64,000 nucleotides of DNA from Zobellia uliginosa (GTDB taxonomy: Bacteria; Bacteroidota; Bacteroidia; Flavobacteriales; Flavobacteriaceae): positions 862,275 through 926,274 of the forward strand of contig NZ_FTOB01000002.1 of the NCBI RefSeq assembly GCF_900156625.1, read 5' to 3'. Position numbers and translations under genes: made by a program. This document shows positions 1 to 64,000 of this stretch, piece after piece; position 1 is the first letter of the stretch, and every line of letters starts with the position of its first letter. Below the pieces are notes generated by a model. That model was not told where the DNA came from and made no database searches. It saw nothing but the letters and a program-made list of their open reading frames with translations.

Positions 1-396
1 GCCGAAGAGGAGGAACAAGTCGAAGAGGAAGAAGAGACAGAGGAGGAAGAACAGGCAGAGCAGGAAGAGGATCAAGGGCCAATTGACGAAGGGGAAGACG
101 AAGGCACGGTTGACCCTATAATAGGAGGGCCCGATCCGGAAACGGATGTAAGTTCGTCAGATAGACTGATACTGAAAAAGCAATTTGGCAGTCCGTTTTT
201 GGAATATCGTTTACGTCATGACGATAGGGTTTTGGGAAGGGCTTTGTACGATGCCTCGGGCAGGCGTATGGCCTATACATTGGGCAGTCGTATCGATAGT
301 AATTCAATAGATATTTCAGGATTAAGGACGGGACTTTATTTTGTCACATTGGTTCTGGAGAACGAGGTGCTTTCCCGGGCTTTTATCGCCCCATAA
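1..396 (+). CDS. C-terminal end of exported protein with acidic linker and T9SS type A-like tail (5' partial)
   Basis: The reading frame is open from base 1 and ends at the TAA at 394-396, so the start lies outside the window. The first ~25 residues are almost all Glu with a few Gln, Ala and Thr, followed by an Asp/Gly/Pro-rich stretch: a highly acidic linker. The last ~75 residues form a small beta-rich module ending in ISGLRTGLYFVTL...SRAFIAP, which resembles the C-terminal sorting domain of type IX secretion cargo (hydrophobic strand, G-x-Y, basic end), although the usual final Lys residues are weak. Inference: a secreted or surface-anchored protein whose main domain is upstream. Confidence 0.7.
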   Translation, partial: AEEEEQVEEEEETEEEEQAEQEEDQGPIDEGEDEGTVDPIIGGPDPETDVSSSDRLILKKQFGSPFLEYRLRHDDRVLGRALYDASGRRMAYTLGSRIDSNSIDISGLRTGLYFVTLVLENEVLSRAFIAP

Positions 397-444
397 TATG
401 GCTTTATTTAAGAGTTTGTTAACAGATTAGGAGGGGTTTATATT

Positions 445-452
445 TAGATTTG
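445..452 (+). promoter_or_regulatory. Putative -7 element (TAGATTTG) for the DUF2911 gene
   Basis: TAGATTTG fits the Bacteroidota -7 consensus TAnnTTTG and lies 24 nt before the ATG at 477. A TTTG at 415-418 could be the -33 element, but the spacing (26 nt) is longer than ideal. Confidence 0.4.
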
Positions 453-476
453 TAAAAATCTAAAAATTAATTCAAA

Positions 477-1322
477 ATGAAAAAAATTCTATTCTTAGCG
501 AGTGTAATGCTTGCTTCTGTTACAATGCAGGCCCAGATTGCTACACCGGCGCCGAGCCCGGCTTCTAAGTTACAGCAGACCGTCGGTTTGACCGAGGTAA
601 CCGTTGAATATTCAAGACCTTCTATGCGCGGAAGGACGATTTTTGGAGGACTTTTGGAGTACGGTAAACTTTGGAGAACCGGAGCGAATGCCCGAACCAA
701 AGTCACCTTTAGCGACGACGTAAAAGTTGACGGACAAGAGCTTAAGGCGGGCTCTTATGCCCTTTACACAAAACCGGGAAAAACCTCTTGGGAAGTTTTT
801 TTCTATACGGAAGTCGATGGAGGTGGAACACCTAAAGAATGGGATGATAGTAAGGTGGCCGCAAAAACTACAGTGCAAGTGTATCAACTGCCTGTCGATA
901 TCGAAACTTTTACGATTACATGGGACGACTTGGGTACCAACTCCGCAAATTTAGGATTGATGTGGGAAAGGACCTATGTGGCCGTGCCTGTTGAGTTTCC
1001 AACTGACAGCAAGGTAATGGCAAGTATCGAAAAGACTATGGCAGGAAGCCCTAAGGCCGACGACTACTATGCAGCCGCCGTGTATTATTCAAGTGAAGGA
1101 AAAGACATTAAGAAGGCTTCCGAGTGGATGGATAAGGCCATGTCAATGATCGAAGAGCCTGCTTTTTGGCAGTTGCGTCAGCAGTCGCTTATCCAAGCTA
1201 AATCCGGGGATAAAAAGGCAGCTATCAAAACCGCTAAAAAATCCTTGAAAAAAGCGAAGGAAGCGGGTAACGATGATTACGTTAAAATGAATACCGAATC
1301 AATCAAAGAGTGGAAGCGCTAA
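477..1322 (+). CDS. Exported DUF2911 family protein
   Basis: 281 residues. A cleavable signal peptide (about 1-20, ending MQAQ) sends the protein to the periplasm. Residues ~25-170 carry the DUF2911 pattern: a YSRPSMRGRxIFGG motif, then GKLWRTGANART, then KAGSYALYTKPG. The rest is helical and TPR-like, with a Lys-rich end. The family is common in Bacteroidota and has no established biochemical role, so none is assigned. The gene stands alone and is followed by a strong bidirectional terminator shared with the convergent symporter gene. Confidence 0.85.
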   Translation: MKKILFLASVMLASVTMQAQIATPAPSPASKLQQTVGLTEVTVEYSRPSMRGRTIFGGLLEYGKLWRTGANARTKVTFSDDVKVDGQELKAGSYALYTKPGKTSWEVFFYTEVDGGGTPKEWDDSKVAAKTTVQVYQLPVDIETFTITWDDLGTNSANLGLMWERTYVAVPVEFPTDSKVMASIEKTMAGSPKADDYYAAAVYYSSEGKDIKKASEWMDKAMSMIEEPAFWQLRQQSLIQAKSGDKKAAIKTAKKSLKKAKEAGNDDYVKMNTESIKEWKR

Positions 1323-1350
1323 ACAGGCCTTTACTTTATAAGCTATAAAA

Positions 1351-1384
1351 AATCCCGGTTCCGTTACGGAGCCGGGATTTTTTT
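1351..1384. terminator. Bidirectional intrinsic terminator
   Basis: A near-perfect 13-bp stem (AATCCCGGTTCCG paired to CGGAGCCGGGATT, one G-T pair) is followed by a T run on the plus strand and preceded by an A run, so it can stop the DUF2911 gene and the convergent symporter operon. Confidence 0.85.
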
Positions 1385-1426
1385 ATATCCTGTAAAAACA
1401 CAAAGGAAGTTGTATTTCCTTGACAG

Positions 1427-3169
1427 CTATGCGTTGGAAGATTCTATGGGCGGTTTTTTCAGTAGGCGATCGAAGCCTTCAAAAACAAGGGCCATTATAA
1501 TTACCATACCCGCACCTATAAAGTTCAACCATAAATAGCCTAGTTTTTCTTCCCCGGTAGGGTAGATGTAGATAAGGTTATAGAAGAGTACGAAAATTAT
1601 AAGTTGGGTCAACAGGGCGGCGAAAAATACGGCGTTACCCTTTACGAACTTAAAGAAAAATGCCAATAGGAAAATACCAAGTACGTTGCCGTAAAAAATG
1701 GAGCCGATAATATTCACCAGTTGGATCAAGTTGTCAAAAAGGTTGGCGATACTGGCAATGAATATGGCTATGATTCCCCATAGTAAGGTGAATCCCTTGG
1801 TGACCTTTACGTAATGGGCTTCACCCAAGTCGGCCTTCGCATTCCTCTTGTACAGGTCAAGGGCCGTTATGGTACCTAGGGCGTTCAACTCCGACGCCGT
1901 TGAAGACATGGCCGCCGAAAGAATGACCGCAAGGAGTAAGCCTATAAGTCCTTTAGGTAGGTTGTTAAGGATGAAATGGATAAAAACGTAATCCTTGTCA
2001 TTGGTTTCTACGATGTCGTCGGCCTGTTTGATCAGGGCCCGGGCCGCGGCACGATTGGTGCTGTCTTTGGTGTTAAGGCTGATGATTTGCAATTTGGCCT
2101 CTTCGACCACGCTGTATTCCTTCAGTTCAAGGGCCGCGGAAAACTTGTGCTGGGCCATTTTCTTTTCCTCCTCCAAACGCTCTTGTCCCTTTTGTAATAT
2201 GGTATAGTCATCGGCGTACTCCGAATTCATAACCGCCTCGGTAGCTGCAGGGTTAAAATTCAAGGGAGAGGGATTGTATTGATAGAATACAAATACCATA
2301 ACGCCCACTAAAAGGATAAAGAACTGCATAGGTATTTTTAGAATACCGTTAAAGACTAGGCCAAGTTGGCTTTCGCGTAGTGATTTTCCTGAAAGGTAAC
2401 GCTGTACTTGGCTCTGGTCGGTTCCGAAGTAGGACAAGGCCAAAAAGAGACCTCCGGTAATACCGCTCCAAAAGGTATATCTGCTCTTGGTGTCAAGGCT
2501 GAAGTCGACAATATCCAATTTATTACTGGCACCGGCTATTTTAAGGGCCTTTCCGAAGTTGATATCGGCGGGTAGGTAGCCTAGGATAAAGAAAAACGTG
2601 ATAAACATACCCGTCATGATAATGAACATCTGTTGCTTTTGGGTAACGCTAACCGCTTTGGTCCCTCCTGAAACGGTATAAATGATGACGAGCACCCCGA
2701 TGATGATGTTTAGGGTGCGCAGGTCCCATCCAAGCACGGCAGAAAGAATGATGGAGGGCGCGAAAATAGTGATACCCGCCGCTAATCCGCGTTGGATCAG
2801 AAACAGAATGGCTGCTAGGGAGCGTGTTTTTAAATCAAATCGATTTTCTAAAAATTCATAGGCCGTATAGACCTTCAGCCTGTGATATATAGGCAGGAAG
2901 ACCAAACATATGATTATCATGGCCAAAGGGAGTCCGAAATAGAATTGAACGAAACCCATACCATCGTGAAAGGCTTGCCCTGGCGTGGATAAAAATGTAA
3001 TGGCACTGGCCTGGGTAGCCATAACGGACAGACCTATGGTCCACCATTTGGCATCTTTCCCACCACCGACATAATCGTCCACGTTTTTGCTGCCACGGGT
3101 CTTATAGACACCGTAGGTCACTATGAACAATAATGTACTCGATAAAATAATCCAGTCTAATGTTCCCAT
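1427..3169 (-). CDS. Sodium:solute symporter (SSS/SLC5 family)
   Basis: 580 residues, an inner-membrane Na+-coupled transporter with about 13 predicted membrane helices. The N-terminus (LDWIILSSTLLFIVTYGVY), the GTDQSQVQRYLSGKS segment and the ILSAAMSSTASELNALGT segment are typical of the SSS fold and its sodium site. Substrate is unknown. It is unusual in having a charged, helical insertion of roughly 80 residues (about residues 310-395, rich in E, K and Q) between two membrane helices. It is the last gene of a minus-strand operon with a PIG-L deacetylase and a microprotein whose stop codon directly abuts this ATG. Sugar or amino-sugar uptake is plausible but is inference. Confidence 0.88.
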   Translation of the reverse strand: MGTLDWIILSSTLLFIVTYGVYKTRGSKNVDDYVGGGKDAKWWTIGLSVMATQASAITFLSTPGQAFHDGMGFVQFYFGLPLAMIIICLVFLPIYHRLKVYTAYEFLENRFDLKTRSLAAILFLIQRGLAAGITIFAPSIILSAVLGWDLRTLNIIIGVLVIIYTVSGGTKAVSVTQKQQMFIIMTGMFITFFFILGYLPADINFGKALKIAGASNKLDIVDFSLDTKSRYTFWSGITGGLFLALSYFGTDQSQVQRYLSGKSLRESQLGLVFNGILKIPMQFFILLVGVMVFVFYQYNPSPLNFNPAATEAVMNSEYADDYTILQKGQERLEEEKKMAQHKFSAALELKEYSVVEEAKLQIISLNTKDSTNRAAARALIKQADDIVETNDKDYVFIHFILNNLPKGLIGLLLAVILSAAMSSTASELNALGTITALDLYKRNAKADLGEAHYVKVTKGFTLLWGIIAIFIASIANLFDNLIQLVNIIGSIFYGNVLGIFLLAFFFKFVKGNAVFFAALLTQLIIFVLFYNLIYIYPTGEEKLGYLWLNFIGAGMVIIMALVFEGFDRLLKKPPIESSNA

Positions 3170-3271
3170 TTACGTAAAAGCGGTCATTAAATAGCTAAAA
3201 ATCAGCACGTATACGATGTTCAGTATCAGTACTAGCGAATATTCCTTTTTCCAATCGAACTTGTCTAACAT
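3170..3271 (-). CDS. 33-residue single-span membrane microprotein
   Basis: A 33-codon frame with an ATG (3269-3271), 5 nt after the PIG-L stop and ending with a TAA at 3170-3172, immediately before the symporter ATG. The product starts MLDKFDWKKEYSLVLIL, a short charged end followed by one hydrophobic helix (about residues 12-29). Exact tiling between two operon genes argues that it is translated. By analogy with small subunits next to other SSS transporters (DUF485, DUF4212 types) it could be an accessory subunit. That is inference and no homology is claimed. Confidence 0.6.
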   Translation of the reverse strand: MLDKFDWKKEYSLVLILNIVYVLIFSYLMTAFT

Positions 3272-3276
3272 AGTAT

Positions 3277-5802
3277 TTAATTCAATTTGGTAGGTTGTAC
3301 GTTCTTTTCCAAAGAAAGCATATTGGCGAACAGCTTATAGGCCCCTGGTACACCGGCGGGCAATTCCCTAAAGAAACTCAATCCGGTATAGATGTAGTTC
3401 CCTTTTCCGTAAGGAGTCACCAAAAGGCTTCCCTTTTTGGGAGACTCCCCCTTGTCGTGCATAGAGAGAACGGGAGTAAACTCCTTGGACCATTCATTCG
3501 GAAAATAAAGTCCGCGTTCTTGAACCCATCCCTCAAAATCACTTTGGCCGATTGTATTCGGGTAATTCATAAGTGCGTGTTTTTTGGCCAATATCTTTAC
3601 TTCTGAATTTTCATCCGTTACCCTATCGCGGGATAAGGTAATGGGGTAGGGTGCCAGATTTTCAAGCTGCTTGCCCCGTCTGCTGGCGGTATTGTACTGA
3701 ACGATCAGATTGCCCCCGTTTTCAACATAGTCAAAAAGGTAACGCTGTTTAAATTTCAGTTCCTCTACCACGTTATAGGCCCGAATGCCCACAACGATAG
3801 CATCGTATTTGTCTAAGGAGCCCTTGGCTATCGTATTGGGCTCAATAATGTGTACAATGTAACCAATTTGTTTCAAACTTTCGGGAACTTCATCGCCAGC
3901 CCCTACAATATAACCGATGTGTTGCCCCGATTTTTTAATGTTCAAACGTACGACCTTGGCTTCTGAAGGCAGTAATACCGACTGGGTAGGGACATGGTCG
4001 TAGGCTATGGTTACCAATTCTTTGGAGATTTGCTTTCCGTTTAATTTTATGATCGGTGAGATATAGCTTTCATCTTCGTTTTCTGGTGGGGTCAAGGTAA
4101 AAACAAGGGTTTGCTCGTCGCCTTTTTTAGCTATTTCGAAGGCTTGCGATGCTACATCGACCTTCCATCCCTTCGAATGCTGTAGTTCTAGCTCGCCTTT
4201 GATATTATCGGCATGGGCCCTGATGGTCACCGGTATTTTTTTAGACTTGCCATCCGCAAAAATCAAGACTTTGTCGTTGAATCGGGCGGTGGCTTCGGGC
4301 AGTACTTCAAAGGGCTGGAATAGCTCTCCTTTGTCAGGTCTTGCATAATGGTGTATAACGGGTCTTTCAAATACTATGGTGCGGCCGCTTAGTTCAATTT
4401 CGAACTTGGCCACAAAGGCGCGTGGGGTTTCGGGCTTGCCGATAAGTTTTTGGTCGGCTACCTTATACATGCCCAAACTCCCTTTTTCCTTTAACCAATA
4501 CGGACTGGTGAAGTCTGTGTCCTCTGGAATCTGCAATTCAATTTCAAAAGTTTCCTTTTTATTGTTCGCTAAGGGAATGGAAGGGGCGATACGCGCATCT
4601 GAAGAGGAAATCGATATGATTTTTAACCTCATTTGCACCGAACTACGATTGACTGCTTCAATGTTTACTTTAACCTTTCCTCCCGGATTGGCCAAAGCCG
4701 TTTCCGCCGAAGCTTCGAGGTATAGGCCGCTTATATCGGCAATGATGTCTTTCAATTCCTCTGTCTTAAGCTTCCTCCAATAAGGGTCACCTACTTTTTG
4801 AAGCAAGTCGTATGCAGCCGCCAATTGGGGCAAATGTTTTGATGGTTTGGTGAAGTCGAAGTTCCTTTGCACTTCGTACAAAATATCCCCAACCGCTTTA
4901 CCGCCGGATACGCGAGACCAAGAGGTGTCGATACCTTCGAAGATATCGCCCGAATTTTTCGGCATCGTTCCTTTCAACAATTCTATATATTCGTTTTCGG
5001 AGCCTCTTTGTGACAATCGGCCAAAGCCTTGGCACAAGTGTTGGCTGCTCGCCAAAGCGGCGATTTCGTTATTCGATTTTCCTAAAATAGGGTAGTAGGT
5101 GCCAATGTCTAAATGGGTCATTTTAGACTTGTCAGCTTTTTCGAATTTTTCTTCACTGCCATAAAACCACCATGAGGTGTTGAAAAATAGCCTTTTGGGT
5201 TGCCAAGTTTCGGTGAGTTCTAATTGATCGCTATAGGCGTTCTTGTCATTGGCGAGGTCAAAGGCCTCAAAACTCAACATGGCGGAAGAGGTATGGTGCC
5301 CGTGAGTGGTACCGGGACTCCTATGGTCGAAACGGTTAATGATCACATCGGGTTTGAAGTTTCTTATAGCCCAGACAACATCGCCCAATACGGCTTCCTT
5401 ATTCCATATTTTTAAGGTTTCATCAGGATGTTTGGAGTAGCCGAAATCGTTGGCCCTCGAAAAAAACTGTTCCCCTCCGTCAATGCGTCTCGCGGCCAAA
5501 AGTTCTTGTGTACGCAAGACCCCTAACAGCTCGCGAAGCTCTGAACCGATCAAATTCTGGCCTCCGTCACCCCTTGTCAATGAAAGATAGCCCGTACGTG
5601 CCTTAACCTTGTTCGAGAGATAGGAGATCAAACGGGTATTCTCATCATCGGGGTGGGCGGCTATATAAAGTGCGGTACCCAAAAAGTTTAATTTTTCCAG
5701 AGAATGGTAAATTTCGGAAGAGGACCGTTGCTCGGGTTTTTGTGCAACGACCAGGGACGATGATAAAAGTATTCCTGTAAAGAATACTAGAAAATAGCGC
5801 AT
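3277..5802 (-). CDS. Exported PIG-L family deacetylase with C-terminal ThuA/GATase-like domain
   Basis: 841 residues from the ATG at 5802, chosen because it starts a clear signal peptide (MRYFLVFFTGILLSSSLVVAQ). An earlier in-frame ATG at 5853 falls at or upstream of the likely transcription start. Residues ~45-230 are a PIG-L zinc deacetylase: AAHPDDEN (about 48-55) and a distal Arg/His-rich motif with THGHH near 145-150. The middle part is made of beta-sandwich segments. Residues ~640-830 resemble a class I glutamine-amidotransferase/ThuA fold (YDAIVVGIRAYN, NGGNLIVQYNT). Likely a periplasmic N-deacetylase acting on an amino sugar or glycoconjugate. Substrate unknown. It heads an operon with the microprotein and symporter. 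Confidence 0.82.
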   Translation of the reverse strand: MRYFLVFFTGILLSSSLVVAQKPEQRSSSEIYHSLEKLNFLGTALYIAAHPDDENTRLISYLSNKVKARTGYLSLTRGDGGQNLIGSELRELLGVLRTQELLAARRIDGGEQFFSRANDFGYSKHPDETLKIWNKEAVLGDVVWAIRNFKPDVIINRFDHRSPGTTHGHHTSSAMLSFEAFDLANDKNAYSDQLELTETWQPKRLFFNTSWWFYGSEEKFEKADKSKMTHLDIGTYYPILGKSNNEIAALASSQHLCQGFGRLSQRGSENEYIELLKGTMPKNSGDIFEGIDTSWSRVSGGKAVGDILYEVQRNFDFTKPSKHLPQLAAAYDLLQKVGDPYWRKLKTEELKDIIADISGLYLEASAETALANPGGKVKVNIEAVNRSSVQMRLKIISISSSDARIAPSIPLANNKKETFEIELQIPEDTDFTSPYWLKEKGSLGMYKVADQKLIGKPETPRAFVAKFEIELSGRTIVFERPVIHHYARPDKGELFQPFEVLPEATARFNDKVLIFADGKSKKIPVTIRAHADNIKGELELQHSKGWKVDVASQAFEIAKKGDEQTLVFTLTPPENEDESYISPIIKLNGKQISKELVTIAYDHVPTQSVLLPSEAKVVRLNIKKSGQHIGYIVGAGDEVPESLKQIGYIVHIIEPNTIAKGSLDKYDAIVVGIRAYNVVEELKFKQRYLFDYVENGGNLIVQYNTASRRGKQLENLAPYPITLSRDRVTDENSEVKILAKKHALMNYPNTIGQSDFEGWVQERGLYFPNEWSKEFTPVLSMHDKGESPKKGSLLVTPYGKGNYIYTGLSFFRELPAGVPGAYKLFANMLSLEKNVQPTKLN

Positions 5803-5855
5803 AAAGTTGGTTTTTGTTCGGTAGAAGCCACTATTTAGTAGAGGTGGCACCATAC

Positions 5856-5863
5856 CAAAGATA
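5856..5863 (-). promoter_or_regulatory. Putative -7 element (TATCTTTG) of the PIG-L operon
   Basis: Minus-strand TATCTTTG matches TAnnTTTG. Transcription would begin near 5850, giving a leader of about 45 nt to the ATG at 5802. No clear TTG -33 element was seen at the right spacing. Confidence 0.45.
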
Positions 5864-5951
5864 GAAAGTTTAAAGGGCTCGACTGCTTTTTTAAAACTTC
5901 TTTAACAAAATAGATTTTCCTTTTGTTGCACTAAAGAAATGCAACAGGGTA

Positions 5952-6497
5952 CTAGGCTTCCACGCTACCGTTAAGAGCGTCTTCGGAATTGTAGATAAGT
6001 GTAACCGCTTTTTGCATCATCAGGTTGTTCGGATAGATGAGGAGTTCGCCATTTTTCTTTCGTAAACTCACATGGAAAGCTCTAATGTCTTCTATTAAGA
6101 AGGGGTCTTCGGTTTCGATATCCTTGTCGAGAATCCTTACCCGGTCACCAATCTTAAACGGAAAGGAGAAAAATAATATGACCCCTGCGGTAATATTGCT
6201 TAAAATAGACCAGCTGGCGAATAGGGCTACCCCGATTACGGCGAATACCGAAGAGAACACTAGGCCTATCTCCCTGAAATTAACGCCCCAAATAAATGAA
6301 ATGACGCCAAAGCCGATCAAGGTCAGTAAAATTGTGGTGTATTTGGTAATCAACAGCGTTCTTGCCTCGACAATATCACTGATTCTTCCAATTTTACGAA
6401 TGGTCTTATCCGTTATAAACTTAAGGATAAGCAATAGGCCAAAGGTTATGGCGGTGGTGACAAATTCATGTCTGTAGGAAAAAAGGAATTCTTGCAT
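5952..6497 (-). CDS. Small MscS-family mechanosensitive ion channel
   Basis: 181 residues. Three hydrophobic segments (about 12-32, 50-72, 75-115) precede a short beta domain with the MscS hallmark ...SNITAGVILFFSFPFKIGDRVRI. The glycine/alanine-rich pore helix is recognisable (FAVIGVALFASWSILSNITAG). It is shorter than E. coli MscS (286 residues) and has only a brief C-terminal domain, as in the compact family members of Bacteroidota. Role: inner-membrane tension-gated pore protecting against osmotic downshock. It has its own -7 element inside the 3' end of the upstream gene. Confidence 0.85.
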   Translation of the reverse strand: MQEFLFSYRHEFVTTAITFGLLLILKFITDKTIRKIGRISDIVEARTLLITKYTTILLTLIGFGVISFIWGVNFREIGLVFSSVFAVIGVALFASWSILSNITAGVILFFSFPFKIGDRVRILDKDIETEDPFLIEDIRAFHVSLRKKNGELLIYPNNLMMQKAVTLIYNSEDALNGSVEA

Positions 6498-6501
6498 AGC
6501 A

Positions 6502-7449
6502 CTAAAGGCCTAAACTATCGCGCAAAGATAAATGCTTATTTCCGTTTTGTCGCCAATAGGGTGTTTTTAATGTGCTTATTTTTCTAGCCGTGGAGGTCAT
6601 TATTTTTGCGTTCTTTCCGAAACCGCTCGAAAAGGTATCGGACCAACTTTCGATACTATGTGGAAAAGCGGTCGTAAAATTGATTTTTAAGCTTCTTTCT
6701 AGTTCGGGATAGGTTATTTCATACGTGGAAATGCCATCTTTACTTCTTAAACTGGAAGTTGATTTGTAAGGCTTTAATTCTTTGTGTGACAAACGAATAT
6801 ATTCCAGTGAAGGGATAATGGTTAAGTCGCCCGTAGGTAAACTTTCAGGAGAGATCCGGATTTTGTTCCAAAGCTCGTTTTCAAGTATGGTTTTTTCTAG
6901 TTTGATGTCTTGGTCGGCTTCGCTTTCGAAATAGGAATGCGATGTAATATCAAATTGGTCCCGATTATTTAGCTGGGCATATACCTGTCCGCACCACTCC
7001 TGTGCCGAAAATGAAACCTTGATCGCATGGTCGTTATCGTGTACCGGATAAAAGGTACTCGTCATTATAGAGTAGGGATAGATGCCCGTAAGGTATTTTT
7101 TGGTGGCGTTGAGTTTTAGAACAGGAATGTTGTCAGGATGGTTTTCGTCAGCTTTCACCTGCTTTTCTTTTAAGAAAGGCTCAGTGACATATATAAGGAC
7201 CGATTTGCCATCGCGTATTTCACCATAGCGCGCCAGTTCTAATTTATAGGAGGTAATCTCGGCATCACCGGCGTACCAATAGGCTTTAAATTCCTCTGAT
7301 AGGGCTTTTTGGGGAAGTTCTTGGGCCTTTTCGGAATGAAGGGCCATAGGCTGCTCCCCATTTTTTGGGGTTTCTTTGCAAGATTGGACAGATGAAACCC
7401 ATAGGGCAAGAAGCGTGATCAATAAGCCTTTTGGTACTGCAGTTTTCAT
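6502..7449 (-). CDS. Conserved lipoprotein of unknown function (next to maf)
   Basis: 315 residues with a lipoprotein signal (hydrophobic run 8-20, lipobox VQSC, Cys24), so it is probably anchored to a membrane. The mature part is beta-rich with charged loops and shows no catalytic motif that I recognise. Similar lipoproteins next to maf are common in Flavobacteriia and are sometimes misnamed after the neighbour. It lies 37 nt downstream of maf on the same strand. No function is assigned. Confidence 0.75.
   Translation of the reverse strand: MKTAVPKGLLITLLALWVSSVQSCKETPKNGEQPMALHSEKAQELPQKALSEEFKAYWYAGDAEITSYKLELARYGEIRDGKSVLIYVTEPFLKEKQVKADENHPDNIPVLKLNATKKYLTGIYPYSIMTSTFYPVHDNDHAIKVSFSAQEWCGQVYAQLNNRDQFDITSHSYFESEADQDIKLEKTILENELWNKIRISPESLPTGDLTIIPSLEYIRLSHKELKPYKSTSSLRSKDGISTYEITYPELERSLKINFTTAFPHSIESWSDTFSSGFGKNAKIMTSTARKISTLKTPYWRQNGNKHLSLRDSLGL
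6523..6530 (-). promoter_or_regulatory. Putative -7 element (TATCTTTG) for the MscS gene
   Basis: Minus-strand TATCTTTG lies 25 nt before the MscS ATG (6497), inside the end of the upstream lipoprotein gene. A TTG at 6556-6554 is a possible -33 element with slightly long spacing. Confidence 0.4.
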
Positions 7450-7486
7450 AGGTATAGTAGTTTTGTTTAAAAATAATCAAAAAGAA

Positions 7487-8068
7487 CTACTTGACCATTT
7501 CAATTAACGTTTTGTACACCAGTTGGGTAGGAAGCCCTACCACATTGGGGTACGACCCTTTTATCTCTTCAATGCCCGTTAGGCCTATCCATTCTTGAAT
7601 GCCGTATGCCCCGGCCTTGTCAAAGGGCTTGTAGGTGTTGATGTAGTATTTGATTTCCTCGTCTGATAGTTCCCTGAACTTCACTTGTGTTACTTGGTGA
7701 ACCACTTTTTGCGAAGTGGAAGTGGTAAAACAGACCGAAGTGATGACTTCATGCCAATCACCGGAAAGGGCCTTGAGCATTTCAAATGCTTCTTGGGCAT
7801 TGGCCGCCTTGGCCAATGATACGCCCTTATGCCAAACTACGGTGTCGGAGGTGAGCAGTATTTCCCCAGGGGCCAAAGAGCCTTTAAAGGCACTGGCTTT
7901 TAGTTGCGCCAAATAATCGCTGATTTCGCTTCCCTTTAATTCAGGGGGGTAGACTTCATCGACCGATTTGAGCCGAACCTCGAAGGGGAGTCCCATTTCC
8001 TTTAAAAATTGATGTCTTCTTGGGGAGCCGCTGGCCAATATCAGGGTGTGGTGCTTCAGGTCTAGCAT
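7487..8068 (-). CDS. maf: Maf family nucleoside triphosphate pyrophosphatase
   Basis: 193 residues. The N-terminal LASGSPRRHQFL loop is the signature nucleotide-binding motif of the Maf family. Further conserved pieces are TSDTVVW (catalytic Asp), ALSGDWHEVITSV and DKAGAYGIQEW. Family members hydrolyse dTTP/UTP or modified nucleotides to the monophosphate plus pyrophosphate (house-cleaning). I chose the ATG at 8068, 2 nt after the kdsC-like stop. A TTG at 8074 overlapping that stop is the alternative. It is part of the tightly packed minus-strand operon DUF2520-kdsC-maf-lipoprotein. Confidence 0.9.
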   Translation of the reverse strand: MLDLKHHTLILASGSPRRHQFLKEMGLPFEVRLKSVDEVYPPELKGSEISDYLAQLKASAFKGSLAPGEILLTSDTVVWHKGVSLAKAANAQEAFEMLKALSGDWHEVITSVCFTTSTSQKVVHQVTQVKFRELSDEEIKYYINTYKPFDKAGAYGIQEWIGLTGIEEIKGSYPNVVGLPTQLVYKTLIEMVK

Positions 8069-8070
8069 GA

Positions 8071-8598
8071 TCAATCGTTTGCTGCGCTAAAATTGCCGGC
8101 CCAATCGCCCTTTACTTTCAGTACTTGTTCAATGACGTCCCTGACACAACCTTCGCCGCCATTTTTATGGGAAACGTACATTGATATCGCCTTGACTTCG
8201 GGTACCGCGTTTTGGGGGCAAGTAGGAAGGGCCACCCTTTGCATGGGAGGGATATCGGGAATGTCATCGCCCATGTACAACATGGTACTCGTATCGATGC
8301 CGTGAATGCCCATGTACTCTTCCAATACCTCCATTTTGTGGTGGGCCCCCAAATAGATGTCGGTGACCCCCAAGGCTTGCAAACGCTTACGTACGCCTTC
8401 GTTGGTGCCTCCGGAGATAACGCAGATCTTATAGCCTTTTTTCAAGGCGGTCTTTACGGCGTAGCCATCTTTGACACTCATGCGTCGCAGCATTTCGCCA
8501 TCGGTGGTTATCACTAAGGTGCTATCGGTGAATACGCCGTCAACATCAAAAATAAAGGTATCTATATCTTTAAGGTACTCTTTATAGCTCTTTTCCAT
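8071..8598 (-). CDS. kdsC: KdsC-like 3-deoxy-D-manno-octulosonate 8-phosphate phosphatase (HAD family)
   Basis: 175 residues, the usual size of KdsC. The HAD catalytic motif DVDGVFTD holds the nucleophile and acid/base Asp18 and Asp20. Motif II is in VISGG, the conserved Lys in HHKME, and motif III in YMGDDIPDIP. KdsC removes phosphate from Kdo-8-P during lipopolysaccharide core synthesis in the cytosol. The C-terminal tail is longer than a minimal KdsC and ends KGDWAGNFSAAND. Its first codons overlap the DUF2520 gene by 17 nt, indicating translational coupling. Related HAD-IIIA enzymes act on other sugar phosphates, so exact substrate is inferred. Confidence 0.88.
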   Translation of the reverse strand: MEKSYKEYLKDIDTFIFDVDGVFTDSTLVITTDGEMLRRMSVKDGYAVKTALKKGYKICVISGGTNEGVRKRLQALGVTDIYLGAHHKMEVLEEYMGIHGIDTSTMLYMGDDIPDIPPMQRVALPTCPQNAVPEVKAISMYVSHKNGGEGCVRDVIEQVLKVKGDWAGNFSAAND

Positions 8599-9346
8599 AA
8601 GTTGTTTGTATTGATTTGCTCAGGAGTTCGTAAACTGTTTTGAACTCGGGATTTTTTATTTGTTCTAAGTGTTTTGTAATCGTTTTGGAGTCGTTCCGTC
8701 TGGCCGGGCCGGTTTGCCCATCGTAAGGCGAAAGGGTCTCTATTTTTTTTGCGGTTTCTTGAATGAGGGGGGCCAGAACCTTAAACGGAACCTCGTTCTC
8801 TTTACAAATTTGGGCACCTATATGATATAGGTGATTGGTGAAATTGTTTACGAAAACGGCGGCCAAGTGAAGGCTCCTTCGCTCTTCGGTCCCGATCTCA
8901 TATACACTTTCGGAGACGCGTGCCCCGAGTTCCTTTAATAAATTCAGGTCTTCCTCGTTTTTAGCCTCTACACAGATCGGCACCTTGCTAAAATCCACCG
9001 GATTGGACGAACTAAAAGTCTGTAAAGGATAAAAGACCCCGGTTCTTTCATGTCGCGAAAGTTCTTCCATAGGGGTGCTTCCAGAGGTGTGTACAATTAA
9101 CCTGTCTTTAACCGTAAGAAGTTCTGATACAGTATTTATGGAGTTGTCACTTACAGCGATAATATACATATCGGCATCCGCTAGGACCGAAAAATCGGAA
9201 GACGTTGGGACCTGTGCCGCAAACTTGGATAGGGCTTCTTCGTTCCGACCGACAACCTCTACGATCTTTACGCCGTCGGTTTGTAATAAAGCCTTGAATA
9301 AGTGAGTGGCCACATTGCCGGTTCCTAAAATACTAAGCTTGATCAT
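8582..9346 (-). CDS. NAD(P)-binding Rossmann protein with DUF2520 domain
   Basis: 254 residues. The N-terminal Rossmann fold has the dinucleotide motif LGTGNVATHL (about 7-16), followed by VGRN. The C-terminal half (about 120-250) is the helical DUF2520 domain (EERRSLHLAAVFVNNFTNHLY). The architecture resembles the 6-phosphogluconate dehydrogenase/F420-dependent oxidoreductase superfamily. Enzymatic activity is not established. First gene of a minus-strand operon, with a TATTTTCG sequence only 5 nt before the ATG that looks like a variant -7 box. Confidence 0.85.
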   Translation of the reverse strand: MIKLSILGTGNVATHLFKALLQTDGVKIVEVVGRNEEALSKFAAQVPTSSDFSVLADADMYIIAVSDNSINTVSELLTVKDRLIVHTSGSTPMEELSRHERTGVFYPLQTFSSSNPVDFSKVPICVEAKNEEDLNLLKELGARVSESVYEIGTEERRSLHLAAVFVNNFTNHLYHIGAQICKENEVPFKVLAPLIQETAKKIETLSPYDGQTGPARRNDSKTITKHLEQIKNPEFKTVYELLSKSIQTTYGKEL

Positions 9347-9606
9347 GGGGCGAAAATAAGCATATATTTACGTATTGAAGGCCTTGTTCCCTTGAAAAAT
9401 ATGCTTTCATCGGATAGCTTGAACATTGCAAATGGAACGGGGAGTTTTCCGTAAGATAAACGATTCGTAAAAAGTGGCCCTAAGGTTTTATATTTTTGGA
9501 AAGACTTCTTTTTTTTCAAAAATACTTCATAAAATTTTCACTTATAATTAACAGTGTTATCAAGACTTTAGGGCTGTCAATTTTCCTGTAAATAATAAAA
9601 AGGGCG

Positions 9607-9614
9607 TATTTTTG
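9607..9614 (+). promoter_or_regulatory. Putative -7 element (TATTTTTG) for the ccs gene
   Basis: TATTTTTG fits TAnnTTTG and lies 29 nt before the ATG at 9644. The rest of the 297-nt gap (9347-9643) is AT-rich and holds no reading frame or structure I can support. Confidence 0.5.
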
Positions 9615-9643
9615 CGTGCTGAAAACCAATTTAGCTGCTGACG

Positions 9644-12600
9644 ATGAACATGCTCAAAAAATTCTTTTTCTCCACTCGCTTGATGTCCGTTCTTTTTATA
9701 GTCTTTGCCATAGCAATGGGACTAGGCACTTTCGTAGAAAGTAAATATAGCACTGAAACGGCTAGAATCTGGATATATAACGCATGGTGGTTTGAGGCGA
9801 TCATGGTCTTTTTTGTCATCAATTTTATCGGGAACATGTTTCGATACCGTCTTTTAAGGTGGGAAAAATGGGCGGTCTTGGTACTTCACCTTTCATGGAT
9901 ATTCATTATCATAGGGGCTTTCGTTACCCGATATATCAGTTATGAAGGGGTAATGCCCATACGTGAGGGGAATTCTGAAAAAATATTTTATTCCGACAAG
10001 ACCTATCTAACGGCCCATGTTGAAGGTGAGGTCGAAGTAGAGGTAGATGGTGAAGTGAAAAAAGAGTTTCAAAGAAAAACGCTTCAAGAAGATATTATTG
10101 TTACGCCTGAGGGACTAAAATCGAATTTACCATGGAAATCGGACTTCAAAGGGACGCCTTTCACCATTTCATATGTAGATTTCATCAAAGGGGCCAAAAA
10201 AGGATTGGTTCCCGATGAAAACGGAAAAACCTACTTAAAGATCGTTGAGGCCGGAGATGGTCAGCGTCACGAACATTTCTTGGAAAGCGGAACCGTAACG
10301 AGCATTCATGGCGTACTTTTCGCCTTGAACAAAGAAACCGATGGCGCTATCAACATTTTTGAGGATAAGGGCGAATATAAGATCAAATCCGCTTTTGACG
10401 CGAGCTTTATGCGTATGGCCGACCAGTTTCAGGGCCAAGTAGCAAAAGATAGTTTACAGGAACTGCAATTGCGCTCCTTGTACAATACCGCGGGTATGCA
10501 GTTTGTTATTCCCGAACCGGTGGTAAAAGGCAAGTATGGCGTAGTTAAAGTACCTAAGGACGAAGTGACTGACGCTACCATGGATGCCTTGGTCGTTGAA
10601 ATTAATGTCAATGGAGAAAAAACCAAGCAAAAATTATTGGGAGGTAGGGGTAGTGCCGATTTTACCGATAAGATAAATTTGGGCGGTCTTGACTTTAAGC
10701 TTAGTTACGGCTCTAAAATTTACGAATTGCCCTTCAGTATTAAACTCAATGATTTTATAGCTGAGAAATACCCCGGAACGGAACAGGGGTATAAATCTTT
10801 TATGAGCAAGGTGACCGTAGAAGATGACCGTCCGTTCGACTATAGTATCTATATGAACCATATTTTAGACCACAGGGGCTACCGCTTTTTTCAATCGAGT
10901 TTCCATCCCGATGAAAAGGGAACGGTCTTATCGGTCAATCATGATCAATGGGGAACCGGTATCACTTACTTGGGATACTTTTTACTTTATATCGGACTTA
11001 TGGGGATTATGTTCTTTGGAAAAACACGCTTTAAAGATTTAGGGGCATCGTTGGAGAAGCTCAAGGGCAAGAAGGCCAAACTTACCGGTATTCTTGTTTT
11101 GGGAATGTTATTGAACGTCAACGCCCAAGAACATACCGCCGATGACGGTCACGACCATAACGGTTCCGCACCTACGCAGGAACAAATCGATTCAGTGTTG
11201 CGTACGACTATCGTATCTAAGGACCATGCCGAAAAATTCGGAAAACTGGTAATCCAAGATGATGGTGGGCGAATGAAGCCGATCAATACGTTCTCATCGG
11301 AGCTGCTTCGAAAACTTAGCTTAGATGATATTTATAAGGATATGAATGCCGATCAGGTATTCTTATCGATGATGTTGCGTCCTGCCGCTTGGTATAATGC
11401 CCAGTTTTTAGCGGTCGATAAAAAAGGAGAGAACGATAGTATAAGACACGTAATCGGTATTCCGGAAGGTCAGACGCACGCCAAGGCCACCGATTTTTTT
11501 GATGAAAAGGGAAATTATAAATTGGAGCCCTTTTTGAGAAAGGCTACCGCGACCAATATTCCAAATCAGTTCGACAAGGACCTTAAAGAGGCCAATATCC
11601 GTTTGAGCCTTTTAGACCAGGCCTTAAGTGGCAGGATCGTAAAGATTTTTCCCTTGTTGAACGATGAGAACAACAAATGGATTTCGGCCGTGGAATTTAG
11701 GGGAGGTCAATACCAGGTTTCCGATTCGCTTTATGCCAACTTTATAAAGAATTCACTTCCCTATTACCTAATGACCTTGCGGAAAGCCAAGGAAACAGGT
11801 GATTACACTGATGCCGATAAGCTTTTGGAGGCCTTTAAACAGAATCAATTGAACCACGGTGCGGAAGTCTTGCCTTCACAGGCCAAGATCAATACAGAAG
11901 TGGTGTACAATAAGCTCGATATTTTTAACTACCTCTACCGCTTATATGCCATGGTAGGAGTGTTGATGTTCTTTGTGTTGATTTTTCAGATCTTTAAAGA
12001 CCGTTCTATCTGGCGGGCCGCCATTTACTTTTTTAAGGGAACGATTTTTATTCTGTTCCTGTGGCATACGGCAGGGCTTATATTGCGTTGGTATATTTCA
12101 GGGCATGCGCCATGGAGTGATGCCTATGAGAGTATTCTGTACGTATCGTGGGCAACCATGGGGATGGGACTCCTTTTTGCCCGAAAGAGCGATATGACGG
12201 TAGCGGCATCTGCCTTTGTAACGAGTATGCTATTGACCATAGCCCACTTGAACTGGGTCGACCCTGCGATTTCCAATTTGGTTCCCGTACTGGATAGTTA
12301 TTGGCTAATGGTACACGTTGCGGTTATTGTGGCGAGTTACGGACCACTTTCCGTAGCCATGATCCTAGGTCTGGTTTCCTTGATTCTTATGATCTTCACC
12401 AATAAAAAGAACAAGGCGGCAATGGACTTGAATATTAAGGAATTGACCATTATCAACGAATTGTCGATGACGGTAGGTTTGGTCATGTTGACCATCGGAA
12501 ACTTCCTTGGGGGCCAGTGGGCCAACGAAAGTTGGGGCCGATATTGGGGCTGGGATCCAAAGGAGACCTGGGCTCTAATTTCGATTATGGTGTACGCTTT

Positions 12601-12847
12601 TGTACTTCATGCACGACTGGTACCCGGTTTGCGCAGCAGATGGACCTTTAATTTTTTAAGTGTTATAGCCTTCGGGAGTATTATGATGACTTATTTTGGG
12701 GTGAACTACTATTTGGTCGGACTGCACAGTTACGGACAGAGTGGGGCCGCGGCCATAACACCCGATTATGTGTGGTACATTGCTCTCGGAGCCGTGATTC
12801 TCGGAGCGATCAGTAATTGGAGGTATAGGGTCAACTATGTAAAATAG
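9644..12847 (+). CDS. ccsBA: Fused CcsB-CcsA (ResB/ResC-type) cytochrome c maturation protein, system II
   Basis: 1067 residues, an inner-membrane holocytochrome c synthase. The N-terminal ResB/CcsB part has three early membrane helices (about 10-105), then a large periplasmic domain (about 110-440) and a further helix near 445. The C-terminal half (about 760-1065) is CcsA with several helices and the haem-handling tryptophan-rich motif WGRYWGWDPKETW (near residue 963), plus flanking periplasmic His residues (LWHTAG, SGHAPWSD). The fusion transports haem and ligates it to CXXCH apocytochromes. Fusion in one chain is usual in Bacteroidota. It overlaps the convergent sigma remnant by 13 nt. Confidence 0.93.
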   Translation: MNMLKKFFFSTRLMSVLFIVFAIAMGLGTFVESKYSTETARIWIYNAWWFEAIMVFFVINFIGNMFRYRLLRWEKWAVLVLHLSWIFIIIGAFVTRYISYEGVMPIREGNSEKIFYSDKTYLTAHVEGEVEVEVDGEVKKEFQRKTLQEDIIVTPEGLKSNLPWKSDFKGTPFTISYVDFIKGAKKGLVPDENGKTYLKIVEAGDGQRHEHFLESGTVTSIHGVLFALNKETDGAINIFEDKGEYKIKSAFDASFMRMADQFQGQVAKDSLQELQLRSLYNTAGMQFVIPEPVVKGKYGVVKVPKDEVTDATMDALVVEINVNGEKTKQKLLGGRGSADFTDKINLGGLDFKLSYGSKIYELPFSIKLNDFIAEKYPGTEQGYKSFMSKVTVEDDRPFDYSIYMNHILDHRGYRFFQSSFHPDEKGTVLSVNHDQWGTGITYLGYFLLYIGLMGIMFFGKTRFKDLGASLEKLKGKKAKLTGILVLGMLLNVNAQEHTADDGHDHNGSAPTQEQIDSVLRTTIVSKDHAEKFGKLVIQDDGGRMKPINTFSSELLRKLSLDDIYKDMNADQVFLSMMLRPAAWYNAQFLAVDKKGENDSIRHVIGIPEGQTHAKATDFFDEKGNYKLEPFLRKATATNIPNQFDKDLKEANIRLSLLDQALSGRIVKIFPLLNDENNKWISAVEFRGGQYQVSDSLYANFIKNSLPYYLMTLRKAKETGDYTDADKLLEAFKQNQLNHGAEVLPSQAKINTEVVYNKLDIFNYLYRLYAMVGVLMFFVLIFQIFKDRSIWRAAIYFFKGTIFILFLWHTAGLILRWYISGHAPWSDAYESILYVSWATMGMGLLFARKSDMTVAASAFVTSMLLTIAHLNWVDPAISNLVPVLDSYWLMVHVAVIVASYGPLSVAMILGLVSLILMIFTNKKNKAAMDLNIKELTIINELSMTVGLVMLTIGNFLGGQWANESWGRYWGWDPKETWALISIMVYAFVLHARLVPGLRSRWTFNFLSVIAFGSIMMTYFGVNYYLVGLHSYGQSGAAAITPDYVWYIALGAVILGAISNWRYRVNYVK

Positions 12848-13257
12848 CCCCGAGGGTTTAAGTTAGGCCTTGTTACTGGGTATAGCACAAAGAACATACT
12901 TTTGTATTCGGTAGCGAGTTCTTTTCTCAGGGTAGAAAAGGCTTTGGTAATCTGGGCCTCGACCGTCTTTATGGAAACGTTGAGATGGTGGGCAATCTCT
13001 AGATTGGTCAATCCTTCGTTTCTGCTGAGCAAGAAGACTTCCTTGCATTTGGGAGGAAGATTTTCTATTTCCCTTTTAATCTTTGAAATCACCTTTTCCA
13101 AGGAAATATCGTCATGGGCGGCCGTAGCTTTTTCCAAAGCATTGAAGTACTTCTGCTCCAGCACCATCGTAGAGCGCTTCTTTTTGTATTGGTTGATAAA
13201 CTCGTTATGAACCGATTTGAAAAGGTAATTCTGTAAAGAGGCCGTAATGTTTATTTT
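12835..13257 (-). pseudogene. Truncated ECF RNA polymerase sigma factor (5' end lost)
   Basis: Reading from ~13257 down to the stop at 12835, the frame gives the end of region 2 and the linker (ITASLQNYLFKSVHNEF, NQYKKKRS), then region 4 with a clear helix-turn-helix (LPPKCKEVFLLSRNEGLTNLEIAHHLNVS). The first ~60 residues, including the -10 binding helix and the start codon, are missing. An internal ATG at 13167 would make only a region-4 fragment. The break coincides with the 5' break of a susD fragment on the other strand, so both look like remnants of a rearrangement. Confidence 0.8.
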
Positions 13258-13775
13258 TTTTCGATACCCCGGTTACCACCTGGAGCGGAACCCATACGGG
13301 CTATTATTTTAGAAAATTTCAAGATATCTCCATAGAAGCCCCAAAAGTGAGGGCAACTACCCCATGGAGGTTTATCAGATATGCCGAGATACTCTTGAAC
13401 TATGCCGAAGCATGTGCCGAATTGGGCGAGTACGGTGAAGCAAGAACCTATACGAACATGCTTAGGAAAAGGGTAGGGATGCCTGATTTGACCCAAGCCG
13501 ATGCGGATCTGGTCGATGCCGTACGACACGAGCGAAAAATTGAATTGATGGGCGAAGACCAACGCTTTTTTGATATCAGAAGATGGATGATCGCCCCGGA
13601 AGTCATGCAAAATGCCTTTGGTGTAGATATCAAATACCACTTGAATGAAGAAAGACCTAGATATAACATAATTGAAGTCCAGGAACGCGAATGGAAAGAC
13701 AGGTTCTATTTTTTTCCGATCAAACTGGAAGAGTTGAACAAAAACGAATTATTGATACAAAACCCTTTGTATTGA
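13258..13775 (+). pseudogene. 3' fragment of a susD/ragB outer-membrane lipoprotein gene
   Basis: The frame is open from ~13258 to the TGA at 13773-13775 and reads as the last ~170 residues of a SusD protein: GTHTGYYFRKFQD, then the hallmark RFIRYAEILLNYAEACAELGE, VRHERKIELMGEDQRFFDIRRW and the C-terminal FFPIKLEELNKN. Signal peptide and about two thirds of the protein are absent and no suitable start exists (an ATG-like start near 13347 lies inside the conserved domain). It begins exactly where the sigma fragment breaks off, so it is a non-functional relic. Confidence 0.85.
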
Positions 13776-13900
13776 TGGTTTGAACCGCTCGCACAATAAT
13801 GTGATAAGGTCATATTTCCGATGCGGGCTTAGTTTCCATATAAGTTTTTTCTATGGGGATGTTGTTACAATAAGTTGAGTGAGTTTAAATAGTGGATAAT

Positions 13901-13930
13901 GGGGGCGAAATTATAATCGCCCCCATTTTT
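13901..13930 (+). terminator. Intrinsic terminator-like hairpin
   Basis: GGGGGCGA...TCGCCCCC forms a perfect 8-bp stem with an 8-nt loop, followed by ATTTTT. It sits in the 316-nt gap (13776-14091) between the susD relic and the sigma gene and was probably the terminator of the lost susCD operon. The remainder of the gap shows nothing else. Confidence 0.7.
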
Positions 13931-14091
13931 CTTGCATTGGGAGCGATAAGAGGAAGGGCTGGAAACGACCTAAGCTATTGAAGTATAGGGTGGCAAATGT
14001 TTGTTATATTATTTCAAATCGTTATGTTTTCTTTGGAAATTAGTAATTTCCAGTCTATTTTTTATAGATTTAGCATCTTGTTTGCCATGAG

Positions 14092-14661
14092 ATGAAAATG
14101 ATAACCGACGATAAAAAACTCTTAAAAGGAATGGAAGAAGGTGATAACACCTCTTTCAAGGCGGTGTATGACAAATATGCCAAGGCCTTGTTCTTTTATG
14201 CCCACAATATCGTTAACGATAGGGCAGTCTGTGAAGATATGATTCAAGAGATCTTTATATCGCTCTGGGCAAAACGAAAAACGAATACCATAACTTCCCT
14301 AAAACCGTATTTGTTCCAAGCGGTCAAATATCAAATTTTCAATCATTTTAGAAATAATAAATTTTCAAGGGAAGATTTGACGCGTTTGAATATAATCGAT
14401 GTTTCTATGAACGTATCACAGAAACTGGAGTATTCCGAACTTGATCAGATCATTCGCGATTACGTGGCCAAATTGCCGAAAAGATGTCGTCATATTTTTG
14501 TTTTGAGCCGCTACCATCATAAAAGCAATAAAGAAATTGCGGAAGAACTTGAAATCTCCGTACAAGCGGTAAAAAATCAAATCTCAAAGGCCCTTGCCTT
14601 TTTACGCAGCAACCTTAAGCTAGAGGATGCCGTGTTTCTATCGCTTATCCTTCTTCACTAA
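14092..14661 (+). CDS. ECF-type RNA polymerase sigma factor of the Sus locus
   Basis: 189 residues. Region 2 (about 20-85: AVYDKYAKALFFYAHNIV, DMIQEIFISLWAKR, LKPYLFQAVKYQIFNHFRNN) and region 4 (about 125-175: LPKRCRHIFVLSRYHHKSNKEIAEELEIS with a helix-turn-helix) are complete. It belongs to the group that pairs with FecR-type anti-sigma factors and TonB-dependent SusC proteins in Bacteroidota. It directs transcription of the downstream transporter genes when the anti-sigma releases it. A second ATG two codons in (14098) is an equally possible start. Confidence 0.9.
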   Translation: MKMITDDKKLLKGMEEGDNTSFKAVYDKYAKALFFYAHNIVNDRAVCEDMIQEIFISLWAKRKTNTITSLKPYLFQAVKYQIFNHFRNNKFSREDLTRLNIIDVSMNVSQKLEYSELDQIIRDYVAKLPKRCRHIFVLSRYHHKSNKEIAEELEISVQAVKNQISKALAFLRSNLKLEDAVFLSLILLH

Positions 14662-14846
14662 ATGCCCCTAAAGCGCTTTAAGCCTCCAATTTTACGGGTA
14701 GTTCAAACCATTTATGGTCTTGGTTGCATTAGGAATTTCGTAATTCCTTTGTGTCAATTTTATTAAATTTTTAAAAAAAGTTGCTATCTGACGTGTACTA
14801 TCGCATAAGTTTGGGTACTTCATAGTGACATCCTTTTTTTAATTGA

Positions 14847-15983
14847 ATGAAAATGAACGCAAAAAGCGCGAAAAAACTGTTCAAGAAATACCTTAACAAC
14901 GAGTGTTCTCCTGAGGAGAAGGAACTGTTGGACCGTTTTCTTGAATCATACCAAGATAAAGATGCCTTTCTATCGGAATTTAGTTTTGATGAGGGGAGTC
15001 AGGAGGAACTTTGGCAAAAGATTGCAGAAAAAACGACTCTTGAAAAGAAGAATGGAAGCTATTTTAATCGCTTTGTGTTCAAATACGCTGCCGTGTTTAT
15101 AGCCTTGTTGGGTCTTGTTACATTTTTTAATGTACAGCGAAAGGATACGGTCAAAGCGCCAGCCCTTTTGATAGAGGACAACGCCATTGTATTGAAGACC
15201 GGTGATGACCGTACACAGGAAATCGTTATCGGTGGCGGTGAAACCATAACCGATGCCGAGGGAAATATCTTGGCTTCGCAATCTGACGACCAAATGGTCT
15301 ACCACGCCAAATCGACGACTGAACTGGTATACAATGAAATCATAGTCCCCAAAGGAAAAAGGTTTGAGCTAAAACTCTCCGACGGCACCTTGGTGCATCT
15401 GAATGCCGATACATCCTTAAAATATCCGGTCAGCTTTATTGCAGGCCAAGATCGAAAGGTTTTTTTAAATGGGGAGGCCTACTTTGAAGTAGCCAAAGAT
15501 CCCGACCATAAGTTTACGGTCGTAGCCAATGATATGGATGTTCAGGTGTTGGGTACCCATTTTAACGTAAGCTCTTATGCCAATGAAGAAAATTATACCG
15601 TACTGGCCGAGGGCAGTGTGGCCATTAATGACAAGCGCAGTGATGGGGGCGATGGGGAGCCAAGCATTTTAAAACCGGGGCAAAAAGCGGCCATGGCAAA
15701 AGACGCCTTGGTGATTAGCGAGGTCGATATCAGCGATTACCTAAACTGGCGTAATGGTGACTTAAGCTTTAACAATGAAACCTTTGGGGCCATTATCAAA
15801 AAGATAGAGCGCCGCTACGGGGTACGTATTGAAAATGGGTATGCCGAATTGGAACCGGTTCGGTTCAGGGGAGTTTTTAAAAACGAGACCATACAAGATT
15901 TACTGGATACCTTTAAGGAAAGTGCAGAGTTCGATTACGAGATAACCAATAACCAAATACGAATTAAAAAACCTTTGTTATGA
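14847..15983 (+). CDS. FecR family anti-sigma factor
   Basis: 378 residues. A cytosolic N-terminal sigma-binding segment (about 1-70), one membrane helix (about 73-92, KYAAVFIALLGLVTFF), a periplasmic FecR domain (about 155-265: IIVPKGKRFELKLSDGTLVHL, GEAYFEVAKDPDHKF, VLGTHFNVSSY) and a C-terminal DUF4974 domain related to STN (about 300-375). It senses the substrate-loaded TonB-dependent receptor through the receptor's N-terminal STN domain and controls the sigma factor encoded upstream. The gap to the sigma gene (185 nt) contains a small dyad, AGGAATT/AATTCCT at 14731-14748. Confidence 0.92.
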   Translation: MKMNAKSAKKLFKKYLNNECSPEEKELLDRFLESYQDKDAFLSEFSFDEGSQEELWQKIAEKTTLEKKNGSYFNRFVFKYAAVFIALLGLVTFFNVQRKDTVKAPALLIEDNAIVLKTGDDRTQEIVIGGGETITDAEGNILASQSDDQMVYHAKSTTELVYNEIIVPKGKRFELKLSDGTLVHLNADTSLKYPVSFIAGQDRKVFLNGEAYFEVAKDPDHKFTVVANDMDVQVLGTHFNVSSYANEENYTVLAEGSVAINDKRSDGGDGEPSILKPGQKAAMAKDALVISEVDISDYLNWRNGDLSFNNETFGAIIKKIERRYGVRIENGYAELEPVRFRGVFKNETIQDLLDTFKESAEFDYEITNNQIRIKKPLL

Positions 15984-16011
15984 TGATATGACCTAAGACT
16001 TAAAAAAAAAA

Positions 16012-16037
16012 TCGGGGAACGCGGCCACGTCCCCCGA
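16012..16037 (+). other. GC-rich hairpin between fecR and susC
   Basis: TCGGGG (16012-16017) pairs with CCCCGA (16032-16037), with a further ACG/CGT inner stem. There is no T run, so it is not a simple terminator. It lies in the leader before the susC ATG (16089) and could stabilise or regulate the susC message. Confidence 0.4.
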
Positions 16038-16088
16038 CTAAAAGTGATTTCAATCCGAGTTAAAAACAAATCAAAATCCTTTAAAAAT

Positions 16089-19000
16089 ATGGAAAAAAAA
16101 CCATTGTTTTTCATTCTTATGAAAAACATTCTTAACAAGAATCGCACAGTGAAAATCTCCATTCTAATGTTTGCTTTGGCCTTGTTTAATCTTCATGCGA
16201 ATTCTTATTCGCAAAGCAAGAAGGTGTCTATTGAGGCCAATAACGAAACTATTGAAAGTGTACTTAAAAAAATAGAGAGCCAAAGTCAGTTCCGTTTCTT
16301 TTACAAAACGGGGCAGCTTAATGTATCTAAAAGGGTGACGCTCAATGTAGAAAAGACCCCGATAAAAGAAGTATTACAAATGGTTTTCGGTGATGGGGTA
16401 ACCTATACCATGGTGAAAAACCAGATTGTCCTTAAAAACAAAAGTCCCGAACCACCATCTGTAAATACGACAGTATCCAGTAAGGCGGATCAAGACCAAC
16501 AGTCCGTTTCCGGTGTTATAACCGATGAATTGGGAGTGCCCTTGGCAGGTGCCAACGTAGTGGAAAAAGGTACTACGAACGGGGTTACTGCCGATTTTGA
16601 CGGTAATTTTAGCCTAGAACTGACATCCGATGATGCGGTGTTGGTGATTTCATACATCGGTTTTGCTACCAAAGAGATTCCCGTTGCGGGTCAAACTACC
16701 TTTAATATTCAATTGGTAGAAAGTGCCGCGGGCCTAGACGAGGTTGTCGTGGTCGGTTTCGGTACACAAAAGAAAGTGAACGTAATCGGTTCCGTTTCCC
16801 AAGTGTCTTCCAAGGATATAGAGAACAGACCGGTTACCCAAGTCTCACAGGCCATTACGGGGCAAATGCCTGGGGTTACCGTAGTACAAAGATCGGGTAG
16901 GCCTGGTCAGAGTGCGGGCAATATCAGCGTAAGGGGAGTCGGTTCCTTTGGGGCTACACCTGACGCATTGGTATTGATCGATGGTATTGCCGGTAGTATG
17001 AACGATATCAACCCTGATGATATCAAATCTATTTCGGTGCTTAAAGATGCCTCTTCTGCGGCTATTTATGGGGCGCGTTCCGCCAATGGTGTAATTCTTA
17101 TCACCACCAAAACAGGTAGTGAAAACAAGTTTTCCATCAATTACAACAGTTACGTCGGTTTTAATGCGGCTACCGAGCTTCCTAAATTCGTGAATTCTTG
17201 GGAGTATGCCGAAATGTACAATATTGCCTCTGGTAGTAATAGTTTTACCGAAGAAGACATTGCAAAGTACAAGGCACAGGATGACCCCGACAATTATCCG
17301 AATACCAAGTTTTTGGAAGACCTTTTTTCCAAGAATGGCATACAGACGTCGCATACCCTGACCCTTAACGGGGGTGACGAAAAAAACAAATACTATGTTT
17401 CCGCAGGTATTTTGGAACAAGATGGTATCATCCCCAAAAACAGTTTTAGCAGGTATAACGTTCGTATGAACCTACAAAACAAATTGGGTGACAAATTTGA
17501 ACTGAATACGAGATTTTTCGGTTCCGTAGAAAAAAGGGAAGAACCCCAAGTAACCGGTAACAAAGGGCTCGGATATCAAAGTGAAGCTTCAAGGTCGACC
17601 GATGCCAGTAATAATTCGGGTAGTTTTATGACCCAATTGGTATCCAATGCGGTACGTTATCCAGCTGTTGAGTTGGGACGGGACTCACAGGGCAATTTTG
17701 GTATCGGCCCAGAAAGTGGCGGTACTCCGGTAGCTTGGTTGGCTTCCGATTCGTATTTGGAAAATCCTAGGACAAAGGCGGGAGTCAATGTCAAACTAGA
17801 TTACAGGCCGAACGATAACCTCGTTTTTTCTGCTATAGGAGGCTATAACTTTACCCTTCACGAAGAGCGTTCTTATTACGCTTCCCAAAGATTGAACGAA
17901 GCTGTGTATCTAGGGCAGTCGTATCTCAATCAGTATAGCAATAAGGAAATTTACAAGACTTTACAGTTTACAGGTGAATGGTCTAAAGAGGTTGGGGTTC
18001 ATGACTTCAGCTTTTTAGGGGGCTACTCCTTTGAGAACGAAGAGTTTTCTTTCTTTAACGGCTATCGTCAAGATTTTGCCAGTAACGATTACACGGTATT
18101 GGATTTAGGTAGTGCCGAGAATCAGCAATCGTCAGGCTTTGATGCCGAATGGGCCTTACAATCCTTTTTTTCGCGCTTGAAGTATAGTTTTGACGAACGC
18201 TATCTATTTGAGGCCACCCTTCGTTATGATGGTTCGTCAAGATTTCCTAAGAGCAATAAATATGCTGTTTTTCCAGCTGCTGCGTTAGGATGGAGGGCTT
18301 CCCAAGAAAATTTCTTAAGTGATGTAAGTTGGTTGTCTAACCTTAAGTTCAAGGCTTCTTGGGGTATTCTGGGGAATCAGAACATTGGAAACTACCCGTA
18401 TCAAACGGTCTTGGCCTCGGGTAGGGATTATGCCTTGGGTGGCGGTTTGTCTACAGGTGCTGCCTATTCCACATATAGGGATGCCAACATAAAATGGGAG
18501 TCGACCGAAACTACCGATGTTGGTGTTGAAACAGGCTTCTTTGACGGAAAACTGACCTTCAATGCGACTTACTTTAGAAGAAACACCACAGATGTGCTTT
18601 TCAAGCCGTCGTCTAGTGTGTCTTCCGTACTTGGAGTGGGTATCAGTGAAACCAATACCGGTGCCGTAAAGAATTCGGGATGGGAATTCGATATGGGGTA
18701 CCGTGATACGAAAGGGGACTTTAGCTATTCGATAAACGGAAACTTTTCGGTCATAGATAACGAGGTAGTTACCTTGGGCTTGGGTAATGTTGAACAACCC
18801 AATGGTTACGTGGGTAACGGCTCGGACCTCTTTGTCGGTTTCCCTATGCAAATGTACTACGGTTATAAGACCGACGGGGTATTTTTGAACGATGGGGAAA
18901 TAGCAAACTGGCCCGATCAATCGGCGGTCAATCCGACTTCACAGGCGGGCGATTTTAGATATAAGGATATCAGTGGGCCCGATGGCGTTCCTGATGGTAA

Positions 19001-19529
19001 GGTGGATCCTACTTATGACCGTACGTATTTAGGAAGTCGTATCCCTAAATATACTTATGGGGCCAACATCAACCTGAACTATAAGAATTTCGACTTTTCC
19101 GTTTTTCTTCAGGGTGTTGGGGGCGTAAAAGGCCAATTGACCAATTATGCCGGTTATGCCTTCTTTAACCTAGGAAATATTCAACAATGGCAAATGGATG
19201 GTCGGTTTGATCCGAACAATCCGGTACGCTACCCAGATTATCCAAGGCTAGAGGTGGTTACCAATAGTGGAACACCAAACACGACCACGTCGGATTTCTG
19301 GGTGATAAACGCAGGCTACCTTCGGGTGAAAAACGTACAGTTGGGCTATAATTTCCCTAATCCGGTAACCGACCTTATCGGTATCGATAACCTTAGGGTC
19401 TATGTAGGGGCCGAGAATTTACATTCCTTCAACTCTTACCGTGATGGATGGGACCCTGAAATCAATTCGGCAGGAGGCTATTACCCTATTTTAACGACCT
19501 ACACCTTTGGTTTAAACTTAAAATTTTAG
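16089..19529 (+). CDS. SusC/RagA-type TonB-dependent receptor with N-terminal STN domain
   Basis: 1146 residues from the ATG at 16089. An upstream GTG (16044) is less likely because the ATG starts the signal region ending NLHANSYSQ. Order of domains: signal peptide, STN signalling domain (about 50-105, SIEANNETIESVLKKIE), carboxypeptidase-regulatory-like beta-sandwich (about 135-210, SGVITDELGVPLAGANV), TonB plug (about 215-330, with the SusC signatures DEVVVVGFGTQKK, ITGQMPGVTV, VLKDASSAAIYGARSANGVILITTK) and a 22-strand outer-membrane barrel to the terminal Phe. It imports oligomers bound by the SusD partner using TonB energy. The STN domain fits regulation through the adjacent FecR/sigma pair. 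Confidence 0.95.
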   Translation: MEKKPLFFILMKNILNKNRTVKISILMFALALFNLHANSYSQSKKVSIEANNETIESVLKKIESQSQFRFFYKTGQLNVSKRVTLNVEKTPIKEVLQMVFGDGVTYTMVKNQIVLKNKSPEPPSVNTTVSSKADQDQQSVSGVITDELGVPLAGANVVEKGTTNGVTADFDGNFSLELTSDDAVLVISYIGFATKEIPVAGQTTFNIQLVESAAGLDEVVVVGFGTQKKVNVIGSVSQVSSKDIENRPVTQVSQAITGQMPGVTVVQRSGRPGQSAGNISVRGVGSFGATPDALVLIDGIAGSMNDINPDDIKSISVLKDASSAAIYGARSANGVILITTKTGSENKFSINYNSYVGFNAATELPKFVNSWEYAEMYNIASGSNSFTEEDIAKYKAQDDPDNYPNTKFLEDLFSKNGIQTSHTLTLNGGDEKNKYYVSAGILEQDGIIPKNSFSRYNVRMNLQNKLGDKFELNTRFFGSVEKREEPQVTGNKGLGYQSEASRSTDASNNSGSFMTQLVSNAVRYPAVELGRDSQGNFGIGPESGGTPVAWLASDSYLENPRTKAGVNVKLDYRPNDNLVFSAIGGYNFTLHEERSYYASQRLNEAVYLGQSYLNQYSNKEIYKTLQFTGEWSKEVGVHDFSFLGGYSFENEEFSFFNGYRQDFASNDYTVLDLGSAENQQSSGFDAEWALQSFFSRLKYSFDERYLFEATLRYDGSSRFPKSNKYAVFPAAALGWRASQENFLSDVSWLSNLKFKASWGILGNQNIGNYPYQTVLASGRDYALGGGLSTGAAYSTYRDANIKWESTETTDVGVETGFFDGKLTFNATYFRRNTTDVLFKPSSSVSSVLGVGISETNTGAVKNSGWEFDMGYRDTKGDFSYSINGNFSVIDNEVVTLGLGNVEQPNGYVGNGSDLFVGFPMQMYYGYKTDGVFLNDGEIANWPDQSAVNPTSQAGDFRYKDISGPDGVPDGKVDPTYDRTYLGSRIPKYTYGANINLNYKNFDFSVFLQGVGGVKGQLTNYAGYAFFNLGNIQQWQMDGRFDPNNPVRYPDYPRLEVVTNSGTPNTTTSDFWVINAGYLRVKNVQLGYNFPNPVTDLIGIDNLRVYVGAENLHSFNSYRDGWDPEINSAGGYYPILTTYTFGLNLKF

Positions 19530-19532
19530 AAC

Positions 19533-21203
19533 ATGACAAACTTTTTATATACATATAGAGCTCGCATATCAGGTTTTGGCCGGTTTGTTGTTTTGGCAAT
19601 GGTATTGCTAATGGTTTTGGCCTGTGACAAGGAATTGGAACAATTTCCGAGTAATGCCTTCGCGAAGGATAATTTTTGGACTTCAGAATCGAATGCCAAT
19701 ATTGCGCTTACCGGCGCCTATCGAGGTGCCATTGAATACGGTACACAGGTAGTGCCATCGGACTGGTGGACCTACTGTGGAATTGTTTTTATGGAATTTG
19801 CCACTGACAACGCTTACGATCGTAGGGGCGATAATTCTACCCAAAACCGTTTGACCGATGGCACCTTGTTGCCTAATAACAATGTGGTTAATGGCTATTG
19901 GAAAGGATCGTACAAGCGTATTGCCATTTGTAACGATTTCTTGGAGAATGTGGGTAATGTTGATATGGATCAGGCCAAAATCGACAGAATGACGGCCGAA
20001 GTACGGTTTTTACGTGCCGCTACCTATTTCTACATTTCCCAGTTCTGGGGAAGCGCGCCTTTGGTTACAACTACATTGACGCCCGACGAAGCCAATAATG
20101 TAGATAAGGCCACAAAGGCCGAATTGGTTGCTTTTGTAATCAGTGAATTAAAAGCGGCGGCAGAAGATTTGCCTTCCTTTGCAGAATTATCCGGTTCGGA
20201 AGCGGGAAGGGCGAGCAAACAAGCTGCTTTGGCATTTTTAGGAAGAATGTACCTCGGTGAAAAGAACTTTGCCGAAGCGTCTAAGGTGTACAAAGAAATC
20301 ATAGATATGGGCGAGAATAGTATCGACCCCGACTATGCTTCCCTTTTTACTCCGGCGAATGAGGCCAGTAGCGAGAACATTTTCAGCACCCAATATTTTG
20401 GAGGACAGGCAGGCAACTCCTTGCCCCAACATGCTTTCCCGGCAGTAGCTTCGGGATGGCATATTGTAAACCCCTTGGGAAGTTTGGCCGATGCGTATGG
20501 TTTTGATGACGGAACGCCTTTGTCTTATGATGACCCTAGGTTTGATTATGACGATATGGGAGCGAATCGCGATCCGCGTTTTCGATATAACCTTCTTTGG
20601 GACGGTTCTTCATTTGGTGATAAAATCTACGATTGCCACCCAGACCATAGTGAATCACTCGATCAGTTGACCTACTCGAAGCAGGCTACAAGAACAGGGT
20701 ATGGGTTGCGAAAGTTTTTCGATGAATCGTTTAACGGGAACCTAAAAACCGATTACGGGGGAAATGTTCCGATCATACGATACGCCGAAGTATTGTTGAG
20801 TTATTTGGAAGCCGAACTTGAGGCCGGAAACCCCATCACGCAACAGTTGTTGGATGAGACCATCAACAAGGTTAGGGGAAGGGCGTCCGTAGGCCTTCCG
20901 GCTATCACCGAAACCGATGCCGCGACCCTTCGTCCTATTTTAAGAAATGAAAGGAGAATCGAATTGGCATTTGAAGGCCAGCGTCTATGGGATATTTTTA
21001 GATGGGGCATTGGCGACGAGGTTTTGGTAGGTGATTTCTGGGGTGCTCCTTTTCCCGATTCTACCCTATATCCGACTACATCAAAGAAAATCGATCCGCA
21101 ATCGCGATGGTATGTGACTACAAAGAATTTTAGAATGGGAATAGATGATGTTTGGCCCATACCGGAATCAGAGGTGAACGTTAATCCTAAATTAGGCAAC
21201 TAA
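19533..21203 (+). CDS. SusD/RagB family outer-membrane lipoprotein
   Basis: 556 residues. A lipoprotein signal ends in LMVLAC (Cys33), followed by the usual DKELEQFP. SusD features: NFWTSESNANIALTGAYRG, the TPR-like helices KIDRMTAEVRFLRAATYF, VPIIRYAEVLLSYLEAELE and RNERRIELAFEGQRLWDIFRW. It binds glycan or another polymer at the surface and forms a lid over the SusC channel. It begins 3 nt after the susC stop, so the pair is co-translated. Confidence 0.95.
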   Translation: MTNFLYTYRARISGFGRFVVLAMVLLMVLACDKELEQFPSNAFAKDNFWTSESNANIALTGAYRGAIEYGTQVVPSDWWTYCGIVFMEFATDNAYDRRGDNSTQNRLTDGTLLPNNNVVNGYWKGSYKRIAICNDFLENVGNVDMDQAKIDRMTAEVRFLRAATYFYISQFWGSAPLVTTTLTPDEANNVDKATKAELVAFVISELKAAAEDLPSFAELSGSEAGRASKQAALAFLGRMYLGEKNFAEASKVYKEIIDMGENSIDPDYASLFTPANEASSENIFSTQYFGGQAGNSLPQHAFPAVASGWHIVNPLGSLADAYGFDDGTPLSYDDPRFDYDDMGANRDPRFRYNLLWDGSSFGDKIYDCHPDHSESLDQLTYSKQATRTGYGLRKFFDESFNGNLKTDYGGNVPIIRYAEVLLSYLEAELEAGNPITQQLLDETINKVRGRASVGLPAITETDAATLRPILRNERRIELAFEGQRLWDIFRWGIGDEVLVGDFWGAPFPDSTLYPTTSKKIDPQSRWYVTTKNFRMGIDDVWPIPESEVNVNPKLGN

Positions 21204-21205
21204 AA

Positions 21206-23734
21206 ATGACGATTAAAAGAAGAAAGTTTATACAAAATTTAGGACTTGCCGTGCCCATGTTGGCAAGTCCTTTAAATCCCATTCTTGCAAAAGAAATGGC
21301 TTTTACCAACGAAATGCCAGCTCGGAGTGATAGCTCTTCTTTTTCGGTAGATTTTACAAAATTGAACGAGAGGGTATGGATCGGTAGTTCGTTCTGGGCC
21401 GTACCTATGGAAGACTGGGAAATTAAGAATGACCGACTCGAGTTTTCCGGGGCGGAAATACAATCAAGGCTCCATATACTCACCCATGTACTGGGTGATG
21501 GTGAAGGTGATTTTACCATTTCTGGAAACTTGGGTTTGTTGGAAAACAAGGGCAATAAAGGTGGTGCCGGTTTTGCCGTGGGTATTAAAGACCGTACCGA
21601 CCCCGATAGTGTAAAGGCCGCCTGTTATTTTGGAAAGGGCATTTCCGTTGGGGTAAGCTTGGAAGGGAAGGCCTATATAGATGATAAAATGGAAACGTTG
21701 CCCAGCGGCTTCAATTTTGATAATTTTTCACTAGAGCTTAAAGGAAAGCATAAGGCCGGTTCTACGGAACTGAGCCTTCTACTTACCGATGCCAACGGAA
21801 TGACAAAGCGTCTGCAATATCTTGTAAAAGGGAAGCTGGACGGTTTGATCGCCTTGGAAAACAAGGGGAAGCAAAAAAGGGAAAGTACCTTTTGGTGGGG
21901 CGATTTGCAATTGTCGGGCACAAAGATCCAACATAGGCAAGAACAGAGTTTTGGTCCTATTTTATGGGCTATGTATACGCTCTCAAGGGGTAGGTTGAAG
22001 CTCACGGCCCAACTTCCTCCTATAGGGGCCAAAGATTCACAAAAGGTAGAACTTGAGTTTTTCAGGAAGGGAAAATGGGTAAAAGAGGCAAAAGGCCAAA
22101 TTGACCCTGTTTCCTTTACCTCAATTTTTATTATTGACGGCTGGGACGCTTCCGAAGACATCAAGTACCGTTTGCGGTACAGTTTCGATAAAGAAAGACA
22201 CAGCTATGAAGGCGTAATACGGCAGGAGCCAACGGACAGGTCTTTGGTCTTTGGGGGGCTCACTTGTCAGCACGCCATGGGATTTCCGTATCGACCGCTA
22301 GTTGAAAATCTCGAGAAGTCGAATCCCGATATACTTTATTTTTCAGGGGACCAGTTATATGAGGGCAACGGAGGTTATCCCATAAAAAGACAACCCGAAG
22401 ATAAGGCCATCTTGAATTATTTAGGCAAATGGTACATGTTCGGCTGGGCCTTTGGCGAAGTGCTGAGGGATAGACCTAGTATCTGTACCCCCGATGACCA
22501 CGATGTATATCAAGGCAACCTATGGGGGGAAGGAGGCGAAGGAATCTCATTTGAAGATTGGGAAAAGGTACGCGATGCCCATGGAGGCCTTGTGCAAACG
22601 CCCAACTTTGTAAATGTGGTAAACAAGACCCAATGTGGTCATATGCCGGACCCCTATGATCCGACACCGATGAAGTCGAATATCAGTACATGGTATACCC
22701 ATTTGGTCTATGGCAAGGTAAGTTTTGCCATTGTCAGTGACCGACTCTTTAAATCGGGACCCGAAATGGTGAGGCCGGGTAAGGGGAGGATCGATCACCT
22801 TACCGAACCGGCCAAACCCGGGGAACTGGAGGCTGATGAGCTGACCTTTGTGGGACAACGACAACTCGATTTTTTAAACGATTGGGTAGGGGACTGGAAA
22901 GGGGCCAATATGAAAGTGTTGCTTAGCCAGACCTTGTTCTCGAATGTGGGAACACATCACGGACCCAAAAAACAGTTTTTGTTCGGGGACCTCGATTCGG
23001 GCGGATGGCCAAAATCGAAAAGGGACAAGGTAATTGAAACCATTAGAAAAGCTTGTGCCTTCCATATTAATGGCGACCAGCATTTGCCTTTTGTGGTTCA
23101 GTACAGTATAGATGAGCCCAGGGATGGGGGGTGGACCTTTTGCACACCGGCTATTTCTACAGGATACCCAAGGTGGGGACAGCCCGATTCGGTAAATGTA
23201 CCCTTTACCGATAGACCAGGCCACGGACTGCCGAATACGGGCTGCTACCGCGATGGTTTTGGAAATGACAACTATATTTATGCAGTAGGTAACCCGACCG
23301 ATGATTTTGATGAAGAAAGCGATCGCTATAAAAAGGCGCAAAAGAAGTCATCGGGCTATGGTATCGTTACCTTTGATACCATGGAACGTACCATAAAAAT
23401 GGAAGCCATTCGCTTTTTGGCCGATTTGGAACGTACTTCCGAGGAAAATACCTTCCCAGGATGGCCCTTGACCATTCAACAAACCGATAATGATGGTCGA
23501 CGGCCCGTTGGGTATCTTCCTAAATTGAAAATGGCCATGGCCGATCAAGTCGTGAAGGTCATTAATGAAGACACTAAAGAATTGGTGCACGCCATGAGGG
23601 TAAAAGGTGATACCTATGTCCCTTCAGTTTATCAATTGGGCAAATACACTATAATCATAGGGGAAGGAGACGCGAAAAAAACCATAAGTGGTATAGAAAT
23701 AACTATTGATTCTAGAAAGGTGATTTCTGTATAG
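21206..23734 (+). CDS. PhoD-like metallophosphoesterase (alkaline phosphatase D family), probable Tat export
   Basis: 842 residues, starting 2 nt after the susD stop. The N-terminus KRRKFIQNLGLAVPM is a twin-arginine-type signal (R5-R6). Residues ~25-250 are beta-rich, possibly a carbohydrate- or polymer-binding module. The catalytic part (about 345-700) has the metal-ligand pieces expected for PhoD/metallophosphoesterases: LTCQHAMGFPY, DILYFSGDQLYEG, CTPDDHDVYQGN, SQTLFSN and HINGDQHLPFV. It should hydrolyse phosphomono- or diesters in the periplasm. Position between susD and a sulfatase ties it to polymer use. Substrate unknown. Confidence 0.82.
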   Translation: MTIKRRKFIQNLGLAVPMLASPLNPILAKEMAFTNEMPARSDSSSFSVDFTKLNERVWIGSSFWAVPMEDWEIKNDRLEFSGAEIQSRLHILTHVLGDGEGDFTISGNLGLLENKGNKGGAGFAVGIKDRTDPDSVKAACYFGKGISVGVSLEGKAYIDDKMETLPSGFNFDNFSLELKGKHKAGSTELSLLLTDANGMTKRLQYLVKGKLDGLIALENKGKQKRESTFWWGDLQLSGTKIQHRQEQSFGPILWAMYTLSRGRLKLTAQLPPIGAKDSQKVELEFFRKGKWVKEAKGQIDPVSFTSIFIIDGWDASEDIKYRLRYSFDKERHSYEGVIRQEPTDRSLVFGGLTCQHAMGFPYRPLVENLEKSNPDILYFSGDQLYEGNGGYPIKRQPEDKAILNYLGKWYMFGWAFGEVLRDRPSICTPDDHDVYQGNLWGEGGEGISFEDWEKVRDAHGGLVQTPNFVNVVNKTQCGHMPDPYDPTPMKSNISTWYTHLVYGKVSFAIVSDRLFKSGPEMVRPGKGRIDHLTEPAKPGELEADELTFVGQRQLDFLNDWVGDWKGANMKVLLSQTLFSNVGTHHGPKKQFLFGDLDSGGWPKSKRDKVIETIRKACAFHINGDQHLPFVVQYSIDEPRDGGWTFCTPAISTGYPRWGQPDSVNVPFTDRPGHGLPNTGCYRDGFGNDNYIYAVGNPTDDFDEESDRYKKAQKKSSGYGIVTFDTMERTIKMEAIRFLADLERTSEENTFPGWPLTIQQTDNDGRRPVGYLPKLKMAMADQVVKVINEDTKELVHAMRVKGDTYVPSVYQLGKYTIIIGEGDAKKTISGIEITIDSRKVISV

Positions 23735-23786
23735 GTGAAAAGCTATAAATTTGAGTGTAAATTAATTTATAAATACAAAACGATTC

Positions 23787-25349
23787 ATGACAAGTTTAAG
23801 GAATTATTTTTTGAATGGCGCCATCCTGTTACTGGTGTTGTCGGGCTGTAAGTCCAAAGAAGAAAAAACGGTCGTAAAGGACGATAGTCCCAAACAACCC
23901 AATATTGTCTTCATTTATATGGATGATTTGGGATATGGCGACCTAAGTGCATATGGTGCCACTGAATTGAGTACGCCCAATATCGATGCCTTGGCAGAGG
24001 GCGGCGTGCAGTTCACCAATGGTTATGCCACTTCGGCCACCTGTACGCCGAGTCGCTATGCCATACTTACCGGACGCTATCCTTGGAGGAACAAAGATGC
24101 CAAAATACTTCCGGGTACGGCTCCTTTGATTATCAGTACCGATCAACTGACCGTTCCAAAAATGTTAAAGAAAAAAGGCTATACTACGGGTATCGTAGGT
24201 AAGTGGCATTTAGGTCTGGGAAGCGGAAACGTAAACTGGAACGAAAGGGTTACCCCTGGTCCAAATGAGGTTGGTTTCGATTATTCCTATATATTGGCGG
24301 CCACTCAAGATAGGGTGCCTACCGTTTATATTAAAGACGGACATGTTGACGGTTTAGACCCCAACGACCCTATAGAAGTGAGCTACAAGGAAAATTTTGA
24401 GGGAGAGCCTACTGGATTGGACAACCCGGAATTGACCACAATGAAATGGCATCACGGTCATAACAACAGTATTGTGAACGGTATTCCACGTATCGGTTAC
24501 ATGAAAGGTGGAGAAGCGGCAAAATGGAGCGATGTAGATATGGCCGACCACTTTTTGGCCAAGGCCCAGGCCTATGTGAAAGACCATAAAGACAAGCCCT
24601 TTTTTCTATACTACGCTTTGCAGCAACCTCACGTACCGCGTACGCCACATCCAAGATTTGCCGGAAAGTCGGGAATGGGACCACGAGGCGATGTTATTCT
24701 TGAAGCGGATTGGGTTGTTGGTGAATTTATGAAGACATTAGAGGAACAGGGGCTTTTAGAGAACACCTTGATCGTATTTTCCAGTGATAACGGTCCTGTC
24801 GTAAATGATGGCTACTATGATGATGCCGAAGAGAAACTAGGAAATCATACTCCATCAGGTCCTTTACGTGGTGGAAAGTATAGCTTGTACGATGCCGGTA
24901 CACGAGTGCCTTTTATTACGTATTGGAAAGGTAAGATCGCTCCTGCTAAATCGGATGCCCTGGTATGCCAAGTAGATTTACTTACCTCAATGGCCGCTTT
25001 GGTAGGTAGTGATAAAAAAGGTGAGGATAGCGAAAACTTTTTGGACGCCCTAATGGGAAAAAGCGACCAAGGTAGAACAGAATTGGTTTTAGAGGCGGGT
25101 TCAAGAACAGCTTTTAGAAAAGGGGACTGGGTCATGATTCCTCCTTATAAAGGTGCTGCCATAAACAAGCAGGTGAATATAGAATTGGGTAATGATAGTG
25201 AATATCAACTGTACAACCTTAAGGAAGATATTGGGCAGACCAAGAACTTGGCCAAGGAAAACCCTGAAAAACTTCAGGAAATGATTCAAGGTTTTGAAGC
25301 CATAAGGGGAAAGAATGACGTTGAGATCAAAGAACTGGAGTTGAAATAA
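23787..25349 (+). CDS. Formylglycine-dependent sulfatase, lipoprotein
   Basis: 520 residues. Lipobox LSGC (Cys21). The alkaline phosphatase-fold sulfatase signature CTPSR begins at Cys86, which would be converted to formylglycine, followed by YAILTGRYPW. Metal ligands are seen in FIYMDDLGYGD and in the distal SSDNGP motif; GKWHLG and HVPRTPH are also typical. It removes sulfate esters, probably from an algal or other sulfated polysaccharide, in the periplasm or at the surface. It is the last gene of the Sus locus. A TAAATTTG at 23746-23753 may give it an extra promoter. Confidence 0.92.
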   Translation: MTSLRNYFLNGAILLLVLSGCKSKEEKTVVKDDSPKQPNIVFIYMDDLGYGDLSAYGATELSTPNIDALAEGGVQFTNGYATSATCTPSRYAILTGRYPWRNKDAKILPGTAPLIISTDQLTVPKMLKKKGYTTGIVGKWHLGLGSGNVNWNERVTPGPNEVGFDYSYILAATQDRVPTVYIKDGHVDGLDPNDPIEVSYKENFEGEPTGLDNPELTTMKWHHGHNNSIVNGIPRIGYMKGGEAAKWSDVDMADHFLAKAQAYVKDHKDKPFFLYYALQQPHVPRTPHPRFAGKSGMGPRGDVILEADWVVGEFMKTLEEQGLLENTLIVFSSDNGPVVNDGYYDDAEEKLGNHTPSGPLRGGKYSLYDAGTRVPFITYWKGKIAPAKSDALVCQVDLLTSMAALVGSDKKGEDSENFLDALMGKSDQGRTELVLEAGSRTAFRKGDWVMIPPYKGAAINKQVNIELGNDSEYQLYNLKEDIGQTKNLAKENPEKLQEMIQGFEAIRGKNDVEIKELELK

Positions 25350-25408
25350 TCGACTCTTAATCGGTATTGTCTTTCGTGATTTTTATCGAAGGATACCTCA
25401 CAGTTCAC

Positions 25409-25413
25409 CCATA
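25409..25413. repeat. Candidate 5-bp target duplication (CCATA), left copy
   Basis: CCATA directly precedes the outer end of the left IS copy and is repeated at 30035-30039 directly after the outer end of the right copy. Neither IS copy has matching flanks by itself, which fits insertion of the whole unit as one composite transposon. Five matching bases can arise by chance, so this is suggestive only. Confidence 0.45.
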
Positions 25414-25893
25414 ACCTGAGTTCGATTAATAATATTTGATTATTAGACAGCAAAAAAGATAGATTTTTAGTAAGTTAAAGTGTTGAAATTTAATTTTTTA
25501 ATCTAAAAATCTATCTTTTATAACTTACTCTAAAGTCACAGGAATTTTCTGTTTAGTCGATGAATTTTGTAAGGAATATGCTGAAGTAGTGGATAAAGCC
25601 CTTATTGGGAATAAAGCAAAGCGTCCTTCGATAATGTCTCAAAGTGAAATAATCACACTAGCAATTATTTTCCAATTAAGTGGGTTTAGAACCTTTAAAC
25701 ACTTCTATGTTTTCTATGTAAAGACTCATATGAATAATAATTTTTCCTGCCACAGTTTCCTATAATAGATTTACAGAACTAATGCAAGAGAACTTAATGG
25801 CTATTTGCACATAGCTTCCTGCCAAAAAAACTAAGTATCAAATTTCAAACCATAAAAACTAATCAAACAACTTTGTTTTAATCGAACTCAGGT
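25414..25893 (+). mobile_element. Defective IS982-family copy (internal deletion)
   Basis: 480 bp against 1000 bp for the intact copy, with both 16-bp terminal repeats retained. The transposase start ATG is changed (TTTTATAA where the intact copy has TATGATAA). A 9-bp insertion (TTTTCTATG) follows CACTTCTATG near 25710, a stop appears in CCTATAATAG, and about 535 bp of the centre, including the catalytic core, are missing with the junction near 25805. It could still be moved in trans by the intact transposase. Confidence 0.9.
25458..25515. repeat. 13-bp inverted repeats enclosing a 32-bp segment (orientation A)
   Basis: GATAGATTTTTAG (25458-25470) and CTAAAAATCTATC (25503-25515) are perfect inverted repeats. 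The 32 bp between them (25471-25502) match the reverse complement of the corresponding segment in the intact IS (29092-29123) at 28 of 32 positions by hand alignment, but do not align well directly. The segment therefore lies inverted relative to the other copy. Confidence 0.8.
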
Positions 25894-25985
25894 TTATAGT
25901 AATTTGGTTTTACGACAAACTTCACTACTGCGGTTTGACCAAATCCAATATCAATATGAGAAATTAATATCAACGCATAACTAAA

Positions 25986-27467
25986 CTAGAGCAAGTTAAT
26001 TAATTTATGACTTGAGATTTTGTTTGTTGATAGACTGTATTTTGCTTTGATTTTTTCCAACTTCTCACAATAACCTTGCTCAGCAAGCCAAATATCACCT
26101 CTATAAATCCGATTAGGACCTGAGTCTCTATATTTTTGAATGATGATATTTATATCCTCAGTAAACTCTTTGGCATAATATTCATCTTCTCCATTTGGTT
26201 CGTCCCAGTGTAGTTCAAACCTTGTAAGCACTTCTCCTAACTCCATAGAGCACGTTTTTTCTTTTATTTTTGCTCCTCCGCTTGCTGTAAGAATGTACAT
26301 TCGCCATTTTAATGGATGATCTTTTATTTTTTCGCAAGCATTTATTAAATCTAAAAACATTTGATCACAATCAGGTATACTCCAACTTGATAAGGTAGTA
26401 AAATATGAATCTACCATTTCTCTTTTCCAAGACGTTTCTTCCCAGTATGTTAGAGGTGAACGTCTTAATTTTTCGCTTGTTACTTCTGATATAGCTTCGG
26501 GAGTTTCAGTAAGATAATCTGATGCGGTGATCATCCTAACATCCAATATAGAACCTGTCTTCCAATCATCAGGGTTTTCAATTATCTTGACAACTGTTTC
26601 GCCAAGTTCTTGTCTCAAAATTTTTAATGTTTCTGAAATAGAGAATAAACTAAAAACATTGAACGAACACATAGGTTCTGAATAACCTGGTTCAAAATGG
26701 ATTCTAAATGAAACGGAAATCTCTCTAGGTAAATGATGGGCTTTCAAAAATGTTTTATTTGCTACACAAACTTCCAATTGGTTTTTTGACATTAATTTCA
26801 GACACCAACTTGCCGTAGATGGGGCTTCTATGACTTTCAAATTTAATTCTGTCACTACACCTATTTCGGCTGCAGCACCGCCTTTTAAAGACCAAAGGAT
26901 ATCAGGATGGGAATGTTCATTTACGACTAATGTCTCTCCGCTCCAAAGAACTATTTTAGCACTTTCTACATGTTGACACCCAAGACCATACTTTCTACTA
27001 AGTATAAAGTCCCAACCTGCTGTAGTAAAATGCCCCCCAGCATGTACATCAAAACAATCACCATGAGGAAGAGCTTTATTGTTTTGATGAAGTAGGTATA
27101 TTATTTTCCCTAAAATACATCCTGGCTGAAGAGAGATGATGTTTTCATTTAAATGACAGTTATCCATCATAGATAAATTTATCATTATACCGTCACAAGA
27201 AGCGCCATTAAAATATCCATGTCCGCCAGATCTAACAGAAACCGAAGTATTCTCATAAATTTCTAATGATGTTAATAAAGACAATACTCTGGCTACTCCC
27301 CAATCGCTACAAGGTGATACTACAATTTGAGGAATTATTGCTTCGCGATTATGCATTTGAGAATACGTGGGGAAGTATTCTCCATTAGTTTCTTCATATT
27401 TGATTCCTACTTTGTCAAGCTCCTTTTTTAGGAGTATTATCTTTTTATTATTTGAGGTGTTTTTCAT
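25986..27467 (-). CDS. FAD-linked oxidase of the berberine bridge enzyme (BBE)-like family
   Basis: 493 residues. FAD-binding PCMH fold in the first ~220 residues: SVRSGGHGYFNG contains the His used for 8-alpha-histidyl FAD, and HGDCFDVHAGGHF contains a Cys at the place of the 6-S-cysteinyl link, so bicovalent FAD is plausible. The C-terminus (IYRGDIWLAEQGYCEKLEKIKAKYS) resembles the BBE domain. Such enzymes oxidise sugars, alcohols or amines with O2. No signal peptide was found, so it is probably cytosolic. It is cargo of the composite transposon, AT-rich compared with the chromosome. Substrate unknown. Confidence 0.82.
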   Translation of the reverse strand: MKNTSNNKKIILLKKELDKVGIKYEETNGEYFPTYSQMHNREAIIPQIVVSPCSDWGVARVLSLLTSLEIYENTSVSVRSGGHGYFNGASCDGIMINLSMMDNCHLNENIISLQPGCILGKIIYLLHQNNKALPHGDCFDVHAGGHFTTAGWDFILSRKYGLGCQHVESAKIVLWSGETLVVNEHSHPDILWSLKGGAAAEIGVVTELNLKVIEAPSTASWCLKLMSKNQLEVCVANKTFLKAHHLPREISVSFRIHFEPGYSEPMCSFNVFSLFSISETLKILRQELGETVVKIIENPDDWKTGSILDVRMITASDYLTETPEAISEVTSEKLRRSPLTYWEETSWKREMVDSYFTTLSSWSIPDCDQMFLDLINACEKIKDHPLKWRMYILTASGGAKIKEKTCSMELGEVLTRFELHWDEPNGEDEYYAKEFTEDINIIIQKYRDSGPNRIYRGDIWLAEQGYCEKLEKIKAKYSLSTNKISSHKLINLL

Positions 27468-28041
27468 TTGGATGTTTATTGTTAAGTTAAATGTTAAAGC
27501 CCTCTAATTTGGTTGCAGATACTTTAGTTTCTATAAATGTTTTAGTTTTGTTGCATGTCAAACTACCAAAAGAATTCACATTCGATAAGCAAATCTGAGT
27601 TGCCTTTTTGTATGGGCAAGAAAATATAGTTATAATGTTCTTCAAGGTGATATTCAATATCGTTGTGAGATTTGTTGATACAGATATGTAATTTTGAAAA
27701 TGTTGATATTCTAAAGGGAGTTGTAAGAAAGAATTTCATTCTTTTGTTAAAAACTATGGATTTTCAATCCATAGTGATCCATTCTTGTTATAGATTAATC
27801 ATGTCAAGGCAGATCGTCTACTAGGCATGATTCAAATATGGACAAAGTAAATATATTAATTAGACAATACTAGCGTTGAAATGAATCGTGTCTTTTCGCG
27901 CTGATAGCTTTATCTAAGAAGTTGTTCTATACTGATTTCTGGGCTTTCCAATCCTTCATCCATCTTTCTTAGCCTTTATTTTTTACTTCGAATAATATAT
28001 AGAGTGGTATTAATGAAGCGATAAAAATTCCTATGGCAATA
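27468..28041 (-). other. 574-nt AT-rich gap between ridA and the oxidase
   Basis: Contains a minus-strand terminator-like hairpin (27749-27774), a second short dyad (AAAGAAT/ATTCTTT, 27728-27744) and a 31-codon hydrophobic frame without an ATG (27969-28064, minus). No TAnnTTTG was found in front of the oxidase. Nothing else is supported. Confidence 0.5.
27749..27774 (-). terminator. Intrinsic terminator downstream of ridA
   Basis: CTATGGATT/AATCCATAG is a perfect 9-bp stem with a 3-nt loop. On the minus strand it is followed by TTTTT. It lies about 270 nt after the ridA stop and suggests that ridA and the oxidase are not on one simple transcript. Confidence 0.6.
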
Positions 28042-28452
28042 TTATTTATTTGGCTTAAAAGCAATCGCGTCTATCTCAACCTGCATAACGTCTAGTGCTA
28101 ACCTTGGGACGGGGATTAATGTGCTAGCAGGGTAAATTTTATTTGTCCAAAATTCACTCATTTCTTCACTCCAAATTTTTAATTTTTCTTCATTATGATT
28201 AACAATCAGTACGGTAATTTTAACAATGTTTTCAGGTTCTAGGTTATATTCGTCTAGTACAATTTTAATATTTTTTAGAGTAAATTGTAATTGAGTTCTA
28301 AAGTCACTTGAAAGGGTATGATCTAAATCTTGATCACCACCTTGTCCAGAAATGAAAATGTATTCACCATTGGAAGGCGAACGTACAGAATGACAAAAAC
28401 CATAAGGTGTTGGATCAAATAGTTGTTTTGGGTTTGTGTGTGTTTGTTCCAT
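28042..28452 (-). CDS. RidA/YjgF/UK114 family protein (enamine/imine deaminase-like)
   Basis: 136 residues from the ATG at 28452 (MEQTHTNPKQLFDP). The frame stays open to 28554, but that part reads through an IS1595 remnant, so the longer version is rejected. Family features: PYGFCHSVRSPSNGEYIFISGQGG, LKNIKIVLDEYNLEPENIVKITV, and ASTLIPVPRLALDVMQVEIDAIA with the conserved Arg that binds the carboxylate of 2-aminoacrylate-like intermediates. RidA proteins hydrolyse reactive enamines/imines. Pairing with a flavin oxidase suggests that it may handle an imine product, which is inference. Confidence 0.85.
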   Translation of the reverse strand: MEQTHTNPKQLFDPTPYGFCHSVRSPSNGEYIFISGQGGDQDLDHTLSSDFRTQLQFTLKNIKIVLDEYNLEPENIVKITVLIVNHNEEKLKIWSEEMSEFWTNKIYPASTLIPVPRLALDVMQVEIDAIAFKPNK

Positions 28453-28519
28453 AATAATTGTTGATAACATTATTAAATGAATGCTTAAAATTAATGTTTT
28501 ACAAGTGTATATCTGTACC

Positions 28520-28830
28520 CCTATTCCCCAATGGCCACAAGGTTTATGTACCACTACCTATACAGGCTCGTAACTTTTCAACCCTAGCTTTTTCTTTATC
28601 ACCTTGGTAGAAAATCCTTTCTTAGTAACACTCATCAGAAACATAGTCTTATACCATACAAAAATGAAAGATTAGAACTCTACATAATCATACCACTAAG
28701 CAACGAAGTCCGAGAACAACACTTCTTGCACTCATAACTCCAACGGCTCTTTATCCAATAATACTCAGTATGGGAGAACTGATGAGAAGAAACATATACC
28801 TTATCTCCACTCTTGCTTAAAATGATTCCT
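28520..28830 (-). pseudogene. Decayed IS1595-family transposase, N-terminal part
   Basis: On the minus strand pieces of the IS1595/ISXO2 N-terminus can be read in more than one frame: YYWIKSRWSYECKKC (zinc-ribbon half), SRTSLLSGMIM, then an in-frame TAG, SSNLSF, a frameshift, VWYKTMFLMSVTKKGF, STKVIKKKLGLKSYEPV, another stop, and VHKL. The first CPxC of the ribbon is lost and the DDE core is absent. It is a relic inside the composite transposon and shows an earlier wave of insertion. The rest of 28555-29034 is AT-rich without recognisable features. Confidence 0.75.
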
Positions 28831-29078
28831 CGCTATCAAAATGAGCGGTAAAACTAAAGATATTCATTAATTTATTTTTTTATACAATTTAGTATTGTGC
28901 ACTTGTGCACTCGAATTGTTATAAGCAAATTTAAAGAAGCATTAAGAGAAATAATATACCTAAAAATAACGATTTTTGAATAGTGATTTATAAGGGTAAC
29001 ATATTGTGGTTTATCCTTGTTTTTTTACTTCATAACCTGAGTTCGATTAATAATATTTGATTATTAGACAGTAAAGAA

Positions 29079-29136
29079 GATAGATTTTTAGATTAAAAAA
29101 TTGATTTTAAACACTTTAATTTACTAAAAATCTATC
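29079..29136. repeat. 13-bp inverted repeats enclosing a 32-bp segment (orientation B), just before the transposase ATG
   Basis: GATAGATTTTTAG (29079-29091) and CTAAAAATCTATC (29124-29136) flank the segment that is inverted in the left copy. The right arm ends 1 nt before the transposase ATG (29138), so the stem could also hide the ribosome binding region in read-through transcripts. Confidence 0.8.
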
Positions 29137-29137
29137 T

Positions 29138-30022
29138 ATGATAATTTACTCTAAAGTCACAGGAATTTTCTGTTTAGTCGATAAATTTTGTAAGGAATAT
29201 GCTGAAGTAGTGGATAAAGCCCTTATTGGGAATAAAGCAAAGCGTCCTTCGATAATGTCTCAAAGTGAAATAATCACACTAGCAATTATTTTCCAATTAA
29301 GTGGGTTTAGAACCTTTAAACACTTCTATGTAAAGACTCATATGAAAAATGATTTTCCTGCCACAGTTTCCTATAATGGATTTACAGAACTAATGCAAGA
29401 GAACTTAATGGCTATGACTTTGTTTTTAAAAACCTGCTGTTTGGGTGATTGCTCTGGAATATCATTTATTGACTCTACTCCTGTAAGGGTCTGCAAGAAT
29501 AAACGAATACACAATCATAAAGTCTTTAAGGGTATTGCTACTATTGGTAGGTCTATCATGGGTTGGTTTCACGGTTTTAAGTTGCACATTATCATAAATG
29601 ACAAAGGGGGGATTTTAAACTTCACAATTACACAGGCTAACGTAGACGATAGGAAGCCATTAAAGAAAGAGCGGTTTCTAGACAAAATTTACGGGAAGTT
29701 ATTCGCCGACAAAGGCTATATAGGAAAAGATTTAATACAGATGCTCTTTGTTGATGGCGTACACCTAATCACATCGGTTAGAAACAACATGAAGAATTCA
29801 CTAATGACCATGAGTGATAAAATTTTACTTAGAAAACGTTCCGTAATAGAGACCGTCAATGATGAACTCAAAAACATCTGCCAAATAGAACATTCAAGAC
29901 ATAGAAGCTTTGGTAATTTCTTGGTAAATATTATCGCAGGGCTTATTGCATATAGCTTCCTGCCAAAAAAACTATGTATCAAATTTCAAACCATAAAAAC
30001 TAATCAAACAACTTTGTTTTAA
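29138..30022 (+). CDS. IS982 family transposase
   Basis: 294 residues. N-terminal DUF/HTH-like part (about 1-105), then the DDE catalytic core: [26 protein letters not shown] (first Asp), a [16 protein letters not shown] strand pair, [12 protein letters not shown] (second Asp) and [24 protein letters not shown] (Glu). This motif series is diagnostic of IS982. The frame is full length without interruptions, so the enzyme may be active. Its leader holds the hairpin with the inverted segment. Confidence 0.95.
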
Positions 30023-30045
30023 TCGAACTCAGGTCCATAATACAT

Positions 30046-30103
30046 ACCGTTCCTAGTGTAGAAGCTGTTCTTTTTCAGTATTTTGTATTAGGAACGGTTT
30101 TTT
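30046..30103 (+). terminator. Hairpin terminator, possibly belonging originally to the sulfatase operon
   Basis: ACCGTTCCTA (30046-30055) pairs perfectly with TAGGAACGGT (30089-30098) and is followed by TTTTTT. No gene ends close upstream except the transposase. Removing the composite transposon would place it about 70 nt after the sulfatase stop. Confidence 0.6.
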
Positions 30104-30252
30104 GTTATAAAAAAAAAACGATATTTGCCCCGTCATGAAGTTATAGAAATTATGTTCCGTATAGATGTCGTTAGGCCATTGTCCTAAATTAATCGAACCT
30201 TCTTCGTTCGGTTTTGACATGTCTTCCTTTTTTCAACATAATTTCTTTTCAA

Positions 30253-31662
30253 ATGCCACATATAAATAGAATTACCTTAAAAAGACTGTTTCAGCACTTT
30301 ATAGTTGCCGTTACGGGCAAAGAAACAGAATTTACTTCCGGAAGCATCCGTAAGGCCATTTTTATGCTTTCCATCCCCATGATTTTGGAGATGATGATGG
30401 AGTCTATTTTCGCCATTGTAGATATTGCCTATGTTTCACAGGTAAGTGTAAATGCGGTAGCCACCATTGGTCTTACCGAATCGGTAGTGACCTTGGTCTA
30501 TGCCGTGGCCATAGGACTGAGTATGGCAGCAACGGCCATAGTAGCCCGAAGAATAGGGGCGAAGGATGTAAAGGGCGCCCAAGAAGCGGCAGTGCAGGCC
30601 ATAGCCCTAGGTGTCTTGGTTTCGGTTGTAGTCGGAGTATCGGGCTTTTTATATGCGAAGGACATTCTGGCCTTGATGGGGGCGGAACCTGATTTAATTG
30701 CCGAGGGCTATGGGTATACGCAGCTGTTACTGGGAGGTAATATCACAATTTTGCTATTGTTCTTGATCAATGCCATATTCAGGGGGGCTGGTGATGCCTC
30801 CATTGCAATGTGGGCCTTGGTGCTTTCCAACGGACTCAATATTATTTTAGATCCTATATTTATCTTCGGATGGGGACCTATACCGGAGTATGGGGTTATG
30901 GGGGCGGCCATCGCTACGAATATAGGTAGGGGAGCGGCCGTTTTGTTTCAATTGGCGGTCTTGTTCTTTGGTTGGAGCCGTATACAGATCGGGTTTAAGG
31001 ACATGGTCCTTCATTTTGGGGTAATGCTCAACCTTGTAAAGGTATCGATGGGAGGTGTCGCCCAATTTCTTATAGGCACTTCAAGTTGGGTGTTTCTTAT
31101 GCGGATGATGTCGGAGTTCGGTAGCGAGGTCTTGGCAGGTTACACCATTGCCATTAGGGTCATGCTGTTTACTTTGATGCCCTCTTGGGGGATGAGCAAT
31201 GCCGCGGCCACCCTGGTAGGCCAAAACCTTGGGGCAAAAAAGCCCGATCGCGCGGAAACCTCGGTTTGGAAGACGGGAAAATACAATGCCTGGTTTATGG
31301 GTATGGTTTCTTTGGTCTATCTTTTCTTTGCATATGATATCGTAGGTTGGTTCAATACGAATCCTGTAGTGGTCGAAAATGGCGGTCTATGCCTTCAGAT
31401 TATAGCTGTAGGCTATGTATTCTATGCCTATGGCATGGTCGTGACCCAAGCTTTTAACGGAGCGGGGGATACCGGTACACCGACCAAACTGAACCTTATT
31501 GCCTTTTGGTTGTTTCAGTTGCCTTTCGCCTATTTAACGGCCATTGCGTTTCAATGGGGGGCGATGGGCGTATTCGTCGCCATTACTGCCGCAGAGGTAC
31601 TGTTGGCCGTCATCTCTATGGTGTGGTTTAAAAAAGGGAAGTGGAAAAAGGTCAGTGTCTAA
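30253..31662 (+). CDS. MATE family efflux transporter
   Basis: 469 residues from the ATG at 30253 (MPHINRITLKRLF). A TTG at 30214 is a less likely start. Twelve predicted membrane helices in two homologous halves: SIRKAIFMLSIPMILEMMMES opens the first MATE repeat, and GTSSWVFLMRMMSEFGSEVLAGYTIAIR with MPSWGMSNAAATLVGQNLGA opens the second. It exports cationic drugs or metabolites in exchange for Na+ or H+. Substrate unknown. It stands alone upstream of a PLP enzyme (41-nt gap), with which it may be cotranscribed. Confidence 0.93.
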   Translation: MPHINRITLKRLFQHFIVAVTGKETEFTSGSIRKAIFMLSIPMILEMMMESIFAIVDIAYVSQVSVNAVATIGLTESVVTLVYAVAIGLSMAATAIVARRIGAKDVKGAQEAAVQAIALGVLVSVVVGVSGFLYAKDILALMGAEPDLIAEGYGYTQLLLGGNITILLLFLINAIFRGAGDASIAMWALVLSNGLNIILDPIFIFGWGPIPEYGVMGAAIATNIGRGAAVLFQLAVLFFGWSRIQIGFKDMVLHFGVMLNLVKVSMGGVAQFLIGTSSWVFLMRMMSEFGSEVLAGYTIAIRVMLFTLMPSWGMSNAAATLVGQNLGAKKPDRAETSVWKTGKYNAWFMGMVSLVYLFFAYDIVGWFNTNPVVVENGGLCLQIIAVGYVFYAYGMVVTQAFNGAGDTGTPTKLNLIAFWLFQLPFAYLTAIAFQWGAMGVFVAITAAEVLLAVISMVWFKKGKWKKVSV

Positions 31663-31702
31663 TCGGCTTTTTGTAACTTTATCTTTCTAAATTCCTGAAA
31701 AT

Positions 31703-32878
31703 ATGCAGCAGAAGAAAATAGGCCTCAATACGATATGTACCCATGTGGGGGAGGTGAAGGATGAACAGTTCAAAGGAGCGGTTTCCCCGCTTTATATGAG
31801 TAGTTCGTATGCCTTTGAAGACGTTGATGTAAAACGATATCCCAGATATTTCAACACTCCCAACCAAGAGGCCCTGTGCAAGAAAATAGCGGCTTTGGAG
31901 CATGCCGAGGCCGGTCTTATATTTGGTAGTGGCATGGCGGCCATAACTACCTCCCTAATGGCATTTTTAAGGGCAGGGGACCATGTGGTACTCCAGCAAG
32001 TGTTGTACGGGGGTACGTATAATTTGGTGGTTGAGGAATTCGATAAATTTGGTATCGAATATTCCTTTACGCATGGATGGGCCCCTGAAGACTTCGAAAA
32101 AAAGATCCGTTCGAATACCAAGGTGATTTATATTGAAACACCTTCCAATCCACTTTTGACCATAACCGATTTAGTTGCCATCGGGAAGTTGGCCAAAAAA
32201 CACGGACTCATCTCTATGATCGATAATACCTTTGCGAGTCCGGTCAACCAAAACCCTATAGATTTCGGCATTGATGTGGTCATTCATAGTGCGACAAAGT
32301 ATATGGGAGGCCATTCGGATATTTTGGCGGGAGCAGTGGCTTCCTCCGAAGAAAATATCAATCGAATTTTCGCTTTGGCAAAGAACTTTGGTGGAAGCCT
32401 TAGTGATTATACGGTCTGGCTGCTCGAAAGAAGCTTGAAGACCATGGGATTGCGCGTAAAGGCCCAAAATGCCAACGCCCAACATATGGCCGAATACCTG
32501 TTCGGGCATAAAGCGGTTACTCGGGTCTACTACCCTGGCTTAAAGAGCCATCCCGATTACGAACTGGCGAAATCGCAAATGAACGGTTTTGGAGGAATGC
32601 TGTCTTTTGAGCTACACGAAGATTACGATGCTACCCAGTTTCAAAAAGAACTACAATTGATAAAGCCTTCCATGAGTTTGGCAGGTGTAGAGAGTACCAT
32701 GCTTTCACCGACCAAGACCTCACACGCCCTTTTAGGGGCCGAAGAAAGGGCAAAACAAGGCATCTTAGATGGTTTGATCCGCTTTTCCGTAGGAATAGAA
32801 GAGCCCGAAGATCTAATTGCCGATATTGAACAGGCCTTAGAAAAAGTAAGGTTGGGCAGGGTAGCAACGACTAGTTAG
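31703..32878 (+). CDS. PLP-dependent Cys/Met metabolism enzyme (cystathionine gamma-synthase/lyase or methionine gamma-lyase type)
   Basis: 391 residues. Fold-type I PLP enzyme: SGMAAITTSLMAFLRAGDHVV (cofactor phosphate loop), YGGTYNLV, IETPSNPLLTITDL, SMIDNTFASP and the Schiff-base lysine in HSATKYMGGHSDILAG (near residue 200). LAGVESTMLSPTKTSHA is the conserved C-terminal substrate-binding segment. Members interconvert cystathionine, homocysteine, cysteine and methionine, or cleave methionine to methanethiol. The sequence does not separate these reactions. bshB1 follows after 41 nt, so cysteine/thiol supply is a possible common theme. Confidence 0.88.
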   Translation: MQQKKIGLNTICTHVGEVKDEQFKGAVSPLYMSSSYAFEDVDVKRYPRYFNTPNQEALCKKIAALEHAEAGLIFGSGMAAITTSLMAFLRAGDHVVLQQVLYGGTYNLVVEEFDKFGIEYSFTHGWAPEDFEKKIRSNTKVIYIETPSNPLLTITDLVAIGKLAKKHGLISMIDNTFASPVNQNPIDFGIDVVIHSATKYMGGHSDILAGAVASSEENINRIFALAKNFGGSLSDYTVWLLERSLKTMGLRVKAQNANAQHMAEYLFGHKAVTRVYYPGLKSHPDYELAKSQMNGFGGMLSFELHEDYDATQFQKELQLIKPSMSLAGVESTMLSPTKTSHALLGAEERAKQGILDGLIRFSVGIEEPEDLIADIEQALEKVRLGRVATTS

Positions 32879-32919
32879 GCCTACTGTCCAGTACATAAAA
32901 CAAATTCAAGAAAAAAAGA

Positions 32920-33642
32920 ATGAAATTAGACATATTAGCTTTTGGCGCCCATCCCGATGATGTTGAACTTGGTGCCGGGGCTACCATTGCCAAAGCCATT
33001 GCGAGCGGAAAGAAAGTAGGTATCGTAGATTTGACCCGTGGAGAACTCGGAACAAGGGGTTCTGCGGAAATACGGGATAGTGAAGCCGCAGCTGCGGCCA
33101 AGGTTCTTGGGGTAGAGTCAAGGGAGAATTTAGGCTTTGCCGATGGCTTCTTCGTCAATGATAGGGAACATCAACTAGAAATCATTAAAATGGTGCGTAA
33201 GTACAGGCCTGAAATAGTGCTTTGCAATGCCATAGATGATCGGCATATCGATCATGGCAAAGGCAGTAAACTGGTCAGTGATGCCTGTTTTTTAAGTGGA
33301 TTGATAAAGATCGAGACCAAACTTTCGGATGCGGATGCCCCACAAGCGCAATGGAGGCCCAAGGTCGTTTACCACTACATTCAATGGAAAAACCTTGAAC
33401 CCGATTTTGTTGTTGATGTATCGGGATATATCGAAAAGAAAACAGAAGCTATTTTAGCCTATTCCTCGCAATTTCACGACCCCAAAAGCAAAGAGCCGGA
33501 AACACCTATTAGCAGTAAAAACTTTATAGATAGTGTAAACTATAGGGCTAGAGACCTAGGTAGGTTGATAGGGGTGGACTATGCGGAAGGTTTTACCGTT
33601 GAACGTTTTGTGGGCGTCAATAATATAGACGACCTGATTTAA
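32920..33642 (+). CDS. bshB1: Bacillithiol biosynthesis deacetylase BshB1
   Basis: 240 residues, the size and pattern of BshB1. The zinc-binding AFGAHPDDVELG (His11, Asp13, Asp14) and the distal NAIDDRHIDHGKG (two further His) define the PIG-L/LmbE deacetylase fold. It removes the acetyl group from GlcNAc-malate in bacillithiol synthesis, in the cytosol. LTRGELGTRGSAEIRDSEA is a strongly conserved BshB1 stretch. bshA and bshC are not in the window. The end overlaps the convergent histidine kinase by 4 nt. Confidence 0.92.
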   Translation: MKLDILAFGAHPDDVELGAGATIAKAIASGKKVGIVDLTRGELGTRGSAEIRDSEAAAAAKVLGVESRENLGFADGFFVNDREHQLEIIKMVRKYRPEIVLCNAIDDRHIDHGKGSKLVSDACFLSGLIKIETKLSDADAPQAQWRPKVVYHYIQWKNLEPDFVVDVSGYIEKKTEAILAYSSQFHDPKSKEPETPISSKNFIDSVNYRARDLGRLIGVDYAEGFTVERFVGVNNIDDLI

Positions 33643-35729
33643 GCGGTTTTTTGGTAATTCTTGTTGGCCTTGGGTAGGGTAAAGTGAAAGGTACTGCCTT
33701 TGCGCAAGCTGCTTTCGACCCATATGGTACCATTGTTCTTTTCTACCATTTCCTTACATAGTGAGAGTCCTAGACCGGTTCCTTTTTCATTATTGGTACC
33801 ATAGGTGGTAACCGAAGAAGTGGTGATAAAGAGCTTTTCAATGGTATCTTGGTCCATGCCGACACCTGTATCGCGAATTGATATTTGCCACTGTTGGTTT
33901 AGTTCAATGGCCGAAATGGTAACCATTCCGTTTTCGGGCGTAAACTTTATGGCATTGCTTATCAGGTTACGGATTACTATGTCTATTTGGTTGCTGTCAG
34001 ACCAGGTCAAGGTATTCGAGTTAAGATGGCTTATAAGTCGGATCGACTTGTTTTTGGCCGTTTCCGACAATAGGTCGATGTTGTCTTTTACCAAGGAATC
34101 GAGGGCAACTACGGCAGGCTGGGTGATAGCGCCGTTCATTTGTGTTTGGCCCCAGGTCAATAGATTGTTCAGGGTAAACGAAATGTGGTCTATGTCATTG
34201 GCAAGTTTAGGCATAAAGCCCATAAATTCGCTCTGTTCTATTTCTCCGTTCTTAAAAAGTTTCAACAGGCCTTGAAAGGCGCCTATAGGTCCTCTAAGGT
34301 CGTGTCCGATAATGGAGAAAAGCTTATCCTTTGTACGGTTGATTTCCTGTAGCTCCAATTCGTTTTTCTCTAGATCCTTGGTTTTTTTCTTCAGTTCGGC
34401 ATTCAGGTTCTTTTGTATTTTTTCACTTCGCCCGACCAAAAGGGTCACAACAATGAATATAAAGAGGATACCCAGGGCTACATTTACGTAGGCTCGCTGG
34501 GTATCTAGCTGTTTCTTATTTTCTGCGATAAGGTCGACCTTTTGTTTTTCATGCTCCATTTTGGTCATGAGCATGGTCAAGCTTTTTTTGTTTTCGTTTC
34601 TCGATAGGGTGTCTGACAGGGTTTGATAGATTTCGTGGTATTTCAGGGCCTTTTCAAATTCGCCTTTGTTTTTATGCACTTCGTAGAGGGTCTTGGCACA
34701 TTGCTGGGAGCCTTCCATGTCTTTAATAACGGTGGAAATTTTATACGCCTCACGGGCATAATGCTCCGCAATACTGTCTCTGTTCATACGTAGATAAGCT
34801 TTTGACATACCGTTCAAAAGTTCTATTTTTCCACGCTCATCCTGAAGTTTTTCATGCAACATTTCACTCTGCCTGTACCAGTATAGGGCCCATTCGTTCT
34901 TTCCGCCCTTTAGGTAAATTTTTCCCTTGGTCTCATAAGCATAGGCCAGCCATTCCATAATCCCGTGTCTTTCAAAAACCGCGATACTGGAGTTGATGTT
35001 ATACATGGCATGTTCTAGATCACCTATATCTGCATAGGTAGAACCCATATTGCTCATAGTTTCTGCAGAAACGATCTCATCGCCCAGTTCTTCGTTGAGT
35101 TTTTTGACCTCTTTGTAAAACGTAAGGGCTTGGGTATAGTCTTTTTGGGAAGCGTAAAGATTGGCTACATTCTCGTTCATTACCGATAACATGAATTTGT
35201 TGTCGGTTTCATGGGCCAAATCAATGCCCTTTAAATAGTGTATTAGCGATTGTGCATAATCCCCGACATAGGAATACTGCATGGCTAGATTGTTCCGAGC
35301 CCGTAAGATTAATTTTGAGTTGTTGATTTTCTGGCCAAGAGAAAGTGCCTTTTGCAAATAGTCGATGCTTTTTTTATGGTTGCCTTTGTCGGAGTAGTAG
35401 TTTCCCACCCCTATAAGTGCTTCTCCTTCGCCCTTCTTATAATAAATAGACCGACTATAGGTCAAGGCTTGTTGAGAAAGTGAGAGAAGGCTATCGGTAT
35501 GGTAGAAGCGCTGCTCTTTAGCGAGTTCGTTGAGCAAATCGATATGGAGACTATCCTTCAAGGAAAAATCAGGTAACTCCCTCATTTCCTTAATCAAGCT
35601 TTCTATACTATCTTTTGCCCTATTTTGTGCCTCTAAGCATGGGCTAAATAGAAAAGCCCACCCAAACAGCATGATGCCGAATTTGGGAAGTAGGTTAAAG
35701 GTCAAAAATTTGGCTTTGACAAAAGACAT
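33639..35729 (-). CDS. TPR-containing sensor histidine kinase (orphan)
   Basis: 696 residues. N-terminal signal/anchor (about 15-33), then about seven tetratricopeptide repeats (about 75-385, e.g. ALIGVGNYYSDKGNHKKSIDYLQKA split over two repeats), one membrane helix (about 413-432), a coiled coil (about 435-470), a HisKA dimerisation domain with the phospho-accepting His in IGHDLRGPIGAF, and a HATPase domain with N box (IRNLISNAIKFTPE), G1 (DTGVGMD) and G2 (GTGLGLSLC). The periplasmic TPR array probably senses a protein or peptide partner. No response regulator is adjacent. Confidence 0.9.
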   Translation of the reverse strand: MSFVKAKFLTFNLLPKFGIMLFGWAFLFSPCLEAQNRAKDSIESLIKEMRELPDFSLKDSLHIDLLNELAKEQRFYHTDSLLSLSQQALTYSRSIYYKKGEGEALIGVGNYYSDKGNHKKSIDYLQKALSLGQKINNSKLILRARNNLAMQYSYVGDYAQSLIHYLKGIDLAHETDNKFMLSVMNENVANLYASQKDYTQALTFYKEVKKLNEELGDEIVSAETMSNMGSTYADIGDLEHAMYNINSSIAVFERHGIMEWLAYAYETKGKIYLKGGKNEWALYWYRQSEMLHEKLQDERGKIELLNGMSKAYLRMNRDSIAEHYAREAYKISTVIKDMEGSQQCAKTLYEVHKNKGEFEKALKYHEIYQTLSDTLSRNENKKSLTMLMTKMEHEKQKVDLIAENKKQLDTQRAYVNVALGILFIFIVVTLLVGRSEKIQKNLNAELKKKTKDLEKNELELQEINRTKDKLFSIIGHDLRGPIGAFQGLLKLFKNGEIEQSEFMGFMPKLANDIDHISFTLNNLLTWGQTQMNGAITQPAVVALDSLVKDNIDLLSETAKNKSIRLISHLNSNTLTWSDSNQIDIVIRNLISNAIKFTPENGMVTISAIELNQQWQISIRDTGVGMDQDTIEKLFITTSSVTTYGTNNEKGTGLGLSLCKEMVEKNNGTIWVESSLRKGSTFHFTLPKANKNYQKTA

Positions 35730-35930
35730 TTATAAATCAATTAAAGGTCTAATTTATCCATGGGTTGTAAATCATTATAATATTTGTTGTGAAACGCCAA
35801 AAATTGTGTGTTTTGTCGCAAATTTTATGCATTTTATCGATTATTTGTAAGAAGGCGAATTATTTTATTGCCTCATTATCAATTTGTTTTTAAAGTAATT
35901 GAGGGTATAGGAAAAAATACGCCCTTTTTA

Positions 35931-35963
35931 TTTTGAAAGATTACATAAAAAAAATTACCTTTG
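35931..35963 (+). promoter_or_regulatory. Promoter of tRNA-His (TTTTG, 20 nt, TACCTTTG)
   Basis: TTTTG at 35931-35935 and TACCTTTG at 35956-35963 are separated by 20 nt and match the Bacteroidota -33/-7 consensus well. The tRNA starts 16 nt downstream. The gap before it (35730-35930) is AT-rich with no gene. Confidence 0.75.
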
Positions 35964-35978
35964 CCACCGCTTACAAAT

Positions 35979-36056
35979 GGTGGTTGTAGCTCAGCTGGTT
36001 AGAGCGCTTGATTGTGGTTCAAGAGGTCGCCGGTTCGAAACCGGTCTTCCACCCCA
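35979..36056 (+). tRNA. tRNA-His (anticodon GTG)
   Basis: Cloverleaf with D arm (GCTCAGCTGGTTAGAGC), anticodon stem CTTGA/TCAAG with anticodon GTG at 36014-36016, T arm CCGGTTCGAAACCGG, encoded CCA (36054-36056), and the extra G-1 (35979) opposite C73 that marks histidine tRNA. The acceptor stem GTGGTTG/CTTCCAC has two T-T oppositions (positions 5-68 and 6-67), which is unusual by the general rule. Confidence 0.95.
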
Positions 36057-36061
36057 GAATA

Positions 36062-36095
36062 AAAAGCCTTGTCAATTTTGACGAGGCTTTTTTGG
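36062..36095 (+). terminator. Terminator of tRNA-His
   Basis: AAAAGCCTTGTCAA pairs with TTGACGAGGCTTTT (one G-T pair) around a TT loop, followed by more Ts. Confidence 0.85.
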
Positions 36096-36123
36096 TTTTA
36101 CATAGTATCTACCGATCGGGCAT

Positions 36124-36153
36124 AAAAAAAACCTGCCGTTGAGGGCAGGTTTT
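36124..36153 (-). terminator. Terminator of the M28 peptidase gene
   Basis: AAAACCTGCC/GGCAGGTTTT stem with a 6-nt loop. On the minus strand it is followed by eight Ts. It lies 20 nt after the peptidase stop. Confidence 0.85.
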
Positions 36154-36172
36154 CTATATTGGTCTGTAGATT

Positions 36173-37741
36173 TTATTTAGATGCTTTGTCCACAACAACG
36201 CGTTGGTCTCTGTTGGCCACTTCCCATGCCGTGTAGAAAACTAAACGTGTACGGTTTTCGAGTAGATCATAGTTGATCTTGTCGGGCGTATCGCCAGGCC
36301 TGTGATAATCATCGTGGGTTCCATTAAAATAGAAAATGATAGGAATGTTGTTCTTGGCAAAATTGTAGTGGTCACTTCTGTAATAAAAACGGTTTGGGTC
36401 GTTTTCATCGTTATAGGTGTAATCTAATGTGATTTGGGTGTATTTGTTGTTGACTTCCTCGGAAAGTTCATGTAGGTCGGTACTGAGCTTGTCAGAGCCT
36501 ATCAAGTAGATGTAATTGCGTTCGCCATCACGTTTTGGGTCGATACGCCCTATCATATCGATATTGAGATTGGCCACTGTATTCTCCAATGGAAAAATGG
36601 GGTCTACATCGGTATAGTATTGCGAGCCTAAAAGTCCTTTTTCTTCGCCTGTAACGTGTAGGAAAACAATAGATCGCCTAGGTCCTTTACCGGCATCGGC
36701 GGCCTTTTTGAAAGCTTGGGCAATTTCCAAAAGCGCCACGGTACCCGAACCATCATCATCGGCACCATTGTTGATTTCACCGTCGGCCGTAATTCCAATA
36801 TGATCTAAGTGGGATGAAATTACCACGTATTCGTCAGGCTTCTCTGAGCCCTTTAATACGGCAACTACGTTTTCAGATGAAATCTCATCATTATCGCTCT
36901 CCACATCGATCGTAATCTTTTTGTTTAATTTCCTAGGCTTGTGATCCGATACTACCGTAGGTAAGATGGCTTTGGCCAGGGTCGAGTTGATCAAAAAATT
37001 GAAAAAGCCGTCACTATCGTCTTTGGCCAATTCCATTCTTCCATTATCGTTGCTCTCCATCCATTTAAAGCGACTTTTAAAGCGTGAAAAATTGCTCTCA
37101 TCGTAATATAAGATACCCTTGGCGCCCTTAGAGGTGGCGAGCTCCAATCGTTTGCCCAAAGATTCGGACATATTGCTCCAAATCGATTTCTCGGTCGAAC
37201 CCGATAATAGATAGTTGCCATTGGCATCTAACGGTTCTCCCGATTTGATCAATATCACTTTATCCTTTACATCAAGGTTCTTATAGTCTGAATACCTACC
37301 TTCCTCGATACCATAACCAGCGTATACGATCTCGTTAAAGGTGCCTTGAGCCTTTGAAAAGGTAAGAAAGCTTTCCCCTAAAGGATATTCCTTGCCATCA
37401 ACGGTAAGGGACCCCACAGGTAATTGGCTAACTTGAAGGGGGACTTTTTGAAAATAATCGCCGTTTTTTTGGGCAGCAGGTATACCCATTTTTTCGTATT
37501 GGGCCTTTAGGTATTCCACGGCTTTTTTCTGTCCGGGTTGACCGGTTTCCCTGCCTTCGAATTCGTCGGAAGCATATGTATATAAATGATCTTTGAGTTC
37601 ACTTTCGGTTATGGTTTCCCCGAACGTTTTAGGGGAATTGGTAGATTTGTTAACTGCATTTTTATCTCCATCGGAAACCGTTGTTTGTGATGAATTGCAG
37701 GCCATAGCCAATCCTATGGCAAGAATAATGAGTTTTTTCAT
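36173..37741 (-). CDS. M28 family zinc metallopeptidase, lipoprotein
   Basis: 522 residues. Lipobox LAMAC (Cys15). An inserted PA domain lies at about 125-250. The M28 catalytic part has all expected ligands: SSHLDHIG (His), NGADDDGSG (bridging Asp), TGEEKGLLGS (catalytic Glu and metal Glu), NIDMIGR (Asp) and THDDYHRPGDT (His). It is an aminopeptidase-like enzyme of the envelope that removes N-terminal residues from peptides. A minus-strand TATTTTTG at 37779-37772 serves as a likely -7 element. Confidence 0.93.
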   Translation of the reverse strand: MKKLIILAIGLAMACNSSQTTVSDGDKNAVNKSTNSPKTFGETITESELKDHLYTYASDEFEGRETGQPGQKKAVEYLKAQYEKMGIPAAQKNGDYFQKVPLQVSQLPVGSLTVDGKEYPLGESFLTFSKAQGTFNEIVYAGYGIEEGRYSDYKNLDVKDKVILIKSGEPLDANGNYLLSGSTEKSIWSNMSESLGKRLELATSKGAKGILYYDESNFSRFKSRFKWMESNDNGRMELAKDDSDGFFNFLINSTLAKAILPTVVSDHKPRKLNKKITIDVESDNDEISSENVVAVLKGSEKPDEYVVISSHLDHIGITADGEINNGADDDGSGTVALLEIAQAFKKAADAGKGPRRSIVFLHVTGEEKGLLGSQYYTDVDPIFPLENTVANLNIDMIGRIDPKRDGERNYIYLIGSDKLSTDLHELSEEVNNKYTQITLDYTYNDENDPNRFYYRSDHYNFAKNNIPIIFYFNGTHDDYHRPGDTPDKINYDLLENRTRLVFYTAWEVANRDQRVVVDKASK

Positions 37742-37771
37742 GTCTTATGGGTTATACTTATATAAAGTTTC

Positions 37772-37779
37772 CAAAAATA
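37772..37779 (-). promoter_or_regulatory. Putative -7 element (TATTTTTG) of the M28 peptidase gene
   Basis: Minus-strand match to TAnnTTTG, 30 nt before the ATG at 37741. No clear -33 element. Confidence 0.45.
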
Positions 37780-37892
37780 ACGAAAACAAATAGAAAAGGT
37801 CTGTTGCCCAGACAATAATTATGCTTCAAAAAGCATCACTTTTTTAACTAACTTGCTCGAGCTTTGACTATATTCCAACATCAAGATAAATT

Positions 37893-39080
37893 ATGAAATC
37901 TTTAAAACTATTATTCGCCTGTGCCTTAACAGGCGCTATATCCATGTCGTGTAACCAAATGAAAAAAGAAAAAATGACGGAATCCGTTTCTAAAACCCCA
38001 AAAGCCAAATTTGAAAAGAATATTAATGCCCAAGACTTTATCACAACTATTGAAGGTGATTCCGTAGGGTTCTATGTTTTGACCAACGTCAACGGAATGG
38101 AAGCTACCTTTACCAATTACGGACTACGTTTGGTGTCATTATACGTGCCCGATAAAAATGGGGAATTTGCCGATGTGGTTCTTGGCTTCGACAACCTAGC
38201 GGATTACCGCGCCAAAAAGAACTTTTACGGGGCCGTAATCGGTAGATACGGAAACCGTATAGCCAAAGGAAAGTTTACCCTGGATGGAAAAACTTATGAT
38301 TTGGCCATCAATAATAACGAAAACCACCTGCACGGAGGATTGCTCGGTTTTGAAAGCGTCGTTTGGAAGGTAGACGAACAAAGCGACAATGCCATATCCT
38401 TTACCCGAACCTCTCCTGATATGGAAGAAGGCTATCCGGGCAACCTAGAGGTCAAGGTCAGTTACTTGCTTACCGATGATAATGCCTTGGAAATAAGCTA
38501 TGAGGCAAAGACGGACAAGCCTACCTATGTAAACCTTACCAACCATTCCTTCTTTAACCTGAAAGGTGAAGGGGAAGGCACGGTCAATGACCATGTCGTA
38601 ATGTTGAACGCCGATAAGTTTACCCCCGTTGACAACGGATTGATTCCTACCGGTGAGCTAGAGGATGTGGCCGGCACCCCTTTTGATTTTAAAGTACCGA
38701 AGGCCATAGGGAGAGATATTGAAACTGATTTTGAACAACTGAAGCTAGGTAATGGCTACGACCATAATTTCGTGCTCAACGAAACTCCCAAAAATGCGGA
38801 AGGCCTGACTTTTGCCGCGAGAGTGGTAGAGCCCAATAGCGGTAGAACCTTAGAGGTGTATACCGATGAGCCGGGGGTTCAGTTTTACGGGGGGAATTTT
38901 CTCGACGGCACCGATATCGGCAAAAGTGGAAAGGCTTATGTCCGTAGGGGCTCTTTTTGTTTGGAAACACAACATTTCCCTAATTCGCCCAACCAACCAG
39001 GGTTCCCGAGTACGCGATTGGAGCCAGGGGAAACCTATACCTCGCATTGTACTTATAAATTTGGGGTTGTAGAAAACTAG
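37893..39080 (+). CDS. galM: Aldose 1-epimerase (galactose mutarotase), lipoprotein
   Basis: 395 residues. Lipoprotein signal with Cys20 in ISMSC. GalM hallmarks: FYGAVIGRYGNRIAKGKFTLDG, NNENHLHGG (His), YVNLTNHSFFNL (catalytic His) and the catalytic Glu near the C-terminus before the PNSGRTLEVYTDEPGVQFY segment. It interconverts alpha and beta anomers of free aldoses. Export as a lipoprotein is common in Bacteroidota and places it in the envelope. It is transcribed alone and convergent with the AraC regulator. Confidence 0.92.
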   Translation: MKSLKLLFACALTGAISMSCNQMKKEKMTESVSKTPKAKFEKNINAQDFITTIEGDSVGFYVLTNVNGMEATFTNYGLRLVSLYVPDKNGEFADVVLGFDNLADYRAKKNFYGAVIGRYGNRIAKGKFTLDGKTYDLAINNNENHLHGGLLGFESVVWKVDEQSDNAISFTRTSPDMEEGYPGNLEVKVSYLLTDDNALEISYEAKTDKPTYVNLTNHSFFNLKGEGEGTVNDHVVMLNADKFTPVDNGLIPTGELEDVAGTPFDFKVPKAIGRDIETDFEQLKLGNGYDHNFVLNETPKNAEGLTFAARVVEPNSGRTLEVYTDEPGVQFYGGNFLDGTDIGKSGKAYVRRGSFCLETQHFPNSPNQPGFPSTRLEPGETYTSHCTYKFGVVEN

Positions 39081-39106
39081 ATAGGGGCGCTCACCGTTTT
39101 TCCGTT

Positions 39107-39949
39107 CTATTGTTGGGCGGAAAAGCGGGAGGGCGTAACACCCTTTAATTTTTTGAATTGCCTGTTGAAATTTGATATGGAGGAAAAGCCCGACTGTTCC
39201 GATATTTCAAGGATGGAAAGTTGGTCTTCCGATCGGTTCAACAACTGACAGGCATGCTCTATCCTAAGCTCGATCAAGAATTGAAAGAAGGTTTTGTTGG
39301 TGTGCTGTTTGAAAAACTTACAAAACGCATTGGGTGTCATATACACCTGGGAGGCTACCGTGTTCAAACCGATTTCAGACTGAAAGTGGGTAACTACGTA
39401 TTCAAATATGGTCTGCATTCGTCGTCCTTGGGAGTTGCCGATTTTCTTTGGGTAAATAAAATTCGTCAAGGTTTTTTTATCGGTATGGCCCAATCGTTTC
39501 AGTAACTGGAAAAAAGCTACAAAGCGGTCTAGTTTTTCCAAATGCGGGAGCTGTACCATAAGCTTTTGGATCGGCTCCGTATTTCCTATAATTTGAAACC
39601 CCTCCCTTGAAATATCGAGTAGGGGCTGTAGTTCTTCGAGGTCGGGCAGTTCAAAAAACGAGGTTCCAAAAGTATGCTCCGTAAAGAACAAGGAGATTTT
39701 ATGCGACATCTCGTCACTTTTGTCATTTTTGAACATATGTGGGCAATGCGGCCCGATAACAAAAAAATCACCGTCTTTAAAAGGGTGGATACTATCGCCC
39801 ACAATTAGTTTTCCTTTGGCCTTTACGATCAAGGTAAACTGAATTTCAGCATGTTGGTGCAGTCTGTCGTAGAAGATCGGCTCACGGTCTACTTGAACGA
39901 TCAAGTTTTGGTGAAGTGGTTTTGGAACCTGAAACGGATGGACTTTCAT
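39107..39949 (-). CDS. AraC family transcriptional regulator, probable activator of the hydroxyproline operon
   Basis: 280 residues. An N-terminal cupin-like sensor (about 20-105: HQHAEIQFTLIVKAKGKLIVGD, FFVIGPHCPHMF) precedes an AraC-type double helix-turn-helix (about 175-275: GLNTVASQVYMTPNAFCKFFKQ and ISEQSGFSSISNFNRQFKKLKGVTPSRF). It is divergent from the hydroxyproline genes with a 142-nt intergenic region, so it probably controls them in response to hydroxyproline or a pathway intermediate. That link is inference from position. Confidence 0.88.
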   Translation of the reverse strand: MKVHPFQVPKPLHQNLIVQVDREPIFYDRLHQHAEIQFTLIVKAKGKLIVGDSIHPFKDGDFFVIGPHCPHMFKNDKSDEMSHKISLFFTEHTFGTSFFELPDLEELQPLLDISREGFQIIGNTEPIQKLMVQLPHLEKLDRFVAFFQLLKRLGHTDKKTLTNFIYPKKIGNSQGRRMQTIFEYVVTHFQSEIGLNTVASQVYMTPNAFCKFFKQHTNKTFFQFLIELRIEHACQLLNRSEDQLSILEISEQSGFSSISNFNRQFKKLKGVTPSRFSAQQ

Positions 39950-40058
39950 GGATGTGTTGAGCGTATTTATTGCGCTTATTCGTATAAAGGCATATTGAAT
40001 GGATAATATAGTCTAATTTTTTGATAAAATCATCTTATTCTCCTTCGTGTTCTACAAC

Positions 40059-40066
40059 TAATTTTG
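40059..40066 (+). promoter_or_regulatory. Putative -7 element (TAATTTTG) of the hydroxyproline operon
   Basis: TAATTTTG matches TAnnTTTG, 25 nt before the ATG at 40092. A good TTG -33 element is missing, as expected for an activator-dependent promoter. Confidence 0.5.
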
Positions 40067-40091
40067 TCCAAGACACTTTTAAAACAACCTT

Positions 40092-41030
40092 ATGAAATTT
40101 GAATGGAAGGGGGTAATGCCCGCGGTAACTACTAAATTCAATAGTGACGATACATTGGATCTAAACACGTTCCGTACAAATATTGAAGCACAGATAGAAG
40201 CAGGGGTACACGGTATAGTTTTGGGCGGCTCACTTGGCGAGGCCAGTACCTTGGGGGCGGAAGAAAAAAGGATATTGATCAAAGAAACCGTTCAAATCGT
40301 TGACGATAAAATTCCTGTAATTATGACAATTGCGGAGCAGGCTACAAAAGTGGCCCTGCAAGCGGTAAAGGATGCAGGGGAAAGTGGTGCGGACGGACTA
40401 ATGGTCCTTCCTCCCATGCGCTACAAATCCACCGACCATGAAACCGTTGAATTTTTTAAGGAAATAGCCGGTAGCACTGAGCTTCCGATTATGATCTACA
40501 ACAATCCGGTGGACTATAAAATCGAGGTTACGGTAGACATGTTCAAAGAACTTTTGGAACTAAAGAATATTACGGCCGTAAAGGAATCTACCCGAGATAT
40601 CATAAATATAGGACGCTTGAGAAACGAATTCGGTTCCGACTTGAGTATTTTGACGGGCGTCGACCCATTGGCCCTAGAAAGCCTTCTTATCGGTGCCGAT
40701 GGTTGGGTGGCAGGTTTGGTCTGTGCCTTTCCTGCGGAAACCGTAGCTATTTACGAGCTGGCAAAAGCTGGATATGCCAAGGAAGCTACCGAAATCTATA
40801 GATGGTTCTTGCCTTTATTGGAATTGGATATTAGTCCTCAATTGGTGCAAAATATCAAGTTGGCCGAGGTGGCTACGGGTATCGGCACCGAAAATGTACG
40901 TAAACCTAGGCTTCCATTGCAAGGTGCAGAACGTGAAAGAGTGCTGAAGGTGATTCAAGACGGATTGAAGACAAGGCCCCAATTGCCCGATTATAAAAAC
41001 CTAAAGCCTTTGAACACGACCTTGGCCTAA
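40092..41030 (+). CDS. lhpC: 1-pyrroline-4-hydroxy-2-carboxylate deaminase (DapA/NAL superfamily)
   Basis: 312 residues, (beta/alpha)8 aldolase class I fold. VLGGSLGEASTLGAEEK is the substrate carboxylate loop, IMIYNNPVDYK holds the conserved Tyr, and ITAVKESTRDI holds the Schiff-base Lys. In isolation it would be called a dihydrodipicolinate synthase-like protein. Its place with a hydroxyproline epimerase, an amino-acid oxidase and a semialdehyde dehydrogenase identifies it as the deaminase that makes 2-oxoglutarate semialdehyde and ammonia. First gene of the operon. Confidence 0.85.
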   Translation: MKFEWKGVMPAVTTKFNSDDTLDLNTFRTNIEAQIEAGVHGIVLGGSLGEASTLGAEEKRILIKETVQIVDDKIPVIMTIAEQATKVALQAVKDAGESGADGLMVLPPMRYKSTDHETVEFFKEIAGSTELPIMIYNNPVDYKIEVTVDMFKELLELKNITAVKESTRDIINIGRLRNEFGSDLSILTGVDPLALESLLIGADGWVAGLVCAFPAETVAIYELAKAGYAKEATEIYRWFLPLLELDISPQLVQNIKLAEVATGIGTENVRKPRLPLQGAERERVLKVIQDGLKTRPQLPDYKNLKPLNTTLA

Positions 41031-41197
41031 GCCTAAAACGCGATGGCAACCTGGTTTAAGAATGCTCCGATAGAGATGAGCGGGACCTATGTCCCGACTT
41101 GGTCTGGCGAGCTGAAAGTCTTTTGAGCAAATTCTTGCTGCTTCAGGGCAATTATAGTAGCTTCATGGCTGCAGATAAAGACTTCAAATACAACAAT

Positions 41198-42784
41198 ATG
41201 ATTACAGGAAAAAACTACATAGGAAAAGATCTTTCGTCTAAGGGAAACCAAACGTACAACACCTTTGACCCGAATGCGAATCAAGCGACGGAGTGGACGT
41301 TCTACGAAGCTACCAAGGAAGAGATAGATAGTGCGGTGGGTAAGGCCGATGAGGCCTTTCAGGTGTATAAAAACCTTTCCGGGGCAAAAAAGGCCCAGTT
41401 TCTAGAAGCTATAGCCGAAGAGCTTGAAGCTTTGGGCGATGAATTGACACGGACGTATTGTAAGGAGTCGGGCTTGCCACAAGGAAGGGCCATGGGCGAA
41501 CGTGGGCGTACCATGGGGCAGTTGCGGGCCTTTGCCGAACTTTTAAAGGAAGGTTCATGGGTAGAGGCAACCATAGATACGGCCCAACCGGACCGACAAC
41601 CTTTTCCTAAGTTAGATTTGCGAAAAATGCTATTGCCTATCGGTCCCATAGCTGTTTTTGGCTCGAGTAACTTTCCCTTTGCGTTTTCTACGGCGGGCGG
41701 TGATACGGCCAGTGCCTTGGCTGCGGGTTGTCCGGTAATCGTAAAAAGCCATCCGATGCATGCGGGAACTGGGGAACTGGTTTCCTCGGCAATCATAAAG
41801 GCCGCCGAACGTACCGGTATGCCCGACGGTGTTTTTTCAAACCTGAACAGCAGCGGAATAGAAGTTGGACAGCAGTTGGTGCTCCATCCTAAAGTTAAGG
41901 GTGTTGGCTTTACGGGAAGTATAAAAGGAGGCACCGCACTCTATCAATTGGCAAACGAACGTAAGGAGCCTATACCTGTTTTTGCCGAAATGGGCAGTAT
42001 TAACCCAGTGGTAGTCCTTCCTTCGGCCTTACAGGAAAAAGGAGCATTTTGGGCCCAACAATACGCTGGGTCGATCATGTTGGGAGCGGGGCAGTTTTGT
42101 ACCAACCCCGGGTTGATCCTAGGGGTAAAAAGTACTTCCTTAGATGTCTTTATTGACGCCTTGGGCGAAGAAATAGAAAAATTGGAGCCTAGCTGTATGC
42201 TACATCCTAACATACATAGCAACTACGAAAAAGGTAAGGAAGAAGTGTCGGCCCAAGGGGGAACCGATGTAGTGGCCGAATATAAAAAACAGACAGCACC
42301 GAATTATGCCCGACAAAAAATACTGACCGTCAATGGGGTGAATTTCTTAAAGAACCCTAAACTGCATCAAGAAGTTTTCGGCCCTTTCTCCGTAGTGGTG
42401 AGATGTACCGATGCCAATGAATTAACGGAAGTATTGAACTGTTTGGAAGGCCAGTTAACAGGTACCGTTCTCGGTAATGCCGAAGAGATCGAACGCTACG
42501 GTTCGGTAATCGATGCTTTACAGGGAAGGGTAGGGCGACTAATTTTTAACGGGGTGCCTACCGGTGTGGAAGTTTGTCCTTCCATGCAACACGGGGGACC
42601 TTTTCCTGCAAGTACCGATAGTCGGTTCACTTCTGTAGGGGTTTCTGCCATTAAACGTTGGGTTAGACCGGTTTCTTTTCAAAACTGGCCGCAAGAAGCC
42701 CTTCCGGAAGCATTACGTGATAACAATCCGCTTTCCATAATGCGTATTGTTGACAGTGCGCATACCAATAAAAAAATAGAATAA
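41198..42784 (+). CDS. lhpG: 2-oxoglutarate semialdehyde (2,5-dioxovalerate) dehydrogenase
   Basis: 528 residues from the ATG at 41198 (MITGKNYIG), the usual start of the family. An ATG at 41165 and a TTG at 41099 are possible but poorly supported. ALDH fold: cofactor loop FGSSNFPFAFSTAGGDTASALAAG, general base Glu in FAEMGSINPVV, nucleophile Cys in GAGQFCTNPG. It oxidises 2-oxoglutarate semialdehyde to 2-oxoglutarate with NAD(P)+, the last step of the pathway. The 167-nt gap before it holds a 6-bp hairpin (CGGGAC/GTCCCG, 41081-41096). Confidence 0.88.
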   Translation: MITGKNYIGKDLSSKGNQTYNTFDPNANQATEWTFYEATKEEIDSAVGKADEAFQVYKNLSGAKKAQFLEAIAEELEALGDELTRTYCKESGLPQGRAMGERGRTMGQLRAFAELLKEGSWVEATIDTAQPDRQPFPKLDLRKMLLPIGPIAVFGSSNFPFAFSTAGGDTASALAAGCPVIVKSHPMHAGTGELVSSAIIKAAERTGMPDGVFSNLNSSGIEVGQQLVLHPKVKGVGFTGSIKGGTALYQLANERKEPIPVFAEMGSINPVVVLPSALQEKGAFWAQQYAGSIMLGAGQFCTNPGLILGVKSTSLDVFIDALGEEIEKLEPSCMLHPNIHSNYEKGKEEVSAQGGTDVVAEYKKQTAPNYARQKILTVNGVNFLKNPKLHQEVFGPFSVVVRCTDANELTEVLNCLEGQLTGTVLGNAEEIERYGSVIDALQGRVGRLIFNGVPTGVEVCPSMQHGGPFPASTDSRFTSVGVSAIKRWVRPVSFQNWPQEALPEALRDNNPLSIMRIVDSAHTNKKIE

Positions 42785-42814
42785 GATTTAGGTCGTACAA
42801 TTGATAATGGAAAT

Positions 42815-43822
42815 ATGGCTACAAGTGTTTTCAGGTGTATAGATGCACATACCTGCGGAAACCCGGTTAGGGTCGTCGCCGAAGGTGGCCCTGAACTTAG
42901 CGGGGCGTCAATGAGCGAAAAGCGCCAGCATTTTCTTAGGGAATATGACTGGATACGCAAAGGGCTGATGTTCGAGCCTAGGGGACACGATATGATGAGC
43001 GGCAGCATTTTTTACCCACCGGCCGACCCTGAAAACGATTTTGGTATTCTCTTTATTGAAACCAGTGGCTGCTTGCCCATGTGTGGCCATGGCACCATTG
43101 GGGCCATTACCATTGGTATCGAAGAAGGATTGCTACAGCCGAAAACCCCAGGGACCATAAGAATGGAAACCCCGGCAGGCCTGGTGAAAATCGCATATCA
43201 ACAGACGGGGAAAAAGGTAGACTGGGTAAAGTTGACCAATGTGAAATCGTATTTGGCGGCCACGGAACTGACCGTACAAAGTTCCGTTTTGGGGGAATTG
43301 GTATTCGATGTTTCCTATGGAGGGAATTTTTATGCCATCATCGATCCACAGGAAAATTTCTCGGGCATTCAAGATTTTACGGCCGGGAAGCTGGTGCAGC
43401 TAAGTCAGGAAATCCGCGATAAAATCAATGCCGAATACCCGAATGCATTTGTCCACCCCGAGAACGAAACCATCAACGGTGTGAGCCATATTTTATGGAC
43501 GGGAGACACGATCTCTTCCGATGCTACCGCTAGAAATGCCGTTTTTTACGGGGATAAGGCCATAGATAGGTCGCCCTGTGGTACCGGCACTTCCGCGCGA
43601 ATGGCGCAATGGTATGCCAAGGGTAAATTGAAGAAGGGAGAGGACTTTGTCCATGAAAGCTTTATCGGTTCTAAATTTATAGGGAGGGTAGAAGAGGAAA
43701 CCCTACTAGATGGTAAGGTTGCCATTTTTCCGAGTATACAGGGGTGGGCCCGGATATATGGCCATAACACCATTACAATCGATGACGACGACCCATATGC
43801 ACATGGGTTTCAGGTGAAATAA
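42815..43822 (+). CDS. lhpA: 4-hydroxyproline 2-epimerase (proline racemase family)
   Basis: 335 residues. The two acid/base residues of an active epimerase are both present: Cys90 in LPMCGHGTIG and a second Cys in DRSPCGTGTSA (near 255). DAHTCGNPVRVV is the N-terminal signature. It converts trans-4-hydroxy-L-proline to cis-4-hydroxy-D-proline. The second Cys (not Thr) separates it from 3-hydroxyproline dehydratases. Third gene of the operon. Confidence 0.92.
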   Translation: MATSVFRCIDAHTCGNPVRVVAEGGPELSGASMSEKRQHFLREYDWIRKGLMFEPRGHDMMSGSIFYPPADPENDFGILFIETSGCLPMCGHGTIGAITIGIEEGLLQPKTPGTIRMETPAGLVKIAYQQTGKKVDWVKLTNVKSYLAATELTVQSSVLGELVFDVSYGGNFYAIIDPQENFSGIQDFTAGKLVQLSQEIRDKINAEYPNAFVHPENETINGVSHILWTGDTISSDATARNAVFYGDKAIDRSPCGTGTSARMAQWYAKGKLKKGEDFVHESFIGSKFIGRVEEETLLDGKVAIFPSIQGWARIYGHNTITIDDDDPYAHGFQVK

Positions 43823-43835
43823 ACAAATAGGGAAA

Positions 43836-45086
43836 TTGAGCAAAAGCGTAATCATTATAGGAGGAGGGATTGTCGGACTGTGTTCGGCCTATTTTCTTCA
43901 AAAGGAAGGACATGAGGTCATCATTATAGATAAGTCCGATATGACCTCGGGAGCCTCTTTTGTAAACGCAGGATACATTACGCCTAGCCATATTGTGCCA
44001 TTGGCGTCACCCGGTATGATCGCAAAGGGCATCAAAATGATGTTCAATTCGGCCAGTCCCTTTTATATGAAGCCCCGGTGGGATATGGAATTCTTCAAAT
44101 GGTCGTGGTACTTTCACAAATCCTCTACCAAGGAAAAAGTAACCAGGGCGATTCCCGTAATTAAGGAGGTGAATGTCTTGAGCCGTGAACTCTTTCAGCT
44201 TATTAAGGCTTCCGGTGATTTGGGCGACTTTCAACTGGAACGGAAAGGCTTGTTGATGCTCTATAAAACCAAGGAAGCCTATCTTCATGAGAAGGAAGTG
44301 GCGGACAAGGCCAGTTTTTTGGGACTTGAAGTTTCCGAACTGGACCAAAAACAATTGGGACGTCTGGAACCCGATGTCGCTATTGATGCCAAAGGAGCCA
44401 TTCATTATGAGTGCGACGGGCACACCACACCTACGCAATTCATGCCTAAAATGCTAGATTACCTTCGCAAGGTAGGGGTCGATATACGATTGAACGAAGA
44501 GGTTGTGGACCTAAAGGTGAAAGACATGCGTATTCAAGAGGTTCAAACCTCAAAAGGAAATTATACGGCCGACGAAGTAGTACTGGCCGCGGGTTCGTGG
44601 AGTGGGAAAATCGCCCGAAAGATAAATTTAGACCTACCCTTACAAGGAGGAAAAGGTTATAGTATAAACGTTGTACGACCTACCGGAATATCTATTCCCG
44701 CCATTTTGATGGAGTCTAATATGGCAGTCACCCCTATGCAGGGCTTTACACGCTTTGCAGGTACCATGGAGTTTTCAGGACTCAACGACCATATTCGAAA
44801 AGAACGGGCCATGGCCATCGCCATGGGAGCCCACAGTTTTTATCCTAGGGTAGATATAAACGACAATGAGATGGCCAATGTCAAGACGGGGCTACGACCT
44901 GTCTCTCCCGATGGTCTTCCCTATATAGGAAGGTCGCATAAGTTGAAGAACCTGACCTTCGCTACGGGCCACGCCATGATGGGATGGAGCTTGGGACCCG
45001 TTACCGGAAAATTGGTATCGGAAATAATTAGTGAACGAAACACCATTATGGATATCAAAGCTTTTTCCCCTGACAGGAGATTTTAA
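43836..45086 (+). CDS. FAD-dependent D-hydroxyproline dehydrogenase (DAO/DadA family)
   Basis: 416 residues. Dinucleotide-binding VIIIGGGIVGLCSAYFLQKEG (residues 5-25) in two parts, a second FAD-contact motif AAGSWSG, and the C-terminal TGLRPVSPDGLPYIGR and GHAMMGWSLGP typical of DadA-type amino-acid oxidoreductases. It oxidises cis-4-hydroxy-D-proline to 1-pyrroline-4-hydroxy-2-carboxylate, feeding the deaminase. Start codon appears to be TTG (43836): no ATG is available before the FAD motif. Last gene of the operon. Its role is assigned from context. Confidence 0.85.
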   Translation: MSKSVIIIGGGIVGLCSAYFLQKEGHEVIIIDKSDMTSGASFVNAGYITPSHIVPLASPGMIAKGIKMMFNSASPFYMKPRWDMEFFKWSWYFHKSSTKEKVTRAIPVIKEVNVLSRELFQLIKASGDLGDFQLERKGLLMLYKTKEAYLHEKEVADKASFLGLEVSELDQKQLGRLEPDVAIDAKGAIHYECDGHTTPTQFMPKMLDYLRKVGVDIRLNEEVVDLKVKDMRIQEVQTSKGNYTADEVVLAAGSWSGKIARKINLDLPLQGGKGYSINVVRPTGISIPAILMESNMAVTPMQGFTRFAGTMEFSGLNDHIRKERAMAIAMGAHSFYPRVDINDNEMANVKTGLRPVSPDGLPYIGRSHKLKNLTFATGHAMMGWSLGPVTGKLVSEIISERNTIMDIKAFSPDRRF

Positions 45087-45115
45087 ATGTCTACTTGTAA
45101 CTTTTAGACATTTAA
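45083..45115. other. 11-bp inverted repeat over the end of the dehydrogenase gene
   Basis: TTAAATGTCTA (45083-45093) and TAGACATTTAA (45105-45115) are perfect inverted repeats that include the stop codon. No T run follows, so it may be a weak terminator, an mRNA 3'-end structure or an operator for cydAB, whose ATG is 84 nt downstream. Confidence 0.5.
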
Positions 45116-45171
45116 CAAAAAAATCCAATAAAACGTAACCATTGTTACTGGGTAAAAAGAAGGGTGGGTAG

Positions 45172-45179
45172 TATCTTTG
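45172..45179 (+). promoter_or_regulatory. Putative -7 element (TATCTTTG) of cydAB
   Basis: TATCTTTG matches TAnnTTTG, 19 nt before the cydA ATG. The nearest TTG (45142-45144 region) is too far for a standard -33, so this part is uncertain. Confidence 0.5.
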
Positions 45180-45198
45180 TATTACAAAACCCACCGTT

Positions 45199-46578
45199 AT
45201 GGATGTTGAGATTCTTTCCCGTATTCAATTCGCCTTCACTATAGCCTTTCATTACATTTATCCTCCCCTGAGTATCGGTATCGGCCTGGTAATGGTCGTG
45301 TTCGAAAGTTTGTATATCAGGACCAAAAATCAAGAATACCATACCCTTGCCAAATTCTGGACCAAGATTTTTGCCCTGACCTTTGGCATAGGGGTCGTAA
45401 CTGGAATTGTAATGGAGTTCGAATTTGGAACGAATTGGGCGGTCTACTCCCGTTATGTGGGTGATATTTTCGGTAGTGCCCTTGCTGCCGAAGGTATTTT
45501 CGCCTTTGCCTTGGAAAGTGGTTTTTTAGGGGTACTTATTTTCGGATGGAACCGGGTAAAATCTTGGGTGCATTTGGTTTCTACTATTGGGGTTTTTCTC
45601 GGGTCGATGTTTTCTGCCATTTGGATCGTAGTGGCCAATAGCTGGCAGCAGACCCCTGCCGGATACCATATCGTTGGTGAAGGTCTAGAGGCCCGGGCCG
45701 AAATTACCGACTTTTGGGCCATGGTCTTTAATCCGTCGAGTGTAGATCGTATTCTTCACGTTTGGCTAGGCGCTTTTCTGGCCGGTACTTTCTTGATTTT
45801 AAGCGTACATGCCTACTATATCCTTAGGGGGCGCTTTGTACATATTTCCCAAAAGGCCTTTAAGATCACTTTAATCGTTGCCACCGTATTTTCATTGGGC
45901 CAGTTGATGACAGGCCATAGTTCGGCCGAGGGTGTGGCGGTAAACCAACCCGCTAAACTTGCTACTATGGAAGGGCATTTTGAAGCCTCGGGCCCTGCTG
46001 ATATGTATCTCTTCGGATGGGTAGACAAAGAGGAACAAAAAGTGACCGGATTGAAAATACCCGGGGGACTTTCCTTCTTGCTCGATTATGATTTTGATGC
46101 GCCTGTAACCGGACTCAACGCATTTGCCGAAGAAGATAGGCCCTCACAAATAAATGCCGTATTTCAGTTCTACCATATTATGGTGGCCATAGGCATGTTC
46201 TTGATTTTATTGACCCTCTATGCCTGTTACTTGTGGTGGCGGGGCAAACTTTTTGATAAACGATGGCTGCTTTGGACTTTTGTCTTTACGGCCCTATTGC
46301 CGCAAATAGCCAATCAAGTGGGGTGGTTTACGGCGGAAATGGGAAGACAACCTTGGGTGGTGTACGGACTTTTACGTACCTCCGAAGCATTCTCGCAAGC
46401 GGTTAGTGCCAATCAGGTCTTGTTTTCCTTGATTTTGTTTATGTTCGTATATACCTTGCTGTTTTTACTTTTTGTGTATTTGCTGAATAAAAAGATAAAA
46501 CACGGTCCGTATGACGATAGTGATGAAGACGACCGACCCTTGACCAAGGAAATAACCCAAATAGTAACCGGAAATTAA
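45199..46578 (+). CDS. cydA: Cytochrome bd ubiquinol oxidase subunit I
   Basis: 459 residues, nine membrane helices. RIQFAFTIAFHYIYPPLSIG contains the conserved His for haem b595 near residue 19. A second His (QLMTGHSSAEG) and the GWFTAEMGRQPWVVYG motif after it define the family. It is shorter than E. coli CydA (522), with a short Q loop. With CydB it oxidises menaquinol and reduces O2 with high affinity at the inner membrane. Menaquinone genes lie 4 kb away. Confidence 0.95.
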   Translation: MDVEILSRIQFAFTIAFHYIYPPLSIGIGLVMVVFESLYIRTKNQEYHTLAKFWTKIFALTFGIGVVTGIVMEFEFGTNWAVYSRYVGDIFGSALAAEGIFAFALESGFLGVLIFGWNRVKSWVHLVSTIGVFLGSMFSAIWIVVANSWQQTPAGYHIVGEGLEARAEITDFWAMVFNPSSVDRILHVWLGAFLAGTFLILSVHAYYILRGRFVHISQKAFKITLIVATVFSLGQLMTGHSSAEGVAVNQPAKLATMEGHFEASGPADMYLFGWVDKEEQKVTGLKIPGGLSFLLDYDFDAPVTGLNAFAEEDRPSQINAVFQFYHIMVAIGMFLILLTLYACYLWWRGKLFDKRWLLWTFVFTALLPQIANQVGWFTAEMGRQPWVVYGLLRTSEAFSQAVSANQVLFSLILFMFVYTLLFLLFVYLLNKKIKHGPYDDSDEDDRPLTKEITQIVTGN

Positions 46579-46584
46579 AATAGC

Positions 46585-47622
46585 ATGGAAACGTTTTTAG
46601 GACTCGATTATCCCACATGGTGGTTTTTGGTAGTAGGAGGATTATTTTCCGGTTATGCCATTCTTGATGGCTTTGATTTTGGGGCGGGGGCTTGGCATTT
46701 GTTCTTAAAAAAAGAACAGAGCCGAAGAATCGCGCTTAATGCCGTGGGACCGGTATGGGACGGAAACGAGGTATGGTTGGTAATTGGCGGTGGTGCCCTT
46801 TTTGCCGGTTTCCCCGTGATGTATGCCACGCTGTTTTCCTCTTTGTACATTCCCTTTATGCTGTTTTTGGTCTGTATTATTTTTAGGGCGATATCAATAG
46901 AATTTAGGGGGAAGGAAGAAATGAAATGGTGGCGTAAAACCTGGGATATTGGGTATAGCGTCTCTAGTATACTTCTGGCCTTTTTATTGGGGGTGGTGTT
47001 AGGAAACGTCCTTCAGGGGATAGCCCTTGGCCCTGATTACCAATACCAAGGATCCGGTTTTTTTGAGTTTTTGAATCCCTATGCCATTCTTACGGGACTT
47101 ACCACCTTGTCTCTTTTTATGGCCCACGGTGCCATATATTTACTTTTAAAGACTGAAGGCAGATTGTTCGCCAAATTGACTTTCTTGTTAAAGAAGGGTA
47201 TGATTTTCTTTATGGTGAGTTTTGCGGTTACTACACTCTATACCTTGCTGTATATTCCGCATCTTTCCGATGCCTTTAGAAGTGACCCCGTATTGTTCGC
47301 CGTGCCTTTGGCTACCTTTTTAAGTATAGCCAATGTGCCAAGATTGGCCAATAAGAGAAGCTATAAGTGGGCTTTCTTCTTTTCATCCCTGACCATCAGT
47401 TTTTTATTGGCCCTTGTAGCGATAGAACTTTACCCGACGCTATTGTTTTCTACCTTGGATCCCGCACACAGTATCGACATCTATAATGCGGCGGCATCGA
47501 CGAAATCGTTAAAGATCATGTTGACCATGGTCGCCATAGGAGGTCCCTTGGTGTTGGGGTATACCTTTTTTGTCTATCGGACCTTTAGGGGGAAGGTACA
47601 ATTGGATGAAACAAGCTACTAA
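46585..47622 (+). CDS. cydB: Cytochrome bd ubiquinol oxidase subunit II
   Basis: 345 residues with eight predicted membrane helices. LDGFDFGAGAWHLF and GPVWDGNEVWLVIGGGALFAGFP (in two parts) are conserved CydB segments. It begins 6 nt after cydA and is co-translated. Its stop is 7 nt from the stop of the convergent VOC protein gene, and no terminator separates them. No cydX-like small frame was seen after it on this strand. Confidence 0.95.
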   Translation: METFLGLDYPTWWFLVVGGLFSGYAILDGFDFGAGAWHLFLKKEQSRRIALNAVGPVWDGNEVWLVIGGGALFAGFPVMYATLFSSLYIPFMLFLVCIIFRAISIEFRGKEEMKWWRKTWDIGYSVSSILLAFLLGVVLGNVLQGIALGPDYQYQGSGFFEFLNPYAILTGLTTLSLFMAHGAIYLLLKTEGRLFAKLTFLLKKGMIFFMVSFAVTTLYTLLYIPHLSDAFRSDPVLFAVPLATFLSIANVPRLANKRSYKWAFFFSSLTISFLLALVAIELYPTLLFSTLDPAHSIDIYNAAASTKSLKIMLTMVAIGGPLVLGYTFFVYRTFRGKVQLDETSY

Positions 47623-47629
47623 GGGCTGG

Positions 47630-48019
47630 TTATTTCCTTTCGATAAGGTCCCATAGGTTGCCGTACAGGTCTTTAAACACCACTACGGTGCCATAGGGCT
47701 CATCCCTGGGGTCTTCGTTAAATTCTACGCCTTGTTCCTGCATACGCTTGTAGTCCCTCCAAAAATCGTCGGTATGGAGGAAGAGAAAAACGCGGCCACC
47801 GGTTTGGTTCCCTACGGCTTTTCGTTGTTCTTCGTTGGTAGCCTCGGCCAATAGAAGGGAAAGCCCGCTAAGGCTCGGGGGCGAAACCGTCACCCATCTT
47901 TTGCCCTCATCCAGGGCAATATCGTCTACAAGGGTGAAGCCTAGTTTTTTAGTGTAGAATTCTATGGCCTCATCATAGTTTTTGACTACGAGGGTAACTT
48001 GTGCAATAGCTTGCTTCAT
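47630..48019 (-). CDS. VOC (glyoxalase/dioxygenase) superfamily protein
   Basis: 129 residues, one pair of beta-alpha-beta-beta-beta modules. AIAQVTLVVKNYDEAIEFYTKKLGF is the typical opening and YGTVVVFKDLYGNLWDLIER the typical end. Possible metal ligands are few, so catalysis is uncertain. Functions in this family range from glyoxalase I to antibiotic binding. It is last in a three-gene minus-strand operon with ATGA overlap to the acetyltransferase gene. Confidence 0.85.
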   Translation of the reverse strand: MKQAIAQVTLVVKNYDEAIEFYTKKLGFTLVDDIALDEGKRWVTVSPPSLSGLSLLLAEATNEEQRKAVGNQTGGRVFLFLHTDDFWRDYKRMQEQGVEFNEDPRDEPYGTVVVFKDLYGNLWDLIERK

Positions 48020-48594
48020 ATATAGGCTTTAAATTTTGTTTCTTTGATTTGATTCCATTCTTCCCTTAAGATGCCATAACAGCAAGAACTTCGCCTAAAG
48101 TTATTTTTGACAATGACGTTCTTTCTAAGAATCCCCTCTAGTGTGGCCCCCAATTTCTCTACGGCTTTTCGGGAACGAAGGTTTCTTTCGTCAATCCGAA
48201 ACTCTACTTTCTCAAACTCCATATTTTCAAAGGCATGGCACAACATCAAAAATTTCATTTGATGGTTGAAGCCCGTACCCCGTGAGGCTTGTGATATCCA
48301 TGTCCAGCCAATATGAAGCACTTTGTTCTTGGGGTCGATATGTCCAAAACGGGTGCTTCCTACACATTCATTGGTCACCTTGTTATAGATGATGAAAGGT
48401 ATGGATCGTTCTTCCTGGGCCTCGTTAAGGGCCGTATCGATATAGGCCTTTAGTTTTTCAAATGTAGAGATATCATTGGAACCATATTGGAAGAGGTCCA
48501 TTTCTTGGGCAATGGGCCAAAGTATATCTACATGGTTTTTACTTAATGGAAGCAGTTGTACCAACCCGTTTTCCAAGCTTATATCGGCATTCAT
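48016..48594 (-). CDS. GNAT family N-acetyltransferase (RimJ/RimL type)
   Basis: 192 residues. The acetyl-CoA binding region is recognisable around WISQASRGTGFNHQMKFLM, followed by KVEFRIDERNLRSRKAVEKLGA, the characteristic Asn/Arg-Ser-x-x-x-hydrophobic-x-x-hydrophobic-G motif. Cytosolic acetyltransferase that acts on a protein N-terminus or a small molecule. Substrate unknown. Overlaps both neighbours by 4 nt (ATGA), so all three are translationally coupled. Confidence 0.9.
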   Translation of the reverse strand: MNADISLENGLVQLLPLSKNHVDILWPIAQEMDLFQYGSNDISTFEKLKAYIDTALNEAQEERSIPFIIYNKVTNECVGSTRFGHIDPKNKVLHIGWTWISQASRGTGFNHQMKFLMLCHAFENMEFEKVEFRIDERNLRSRKAVEKLGATLEGILRKNVIVKNNFRRSSCCYGILREEWNQIKETKFKAYI

Positions 48595-49238
48595 TTCACT
48601 AGGTTTAAGATGAGTTCTTTTTTTATTTCGTGTCCGCCTTTAAAGAAAATTTGTTTGGCCTTTCCACTAAATAGGGTTTCTATTTTTTTTGTTTCCGCGG
48701 CTTGCCTTTCTTCGGTCAAATATTCATCGGCATCGCCCACAAAGGTAGTGACCCTTGTCTGCTTTTTCATTAGAAATTCAAAGTCCGACGCTTGCAATTC
48801 CTCAGGAATTCCCCCGGCATATAAGACCAAATGATCGCATGGTATTCTTTTTTGTGCGACCCATCGGGTGGCGACCGAAACACCTTGTGAGTAGCCGAAT
48901 ACAATAAAATTAAGATCTTCGGGAAGTTTTTCCGCAGCATACACGGCATCTAGATAAGCAATGACATTCTGCGTTTCTTGCTGGGTGGCTTCCTTGGTAA
49001 GCCAACTGGCCCCAACATGTCGGTAGGTGTTCTTTAGGTAGTATTTTGAAGGCGCTTGAGGCGCAATAATATAGTTTTCTTCAGGTGGTAATTCATCAAA
49101 ATACCTCAGGAAATAACGGCTTAAATAACCGATGCCATGTAATACGATCCAAACGTTTTTGGTGTTGCCGGTTAGCGTATTTAGTGTAGTATAACTATTT
49201 GTGGTGGTATACGACACCGTATTTTCAGAATAATCCAT
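48591..49238 (-). CDS. Alpha/beta hydrolase (phospholipase/carboxylesterase type)
   Basis: 215 residues. Oxyanion segment LHGIG, nucleophile elbow FGYSQGV (Ser in GYSQG near residue 112), acid Asp in VGDADEYL and the His in KGGHEIKKE complete a catalytic triad. Size and motifs fit the phospholipase/carboxylesterase family that cleaves short esters or thioesters. No signal peptide. First gene of the operon. Confidence 0.9.
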   Translation of the reverse strand: MDYSENTVSYTTTNSYTTLNTLTGNTKNVWIVLHGIGYLSRYFLRYFDELPPEENYIIAPQAPSKYYLKNTYRHVGASWLTKEATQQETQNVIAYLDAVYAAEKLPEDLNFIVFGYSQGVSVATRWVAQKRIPCDHLVLYAGGIPEELQASDFEFLMKKQTRVTTFVGDADEYLTEERQAAETKKIETLFSGKAKQIFFKGGHEIKKELILNLVK

Positions 49239-49288
49239 AGAACAAAAATCTCTATAAAAGTAATGGCTTTTATTGAAGTGGTAATGCT

Positions 49289-49296
49289 TAATTTTG
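49289..49296 (+). promoter_or_regulatory. Putative -7 element (TAATTTTG) 15 nt before menI ATG
   Basis: Match to TAnnTTTG. Expected transcription start near 49300-49303 leaves a leader of about 10 nt before the ATG at 49312. Confidence 0.45.
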
Positions 49297-49311
49297 ACAA
49301 AAATAGATGAT

Positions 49312-49737
49312 ATGGACGGCTACAAAGAAAAAATACTGAAGGTTTGTAACGAATCTTCCAAAAATACACTCATGGAGACCCTACAAATCGAATATACCGA
49401 TGTGGGGGAAGATTTTCTGGTGGGAAAGATGCCCGTAAACCCAAGGGTACATCAACCTGACGGGGTTCTTCATGGGGGAGCTATGGTGGCTTTGGCCGAA
49501 AGTATAGGCAGTATGGCCTCCTATATTTTTCTTGATGCCCGGCAATTTGTTATCCGTGGTATCGAAATTTCCGCCAATCATGTTAAAAGTGTCCGTGAAG
49601 GCGAGGTGTTTGCCAAAGCTACGATTTTACACAAAGGAAGAACGACCCAACTGTGGGATATCAAGATTACCGACGGGGAAGGAAAACTGATATCCGTGTG
49701 TAAACTGACCACTATTGCCTTACCTAAGAAAAATTAA
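49312..49737 (+). CDS. menI: Hotdog-fold thioesterase, probable 1,4-dihydroxy-2-naphthoyl-CoA hydrolase
   Basis: 141 residues from the ATG at 49312. PaaI-type hotdog: the helix motif PDGVLHGGAMVALAESIGSMAS with the active-site HGG and Glu, and GIEISANHVKSVREGEVFAKA. The family cleaves aromatic acyl-CoA. As the first gene of a cluster with isochorismate synthase and MenD it most likely hydrolyses DHNA-CoA before prenylation. A TTG at 49294 is a less likely start because it lies within the -7 element. The stop overlaps the menF ATG (TAATG). Confidence 0.82.
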   Translation: MDGYKEKILKVCNESSKNTLMETLQIEYTDVGEDFLVGKMPVNPRVHQPDGVLHGGAMVALAESIGSMASYIFLDARQFVIRGIEISANHVKSVREGEVFAKATILHKGRTTQLWDIKITDGEGKLISVCKLTTIALPKKN

Positions 49738-50852
49738 TGCCCTTGGATTTTTTTGATAAAATTGATTCTCAGCTCGAGAAAGAATTACCTTTTGTGGCCT
49801 ACCGTAAACCTAATGAAAAAAGCGTTAAGGCTATTTTTCAAAACGACGATGGGCTGCACCATCTGAAGGACTATTCGGAAACGGGCTTTGTTTTTGCCCC
49901 TTTTGATTCTGATGCGCCTGCCATACTGCTCAACTTGGATGAAGTGCTACATTTGGATGCTTTTCCGGATAAAAGTAATAGTCCCTCTCAAAATGTGGGG
50001 GAAGAGCCGGGGGAGGAACAGCACGCCTTTCATTTGGATTTGGTAAAAAAGGGAATAGCCGATATCAAGTCCGGAAAATTTGATAAGGTCGTGCTCTCCA
50101 GAAGTATTATGGTCAAAGCCGATACATCGCCTTTGAGTTTGTTCCAAACCTTATTGCAGCAATGTAAAACGGCCTTTTGCTATCTGTGGTATCATCCAAA
50201 AGTGGGATTATGGCTTGGGGCGACCCCAGAAATATTATTGACCTTTCACAATAGAAAATTAACCACCATGTCATTGGCGGGCACCCAAAATTATAAGGAT
50301 AACGTAAATCCTACCTGGGGCAATAAAGAGCTTGAAGAACAGCAGTTGGTAACCAACTATATCCTGAAGGCGCTTGAGGGCAAGGTTTCTAATTTGGAAC
50401 GAACGCCAACCGAGTCGGTCAGGGCCGGGGCATTGATGCACTTGCGTACCAAGATTTCAGGAAACGCCACGCAGGAAAACCTTGGGCCGATCATAAATGC
50501 ACTGCATCCTACTCCTGCCGTTTGCGGCATGCCCAAAGGGGAGACCAAGGCTTTTATCCTTAGGGAAGAAAATTATGATAGGGAGTTTTATACCGGTTTT
50601 TTAGGGGAACTTAATTTTAAAACGGAACGAAACAGGAATACCCGTCCGGGAAATACCGAAAACAATGTGTATCGTTCCATTTCGAAAAACACCACCCTTT
50701 TTGTCAATTTACGCTGTATGCAGGTGGTCAACGATACGATTCAGATTTATGTAGGAGGAGGGGTTACCAAGGATTCTGATCCCGAAAAGGAGTGGAAAGA
50801 AACCGTCGCCAAGAGCAAGACCATGCTTAAAGTGATATTGGCTACGGAGTAA
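49737..50852 (+). CDS. menF: Isochorismate synthase (chorismate-utilising family)
   Basis: 371 residues. Conserved chorismate-binding segments: KFDKVVLSRSIMV, YLWYHPKVGLWLGATPEILL, TMSLAGTQNY, ELEEQQLVTNYI, LHPTPAVCGMPK, REFYTGFLGEL and LRCMQVVNDTIQIYVGGGV. It converts chorismate to isochorismate, the entry step to menaquinone. Directly coupled to menI by a 1-nt overlap and followed by menD. Confidence 0.92.
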   Translation: MPLDFFDKIDSQLEKELPFVAYRKPNEKSVKAIFQNDDGLHHLKDYSETGFVFAPFDSDAPAILLNLDEVLHLDAFPDKSNSPSQNVGEEPGEEQHAFHLDLVKKGIADIKSGKFDKVVLSRSIMVKADTSPLSLFQTLLQQCKTAFCYLWYHPKVGLWLGATPEILLTFHNRKLTTMSLAGTQNYKDNVNPTWGNKELEEQQLVTNYILKALEGKVSNLERTPTESVRAGALMHLRTKISGNATQENLGPIINALHPTPAVCGMPKGETKAFILREENYDREFYTGFLGELNFKTERNRNTRPGNTENNVYRSISKNTTLFVNLRCMQVVNDTIQIYVGGGVTKDSDPEKEWKETVAKSKTMLKVILATE

Positions 50853-50863
50853 TTTAAACAAGA

Positions 50864-50895
50864 TTGGTTTAAGAAATACAACCGTTGTATTTTTG
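50864..50895 (+). promoter_or_regulatory. Promoter of menD (TTG, 21 nt, TATTTTTG), nearly leaderless
   Basis: TTG at 50864-50866 and TATTTTTG at 50888-50895 match the -33/-7 consensus. The menD ATG is at 50902, so transcription should start at or just before the start codon. Confidence 0.65.
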
Positions 50896-50901
50896 TGGCT
50901 C

Positions 50902-52671
50902 ATGAGATACTCCAGCATACCCTCCGCCCAAATGGTAGTGCAACACTGCAAGGCGAAAAAAATAAAGAATATAGTGATATCACCAGGGTCGCGAAACGCA
51001 CCCTTGACGATTGATTTTAGCGAAGATCCCTACTTTAAATGTTTTAGTATTGTAGACGAACGAAGCGCAGCCTTCTTTGCGTTGGGCATTGCACAGCAGT
51101 TGCACGAACCCGTTGCCGTAGTGTGCACCTCGGGTAGCGCCTTGTTAAACTATTACCCGGCGGTGGCCGAAGCTTTTTACAGCGGCATTCCCATAGTCGT
51201 AATCTCGGCCGACCGGCCCCTCTATAAAATTGATGTGGGAGACGGACAGACCATTCGTCAAGACAAGGTTTTTGACAGGCATATCGGGTATTCGGCCAAC
51301 TTGAGGCAAGATGTGTCGCATGCCCTGCCCAGGGTGAAAAAATATGCCCCGGAATATTTATCGGGAGGCAGTTTGGAGGCCTTGCAAAAAGAAGTACAGC
51401 AAGACAACGATGAAGAACTGAATATCGCCTTGAACCTGGCCTTACGGTTAAAGCTGCCCGTACATATCAACGTGCCCTTCGAAGAGCCTTTGTACGACAC
51501 TATTGCAGAACCCACGGTAAGGGCCAATATTTTGAGGGATACCGATGTAAGTGAATGGGATTTTTCAGATTTAGGCACCTTTGCCGATATCTGGCAGACC
51601 TCTTCCAAGAAAATGGTGTTGGTAGGGGTGAATCCACCTAATGCCGTTGAGCAAAAATTTTTGGATGTATTGGCTAGCGATCCATCGGTCGTTGTTTTAA
51701 CGGAGACCACATCGAACCTGCACCACCCGAATTTCTTTAGCAGTATAGATAGTTTGGTCGCCCCCATGGAAAAGAGCGATGAGGCCGACAGCCTTTTTTC
51801 AAGGCTACGCCCCGAGATATTGTTGACCTTTGGGGGACTTGTAGTGTCAAAAAAGATCAAAGCTTTTTTAAGGGAGTATCAGCCCGATCACCATTGGCAC
51901 ATTGATGAACTAAAGGCTTTTGATACGTTCTTTTCGTTGACCCACCATTTTAAGACCGATGTCAATACTTTTTTTGGGCATTTTATGGACGGGATTCGGT
52001 CAAAGGCTAGTGATTATTATGCCTTTTTAGATGCTAAAAGATCCCAATATGAGGCTAGGAGGGAGGTCTACCTCGGCCAAATACCCTTTTCCGATATGCT
52101 GGCCTTTGAACATGTCATACGGGCCATTCCAAAAGCCTACCAATTACAATTGGCCAATAGTTCAACGGTGCGCTATGCCCAATTGTTCGATCTAGACCCT
52201 TCCTTGCGGATTTTTTGCAATAGGGGAACCAGTGGTATCGACGGGAGCACGTCTACGGCGGTCGGTGCTGCACTTTATTCCGAAACCCCCACCTTGCTGA
52301 TTAGCGGCGACCTTAGCTTCTTATACGACAGTAATGGCCTTTGGAACAACTATATTCGTTCCGACTTTCGGATTGTAGTAATCAATAATAACGGTGGTGG
52401 AATTTTTAGGATCCTTCCGGGCCAGGAGGAAACCGAAAATTTTGAAACTTTTTTTGAAACGGCCCACGAAAAAAATGTGGCGCACCTAAGCGCCCAATTC
52501 GGCTTTGAACATTTGTTGGCAAACGACCTAACTAGCCTGAATGACAGGCTCAAGGATTTTTATAAAAAATCCGATAGCCCCAAAATTCTTGAAATCCACA
52601 CCCCAAGAATTTTAAACAACAAAATTTTGCTCGGTTATTTTGATTTTATATCTTCGAGGAGATTAATATAA
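50902..52671 (+). CDS. menD: 2-succinyl-5-enolpyruvyl-6-hydroxy-3-cyclohexene-1-carboxylate synthase
   Basis: 589 residues from the ATG at 50902 (MRYSSIPSAQMVV), the family's usual start; an earlier TTG at 50893 lies in the -7 box. ThDP enzyme: N-terminal Pyr domain (NIVISPGSRNAPLTIDF, VDERSAAFFALGIAQ with the catalytic Glu), middle domain, and C-terminal PP domain with the ThDP/Mg motif SGDLSFLYDSNGLWNN. It joins isochorismate and 2-oxoglutarate to form SEPHCHC. Confidence 0.94.
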   Translation: MRYSSIPSAQMVVQHCKAKKIKNIVISPGSRNAPLTIDFSEDPYFKCFSIVDERSAAFFALGIAQQLHEPVAVVCTSGSALLNYYPAVAEAFYSGIPIVVISADRPLYKIDVGDGQTIRQDKVFDRHIGYSANLRQDVSHALPRVKKYAPEYLSGGSLEALQKEVQQDNDEELNIALNLALRLKLPVHINVPFEEPLYDTIAEPTVRANILRDTDVSEWDFSDLGTFADIWQTSSKKMVLVGVNPPNAVEQKFLDVLASDPSVVVLTETTSNLHHPNFFSSIDSLVAPMEKSDEADSLFSRLRPEILLTFGGLVVSKKIKAFLREYQPDHHWHIDELKAFDTFFSLTHHFKTDVNTFFGHFMDGIRSKASDYYAFLDAKRSQYEARREVYLGQIPFSDMLAFEHVIRAIPKAYQLQLANSSTVRYAQLFDLDPSLRIFCNRGTSGIDGSTSTAVGAALYSETPTLLISGDLSFLYDSNGLWNNYIRSDFRIVVINNNGGGIFRILPGQEETENFETFFETAHEKNVAHLSAQFGFEHLLANDLTSLNDRLKDFYKKSDSPKILEIHTPRILNNKILLGYFDFISSRRLI

Positions 52672-52700
52672 ACCATTAACATAAATCAACACTAACTATT

Positions 52701-53039
52701 ATGAGTAAAAGAGACGATTTGATTGTAAAGTACGCTGAGGATATTAAGGAGAAATTTGGAGAAACTCCAGATATGGATCTTTTGACTAAAGTTACTGTAG
52801 GCCTCGGTCCTGCAATCTATAATATCGATGCTTCCAAGGTTTCAGGTTCCGATGATAAGGAATTGGAAACGGTTAAGAAGAATTACCTAATGAAGAAATT
52901 AGGTATGAGCGATGACCCTAAATTGATGGAAGCCATCAAGTCTGTTGTAGAAAAATATGGTGCTAGCAACAGAAACAAGCATAGAGCCGTAATTTATTAC
53001 ATGCTCTGCAAGCACTTTAATAAAGCATCTGTTTATTAA
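52701..53039 (+). CDS. DUF2853 family protein
   Basis: 112 residues, soluble and mostly helical. KRDDLIVKYAEDIKEKF, VTVGLGPAIYNIDASKVSGSD in part and the C-terminal NRNKHRAVIYYMLCKHF fit the DUF2853 family, whose role is unknown. It follows menD by 29 nt and is closed by its own terminator, so it may be the last gene of the menD transcript. Confidence 0.88.
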   Translation: MSKRDDLIVKYAEDIKEKFGETPDMDLLTKVTVGLGPAIYNIDASKVSGSDDKELETVKKNYLMKKLGMSDDPKLMEAIKSVVEKYGASNRNKHRAVIYYMLCKHFNKASVY

Positions 53040-53060
53040 TGTAAATTGCACAATGTCTGA

Positions 53061-53091
53061 AAACCGTTCATTAATAGTGAGCGGTTTTTTT
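53061..53091 (+). terminator. Intrinsic terminator after the DUF2853 gene
   Basis: AAACCGTTCA/TGAGCGGTTT stem (one G-T pair), 7-nt loop, run of seven Ts. Confidence 0.85.
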
Positions 53092-53109
53092 ATACCCAAA
53101 TTTTAAAGT

Positions 53110-53117
53110 TACTTTTG
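53110..53117 (+). promoter_or_regulatory. Putative -7 element (TACTTTTG) 4 nt before the cvfB-like ATG
   Basis: Matches TAnnTTTG and lies right after a terminator, so the gene needs its own promoter. The start codon at 53122 would be at or within a base or two of the transcription start, i.e. leaderless. Confidence 0.6.
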
Positions 53118-53121
53118 CAGT

Positions 53122-53952
53122 ATGATAGAACTCGGAAATTATAATGAGCTGGAAGTATTAAGGGATACCAGTGTTGGCCTCTTTTTAGGAAGCAATACCG
53201 GAACCGAAATACTACTGCCCAACAAATATGTGCCAAAAACCATAGATATTGGCGACATGATAAAGGTTTTCTGTTATCTAGACCATGAAGAAAGACCTAT
53301 AGCCACTACCTTGACCCCAAGTGTAATCAGAAATAGATTCGGGTTTCTACAAGTTGCCGAAGTGAATAAAATTGGGGCGTTTATGGATTGGGGCCTAGAA
53401 AAACATTTGTTGGTGCCCTTTAGTGAGCAGCGCGAGAAAATGAAAGAAGGACAATGGTATGTCGTTCGCTGTTATATGGATGATGTTTCGTTTCGCTTGG
53501 TCGGTTCAAATAAAATCGATAAATTTTTAAGCAACGAAGAACTGACGGTCAGGGAGCGTCAAGAAGTAGATCTACTCTTTACCCGATTGACCGACCTGGG
53601 ATGGGAAGTCATAATTAACGATCAACACAAAGGTCTGGTTTATTCGAACGAGATCTATAAACACGTAGCAGTCGGTGATAAAACCAAAGGTTATATTAAG
53701 AATATTCGTCCTGACAACAAATTAGACGTTTCCCTACAGCCTATAGGAGACAAAATTCTAGAGCCAGCGGCCCAGGCTATTTACAAAAGATTAATGGCCC
53801 ATGGCGGTTTTTTGGCCTTGCACGATAAATCTGACCCCGTACTTATTAAGAAGGAACTTCAAATGAGTAAAAAAACCTTTAAAAAGGGAGTGGGTACTTT
53901 ATATAGGGAACGAAAGATTTTGATTAAGGAAGATGGTATACACGCTATCTGA
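53122..53952 (+). CDS. cvfB: CvfB/YitL-type S1 RNA-binding protein
   Basis: 276 residues. Tandem S1-like domains: LGNYNELEVLRDTSVGLFLG (first), NRFGFLQVAEVNKIGAFMDWG (second), and GLVYSNEIYKHVAVGDKTKGYIKNI in parts (third), then a C-terminal winged helix (KSDPVLIKKELQMSKKTFKKG). CvfB-type proteins bind RNA and in Staphylococcus influence virulence gene expression. Function here is unknown beyond nucleic acid binding. Transcribed from a probable leaderless promoter. Confidence 0.88.
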   Translation: MIELGNYNELEVLRDTSVGLFLGSNTGTEILLPNKYVPKTIDIGDMIKVFCYLDHEERPIATTLTPSVIRNRFGFLQVAEVNKIGAFMDWGLEKHLLVPFSEQREKMKEGQWYVVRCYMDDVSFRLVGSNKIDKFLSNEELTVRERQEVDLLFTRLTDLGWEVIINDQHKGLVYSNEIYKHVAVGDKTKGYIKNIRPDNKLDVSLQPIGDKILEPAAQAIYKRLMAHGGFLALHDKSDPVLIKKELQMSKKTFKKGVGTLYRERKILIKEDGIHAI

Positions 53953-54050
53953 TAAAAAAGGAATCGCCTCCGACACCGTGTAATCACTGATTGATCGATG
54001 AACGGAAAGTTTTTAACATCGGATATATTCATCTATACCACAGAATATGG

Positions 54051-54058
54051 TAATTTTG
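54051..54058 (+). promoter_or_regulatory. Putative -7 element (TAATTTTG) for the SPOR-like gene
   Basis: Matches TAnnTTTG. Leader of about 75 nt to the ATG at 54139. No clear -33 element. Confidence 0.4.
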
Positions 54059-54138
54059 CAACATTCCGGAAGTGCATTTCATCGATCTTTCGGTATTTTG
54101 GTTAACTTTAACAGTGTAACCTCATAAAAAATAATTAT

Positions 54139-54738
54139 ATGCCATTTATTGAAGAAAGCGACCTACTAGAGTTGCACAAAGATATAGACAAGGCGCAGAT
54201 AATTAATGAGCGTCTTCTAGATCAGATTAAGTTCAAAAACAAGGAGATTAGAAACAAACGATGGCAACGCAATATCTTTGCGGGTATAACAGGACTTTTC
54301 CTTATCGGTGGCCTTATCGTTTTCTCCTTTTCCGCAGGACGAAGCGTTTCGAACAACTACGAGAGCCCAAGTAATTTATTGGTATCTATAGATAGTTTAG
54401 ACGCTATTAAGTCTAGAATCGATAACTTAAAGCAACAAAACGAAGAGTTGAGCCTAGTTAGGGAATTCTATTTGGCAAAGGAATTTTTAGAGAAAGAGAA
54501 GATATACTCCGTACAGGTAAAATCATTTGTTGACAACAATATGACCTTGGCCTCTGAGGCACTTACCAATACCATGTTTGTGAAAACTAATCCGTTTTAT
54601 TCCTATTCCCTAGGTAATTTTGAAACCTTACAGGAAGCGCAGAAATTTAGGGAACAATTGGTAGAACTCGGTTTTCAGGATGCTTTTGTGGCGTCTTATA
54701 AAGATGGAAAAAGAATACGGATAGAATCCCCGCAATAA
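54139..54738 (+). CDS. Single-span membrane protein with SPOR-like C-terminal domain
   Basis: 199 residues. Charged cytosolic N-terminus with coiled-coil character (1-45), one membrane helix (about 49-70, IFAGITGLFLIGGLIVFSFSAG), a periplasmic coiled coil (about 85-125) and a C-terminal beta-alpha-beta module (about 130-197: YSVQVKSF, YSYSLGNFETLQEAQKFREQ, AFVASYKDGKRI) that looks like a SPOR peptidoglycan-binding domain. A role at the septum or cell wall is possible. The menA start follows 2 nt after its stop, so they share a transcript. Confidence 0.75.
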   Translation: MPFIEESDLLELHKDIDKAQIINERLLDQIKFKNKEIRNKRWQRNIFAGITGLFLIGGLIVFSFSAGRSVSNNYESPSNLLVSIDSLDAIKSRIDNLKQQNEELSLVREFYLAKEFLEKEKIYSVQVKSFVDNNMTLASEALTNTMFVKTNPFYSYSLGNFETLQEAQKFREQLVELGFQDAFVASYKDGKRIRIESPQ

Positions 54739-54740
54739 TT

Positions 54741-55649
54741 TTGACAAAAGTAGGTCCTTGGATAAATGCAGCTAGGTTAAGAACCCTACCCTTATCGGTT
54801 TCCGGTATTGTCGTAGGTTCCGCGCTCGCCAACTTATACGGCGTACAGGATATGGGCATTTTTATCCTGGCTATATTGACGACCATTGGATTTCAGGTCA
54901 CCTCTAATTTCGCCAACGATTACGGCGATGGGGTAAGGGGTACCGATAACGAAGACCGCATTGGTCCTAAGAGGGCCTTACAAAGTGGAATCGTGACCCG
55001 GGAAGAATTGAAACAAGGGGTAATCATTTCGATTGTCATCGACTTTCTTTTGGTCGTAGCCCTTGTATATTGTGCTTTCGGATTTGAAAATATGTTTTAC
55101 CCTATTGTCTTCCTCATATTGGGGGCGGCGAGTATCTGGGCGGCCATAAAATATACCATAGGGGCTTCGGCATACGGATATAGGGGACTCGGAGATGTTT
55201 TTGTCTTTCTGTTCTTTGGCCTTTTGGCAGTTATGGGATCTATGTTCTTATATACAAAAGACCTGAACACCATGGCATTATTGCCCGCGGCGGCGATCGG
55301 TTTCTTAAGCGTAGGAGTATTGAATCTCAACAATCTACGCGATTACGAGTCCGATAAAAAAGCAAATAAGAATACGCTCATTGTCTATATTGGTTTTTCA
55401 AACGGTAAGAAGTATCACTATGCATTATTGGTTTCTGCCTTCGTATGTATTCTGGTTTTTTCGCTCTTGAATTTTAAAAGTTGGGCGACTTACTTACCTT
55501 TATTAGCGTTTATACCCATTTTTTTGCATTTGAAAAGGGTATACCGGACGGATAGAAATGATCAAATCGACCCCGAACTGAAGAAATTGGCCTTGAGTAC
55601 CTTTCTTTTGTCAGTACTGATGTACATCAGTTGTAATATTTTTTTGTAA
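54741..55649 (+). CDS. menA: 1,4-dihydroxy-2-naphthoate polyprenyltransferase
   Basis: 302 residues, UbiA superfamily with about eight membrane helices. WINAARLRTLPLSVSGIVVG is the MenA opening. The Asp-rich motif NFANDYGDGVRGTDNEDR and the second motif NNLRDYESDKKANKNT bind the prenyl diphosphate-Mg complex. It prenylates DHNA in the inner membrane. The start is a TTG (54741); no ATG exists before the conserved region. Confidence 0.93.
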   Translation: MTKVGPWINAARLRTLPLSVSGIVVGSALANLYGVQDMGIFILAILTTIGFQVTSNFANDYGDGVRGTDNEDRIGPKRALQSGIVTREELKQGVIISIVIDFLLVVALVYCAFGFENMFYPIVFLILGAASIWAAIKYTIGASAYGYRGLGDVFVFLFFGLLAVMGSMFLYTKDLNTMALLPAAAIGFLSVGVLNLNNLRDYESDKKANKNTLIVYIGFSNGKKYHYALLVSAFVCILVFSLLNFKSWATYLPLLAFIPIFLHLKRVYRTDRNDQIDPELKKLALSTFLLSVLMYISCNIFL

Positions 55650-55683
55650 ATTTAGAATATAAACACACTAAATAATAACCATT

Positions 55684-56436
55684 TTGGAACAACCAATTAG
55701 AATATTAATAGTAGAGGACAATGTAATCATCGCAGATGATATGCAATCTATGCTCGAAGAAATAGGGTATGAGATTGTAGATAATGTCATCGTCTACGAA
55801 CAGGCGGAAGAAGTCTTAAAGACACAACATGTAGATTTGGTTTTAATCGATATCATTTTGGCCTCTGACAAAACGGGTATCGATTTAGGAAAGCATATCC
55901 GTGAAAATTACGACATTCCCTTTATTTTCGTTACTTCGAACTCGGATAGGGCTACTGTAGAGAATGCTAAGACCGTAAAACCCAACGGCTACTTGGTGAA
56001 ACCTTTTGAACAGCAAGACCTGTATACATCTATCGAAATTGCTCTTTCCAATTTTACGCGCTCTGATAAATCGCCCGCAGCAGTGGTCAACAGCAATGAA
56101 GATGTTCCTATGTCGAACACCGTTTTGAAAGATTCCATTTTTGTAAAAAAACAACATCTTTACTACCGTATTCAGTTTAGTGATATCCGGTTTATCAAGG
56201 CCGATAACGTATACTTAGAAGTGAATACCGTTGACAAAAAGTTCTTGGTACGCTCTCCCTTAAAGGATTATTTGGAAAAACTGCCGAAAAATAAGTTCTA
56301 TAGAGCGCATAAATCCTATATCGTAAATGTAGACCATATCGATGCGATCAATTCTAAGGATATCATGATAAAAGACACCTTGATACCGATTTCGAAAGAT
56401 TTTAAAGAGTTTATCATTTCGGCAATGAATTCTTGA
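55684..56436 (+). CDS. LytTR family response regulator
   Basis: 250 residues. Receiver domain (about 5-120): acidic pair E11/D12 in LIVEDNVIIADDM, phospho-acceptor Asp56 in VLIDIILASDKTG, conserved Lys in GYLVKPFEQQDL. C-terminal LytTR DNA-binding domain (about 145-247: FIKADNVYLEVNT, YRAHKSYIVNVDHIDAI). The start seems to be TTG (55684). It is followed by a terminator and then by a TPR histidine kinase of the type that usually partners such regulators. Targets unknown. Confidence 0.9.
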   Translation: MEQPIRILIVEDNVIIADDMQSMLEEIGYEIVDNVIVYEQAEEVLKTQHVDLVLIDIILASDKTGIDLGKHIRENYDIPFIFVTSNSDRATVENAKTVKPNGYLVKPFEQQDLYTSIEIALSNFTRSDKSPAAVVNSNEDVPMSNTVLKDSIFVKKQHLYYRIQFSDIRFIKADNVYLEVNTVDKKFLVRSPLKDYLEKLPKNKFYRAHKSYIVNVDHIDAINSKDIMIKDTLIPISKDFKEFIISAMNS

Positions 56437-56459
56437 AAAAGGAAATATATATATCCCAG

Positions 56460-56488
56460 GGAACCATCGTTTGATGGTTCCTTTTTTT
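56460..56488 (+). terminator. Intrinsic terminator after the LytTR regulator gene
   Basis: GGAACCATC/GATGGTTCC perfect 9-bp stem, 4-nt loop, seven Ts. Confidence 0.9.
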
Positions 56489-57058
56489 ATTCATAAAACG
56501 ATAGCATATTTCATTTTTTTTATAGGATACCTAAATATGCATCCCTTTAAAATATGACGATGTGGTCGGGCCAAGGAGGACGAATAGCGGGAATTCCCCA
56601 AGAACTGTTTCTCAAAAGAGCGGATTATTAGGGGATATTGGAATTTTCGGGTTGTAGAAAATTGAAATAAAATACTTCTGTAAACCACATGGAGTTGAAG
56701 AAAAATGTGACCAGATTTGGTTTTTACAACAAGAATGACGTTCTACACAACAATGCTGAACGGTTCTGATCGACAAATGGTATTTTTATTGTCGATGAAC
56801 GACACATAGGGTAACTTTGCTTTTTTCCATGGTTGCGGGCTGATAAAGCCTTATGTAATAGGCGTTATTTTGTTCCGGAGCTTTTGTTTAACTTTATGGA
56901 TAAATGAACGGAATATTTAATTAAAAAGAGTTAATTTGAATTGGCGACTGGTATGGAAGAGGGTGTTGTTTTACGAGCTTAAGACCCAAGACCAAAAGCT
57001 GAATAGAATCTAGTAATAATTTAGCATAATGCTTTCTGATTTTGTTTCATTTCAAAAT
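56489..57058 (+). other. 570-nt region between LytTR regulator and histidine kinase
   Basis: Holds the promoter/operator described at 56769-56819 and then a leader of about 235 nt before the kinase ATG (57059). No reading frame or conserved RNA structure was recognised. The leader is long for this genome, where other starts lie close to their -7 boxes. Confidence 0.5.
56769..56819 (+). promoter_or_regulatory. Kinase-gene promoter with 8-bp palindrome over the -33 element
   Basis: TTG (56789-56791), 20 nt, TAACTTTG (56812-56819) is a good -33/-7 pair. ATCGACAA (56769-56776) and TTGTCGAT (56789-56796) form a perfect inverted repeat with a 12-nt spacer that includes the -33 TTG, so a bound protein would compete with RNA polymerase. 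Confidence 0.55.
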
Positions 57059-59024
57059 ATGAACAACCTTTCATACAAAAAAGCCCTTGCACTCTTGGCT
57101 GTATTTTTTCTGGCCGTAGCTCTACGCGCCCAAGAAGAAGACAGTGAGAAGAATACTTATCAGCGGTTTCAAGATATTGAGGCTGTTAATGAGCAGTTGA
57201 ACTTCTTTTTTAATTCTCCCGACCTCTACCGTGAAAACTCTACATACGATTGGCTTGATCTAATAAATATTTACCTGAACGCGGCCATCAAAGAAGATAA
57301 TGTCAAGGAAATTGAGTATTACAAGCTCATGCAGGCCAGAATTTATTACGATTTGGGTGACTACGATAAAAGTTTGGCCATTTCTAAAGAACTATATGCC
57401 GATAAGGAGGACCTTGATAACAATTTGAAAAGCAAATTGTTGGATATCATGGATGACAACTACGGTCAGCTTACCATGTATACCGAACAAATAGAAATAC
57501 GCAAAGAACAAAGGGAACTCGGCATTAACGAGAACGTGGCTTTCTATGATATCTACGCCAATTTGGGCATGTATAGAAAGGCCATGGAACATTATCGATA
57601 ATGTAAAAAAAACCATAGAAGAGAACGATTTTTACGCCCAAGCGGAATACTACAATAATTTAGGGAACTATTTAAGGTTGGATGAATCTGCGCCTACCGC
57701 CTTAAGCCATTACAAAAAGGCCAAAGGCTACATCGATGTTTTTTTAAACCTGATTACCCGAAAAAAATCGGATAAGGAGATAGAGAATGCCAATCTGTTA
57801 AAGGGAATCATAGAAGGAAATATAGGCAAATGCCATGTAGAGCTGGAGCAGTACAAAGATGCCATCCCGCATTTGGAAAGTGCTATCAATACCTTGAAAA
57901 AATATAAAAGCAAAGAGTTGTCTTCGGAAATTACCGAAAATAGCTTGGCTATTTCGGAATGCTATTTGCAGTTGGCCAACTATGAAAAGGCCACGGATTA
58001 CTTAAGTGATAATCTAGAGACCAGAACGACCACAAACCTTTTGCGTAAAAACAGGCTGTTGGCCATGTATTACGAAAAAACGGAAGATTACAAGAACGCC
58101 GCCCTCTATTTTAAGAAGAACATTCGTGTGCGCGATTCTATATTGAACAATGAGTCGGAGCTGAGAAAGCAACAATTGGCCGCGGTAATGGGGCAGGATC
58201 TTGCCGTATCGCAAACCATGTTGGCCGAGCAAAAACGTGCTCTTGAAAAATCAATAAACGATATGATGGCCAAGGATCGCAGTATCAACTTGGTGCTTAT
58301 TTCTTTGTTGTTCACCTTGTTAGGCTTTGCCGGCTTGGTATATGCCTATTTGAAGAGTATAAAAAACCAACGACTGATTGCCGAACAGAAATATATCATT
58401 GAAAATTCCCTGGTAGAAAAAGATTCGCTTTTAAAGGAAATTCACCATAGGGTAAAGAATAACCTTCAGATGGTTTCCAGCCTGTTGAGCCTGCAGACCA
58501 AAAATACGAGGAGCAAGGCGGCCATTGAAGCCCTGGAAGAAGGTAAGAGTAGGGTGAAGGCCATGGCCTTGATCCATCAAAAACTATATCAAAACGAAGA
58601 TTTGTCGGTTATTGAAATGCAGAGCTATATCGAGAGTCTGATCAATAGCGTGCAATCGGTCTATAAGAAAGGCGGCCATAATATCAATATTACGGTAGAT
58701 GCCGAAGGCGTTGAGCTCGATATTGACCGTGCCATTCCTTTTGGCCTTATGCTCAATGAGCTTGTTTCCAATTCCTTTAAGTATGCTTTTCCCGATAATG
58801 ACGAAAACGGAAAAATCTATATCCACATTCGAAAAATCGGTGAAAAGGAAGGGTATTTTGAATATTCCGATAACGGTATCGGCTTGCCCGATGATACCGA
58901 TGAAAGGGCCAATTCATCCATGGGTATTAGGTTGATGAACCGCTTGGCGAATCAACTACAGACCACCTTGAATATTGACAAGACCGCCGAAGACGGGGTG
59001 CGCTATTGGTTTAATTTTTGCTAG
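57059..59024 (+). pseudogene. TPR-containing HisKA_2-type sensor histidine kinase, split by a frameshift
   Basis: The first part (57059-57601) has a signal peptide (MNNLSYKKALALLAVFFLAV, ending RAQ) and TPR-like helices up to YANLGMYRKAMEHY, then a TAA. The second part continues in another frame from ~57590 (NVKKTIEENDFYAQAEYYNNL) with more TPRs, a membrane helix (about residue 405-425 of the joined protein), the phospho-accepting H box LLKEIHHRVKNNLQMVSSLL and a HATPase domain (NELVSNSFKYAFPD, SDNGIGLPDD, SMGIRLMNRL). Dropping one T from CATTATC near 57593 restores a ~654-residue protein. Pseudogene, phase variant or sequencing error cannot be told apart here. Confidence 0.82.
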
Positions 59025-59826
59025 CATTCTGGTTTTTTGCGCTCCGCTTTACGACTACACGGTGTAGTAATTTGGGAAAGAAGCGTTTCAAGTAAATACC
59101 CAAAACTTCCCTTCCCCCCATATAAACTTCAAATTTTCCCTTTTCTATGGCCTTTACCATTTTTTTGGCAAAGTCTGTAGCCCTCATCCCATTGGCATTG
59201 TCGCTGTCTTCTCTTCCTCTAAGCTTGCCATCGCCTATAAGTGCATTTTTGGCTATGTTGGTCCGAACAAAACCAGGGGCGATGAGGCTTACCTTGATAT
59301 GGTCTTTTTCATGCTCCATGCGCAACACATCAAAGAAACCGTGGAGTGCGTGTTTAGAACCGCAATAACCCGAACGTACTGGAGACCCAAATTTGCCCAT
59401 AAGACTGGTGACGGTAACGAAATGCCCCTGTCCTTGCTTGATAAAATAGGGGAGAACGGCCTTGGTCAAGGCTACCGTACCCAGATAATTTACCTCCATT
59501 AGCTTTTTGTAGACCTCAAAATCGGTGTCGATTATAAGCGATCGCTGGCTAATACCTGCATTGTTGATCAAGATATCGATTGAAGCGAAAGCATCGAAAG
59601 CCTCCTTTACCTTGGAGTGCATTTGCTCGTATTGCATAAGGTCTAAGGGAAGAACCTTTACGGTCTCAGGATTTTGGCACTTACTTTTTACTTTTTCAAG
59701 CGCCTCGTGGCTTCGAGCACTGAGTAATAAGCTACATCCTTTTTTGCTCAGTTCGTAGGCCGTAGCTTCCCCTATTCCTGAGGAGGCCCCGGTAATCCAA
59801 ACAGTTTTGTGGTTTATGCTTGCCAT
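59011..59826 (-). CDS. Short-chain dehydrogenase/reductase
   Basis: 271 residues, classical SDR. Cofactor motif TGASSGIGEATAYELSKKG, NNAG motif in ILINNAGISQRS, catalytic Ser in VTSLMGKFGSP and the Tyr/Lys pair in YCGSKHALHG, then PGFVRTNIAKNA. The basic C-terminus (LKRFFPKLLHRVVVKRSAK) may contact the membrane, as in DHRS7-like enzymes. Substrate unknown. It overlaps the convergent kinase end by 14 nt and diverges from menC. Confidence 0.9.
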   Translation of the reverse strand: MASINHKTVWITGASSGIGEATAYELSKKGCSLLLSARSHEALEKVKSKCQNPETVKVLPLDLMQYEQMHSKVKEAFDAFASIDILINNAGISQRSLIIDTDFEVYKKLMEVNYLGTVALTKAVLPYFIKQGQGHFVTVTSLMGKFGSPVRSGYCGSKHALHGFFDVLRMEHEKDHIKVSLIAPGFVRTNIAKNALIGDGKLRGREDSDNANGMRATDFAKKMVKAIEKGKFEVYMGGREVLGIYLKRFFPKLLHRVVVKRSAKNQNASKN

Positions 59827-59854
59827 TTTGGGTATTTAAGAGGTAAAATATAGC

Positions 59855-59862
59855 TAAATTTG
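59855..59862 (+). promoter_or_regulatory. Putative -7 element (TAAATTTG) 9 nt before the menC ATG
   Basis: Match to TAnnTTTG. A TTTTG at 59826-59830 is a possible -33 with long spacing (24 nt). Leader would be about 5 nt. Confidence 0.5.
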
Positions 59863-59871
59863 AAGCGAATT

Positions 59872-60924
59872 ATGCAGGCACATTATAAAAAATACATTCT
59901 GAACTTTAAGCGTCCAAGTGGAACTTCTCGGGGCGTACTGACCCAAAAGGAAACCTGGTTCCTTATTCTTCGTGAGGATGGAAATTATGGAATTGGGGAA
60001 TGTGGAATTTTAAGGGGACTGAGTATTGATGATGTTTCCGATTATGAGGAGCGATTAAAATGGACCTGTGAAAATATCCATTTGGGGAAAGAAGTGCTTT
60101 GGGAAGCCTTGATGGAATTTCCAAGTATACAATTCGGGGTAGAGCAGGCCTTCAATTCTTTTGAATCCAAAAGTCCATTTGAACTGTTTCCATCGGAATT
60201 CACGACCCAAGCCCAGCCGATCGCCATTAATGGTCTTATTTGGATGGGAGATGAAAGTTTTATGCACGAACAAATCGCCCAAAAATTGAGTGAGGGCTTC
60301 AAATGCATCAAAATGAAAATCGGGGCCATAGATTTTGATACGGAAATAGCCCTACTGTCATCTATCAGAAAAAAATACGATGCTTCGGAAATAGAATTAC
60401 GGGTAGATGCCAATGGGGCCTTTAGCGCCGAAGATGCCTTCTATAAGTTGAATGTTTTAGGGCAATTCTCTCTACATTCCATAGAACAGCCCGTAAAGCA
60501 GGGCCAGCTTCAACTGATGGGCGATCTATGTGCCAAGACCCCCTTGCCCATTGCCCTTGATGAAGAATTGATCGGGGTTTTCGGTGTAACGAAAAAGCAA
60601 GAACTGTTACAAACCATACAACCGCAATTCATCATTCTGAAACCAAGTTTGGTCGGAGGGTATAGGGGCTGTAAAGAATGGATCGAAATTGCCGAAAGAA
60701 TGAATATCGGTTGGTGGATTACAAGTGCCCTTGAAAGCAATGTGGGACTGAATGCCATCGCACAGTGGACCTATACCTTGCAAAACCCGATGCCACAGGG
60801 TTTGGGCACGGGAAGTCTATATACCAATAACCTCGATTCGCCCTTAACGGTGCAAAACGGACAATTGTTCTATAGGGATGATAAAAAATGGAAAAGTAAT
60901 TTAATTGAAGATTTATGTATATAG
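59872..60924 (+). CDS. menC: o-Succinylbenzoate synthase (enolase superfamily)
   Basis: 350 residues from the ATG at 59872; a TTG at 59860 lies within the -7 element. Enolase-superfamily signatures: FKCIKMKIGAIDF (catalytic Lys pair), LRVDANGAFS (metal Asp), SIEQPV (metal Glu), IALDEELIG (metal Asp/Glu) and ILKPSLVGGY (catalytic Lys). It dehydrates SHCHC to o-succinylbenzoate. It overlaps the CPBP protease gene by 10 nt. Confidence 0.92.
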   Translation: MQAHYKKYILNFKRPSGTSRGVLTQKETWFLILREDGNYGIGECGILRGLSIDDVSDYEERLKWTCENIHLGKEVLWEALMEFPSIQFGVEQAFNSFESKSPFELFPSEFTTQAQPIAINGLIWMGDESFMHEQIAQKLSEGFKCIKMKIGAIDFDTEIALLSSIRKKYDASEIELRVDANGAFSAEDAFYKLNVLGQFSLHSIEQPVKQGQLQLMGDLCAKTPLPIALDEELIGVFGVTKKQELLQTIQPQFIILKPSLVGGYRGCKEWIEIAERMNIGWWITSALESNVGLNAIAQWTYTLQNPMPQGLGTGSLYTNNLDSPLTVQNGQLFYRDDKKWKSNLIEDLCI

Positions 60925-61889
60925 CACAAGCGTATAGAGGATTGAGTGATTCGTGGAGGTATGTTATCGGACTCCTGGTTGTTTTTTTCGTATGGCAATT
61001 TATAGGAGGTATTCCCTTGATTATAGCGCTTTTGGTCAAGGCCGACTCCCTTGCGGTTTTAGGTTCTGGGGATATAGGGGTAATGGCCGACATTTTAGGG
61101 GCCAATACTTTGCTTTTCTTGATGTTGTTGACCTTTGTAATCGGTTTGATAGGCCTTTTCGCCTATGTATCCTTGGTACATAAACAGAAAATTACCCAAC
61201 TGACAACTTCACGTAAGAAAATCGATTTTAAAAGGGTCTTCTTTGCTTTTATCATTTGGGCATTGATTTCCACGGCCTTTATCTTTGTCGATATCATGCT
61301 TTCCCCTGAGAATTACGAATTCAATTTTAATTTGGAGCCCTTTTTGATCTTGGCACTTATCGCCGTTTTGATGATTCCGCTACAGACGAGCATGGAAGAA
61401 TATTACATGCGGGGCTATATGATGCAGGGACTCGGAATTATGGCCAAGAACCGTTGGGTGCCTTTGTTCGTGACTTCCTTGCTTTTTGGGATCATGCACG
61501 TTTTTAATCCTGAGGTTGCAAAAATGGGTTATGGCATCTTGATTTTCTATATAGGCACAGGCCTTTTTCTGGGTATTATTACTTTGATGGATGAAGGTTT
61601 GGAATTGGCCTTGGGCTTTCATGCGGCCAACAACTTGACCGCAGCACTTTTGGTCACGGCCGATTGGACGGCTTTTCAGACCAATTCTTTGTACCGTGAT
61701 GTTTCCGACCCTGTTTTGGGTTGGGATGTTTTGGTGCCCGTCTTTGTCATCTATCCAATATTACTTTTTATATTTTCCAAAAAATACAAATGGACGGATT
61801 GGAAGGAACGCCTAACAGGGGATGTGCCGTCGGAAGAAACATTTTTAGCCTTAAATAGTGATAATGCAGACGTACAAGACCCTTCATAA
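60915..61889 (+). CDS. CPBP family intramembrane metalloprotease
   Basis: 324 residues, about eight membrane helices. Glutamic-type CPBP/Rce1 motifs: MEEYYMRGYMMQG (EExxxR), FGIMHVFNPE (His) and LGFHAANNLTAAL (His). Such proteins cleave within the membrane or act as immunity or maturation factors. Role here unknown. The gene is embedded between menC (10-nt overlap) and menE (26-nt overlap), so it is co-translated with menaquinone enzymes. Confidence 0.88.
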   Translation: MYIAQAYRGLSDSWRYVIGLLVVFFVWQFIGGIPLIIALLVKADSLAVLGSGDIGVMADILGANTLLFLMLLTFVIGLIGLFAYVSLVHKQKITQLTTSRKKIDFKRVFFAFIIWALISTAFIFVDIMLSPENYEFNFNLEPFLILALIAVLMIPLQTSMEEYYMRGYMMQGLGIMAKNRWVPLFVTSLLFGIMHVFNPEVAKMGYGILIFYIGTGLFLGIITLMDEGLELALGFHAANNLTAALLVTADWTAFQTNSLYRDVSDPVLGWDVLVPVFVIYPILLFIFSKKYKWTDWKERLTGDVPSEETFLALNSDNADVQDPS

Positions 61890-62955
61890 CCAATTTAAAC
61901 TGAACGGATGTTCCTATTCCAAAGAAGAACTAAAGGAAGTGGCCTATAGTTTGGTAAAGGAAGGGGAGGCCTATGAGCAAGCGATAGGGGATTTTCTTAT
62001 TGATTGGTTGAACGATGCGCCCAGTCTAACCGTTCATACTTCGGGATCAACGGGAAAGCCCAAACCTATAAACTTGCAAAAGGAACATATGTTAAATTCG
62101 GCCCGTGCTACGGGAGCCTTTTTTAAGCTACAACCTGACGATACGGCCTTGTTATGTCTTCCTGCCAGTTTTATTGCCGGGAAGATGATGTTGGTCCGCG
62201 CCATGGTTTTGGGGCTTTCGCTTGATTGTGTTCCTCCGTCTTCCAAACCATTGACGGAAACCTCGGCTTCGTATGATTTTGTGGCTATGGTTCCCCAGCA
62301 GTTTGAAAATTCCTTATATGAACTTGACGGGGTGAAAAAACTTATTGTTGGGGGCGCACCGGTTTCCTATAAATTGAAACAAAGCTTCCTTAAAGCGGCG
62401 CAGCGTACCAACGTCTACGAAACCTACGGTATGACGGAGACCATAACCCATATAGCGGTGAAGCCCTTATTGGCAGAACTGATCGAATCGGATATAGATT
62501 TAGATGTGTTCACCACCTTGGCCGATGTTAGTGTAACCACGGATGAAAGAGGGTGCTTGGTAATCGATGCGCCATTGGTATCCAATGAAACCATATATAC
62601 CAATGATATAGTTCGCTTAACTTCGGAAAAGACTTTTAAGTGGTTGGGGCGCTTTGATAATGTCATTAACTCCGGGGGCGTAAAATTATTCCCTGAACAG
62701 ATAGAGGCAAAGCTGGCCTCGATCATAGATAACCGTTTTTTTGTGGCCGCCCTGCCCGATGAAGTACTAGGCCAGAAATTGGTTTTGCTAGTGGAAGGAG
62801 TTGATGAAACAGCGCAATTAAAAGATAAGATTGCAAATCTTACGACCCTTAACAAATTTGAAGTACCAAAGGATATTTTTGCCATGGAAGCCTTTGTGGA
62901 AACCTCTAGTGGAAAAATAAAAAGAAAGGCGACCTTAAATAAGGTCGCCTTATAA
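61864..62955 (+). CDS. menE: o-Succinylbenzoate-CoA ligase (AMP-dependent)
   Basis: 363 residues from the ATG at 61864 (a GTG at 61858 is possible). AMP-forming ligase: P-loop VHTSGSTGKPKPI, YETYGMTETITHIAV, the hinge region KWLGRFDNVINSGGVKLFPEQIE and the catalytic Lys in SSGKIKRKATL. It is shorter than most acyl-CoA ligases (MenE of E. coli has 451), typical for Bacteroidota. It activates OSB to OSB-CoA. The last codons lie inside a hairpin that probably terminates the convergent gene. Confidence 0.9.
   Translation: MQTYKTLHNQFKLNGCSYSKEELKEVAYSLVKEGEAYEQAIGDFLIDWLNDAPSLTVHTSGSTGKPKPINLQKEHMLNSARATGAFFKLQPDDTALLCLPASFIAGKMMLVRAMVLGLSLDCVPPSSKPLTETSASYDFVAMVPQQFENSLYELDGVKKLIVGGAPVSYKLKQSFLKAAQRTNVYETYGMTETITHIAVKPLLAELIESDIDLDVFTTLADVSVTTDERGCLVIDAPLVSNETIYTNDIVRLTSEKTFKWLGRFDNVINSGGVKLFPEQIEAKLASIIDNRFFVAALPDEVLGQKLVLLVEGVDETAQLKDKIANLTTLNKFEVPKDIFAMEAFVETSSGKIKRKATLNKVAL
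62926..62951 (-). terminator. Terminator of the carboxylase gene, encoded within the end of menE
   Basis: AAGGCGACCTTA/TAAGGTCGCCTT is a perfect 12-bp palindrome inside the last codons of menE. On the minus strand it is followed by TTCTTTTTATTTTT, a good U-rich tail; on the plus strand there is no T run. Confidence 0.75.
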
Positions 62956-62977
62956 CTTCTTGGCTATAAAAATGGGG

Positions 62978-64000
62978 TTATACTTGTATAACGCCCAGAT
63001 TGAACTCCTTTTCAATAGGGGCATGGTTGGCGGCCTCGATACCCATAGAAATCCATTTACGGGTATCCAAAGGATTTATTACCGCATCGGTCCATAAACG
63101 GGAAGCCGCATAATAAGGAGAAACTTGATTATCATACCTACTTTTGATTTTATCGAAAAGCTCGGCTTCTTTCTTTTCGGTAATCGTTTCCCCTTTTTTC
63201 TTGAGCGAGGCCTTTTCAATTTGTAAAAGTACTTTAGCGGCAGAGTTTCCGCCCATAACGGCAAGTTCCGCACTCGGCCAAGCTACTATAAGCCTTGGGT
63301 CATAAGCCTTTCCGCACATGGCGTAGTTTCCGGCGCCATAACTATTACCGATAACGATAGTGAATTTCGGAACCACGGAGTTACTTACGGCATTTACCAT
63401 TTTCGCGCCATCCTTAATGATGCCGCCATGTTCACTTTTGCTTCCTACCATAAACCCCGTAACGTCTTGCAGGAAGACAAGTGGGATTTTCTTCTGGTTA
63501 CAATTGGCTATAAAGCGGGTGGCCTTATCCGCGGAATCGGAATAGATGACCCCGCCGAACTGCATTTCCCCCTTTTTTGTCTTTACGACCTTGCGTTGGT
63601 TCGCTACTATACCTACGGCCCAGCCATCAATTCTGGCATAGCCCGTTAAAATGGTTTTACCGTAACCTTCTTTGTATTCTTCAAACTCGGAATTGTCAAC
63701 TAGGCGTTTTATAATTTCGCCCATATCATACTGGTCGGTTCTGGAGCCGGGTAGAATGCCGAAAATATCATCGGGATTCTCCTTGGGTTTTACCGCTTCT
63801 TTTCTATTGTATCCGGCCTTGTCAAAATCACCGATCTTGTCCATGATATTCTTAATGGTATTCAGGGCATCGGCATCATCTTTGGCCTTGTAGTCGGTTA
63901 CACCGCTTATTTCACAATGGGTAGTGGCCCCTCCCAAGGTTTCGTTGTCTATGCTTTCGCCGATAGCGGCCTTTACCAGATAGCTTCCGGCCAAGAAAAT
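62978..64000 (-). CDS. Acyl-CoA carboxylase carboxyltransferase (beta) subunit, 5' partial
   Basis: The frame continues past base 64000, so the N-terminus is outside the window; 340 residues are visible. It covers the C-terminal carboxyltransferase half: FLAGSYLVKAAIGE, LGGATTHCEISGVTDY, PLVFLQDVTGFMVGSKSEHGGIIKDG in parts, VIGNSYGAGNYAMCGKAYDP and WPSAELAVMGG. The pattern fits methylcrotonyl-CoA or propionyl-CoA carboxylase; the exact substrate is not decided. Such enzymes work in leucine or odd-chain acid breakdown with a biotin-carrying alpha subunit. Confidence 0.9.
   Translation of the reverse strand: MFLAGSYLVKAAIGESIDNETLGGATTHCEISGVTDYKAKDDADALNTIKNIMDKIGDFDKAGYNRKEAVKPKENPDDIFGILPGSRTDQYDMGEIIKRLVDNSEFEEYKEGYGKTILTGYARIDGWAVGIVANQRKVVKTKKGEMQFGGVIYSDSADKATRFIANCNQKKIPLVFLQDVTGFMVGSKSEHGGIIKDGAKMVNAVSNSVVPKFTIVIGNSYGAGNYAMCGKAYDPRLIVAWPSAELAVMGGNSAAKVLLQIEKASLKKKGETITEKKEAELFDKIKSRYDNQVSPYYAASRLWTDAVINPLDTRKWISMGIEAANHAPIEKEFNLGVIQV

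Follow-up and report, generated by a model that had tools for sequence, protein, structure and literature searches.

In a window of 64,000 nucleotides of Zobellia uliginosa DNA (the whole stretch that was analysed), two copies of one IS982 insertion sequence each carry a leader hairpin, and the hairpin loops lie in opposite orientations. Here, we argue that this difference probably arose by a single template-switch mutation in the right copy and that the hairpin itself is a conserved control leader of IS982 elements, with a candidate antisense-RNA brake resembling RNA-OUT of IS10. The two copies are delimited as follows.

25414..25893, + strand: left IS982 copy, a remnant of about 480 bp found by repeat analysis, with terminal inverted repeats at 25414-25429 and 25878-25893
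29035..30034, + strand: right IS982 copy, 1000 bp, with terminal inverted repeats at 29035-29050 and 30019-30034
29138..30022, + strand: IS982 transposase, an open frame of 294 aa (DDE_Tnp_1_3, E 3.1e-70)

The right copy encodes a DDE transposase (the DDE_Tnp_1_3 match) and has the approximately 1-kb length and the terminal inverted repeats starting with AC that are expected of the family (1000 bp, 16-bp ends ACCTGAGTTCGATTAA); several plasmid relatives carry an IS982 annotation. The left copy has an internal deletion and no start codon. Both insertions are also present, at orthologous sites and with orthologous flanks, in G388, a genome of the same genus, where the left copy is full-length. 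A BLAST search found only these two copies of the element in the genome, and a pattern search with the exact hairpin arms returned only two sites, one in each copy. A weak match of 60 bp in G781 was unlike this element on inspection.

25458..25470, + strand: left copy, 5' arm, 13 bp, with perfect pairing reaching out to 25454
25471..25502, + strand: left copy, 32-bp loop, oriented as is common (ancestral), as judged from loop comparisons, G388, and the leader survey
25471-25478, + strand: left copy, sense -7-like box TAAGTTAA, inside the loop
25503..25515, + strand: left copy, 3' arm, with perfect pairing reaching 25519
29079..29091, + strand: right copy, 5' arm, 14 bp if 29078 is counted
29092..29123, - strand: right copy, 32-bp loop, inverted (derived) as judged against the G388 orthologue, and the sole inverted loop of 136 leaders
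29124..29136, + strand: right copy, 3' arm, with one base separating its end from the ATG

The original prediction had described perfect 13-bp arms around 32 bp in both copies, with the repeat ending 1 nt before the ATG of the intact copy, and these coordinates are correct (the last base of the repeat is 29136, and the ATG lies at 29138). Counting adjoining bases that also pair, the perfect stem reaches 14 bp in the right copy and 17 bp in the left copy, in which TTT occupies the start-codon position 25517-25519. The inverted match of 28 of 32 positions that had been claimed between the two loops was likewise confirmed, against a direct match of 12/32; it was never reached in 100,000 letter shuffles (maximum 24), and a repeat search recovered the two leaders as a 66-nt inverted match with 91% identity. 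Self-palindromy does not explain this match, since the loops agree with their own reverse complements at only 8/32 (left) and 16/32 (right) positions. The right loop of the window matches its G388 orthologue at 31/32 positions inverted and at 15/32 direct, and the right copy therefore flipped after the two lineages split. On these comparisons, the flipped copy is the intact right one, and the left copy keeps the common, ancestral order. Because the right loop is nearer, inverted, to the G388 right copy (31/32) than to the left copy of the window (28/32), the loop that was turned is the right copy's own. A segment between inverted repeats is reversed relative to a polarised ancestor, as is expected of a template-switch inversion. 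The partial self-complementarity of the right loop lends something to the idea that no inversion took place and that the pattern reflects a semi-palindromic loop with point changes acquired independently, or else an error of assembly; this idea has next to no probability given the comparison with the orthologous copy, and an assembly error would in any case be unlikely for a 58-bp feature that fits in one ordinary read.

The orientation of related leaders was scored by nearest-neighbour comparison. Of 136 leaders, 134 were direct, 1 was inverted (the right copy of the window), and 1 was a tie (L193, in which the 3' arm is deleted and which is direct by eye); the smallest direct margins were those of L075 (+1), xL139 (+3), and xL137 (+5). 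Genomes with several copies, namely G353 (5 copies), G276 (6), and G212 (7), belong to the common-orientation set. Inspection by eye excluded from the leader counts 12 of 80 loci in which the leader was truncated, displaced, or missing (L034, L039, L047, L048, L050, L051, L059, L069, L081, L082, L084, and L085), L118, L119, and L127 were removed as duplicates of L009, L043, and L044, and a Persicobacter copy fell outside the test, its upstream sequence being too short. The displaced loop of L069 has the common orientation. Scoring distant relatives against the two window loops alone gave mixed calls, with several false 'same-as-right' assignments, and was dropped. A promoter-profile run flagged three leaders, the right copy of the window, xL136, and xL138, the last two of which have the common orientation by nearest-neighbour scoring; partial model matches in G072 and G498, suspected of being flipped, were not flipped by eye.

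A sense promoter of the Bacteroidota type, with the family pattern TTTG/TTAG-N20-TAwATTwA, straddles the 5' arm, and the element's own transposase mRNA would start inside the loop.

29064..29067, + strand: TTAG, candidate -33 box of the sense promoter (family pattern)
29089..29096, + strand: TAGATTAA, -7-like box of the flipped copy, lying 3 nt farther upstream than in the family

The sense -7 box scores 7.2 bits in the flipped right copy, 10.9 in the G388 copies, and 6.7 in the left copy of the window. In invertible promoters of Bacteroidota, inverted repeats flank part of a promoter, and such promoters are known from Bacteroidales; perfect repeats likewise enclose part of a promoter here. 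The original prediction had offered, as one reading, a leader able to invert and in this way switch expression of the transposase, which would amount to a phase-variable promoter whose 32 bp are flipped at the 13-bp repeats by a site-specific recombinase, turning the transposase on and off. We regard this as highly unlikely. Sorting the related copies by orientation, as had been proposed, did place the right copy apart as inverted and yielded no second inverted leader: 134 of the 135 other leaders have the common orientation, the remaining tie does so by eye, none of the 135 scores as inverted, and copies in both orientations are represented by this 1/136 alone. The arm letters, moreover, vary among relatives, unlike those of a fixed recombinase site, and the flipped form retains a -7-like box and so does not constitute a clean off state. 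A literature search found nothing that links IS982 to invertible segments. As only 1 of 136 leaders is inverted, and is derived at an orthologous site, one template-switch event is favoured over an invertible switch, and the inversion is most likely a mutation rather than a programmed switch.

Within the reach of sequence evidence, the other possibility that had been raised, namely that replication flipped the loop of a hairpin, is supported: the change is bounded by the inverted repeat, derived, located at an orthologous site, and made of the copy's own loop. In the lineage of the window, replication of the right copy would have switched template between the perfect arms, so that the 32-bp loop was copied from the other strand and inverted once. 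According to the available parts of two studies, template switching in yeast causes spacer inversion together with arm homogenisation, observed only with arms >9 bp (PMC8604942), and loop-only inversions occur in rRNA hairpins, bacteria included (PMC8794818). As here, a segment between inverted repeats is reversed in those cases and the arms are unchanged; unlike here, the spacers carry 2-5 substitutions (PMC8604942) or the loops measure 4 to 8 nt (PMC8794818), compared with 32 bp in a site that is the leader of a mobile element. The flipped leader also carries other changes. The change from ATG to TTT in the left copy lengthens its palindrome to 17 bp, compared with 14 in the right copy, as arm homogenisation would. 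Since the stem and a -7-like box both survive the flip, its effect was probably close to neutral or mildly harmful.

The hairpin is not peculiar to the window. Among 21 dereplicated leaders, the longest stem averages 9.1 bp, compared with 5.2 after shuffling (the highest of 200 set means was 5.9). Arm cells changed on both sides number 48 (20.0 +/- 4.1 in shuffles), the arm covariation score is 0.351 (0.164), and 82.3% of arm cells are paired, compared with 70.4% when shuffled and 31-51% when slid. The leaders are related, and counts taken over them, here and below, overstate independence. Two of five covariation measures did not exceed the shuffles, namely pairs changed on both sides (157/500 as high) and further pair types (250/500). 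Judged from sequence, the hairpin is a conserved feature of the leader, in which arm letters change and pairing is kept, and it would serve as the control leader of these elements. The stem mostly ends at -1 or takes in the ATG, and start-codon hairpins of a similar kind occur in the cyanobacterial and lactococcal IS982 copies inspected.

This position, and a promoter that straddles the 5' arm, would suit a lock on the sense strand, in which read-through transcripts with both arms fold over the start codon and the element's own mRNA, without the 5' arm, is translated. The predicted folding energies of the four window and G388 leaders agree (read-through RNA -14.9 to -22.1 kcal/mol, own RNA -0.1 to -1.7 kcal/mol), and Flavobacterium start regions are described, in the available text, as being kept weakly structured (PMC6847099). 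Such a lock was the first reading of the hairpin and was demoted by its mismatches. On the sense strand, the stems contain 43 A.C and 3 G.T mismatches (61 arm pairs), a skew equalled in 0/2000 shuffles; A.C breaks a sense RNA but becomes G.U on the opposite strand, which an antisense RNA tolerates. The skew recurs when three groups are counted separately (28:1, 3:1, 12:1) and in other tallies (54 to 6 and 37 to 4), and amounts to only 17 to 12 in alignment A2 as placed by MAFFT, the register of which is, we think, off for several rows. The antisense fold is the stabler by >0.5 kcal/mol in 57/92 leaders and the sense fold in 26/92, with a mean antisense-sense difference of 2.08, compared with 0.80 in shuffles. 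The sense fold is the stabler in the G388 right copy and the left copy of the window, and five more distant copies are divided (the sense fold is the better one in three, the antisense fold in two). In the Bacteroidota-type leaders, the hairpin across the transposase start is thus both conserved and, by mismatches and fold stability, selected on the antisense strand, as is expected of an RNA-OUT-like antisense RNA. Further candidate signals lie on the same strand.

25452..25457, - strand: left copy, A-run immediately outside the 5' arm, a candidate antisense-RNA U-tail
29073..29078, - strand: A-run of the right copy, interrupted (AAAGAA), at the same site as the left-copy candidate
29152..29159, - strand: right copy, codons 5-8, candidate -7 box of the antisense strand, TGACTTTA here (TAAYTTTA in most relatives)
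25531..25538, - strand: matching candidate -7 site of the left copy, also TGACTTTA

At least 4 of the 6 positions outside the 5' arm are A in 64/71 leaders, counted among those of the 91 distinct leaders that pair at >=7/10 positions. Codons 5-8 are kept as TAAARTTA, which read from the opposite strand is a -7 box (TAAYTTTA in most relatives): 104/111 third positions are kept, compared with 58.7 expected, and the same residue pattern outside these codons gives 258, compared with 270.7 expected. A clear -33 box for this candidate promoter was not found, and a two-box scan of 38 genes ranked its position first in 1/38 and among the top three in 11/38. Synonymous identity is raised across codons 1-15 (1.44, 1.75, 1.35), as well as in some later blocks (1.40 in codons 26-30), and early-gene codon bias may contribute. 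A sense lock leaves both the held codons and the A-run unexplained; we consider it rather doubtful as the main account, and it is compatible with an antisense RNA, with which it may coexist.

The A-run could also mean that the hairpin is a mere intrinsic terminator for antisense-strand transcription leaving the element, with no regulatory RNA, and in copies from Nostoc, Leptolyngbya, and Cardinium a U-rich run does come after a stem on that strand. This seems unlikely: it does not account for the candidate -7 box that codons 5-8 form on the antisense strand, and a terminator scan of 28900-30200 finds no site (with a loop limit of 8, which excludes this hairpin).

Taken with the mismatch skew, these signals suggest that the Bacteroidota IS982 leader hairpin is part of an antisense-RNA brake like RNA-OUT of IS10. 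The candidate RNA, of approximately 75 nt, would start near nucleotide 10 of the transposase gene, fold into the hairpin, end in the U-tail, and pair with the transposase mRNA over its 5' end and start region, blocking translation as RNA-OUT does in IS10. Because both window copies have TGACTTTA, the brake may be lost in them. Loop changes create new plasmid incompatibility groups, and by analogy the flip might have changed identity: antisense RNA from unflipped copies would no longer act on the mRNA of the flipped copy, whose own antisense RNA would still match it. This presupposes an antisense RNA that recognises the mRNA through the loop, and we give it very little credence; if true, the intact copy, being flipped, would be freed from inhibition by the dead copy next to it.

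The 32-bp loop inversion, clean and polarised by an orthologous insertion, offers a good natural example of bacterial template switching between short inverted repeats. The brake, if true, would interlock two promoters and a hairpin within approximately 110 bp and would give a second control system of the IS10 type, one that can be tested, in phyla from which few such RNAs are known. In the papers searched, nothing on IS982 and antisense concerned this leader, and no such brake was described; a search that joined insertion sequence, transposase, and impinging transcription returned no paper. Rfam gave no match in window positions 25300-30300 at E up to 5, and none of its five matches in the loci of seven relatives fell on a leader.

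The window element shares with the IS982 family its length of approximately 1 kb, ends beginning with AC, and a DDE transposase (PMC7335449). In the available text of that review, leader hairpin, antisense RNA, palindrome, and terminator are not mentioned, and the sole 'hairpin' concerns frameshifting. RNA-OUT, as described in the available parts of its source, is a 69-nt RNA from the strand opposite the IS10/Tn10 transposase, its first 35 nt are complementary to the transposase mRNA at the translation initiation region, where it blocks ribosome binding, and it acts in trans, more strongly at high copy number (PMC5006887). Compared with that system, the IS982 hairpin, candidate antisense -7 box, and candidate U-tail are in matching places; unlike IS10, the IS982 elements have a transposase of another family, reside mostly in other host phyla, and carry the sense -7 box within the loop region of the hairpin.

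Perfect 13-bp inverted arms enclose 32 bp ahead of the transposase start in both IS982 copies of the window, as the original prediction held, and its claim that these loops are inverted relative to each other is likewise confirmed. The two copies are:

25414-25893, left IS982 copy, a remnant with 13-bp arms and a 32-bp loop
29035-30034, right IS982 copy, intact, with 13-bp arms and a 32-bp loop

Their loops match at 28 of 32 positions in inverted and 12 of 32 in direct comparison, and none of 100,000 shuffles reached 28 inverted matches. By BLAST the genome has no further IS982 copy, and a pattern search with the exact arms gave just these two sites.

Both IS copies are present in one of eight other same-genus genomes searched (G388); a weak, 60-bp match in another (G781) was rejected as unlike an IS982 element. 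The insertions in G388 and the window are orthologous, since their flanks align at 94–95% identity. Because the right loops of the two genomes match at 31/32 positions inverted and 15/32 direct, while the left loops agree directly (30/32), we infer that the derived, inverted loop is that of the window's intact right copy. This loop is closer to its own G388 orthologue (31) than to the window's left copy (28), which argues that the segment turned in place and was not copied from its neighbour.

Between the outer flanks (94–95%), positions 25799-27521 are 98.6% identical to G388, and for roughly 470 bp of the inter-IS region (27522-27991) the compared G388 stretch has no match. When the window copies (25414-25893, 29035-30034) are set against L149, a relative's IS982 locus, the two copies of each genome share changes near codons 7–9 that are absent from the other genome. 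Homogenisation between the copies inside each genome is suggested. Genes for an FAD-binding oxidoreductase (25986-27467, minus strand) and a RidA/L-PSP protein (28042-28491, minus strand; start codon chosen by us) lie between the two direct IS982 copies, and this arrangement (25902-29034) resembles a composite unit.

Relatives were surveyed with a covariance model of the leader, which matched 70 places in 28 of 397 family genomes and had matches in 4 of 395 genomes of a class sample. The 136 leaders read (106 distinct) comprised 68 of 80 transposase-relative loci, two from the window, two from G388, 42 model matches (after removal of three duplicates), and the 22 places among the 70 family matches left unread in the first round. 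By nearest-neighbour comparison, 113/114 leaders of the first batch and 21/22 of the second were direct; the second batch held one tie, a leader that has lost one arm and is direct by eye. Direct margins were small (5 or less) in three leaders (L075, xL139, and xL137). The sole inverted leader was the window's right copy, by 25 points. An invertible leader switching transposase expression, as originally proposed, should occur in both states across so many copies; with one inverted leader in 136, that explanation is not supported.

The alternative proposal, a loop flipped during replication, is supported at the sequence level by inversion in place at an orthologous site, with template-switch precedent. 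Template switching at short inverted repeats inverts the spacer and makes the arms identical; yeast spacer inversion is reported only with arms over 9 bp (PMC8604942), and loop-only inversions are reported for rRNA hairpins (PMC8794818). Both traces may be present in the window copies: spacer inversion in the right copy's loop, and arm identity in the TTT at the left copy's start codon, which creates a 17-bp palindrome and is only suggestive of arm homogenisation. As a mutation, the flip belongs to a known kind but is unusually long.

Judged by sequence comparison, the IS982 hairpin is a conserved leader. Its longest stem averages 9.1 bp versus 5.2 in dinucleotide shuffles (21 leaders, dereplicated at 80%). 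Among 26 aligned leaders, 82.3% of cells pair (70.4% shuffled; 31–51% with the partner slid) and 48 cells carry both-side changes (20.0 ± 4.1 shuffled); neither pairs with both-side changes (8 versus 7.0) nor further pair types (16 versus 15.5) exceed shuffles. Most often the 3' arm runs up to -1; stems of the Pedobacter and Bacteroides types take in the ATG. In another genome (G498, L151:268-327) the last three bases of the 3' arm are ATG (CATAGATTTTTAG...CTAAAAATCTATG), which may place the start codon within the stem. We also chose six more distant plasmid copies, one with too little upstream sequence. Those of Nostoc, Leptolyngbya, Cardinium, and Lactococcus have 8–11 bp stems ending at -6 to -1, and that of Pseudanabaena has a similar hairpin ahead of an ATG that precedes the annotated start; the sense fold is better in three of the five and the antisense fold in two.

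TAnnTT occurs within -52 to -38 in 69/71 leaders (window right copy excluded), with a T-n-G box 20 nt upstream (T in 16, G in 13 of 18 dereplicated leaders). These boxes fit the Bacteroidota -33/-7 promoter pattern. As a TAnnTTTG box lies at -12 to -5 from the transcription start (PMC9723704), transposase mRNA should start inside the loop. The flip swaps TAAATTAA (10.9 bits in G388) for TAGATTAA, three bases upstream (7.2 bits); totals with the best TTAG box are 14.0 for the G388 copies, 10.4 for the flipped copy, and 9.9 for the window's left copy.

Stem mismatches are strongly skewed, with 43 A.C against 3 G.T in 61 distinct arm pairs (28:1 in Flavobacteriia-type, 3:1 in Pedobacter-type, and 12:1 in the remainder, mostly Bacteroidales); column shuffles give 59% A.C, and 0/2000 reached the observed 93%. 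An A.C on the sense strand is a G.U on the antisense strand. Where fold stabilities differ by over 0.5 kcal/mol, the antisense strand is stabler in 57/92 leaders and the sense strand in 26/92 (mean difference 2.08 versus 0.80 in shuffles). Against antisense-strand folding stand alignment A2, in which the mismatches as placed by MAFFT number 17 to 12, and the window left and G388 right copies, which fold better as sense.

Codons 5–8 read nnT AAA RTT A, with all three third positions kept in 31/37 dereplicated genes, and also in Bacteroides genes using AAG and GCG nearby; 104/111 third positions agree, where the codon usage of the individual genes predicts 58.7 (258 versus 270.7 where this residue pattern occurs at other places in the genes). 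Other codons also show raised synonymous identity, as high as 1.40 at codons 26–30. On the opposite strand these codons read TAAYTTTA, close to the sense -7 box, and the predicted antisense transcript would begin at about nucleotide 10; it lacks an evident -33 box, and a two-box promoter scan was unimpressive. At least 4 A in 6 lie outside the 5' arm in 64/71 leaders (overall A fraction 0.40), a candidate U-tail on the putative antisense RNA.

Both window copies have TGACTTTA at the antisense -7 site; in the right copy, additionally, the A-run is interrupted and the sense -7 box displaced. The right copy's transposase frame is open (294 aa), whereas each of the two G388 copies has a frameshift near codon 7. 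Because the flip sits in a leader changing in several places, a near-neutral mutation is favoured over a regulatory switch.

Rfam gave no match on the leader. Near an IS982 copy of Flavobacterium gawalongense (within about 2 kb) it reported two Flavo-1 RNAs (75.5 and 67.2 bits), neither overlapping the leader:

L024:1571-1648, minus strand, Flavo-1 RNA
L024:4660-4739, minus strand, Flavo-1 RNA

The covered part of an IS982 review mentions no such leader, nor is one described in the covered material joining IS982 and antisense; subscription literature lay mostly outside it, so novelty is unproven. In Pyrococcus furiosus, antisense starts mostly overlap the transposase frame start, a statement made for all IS elements together, five of them IS982 (PMC6640164). 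The nearest model for the putative antisense leader RNA is RNA-OUT, the antisense RNA of IS10 (PMC5006887).
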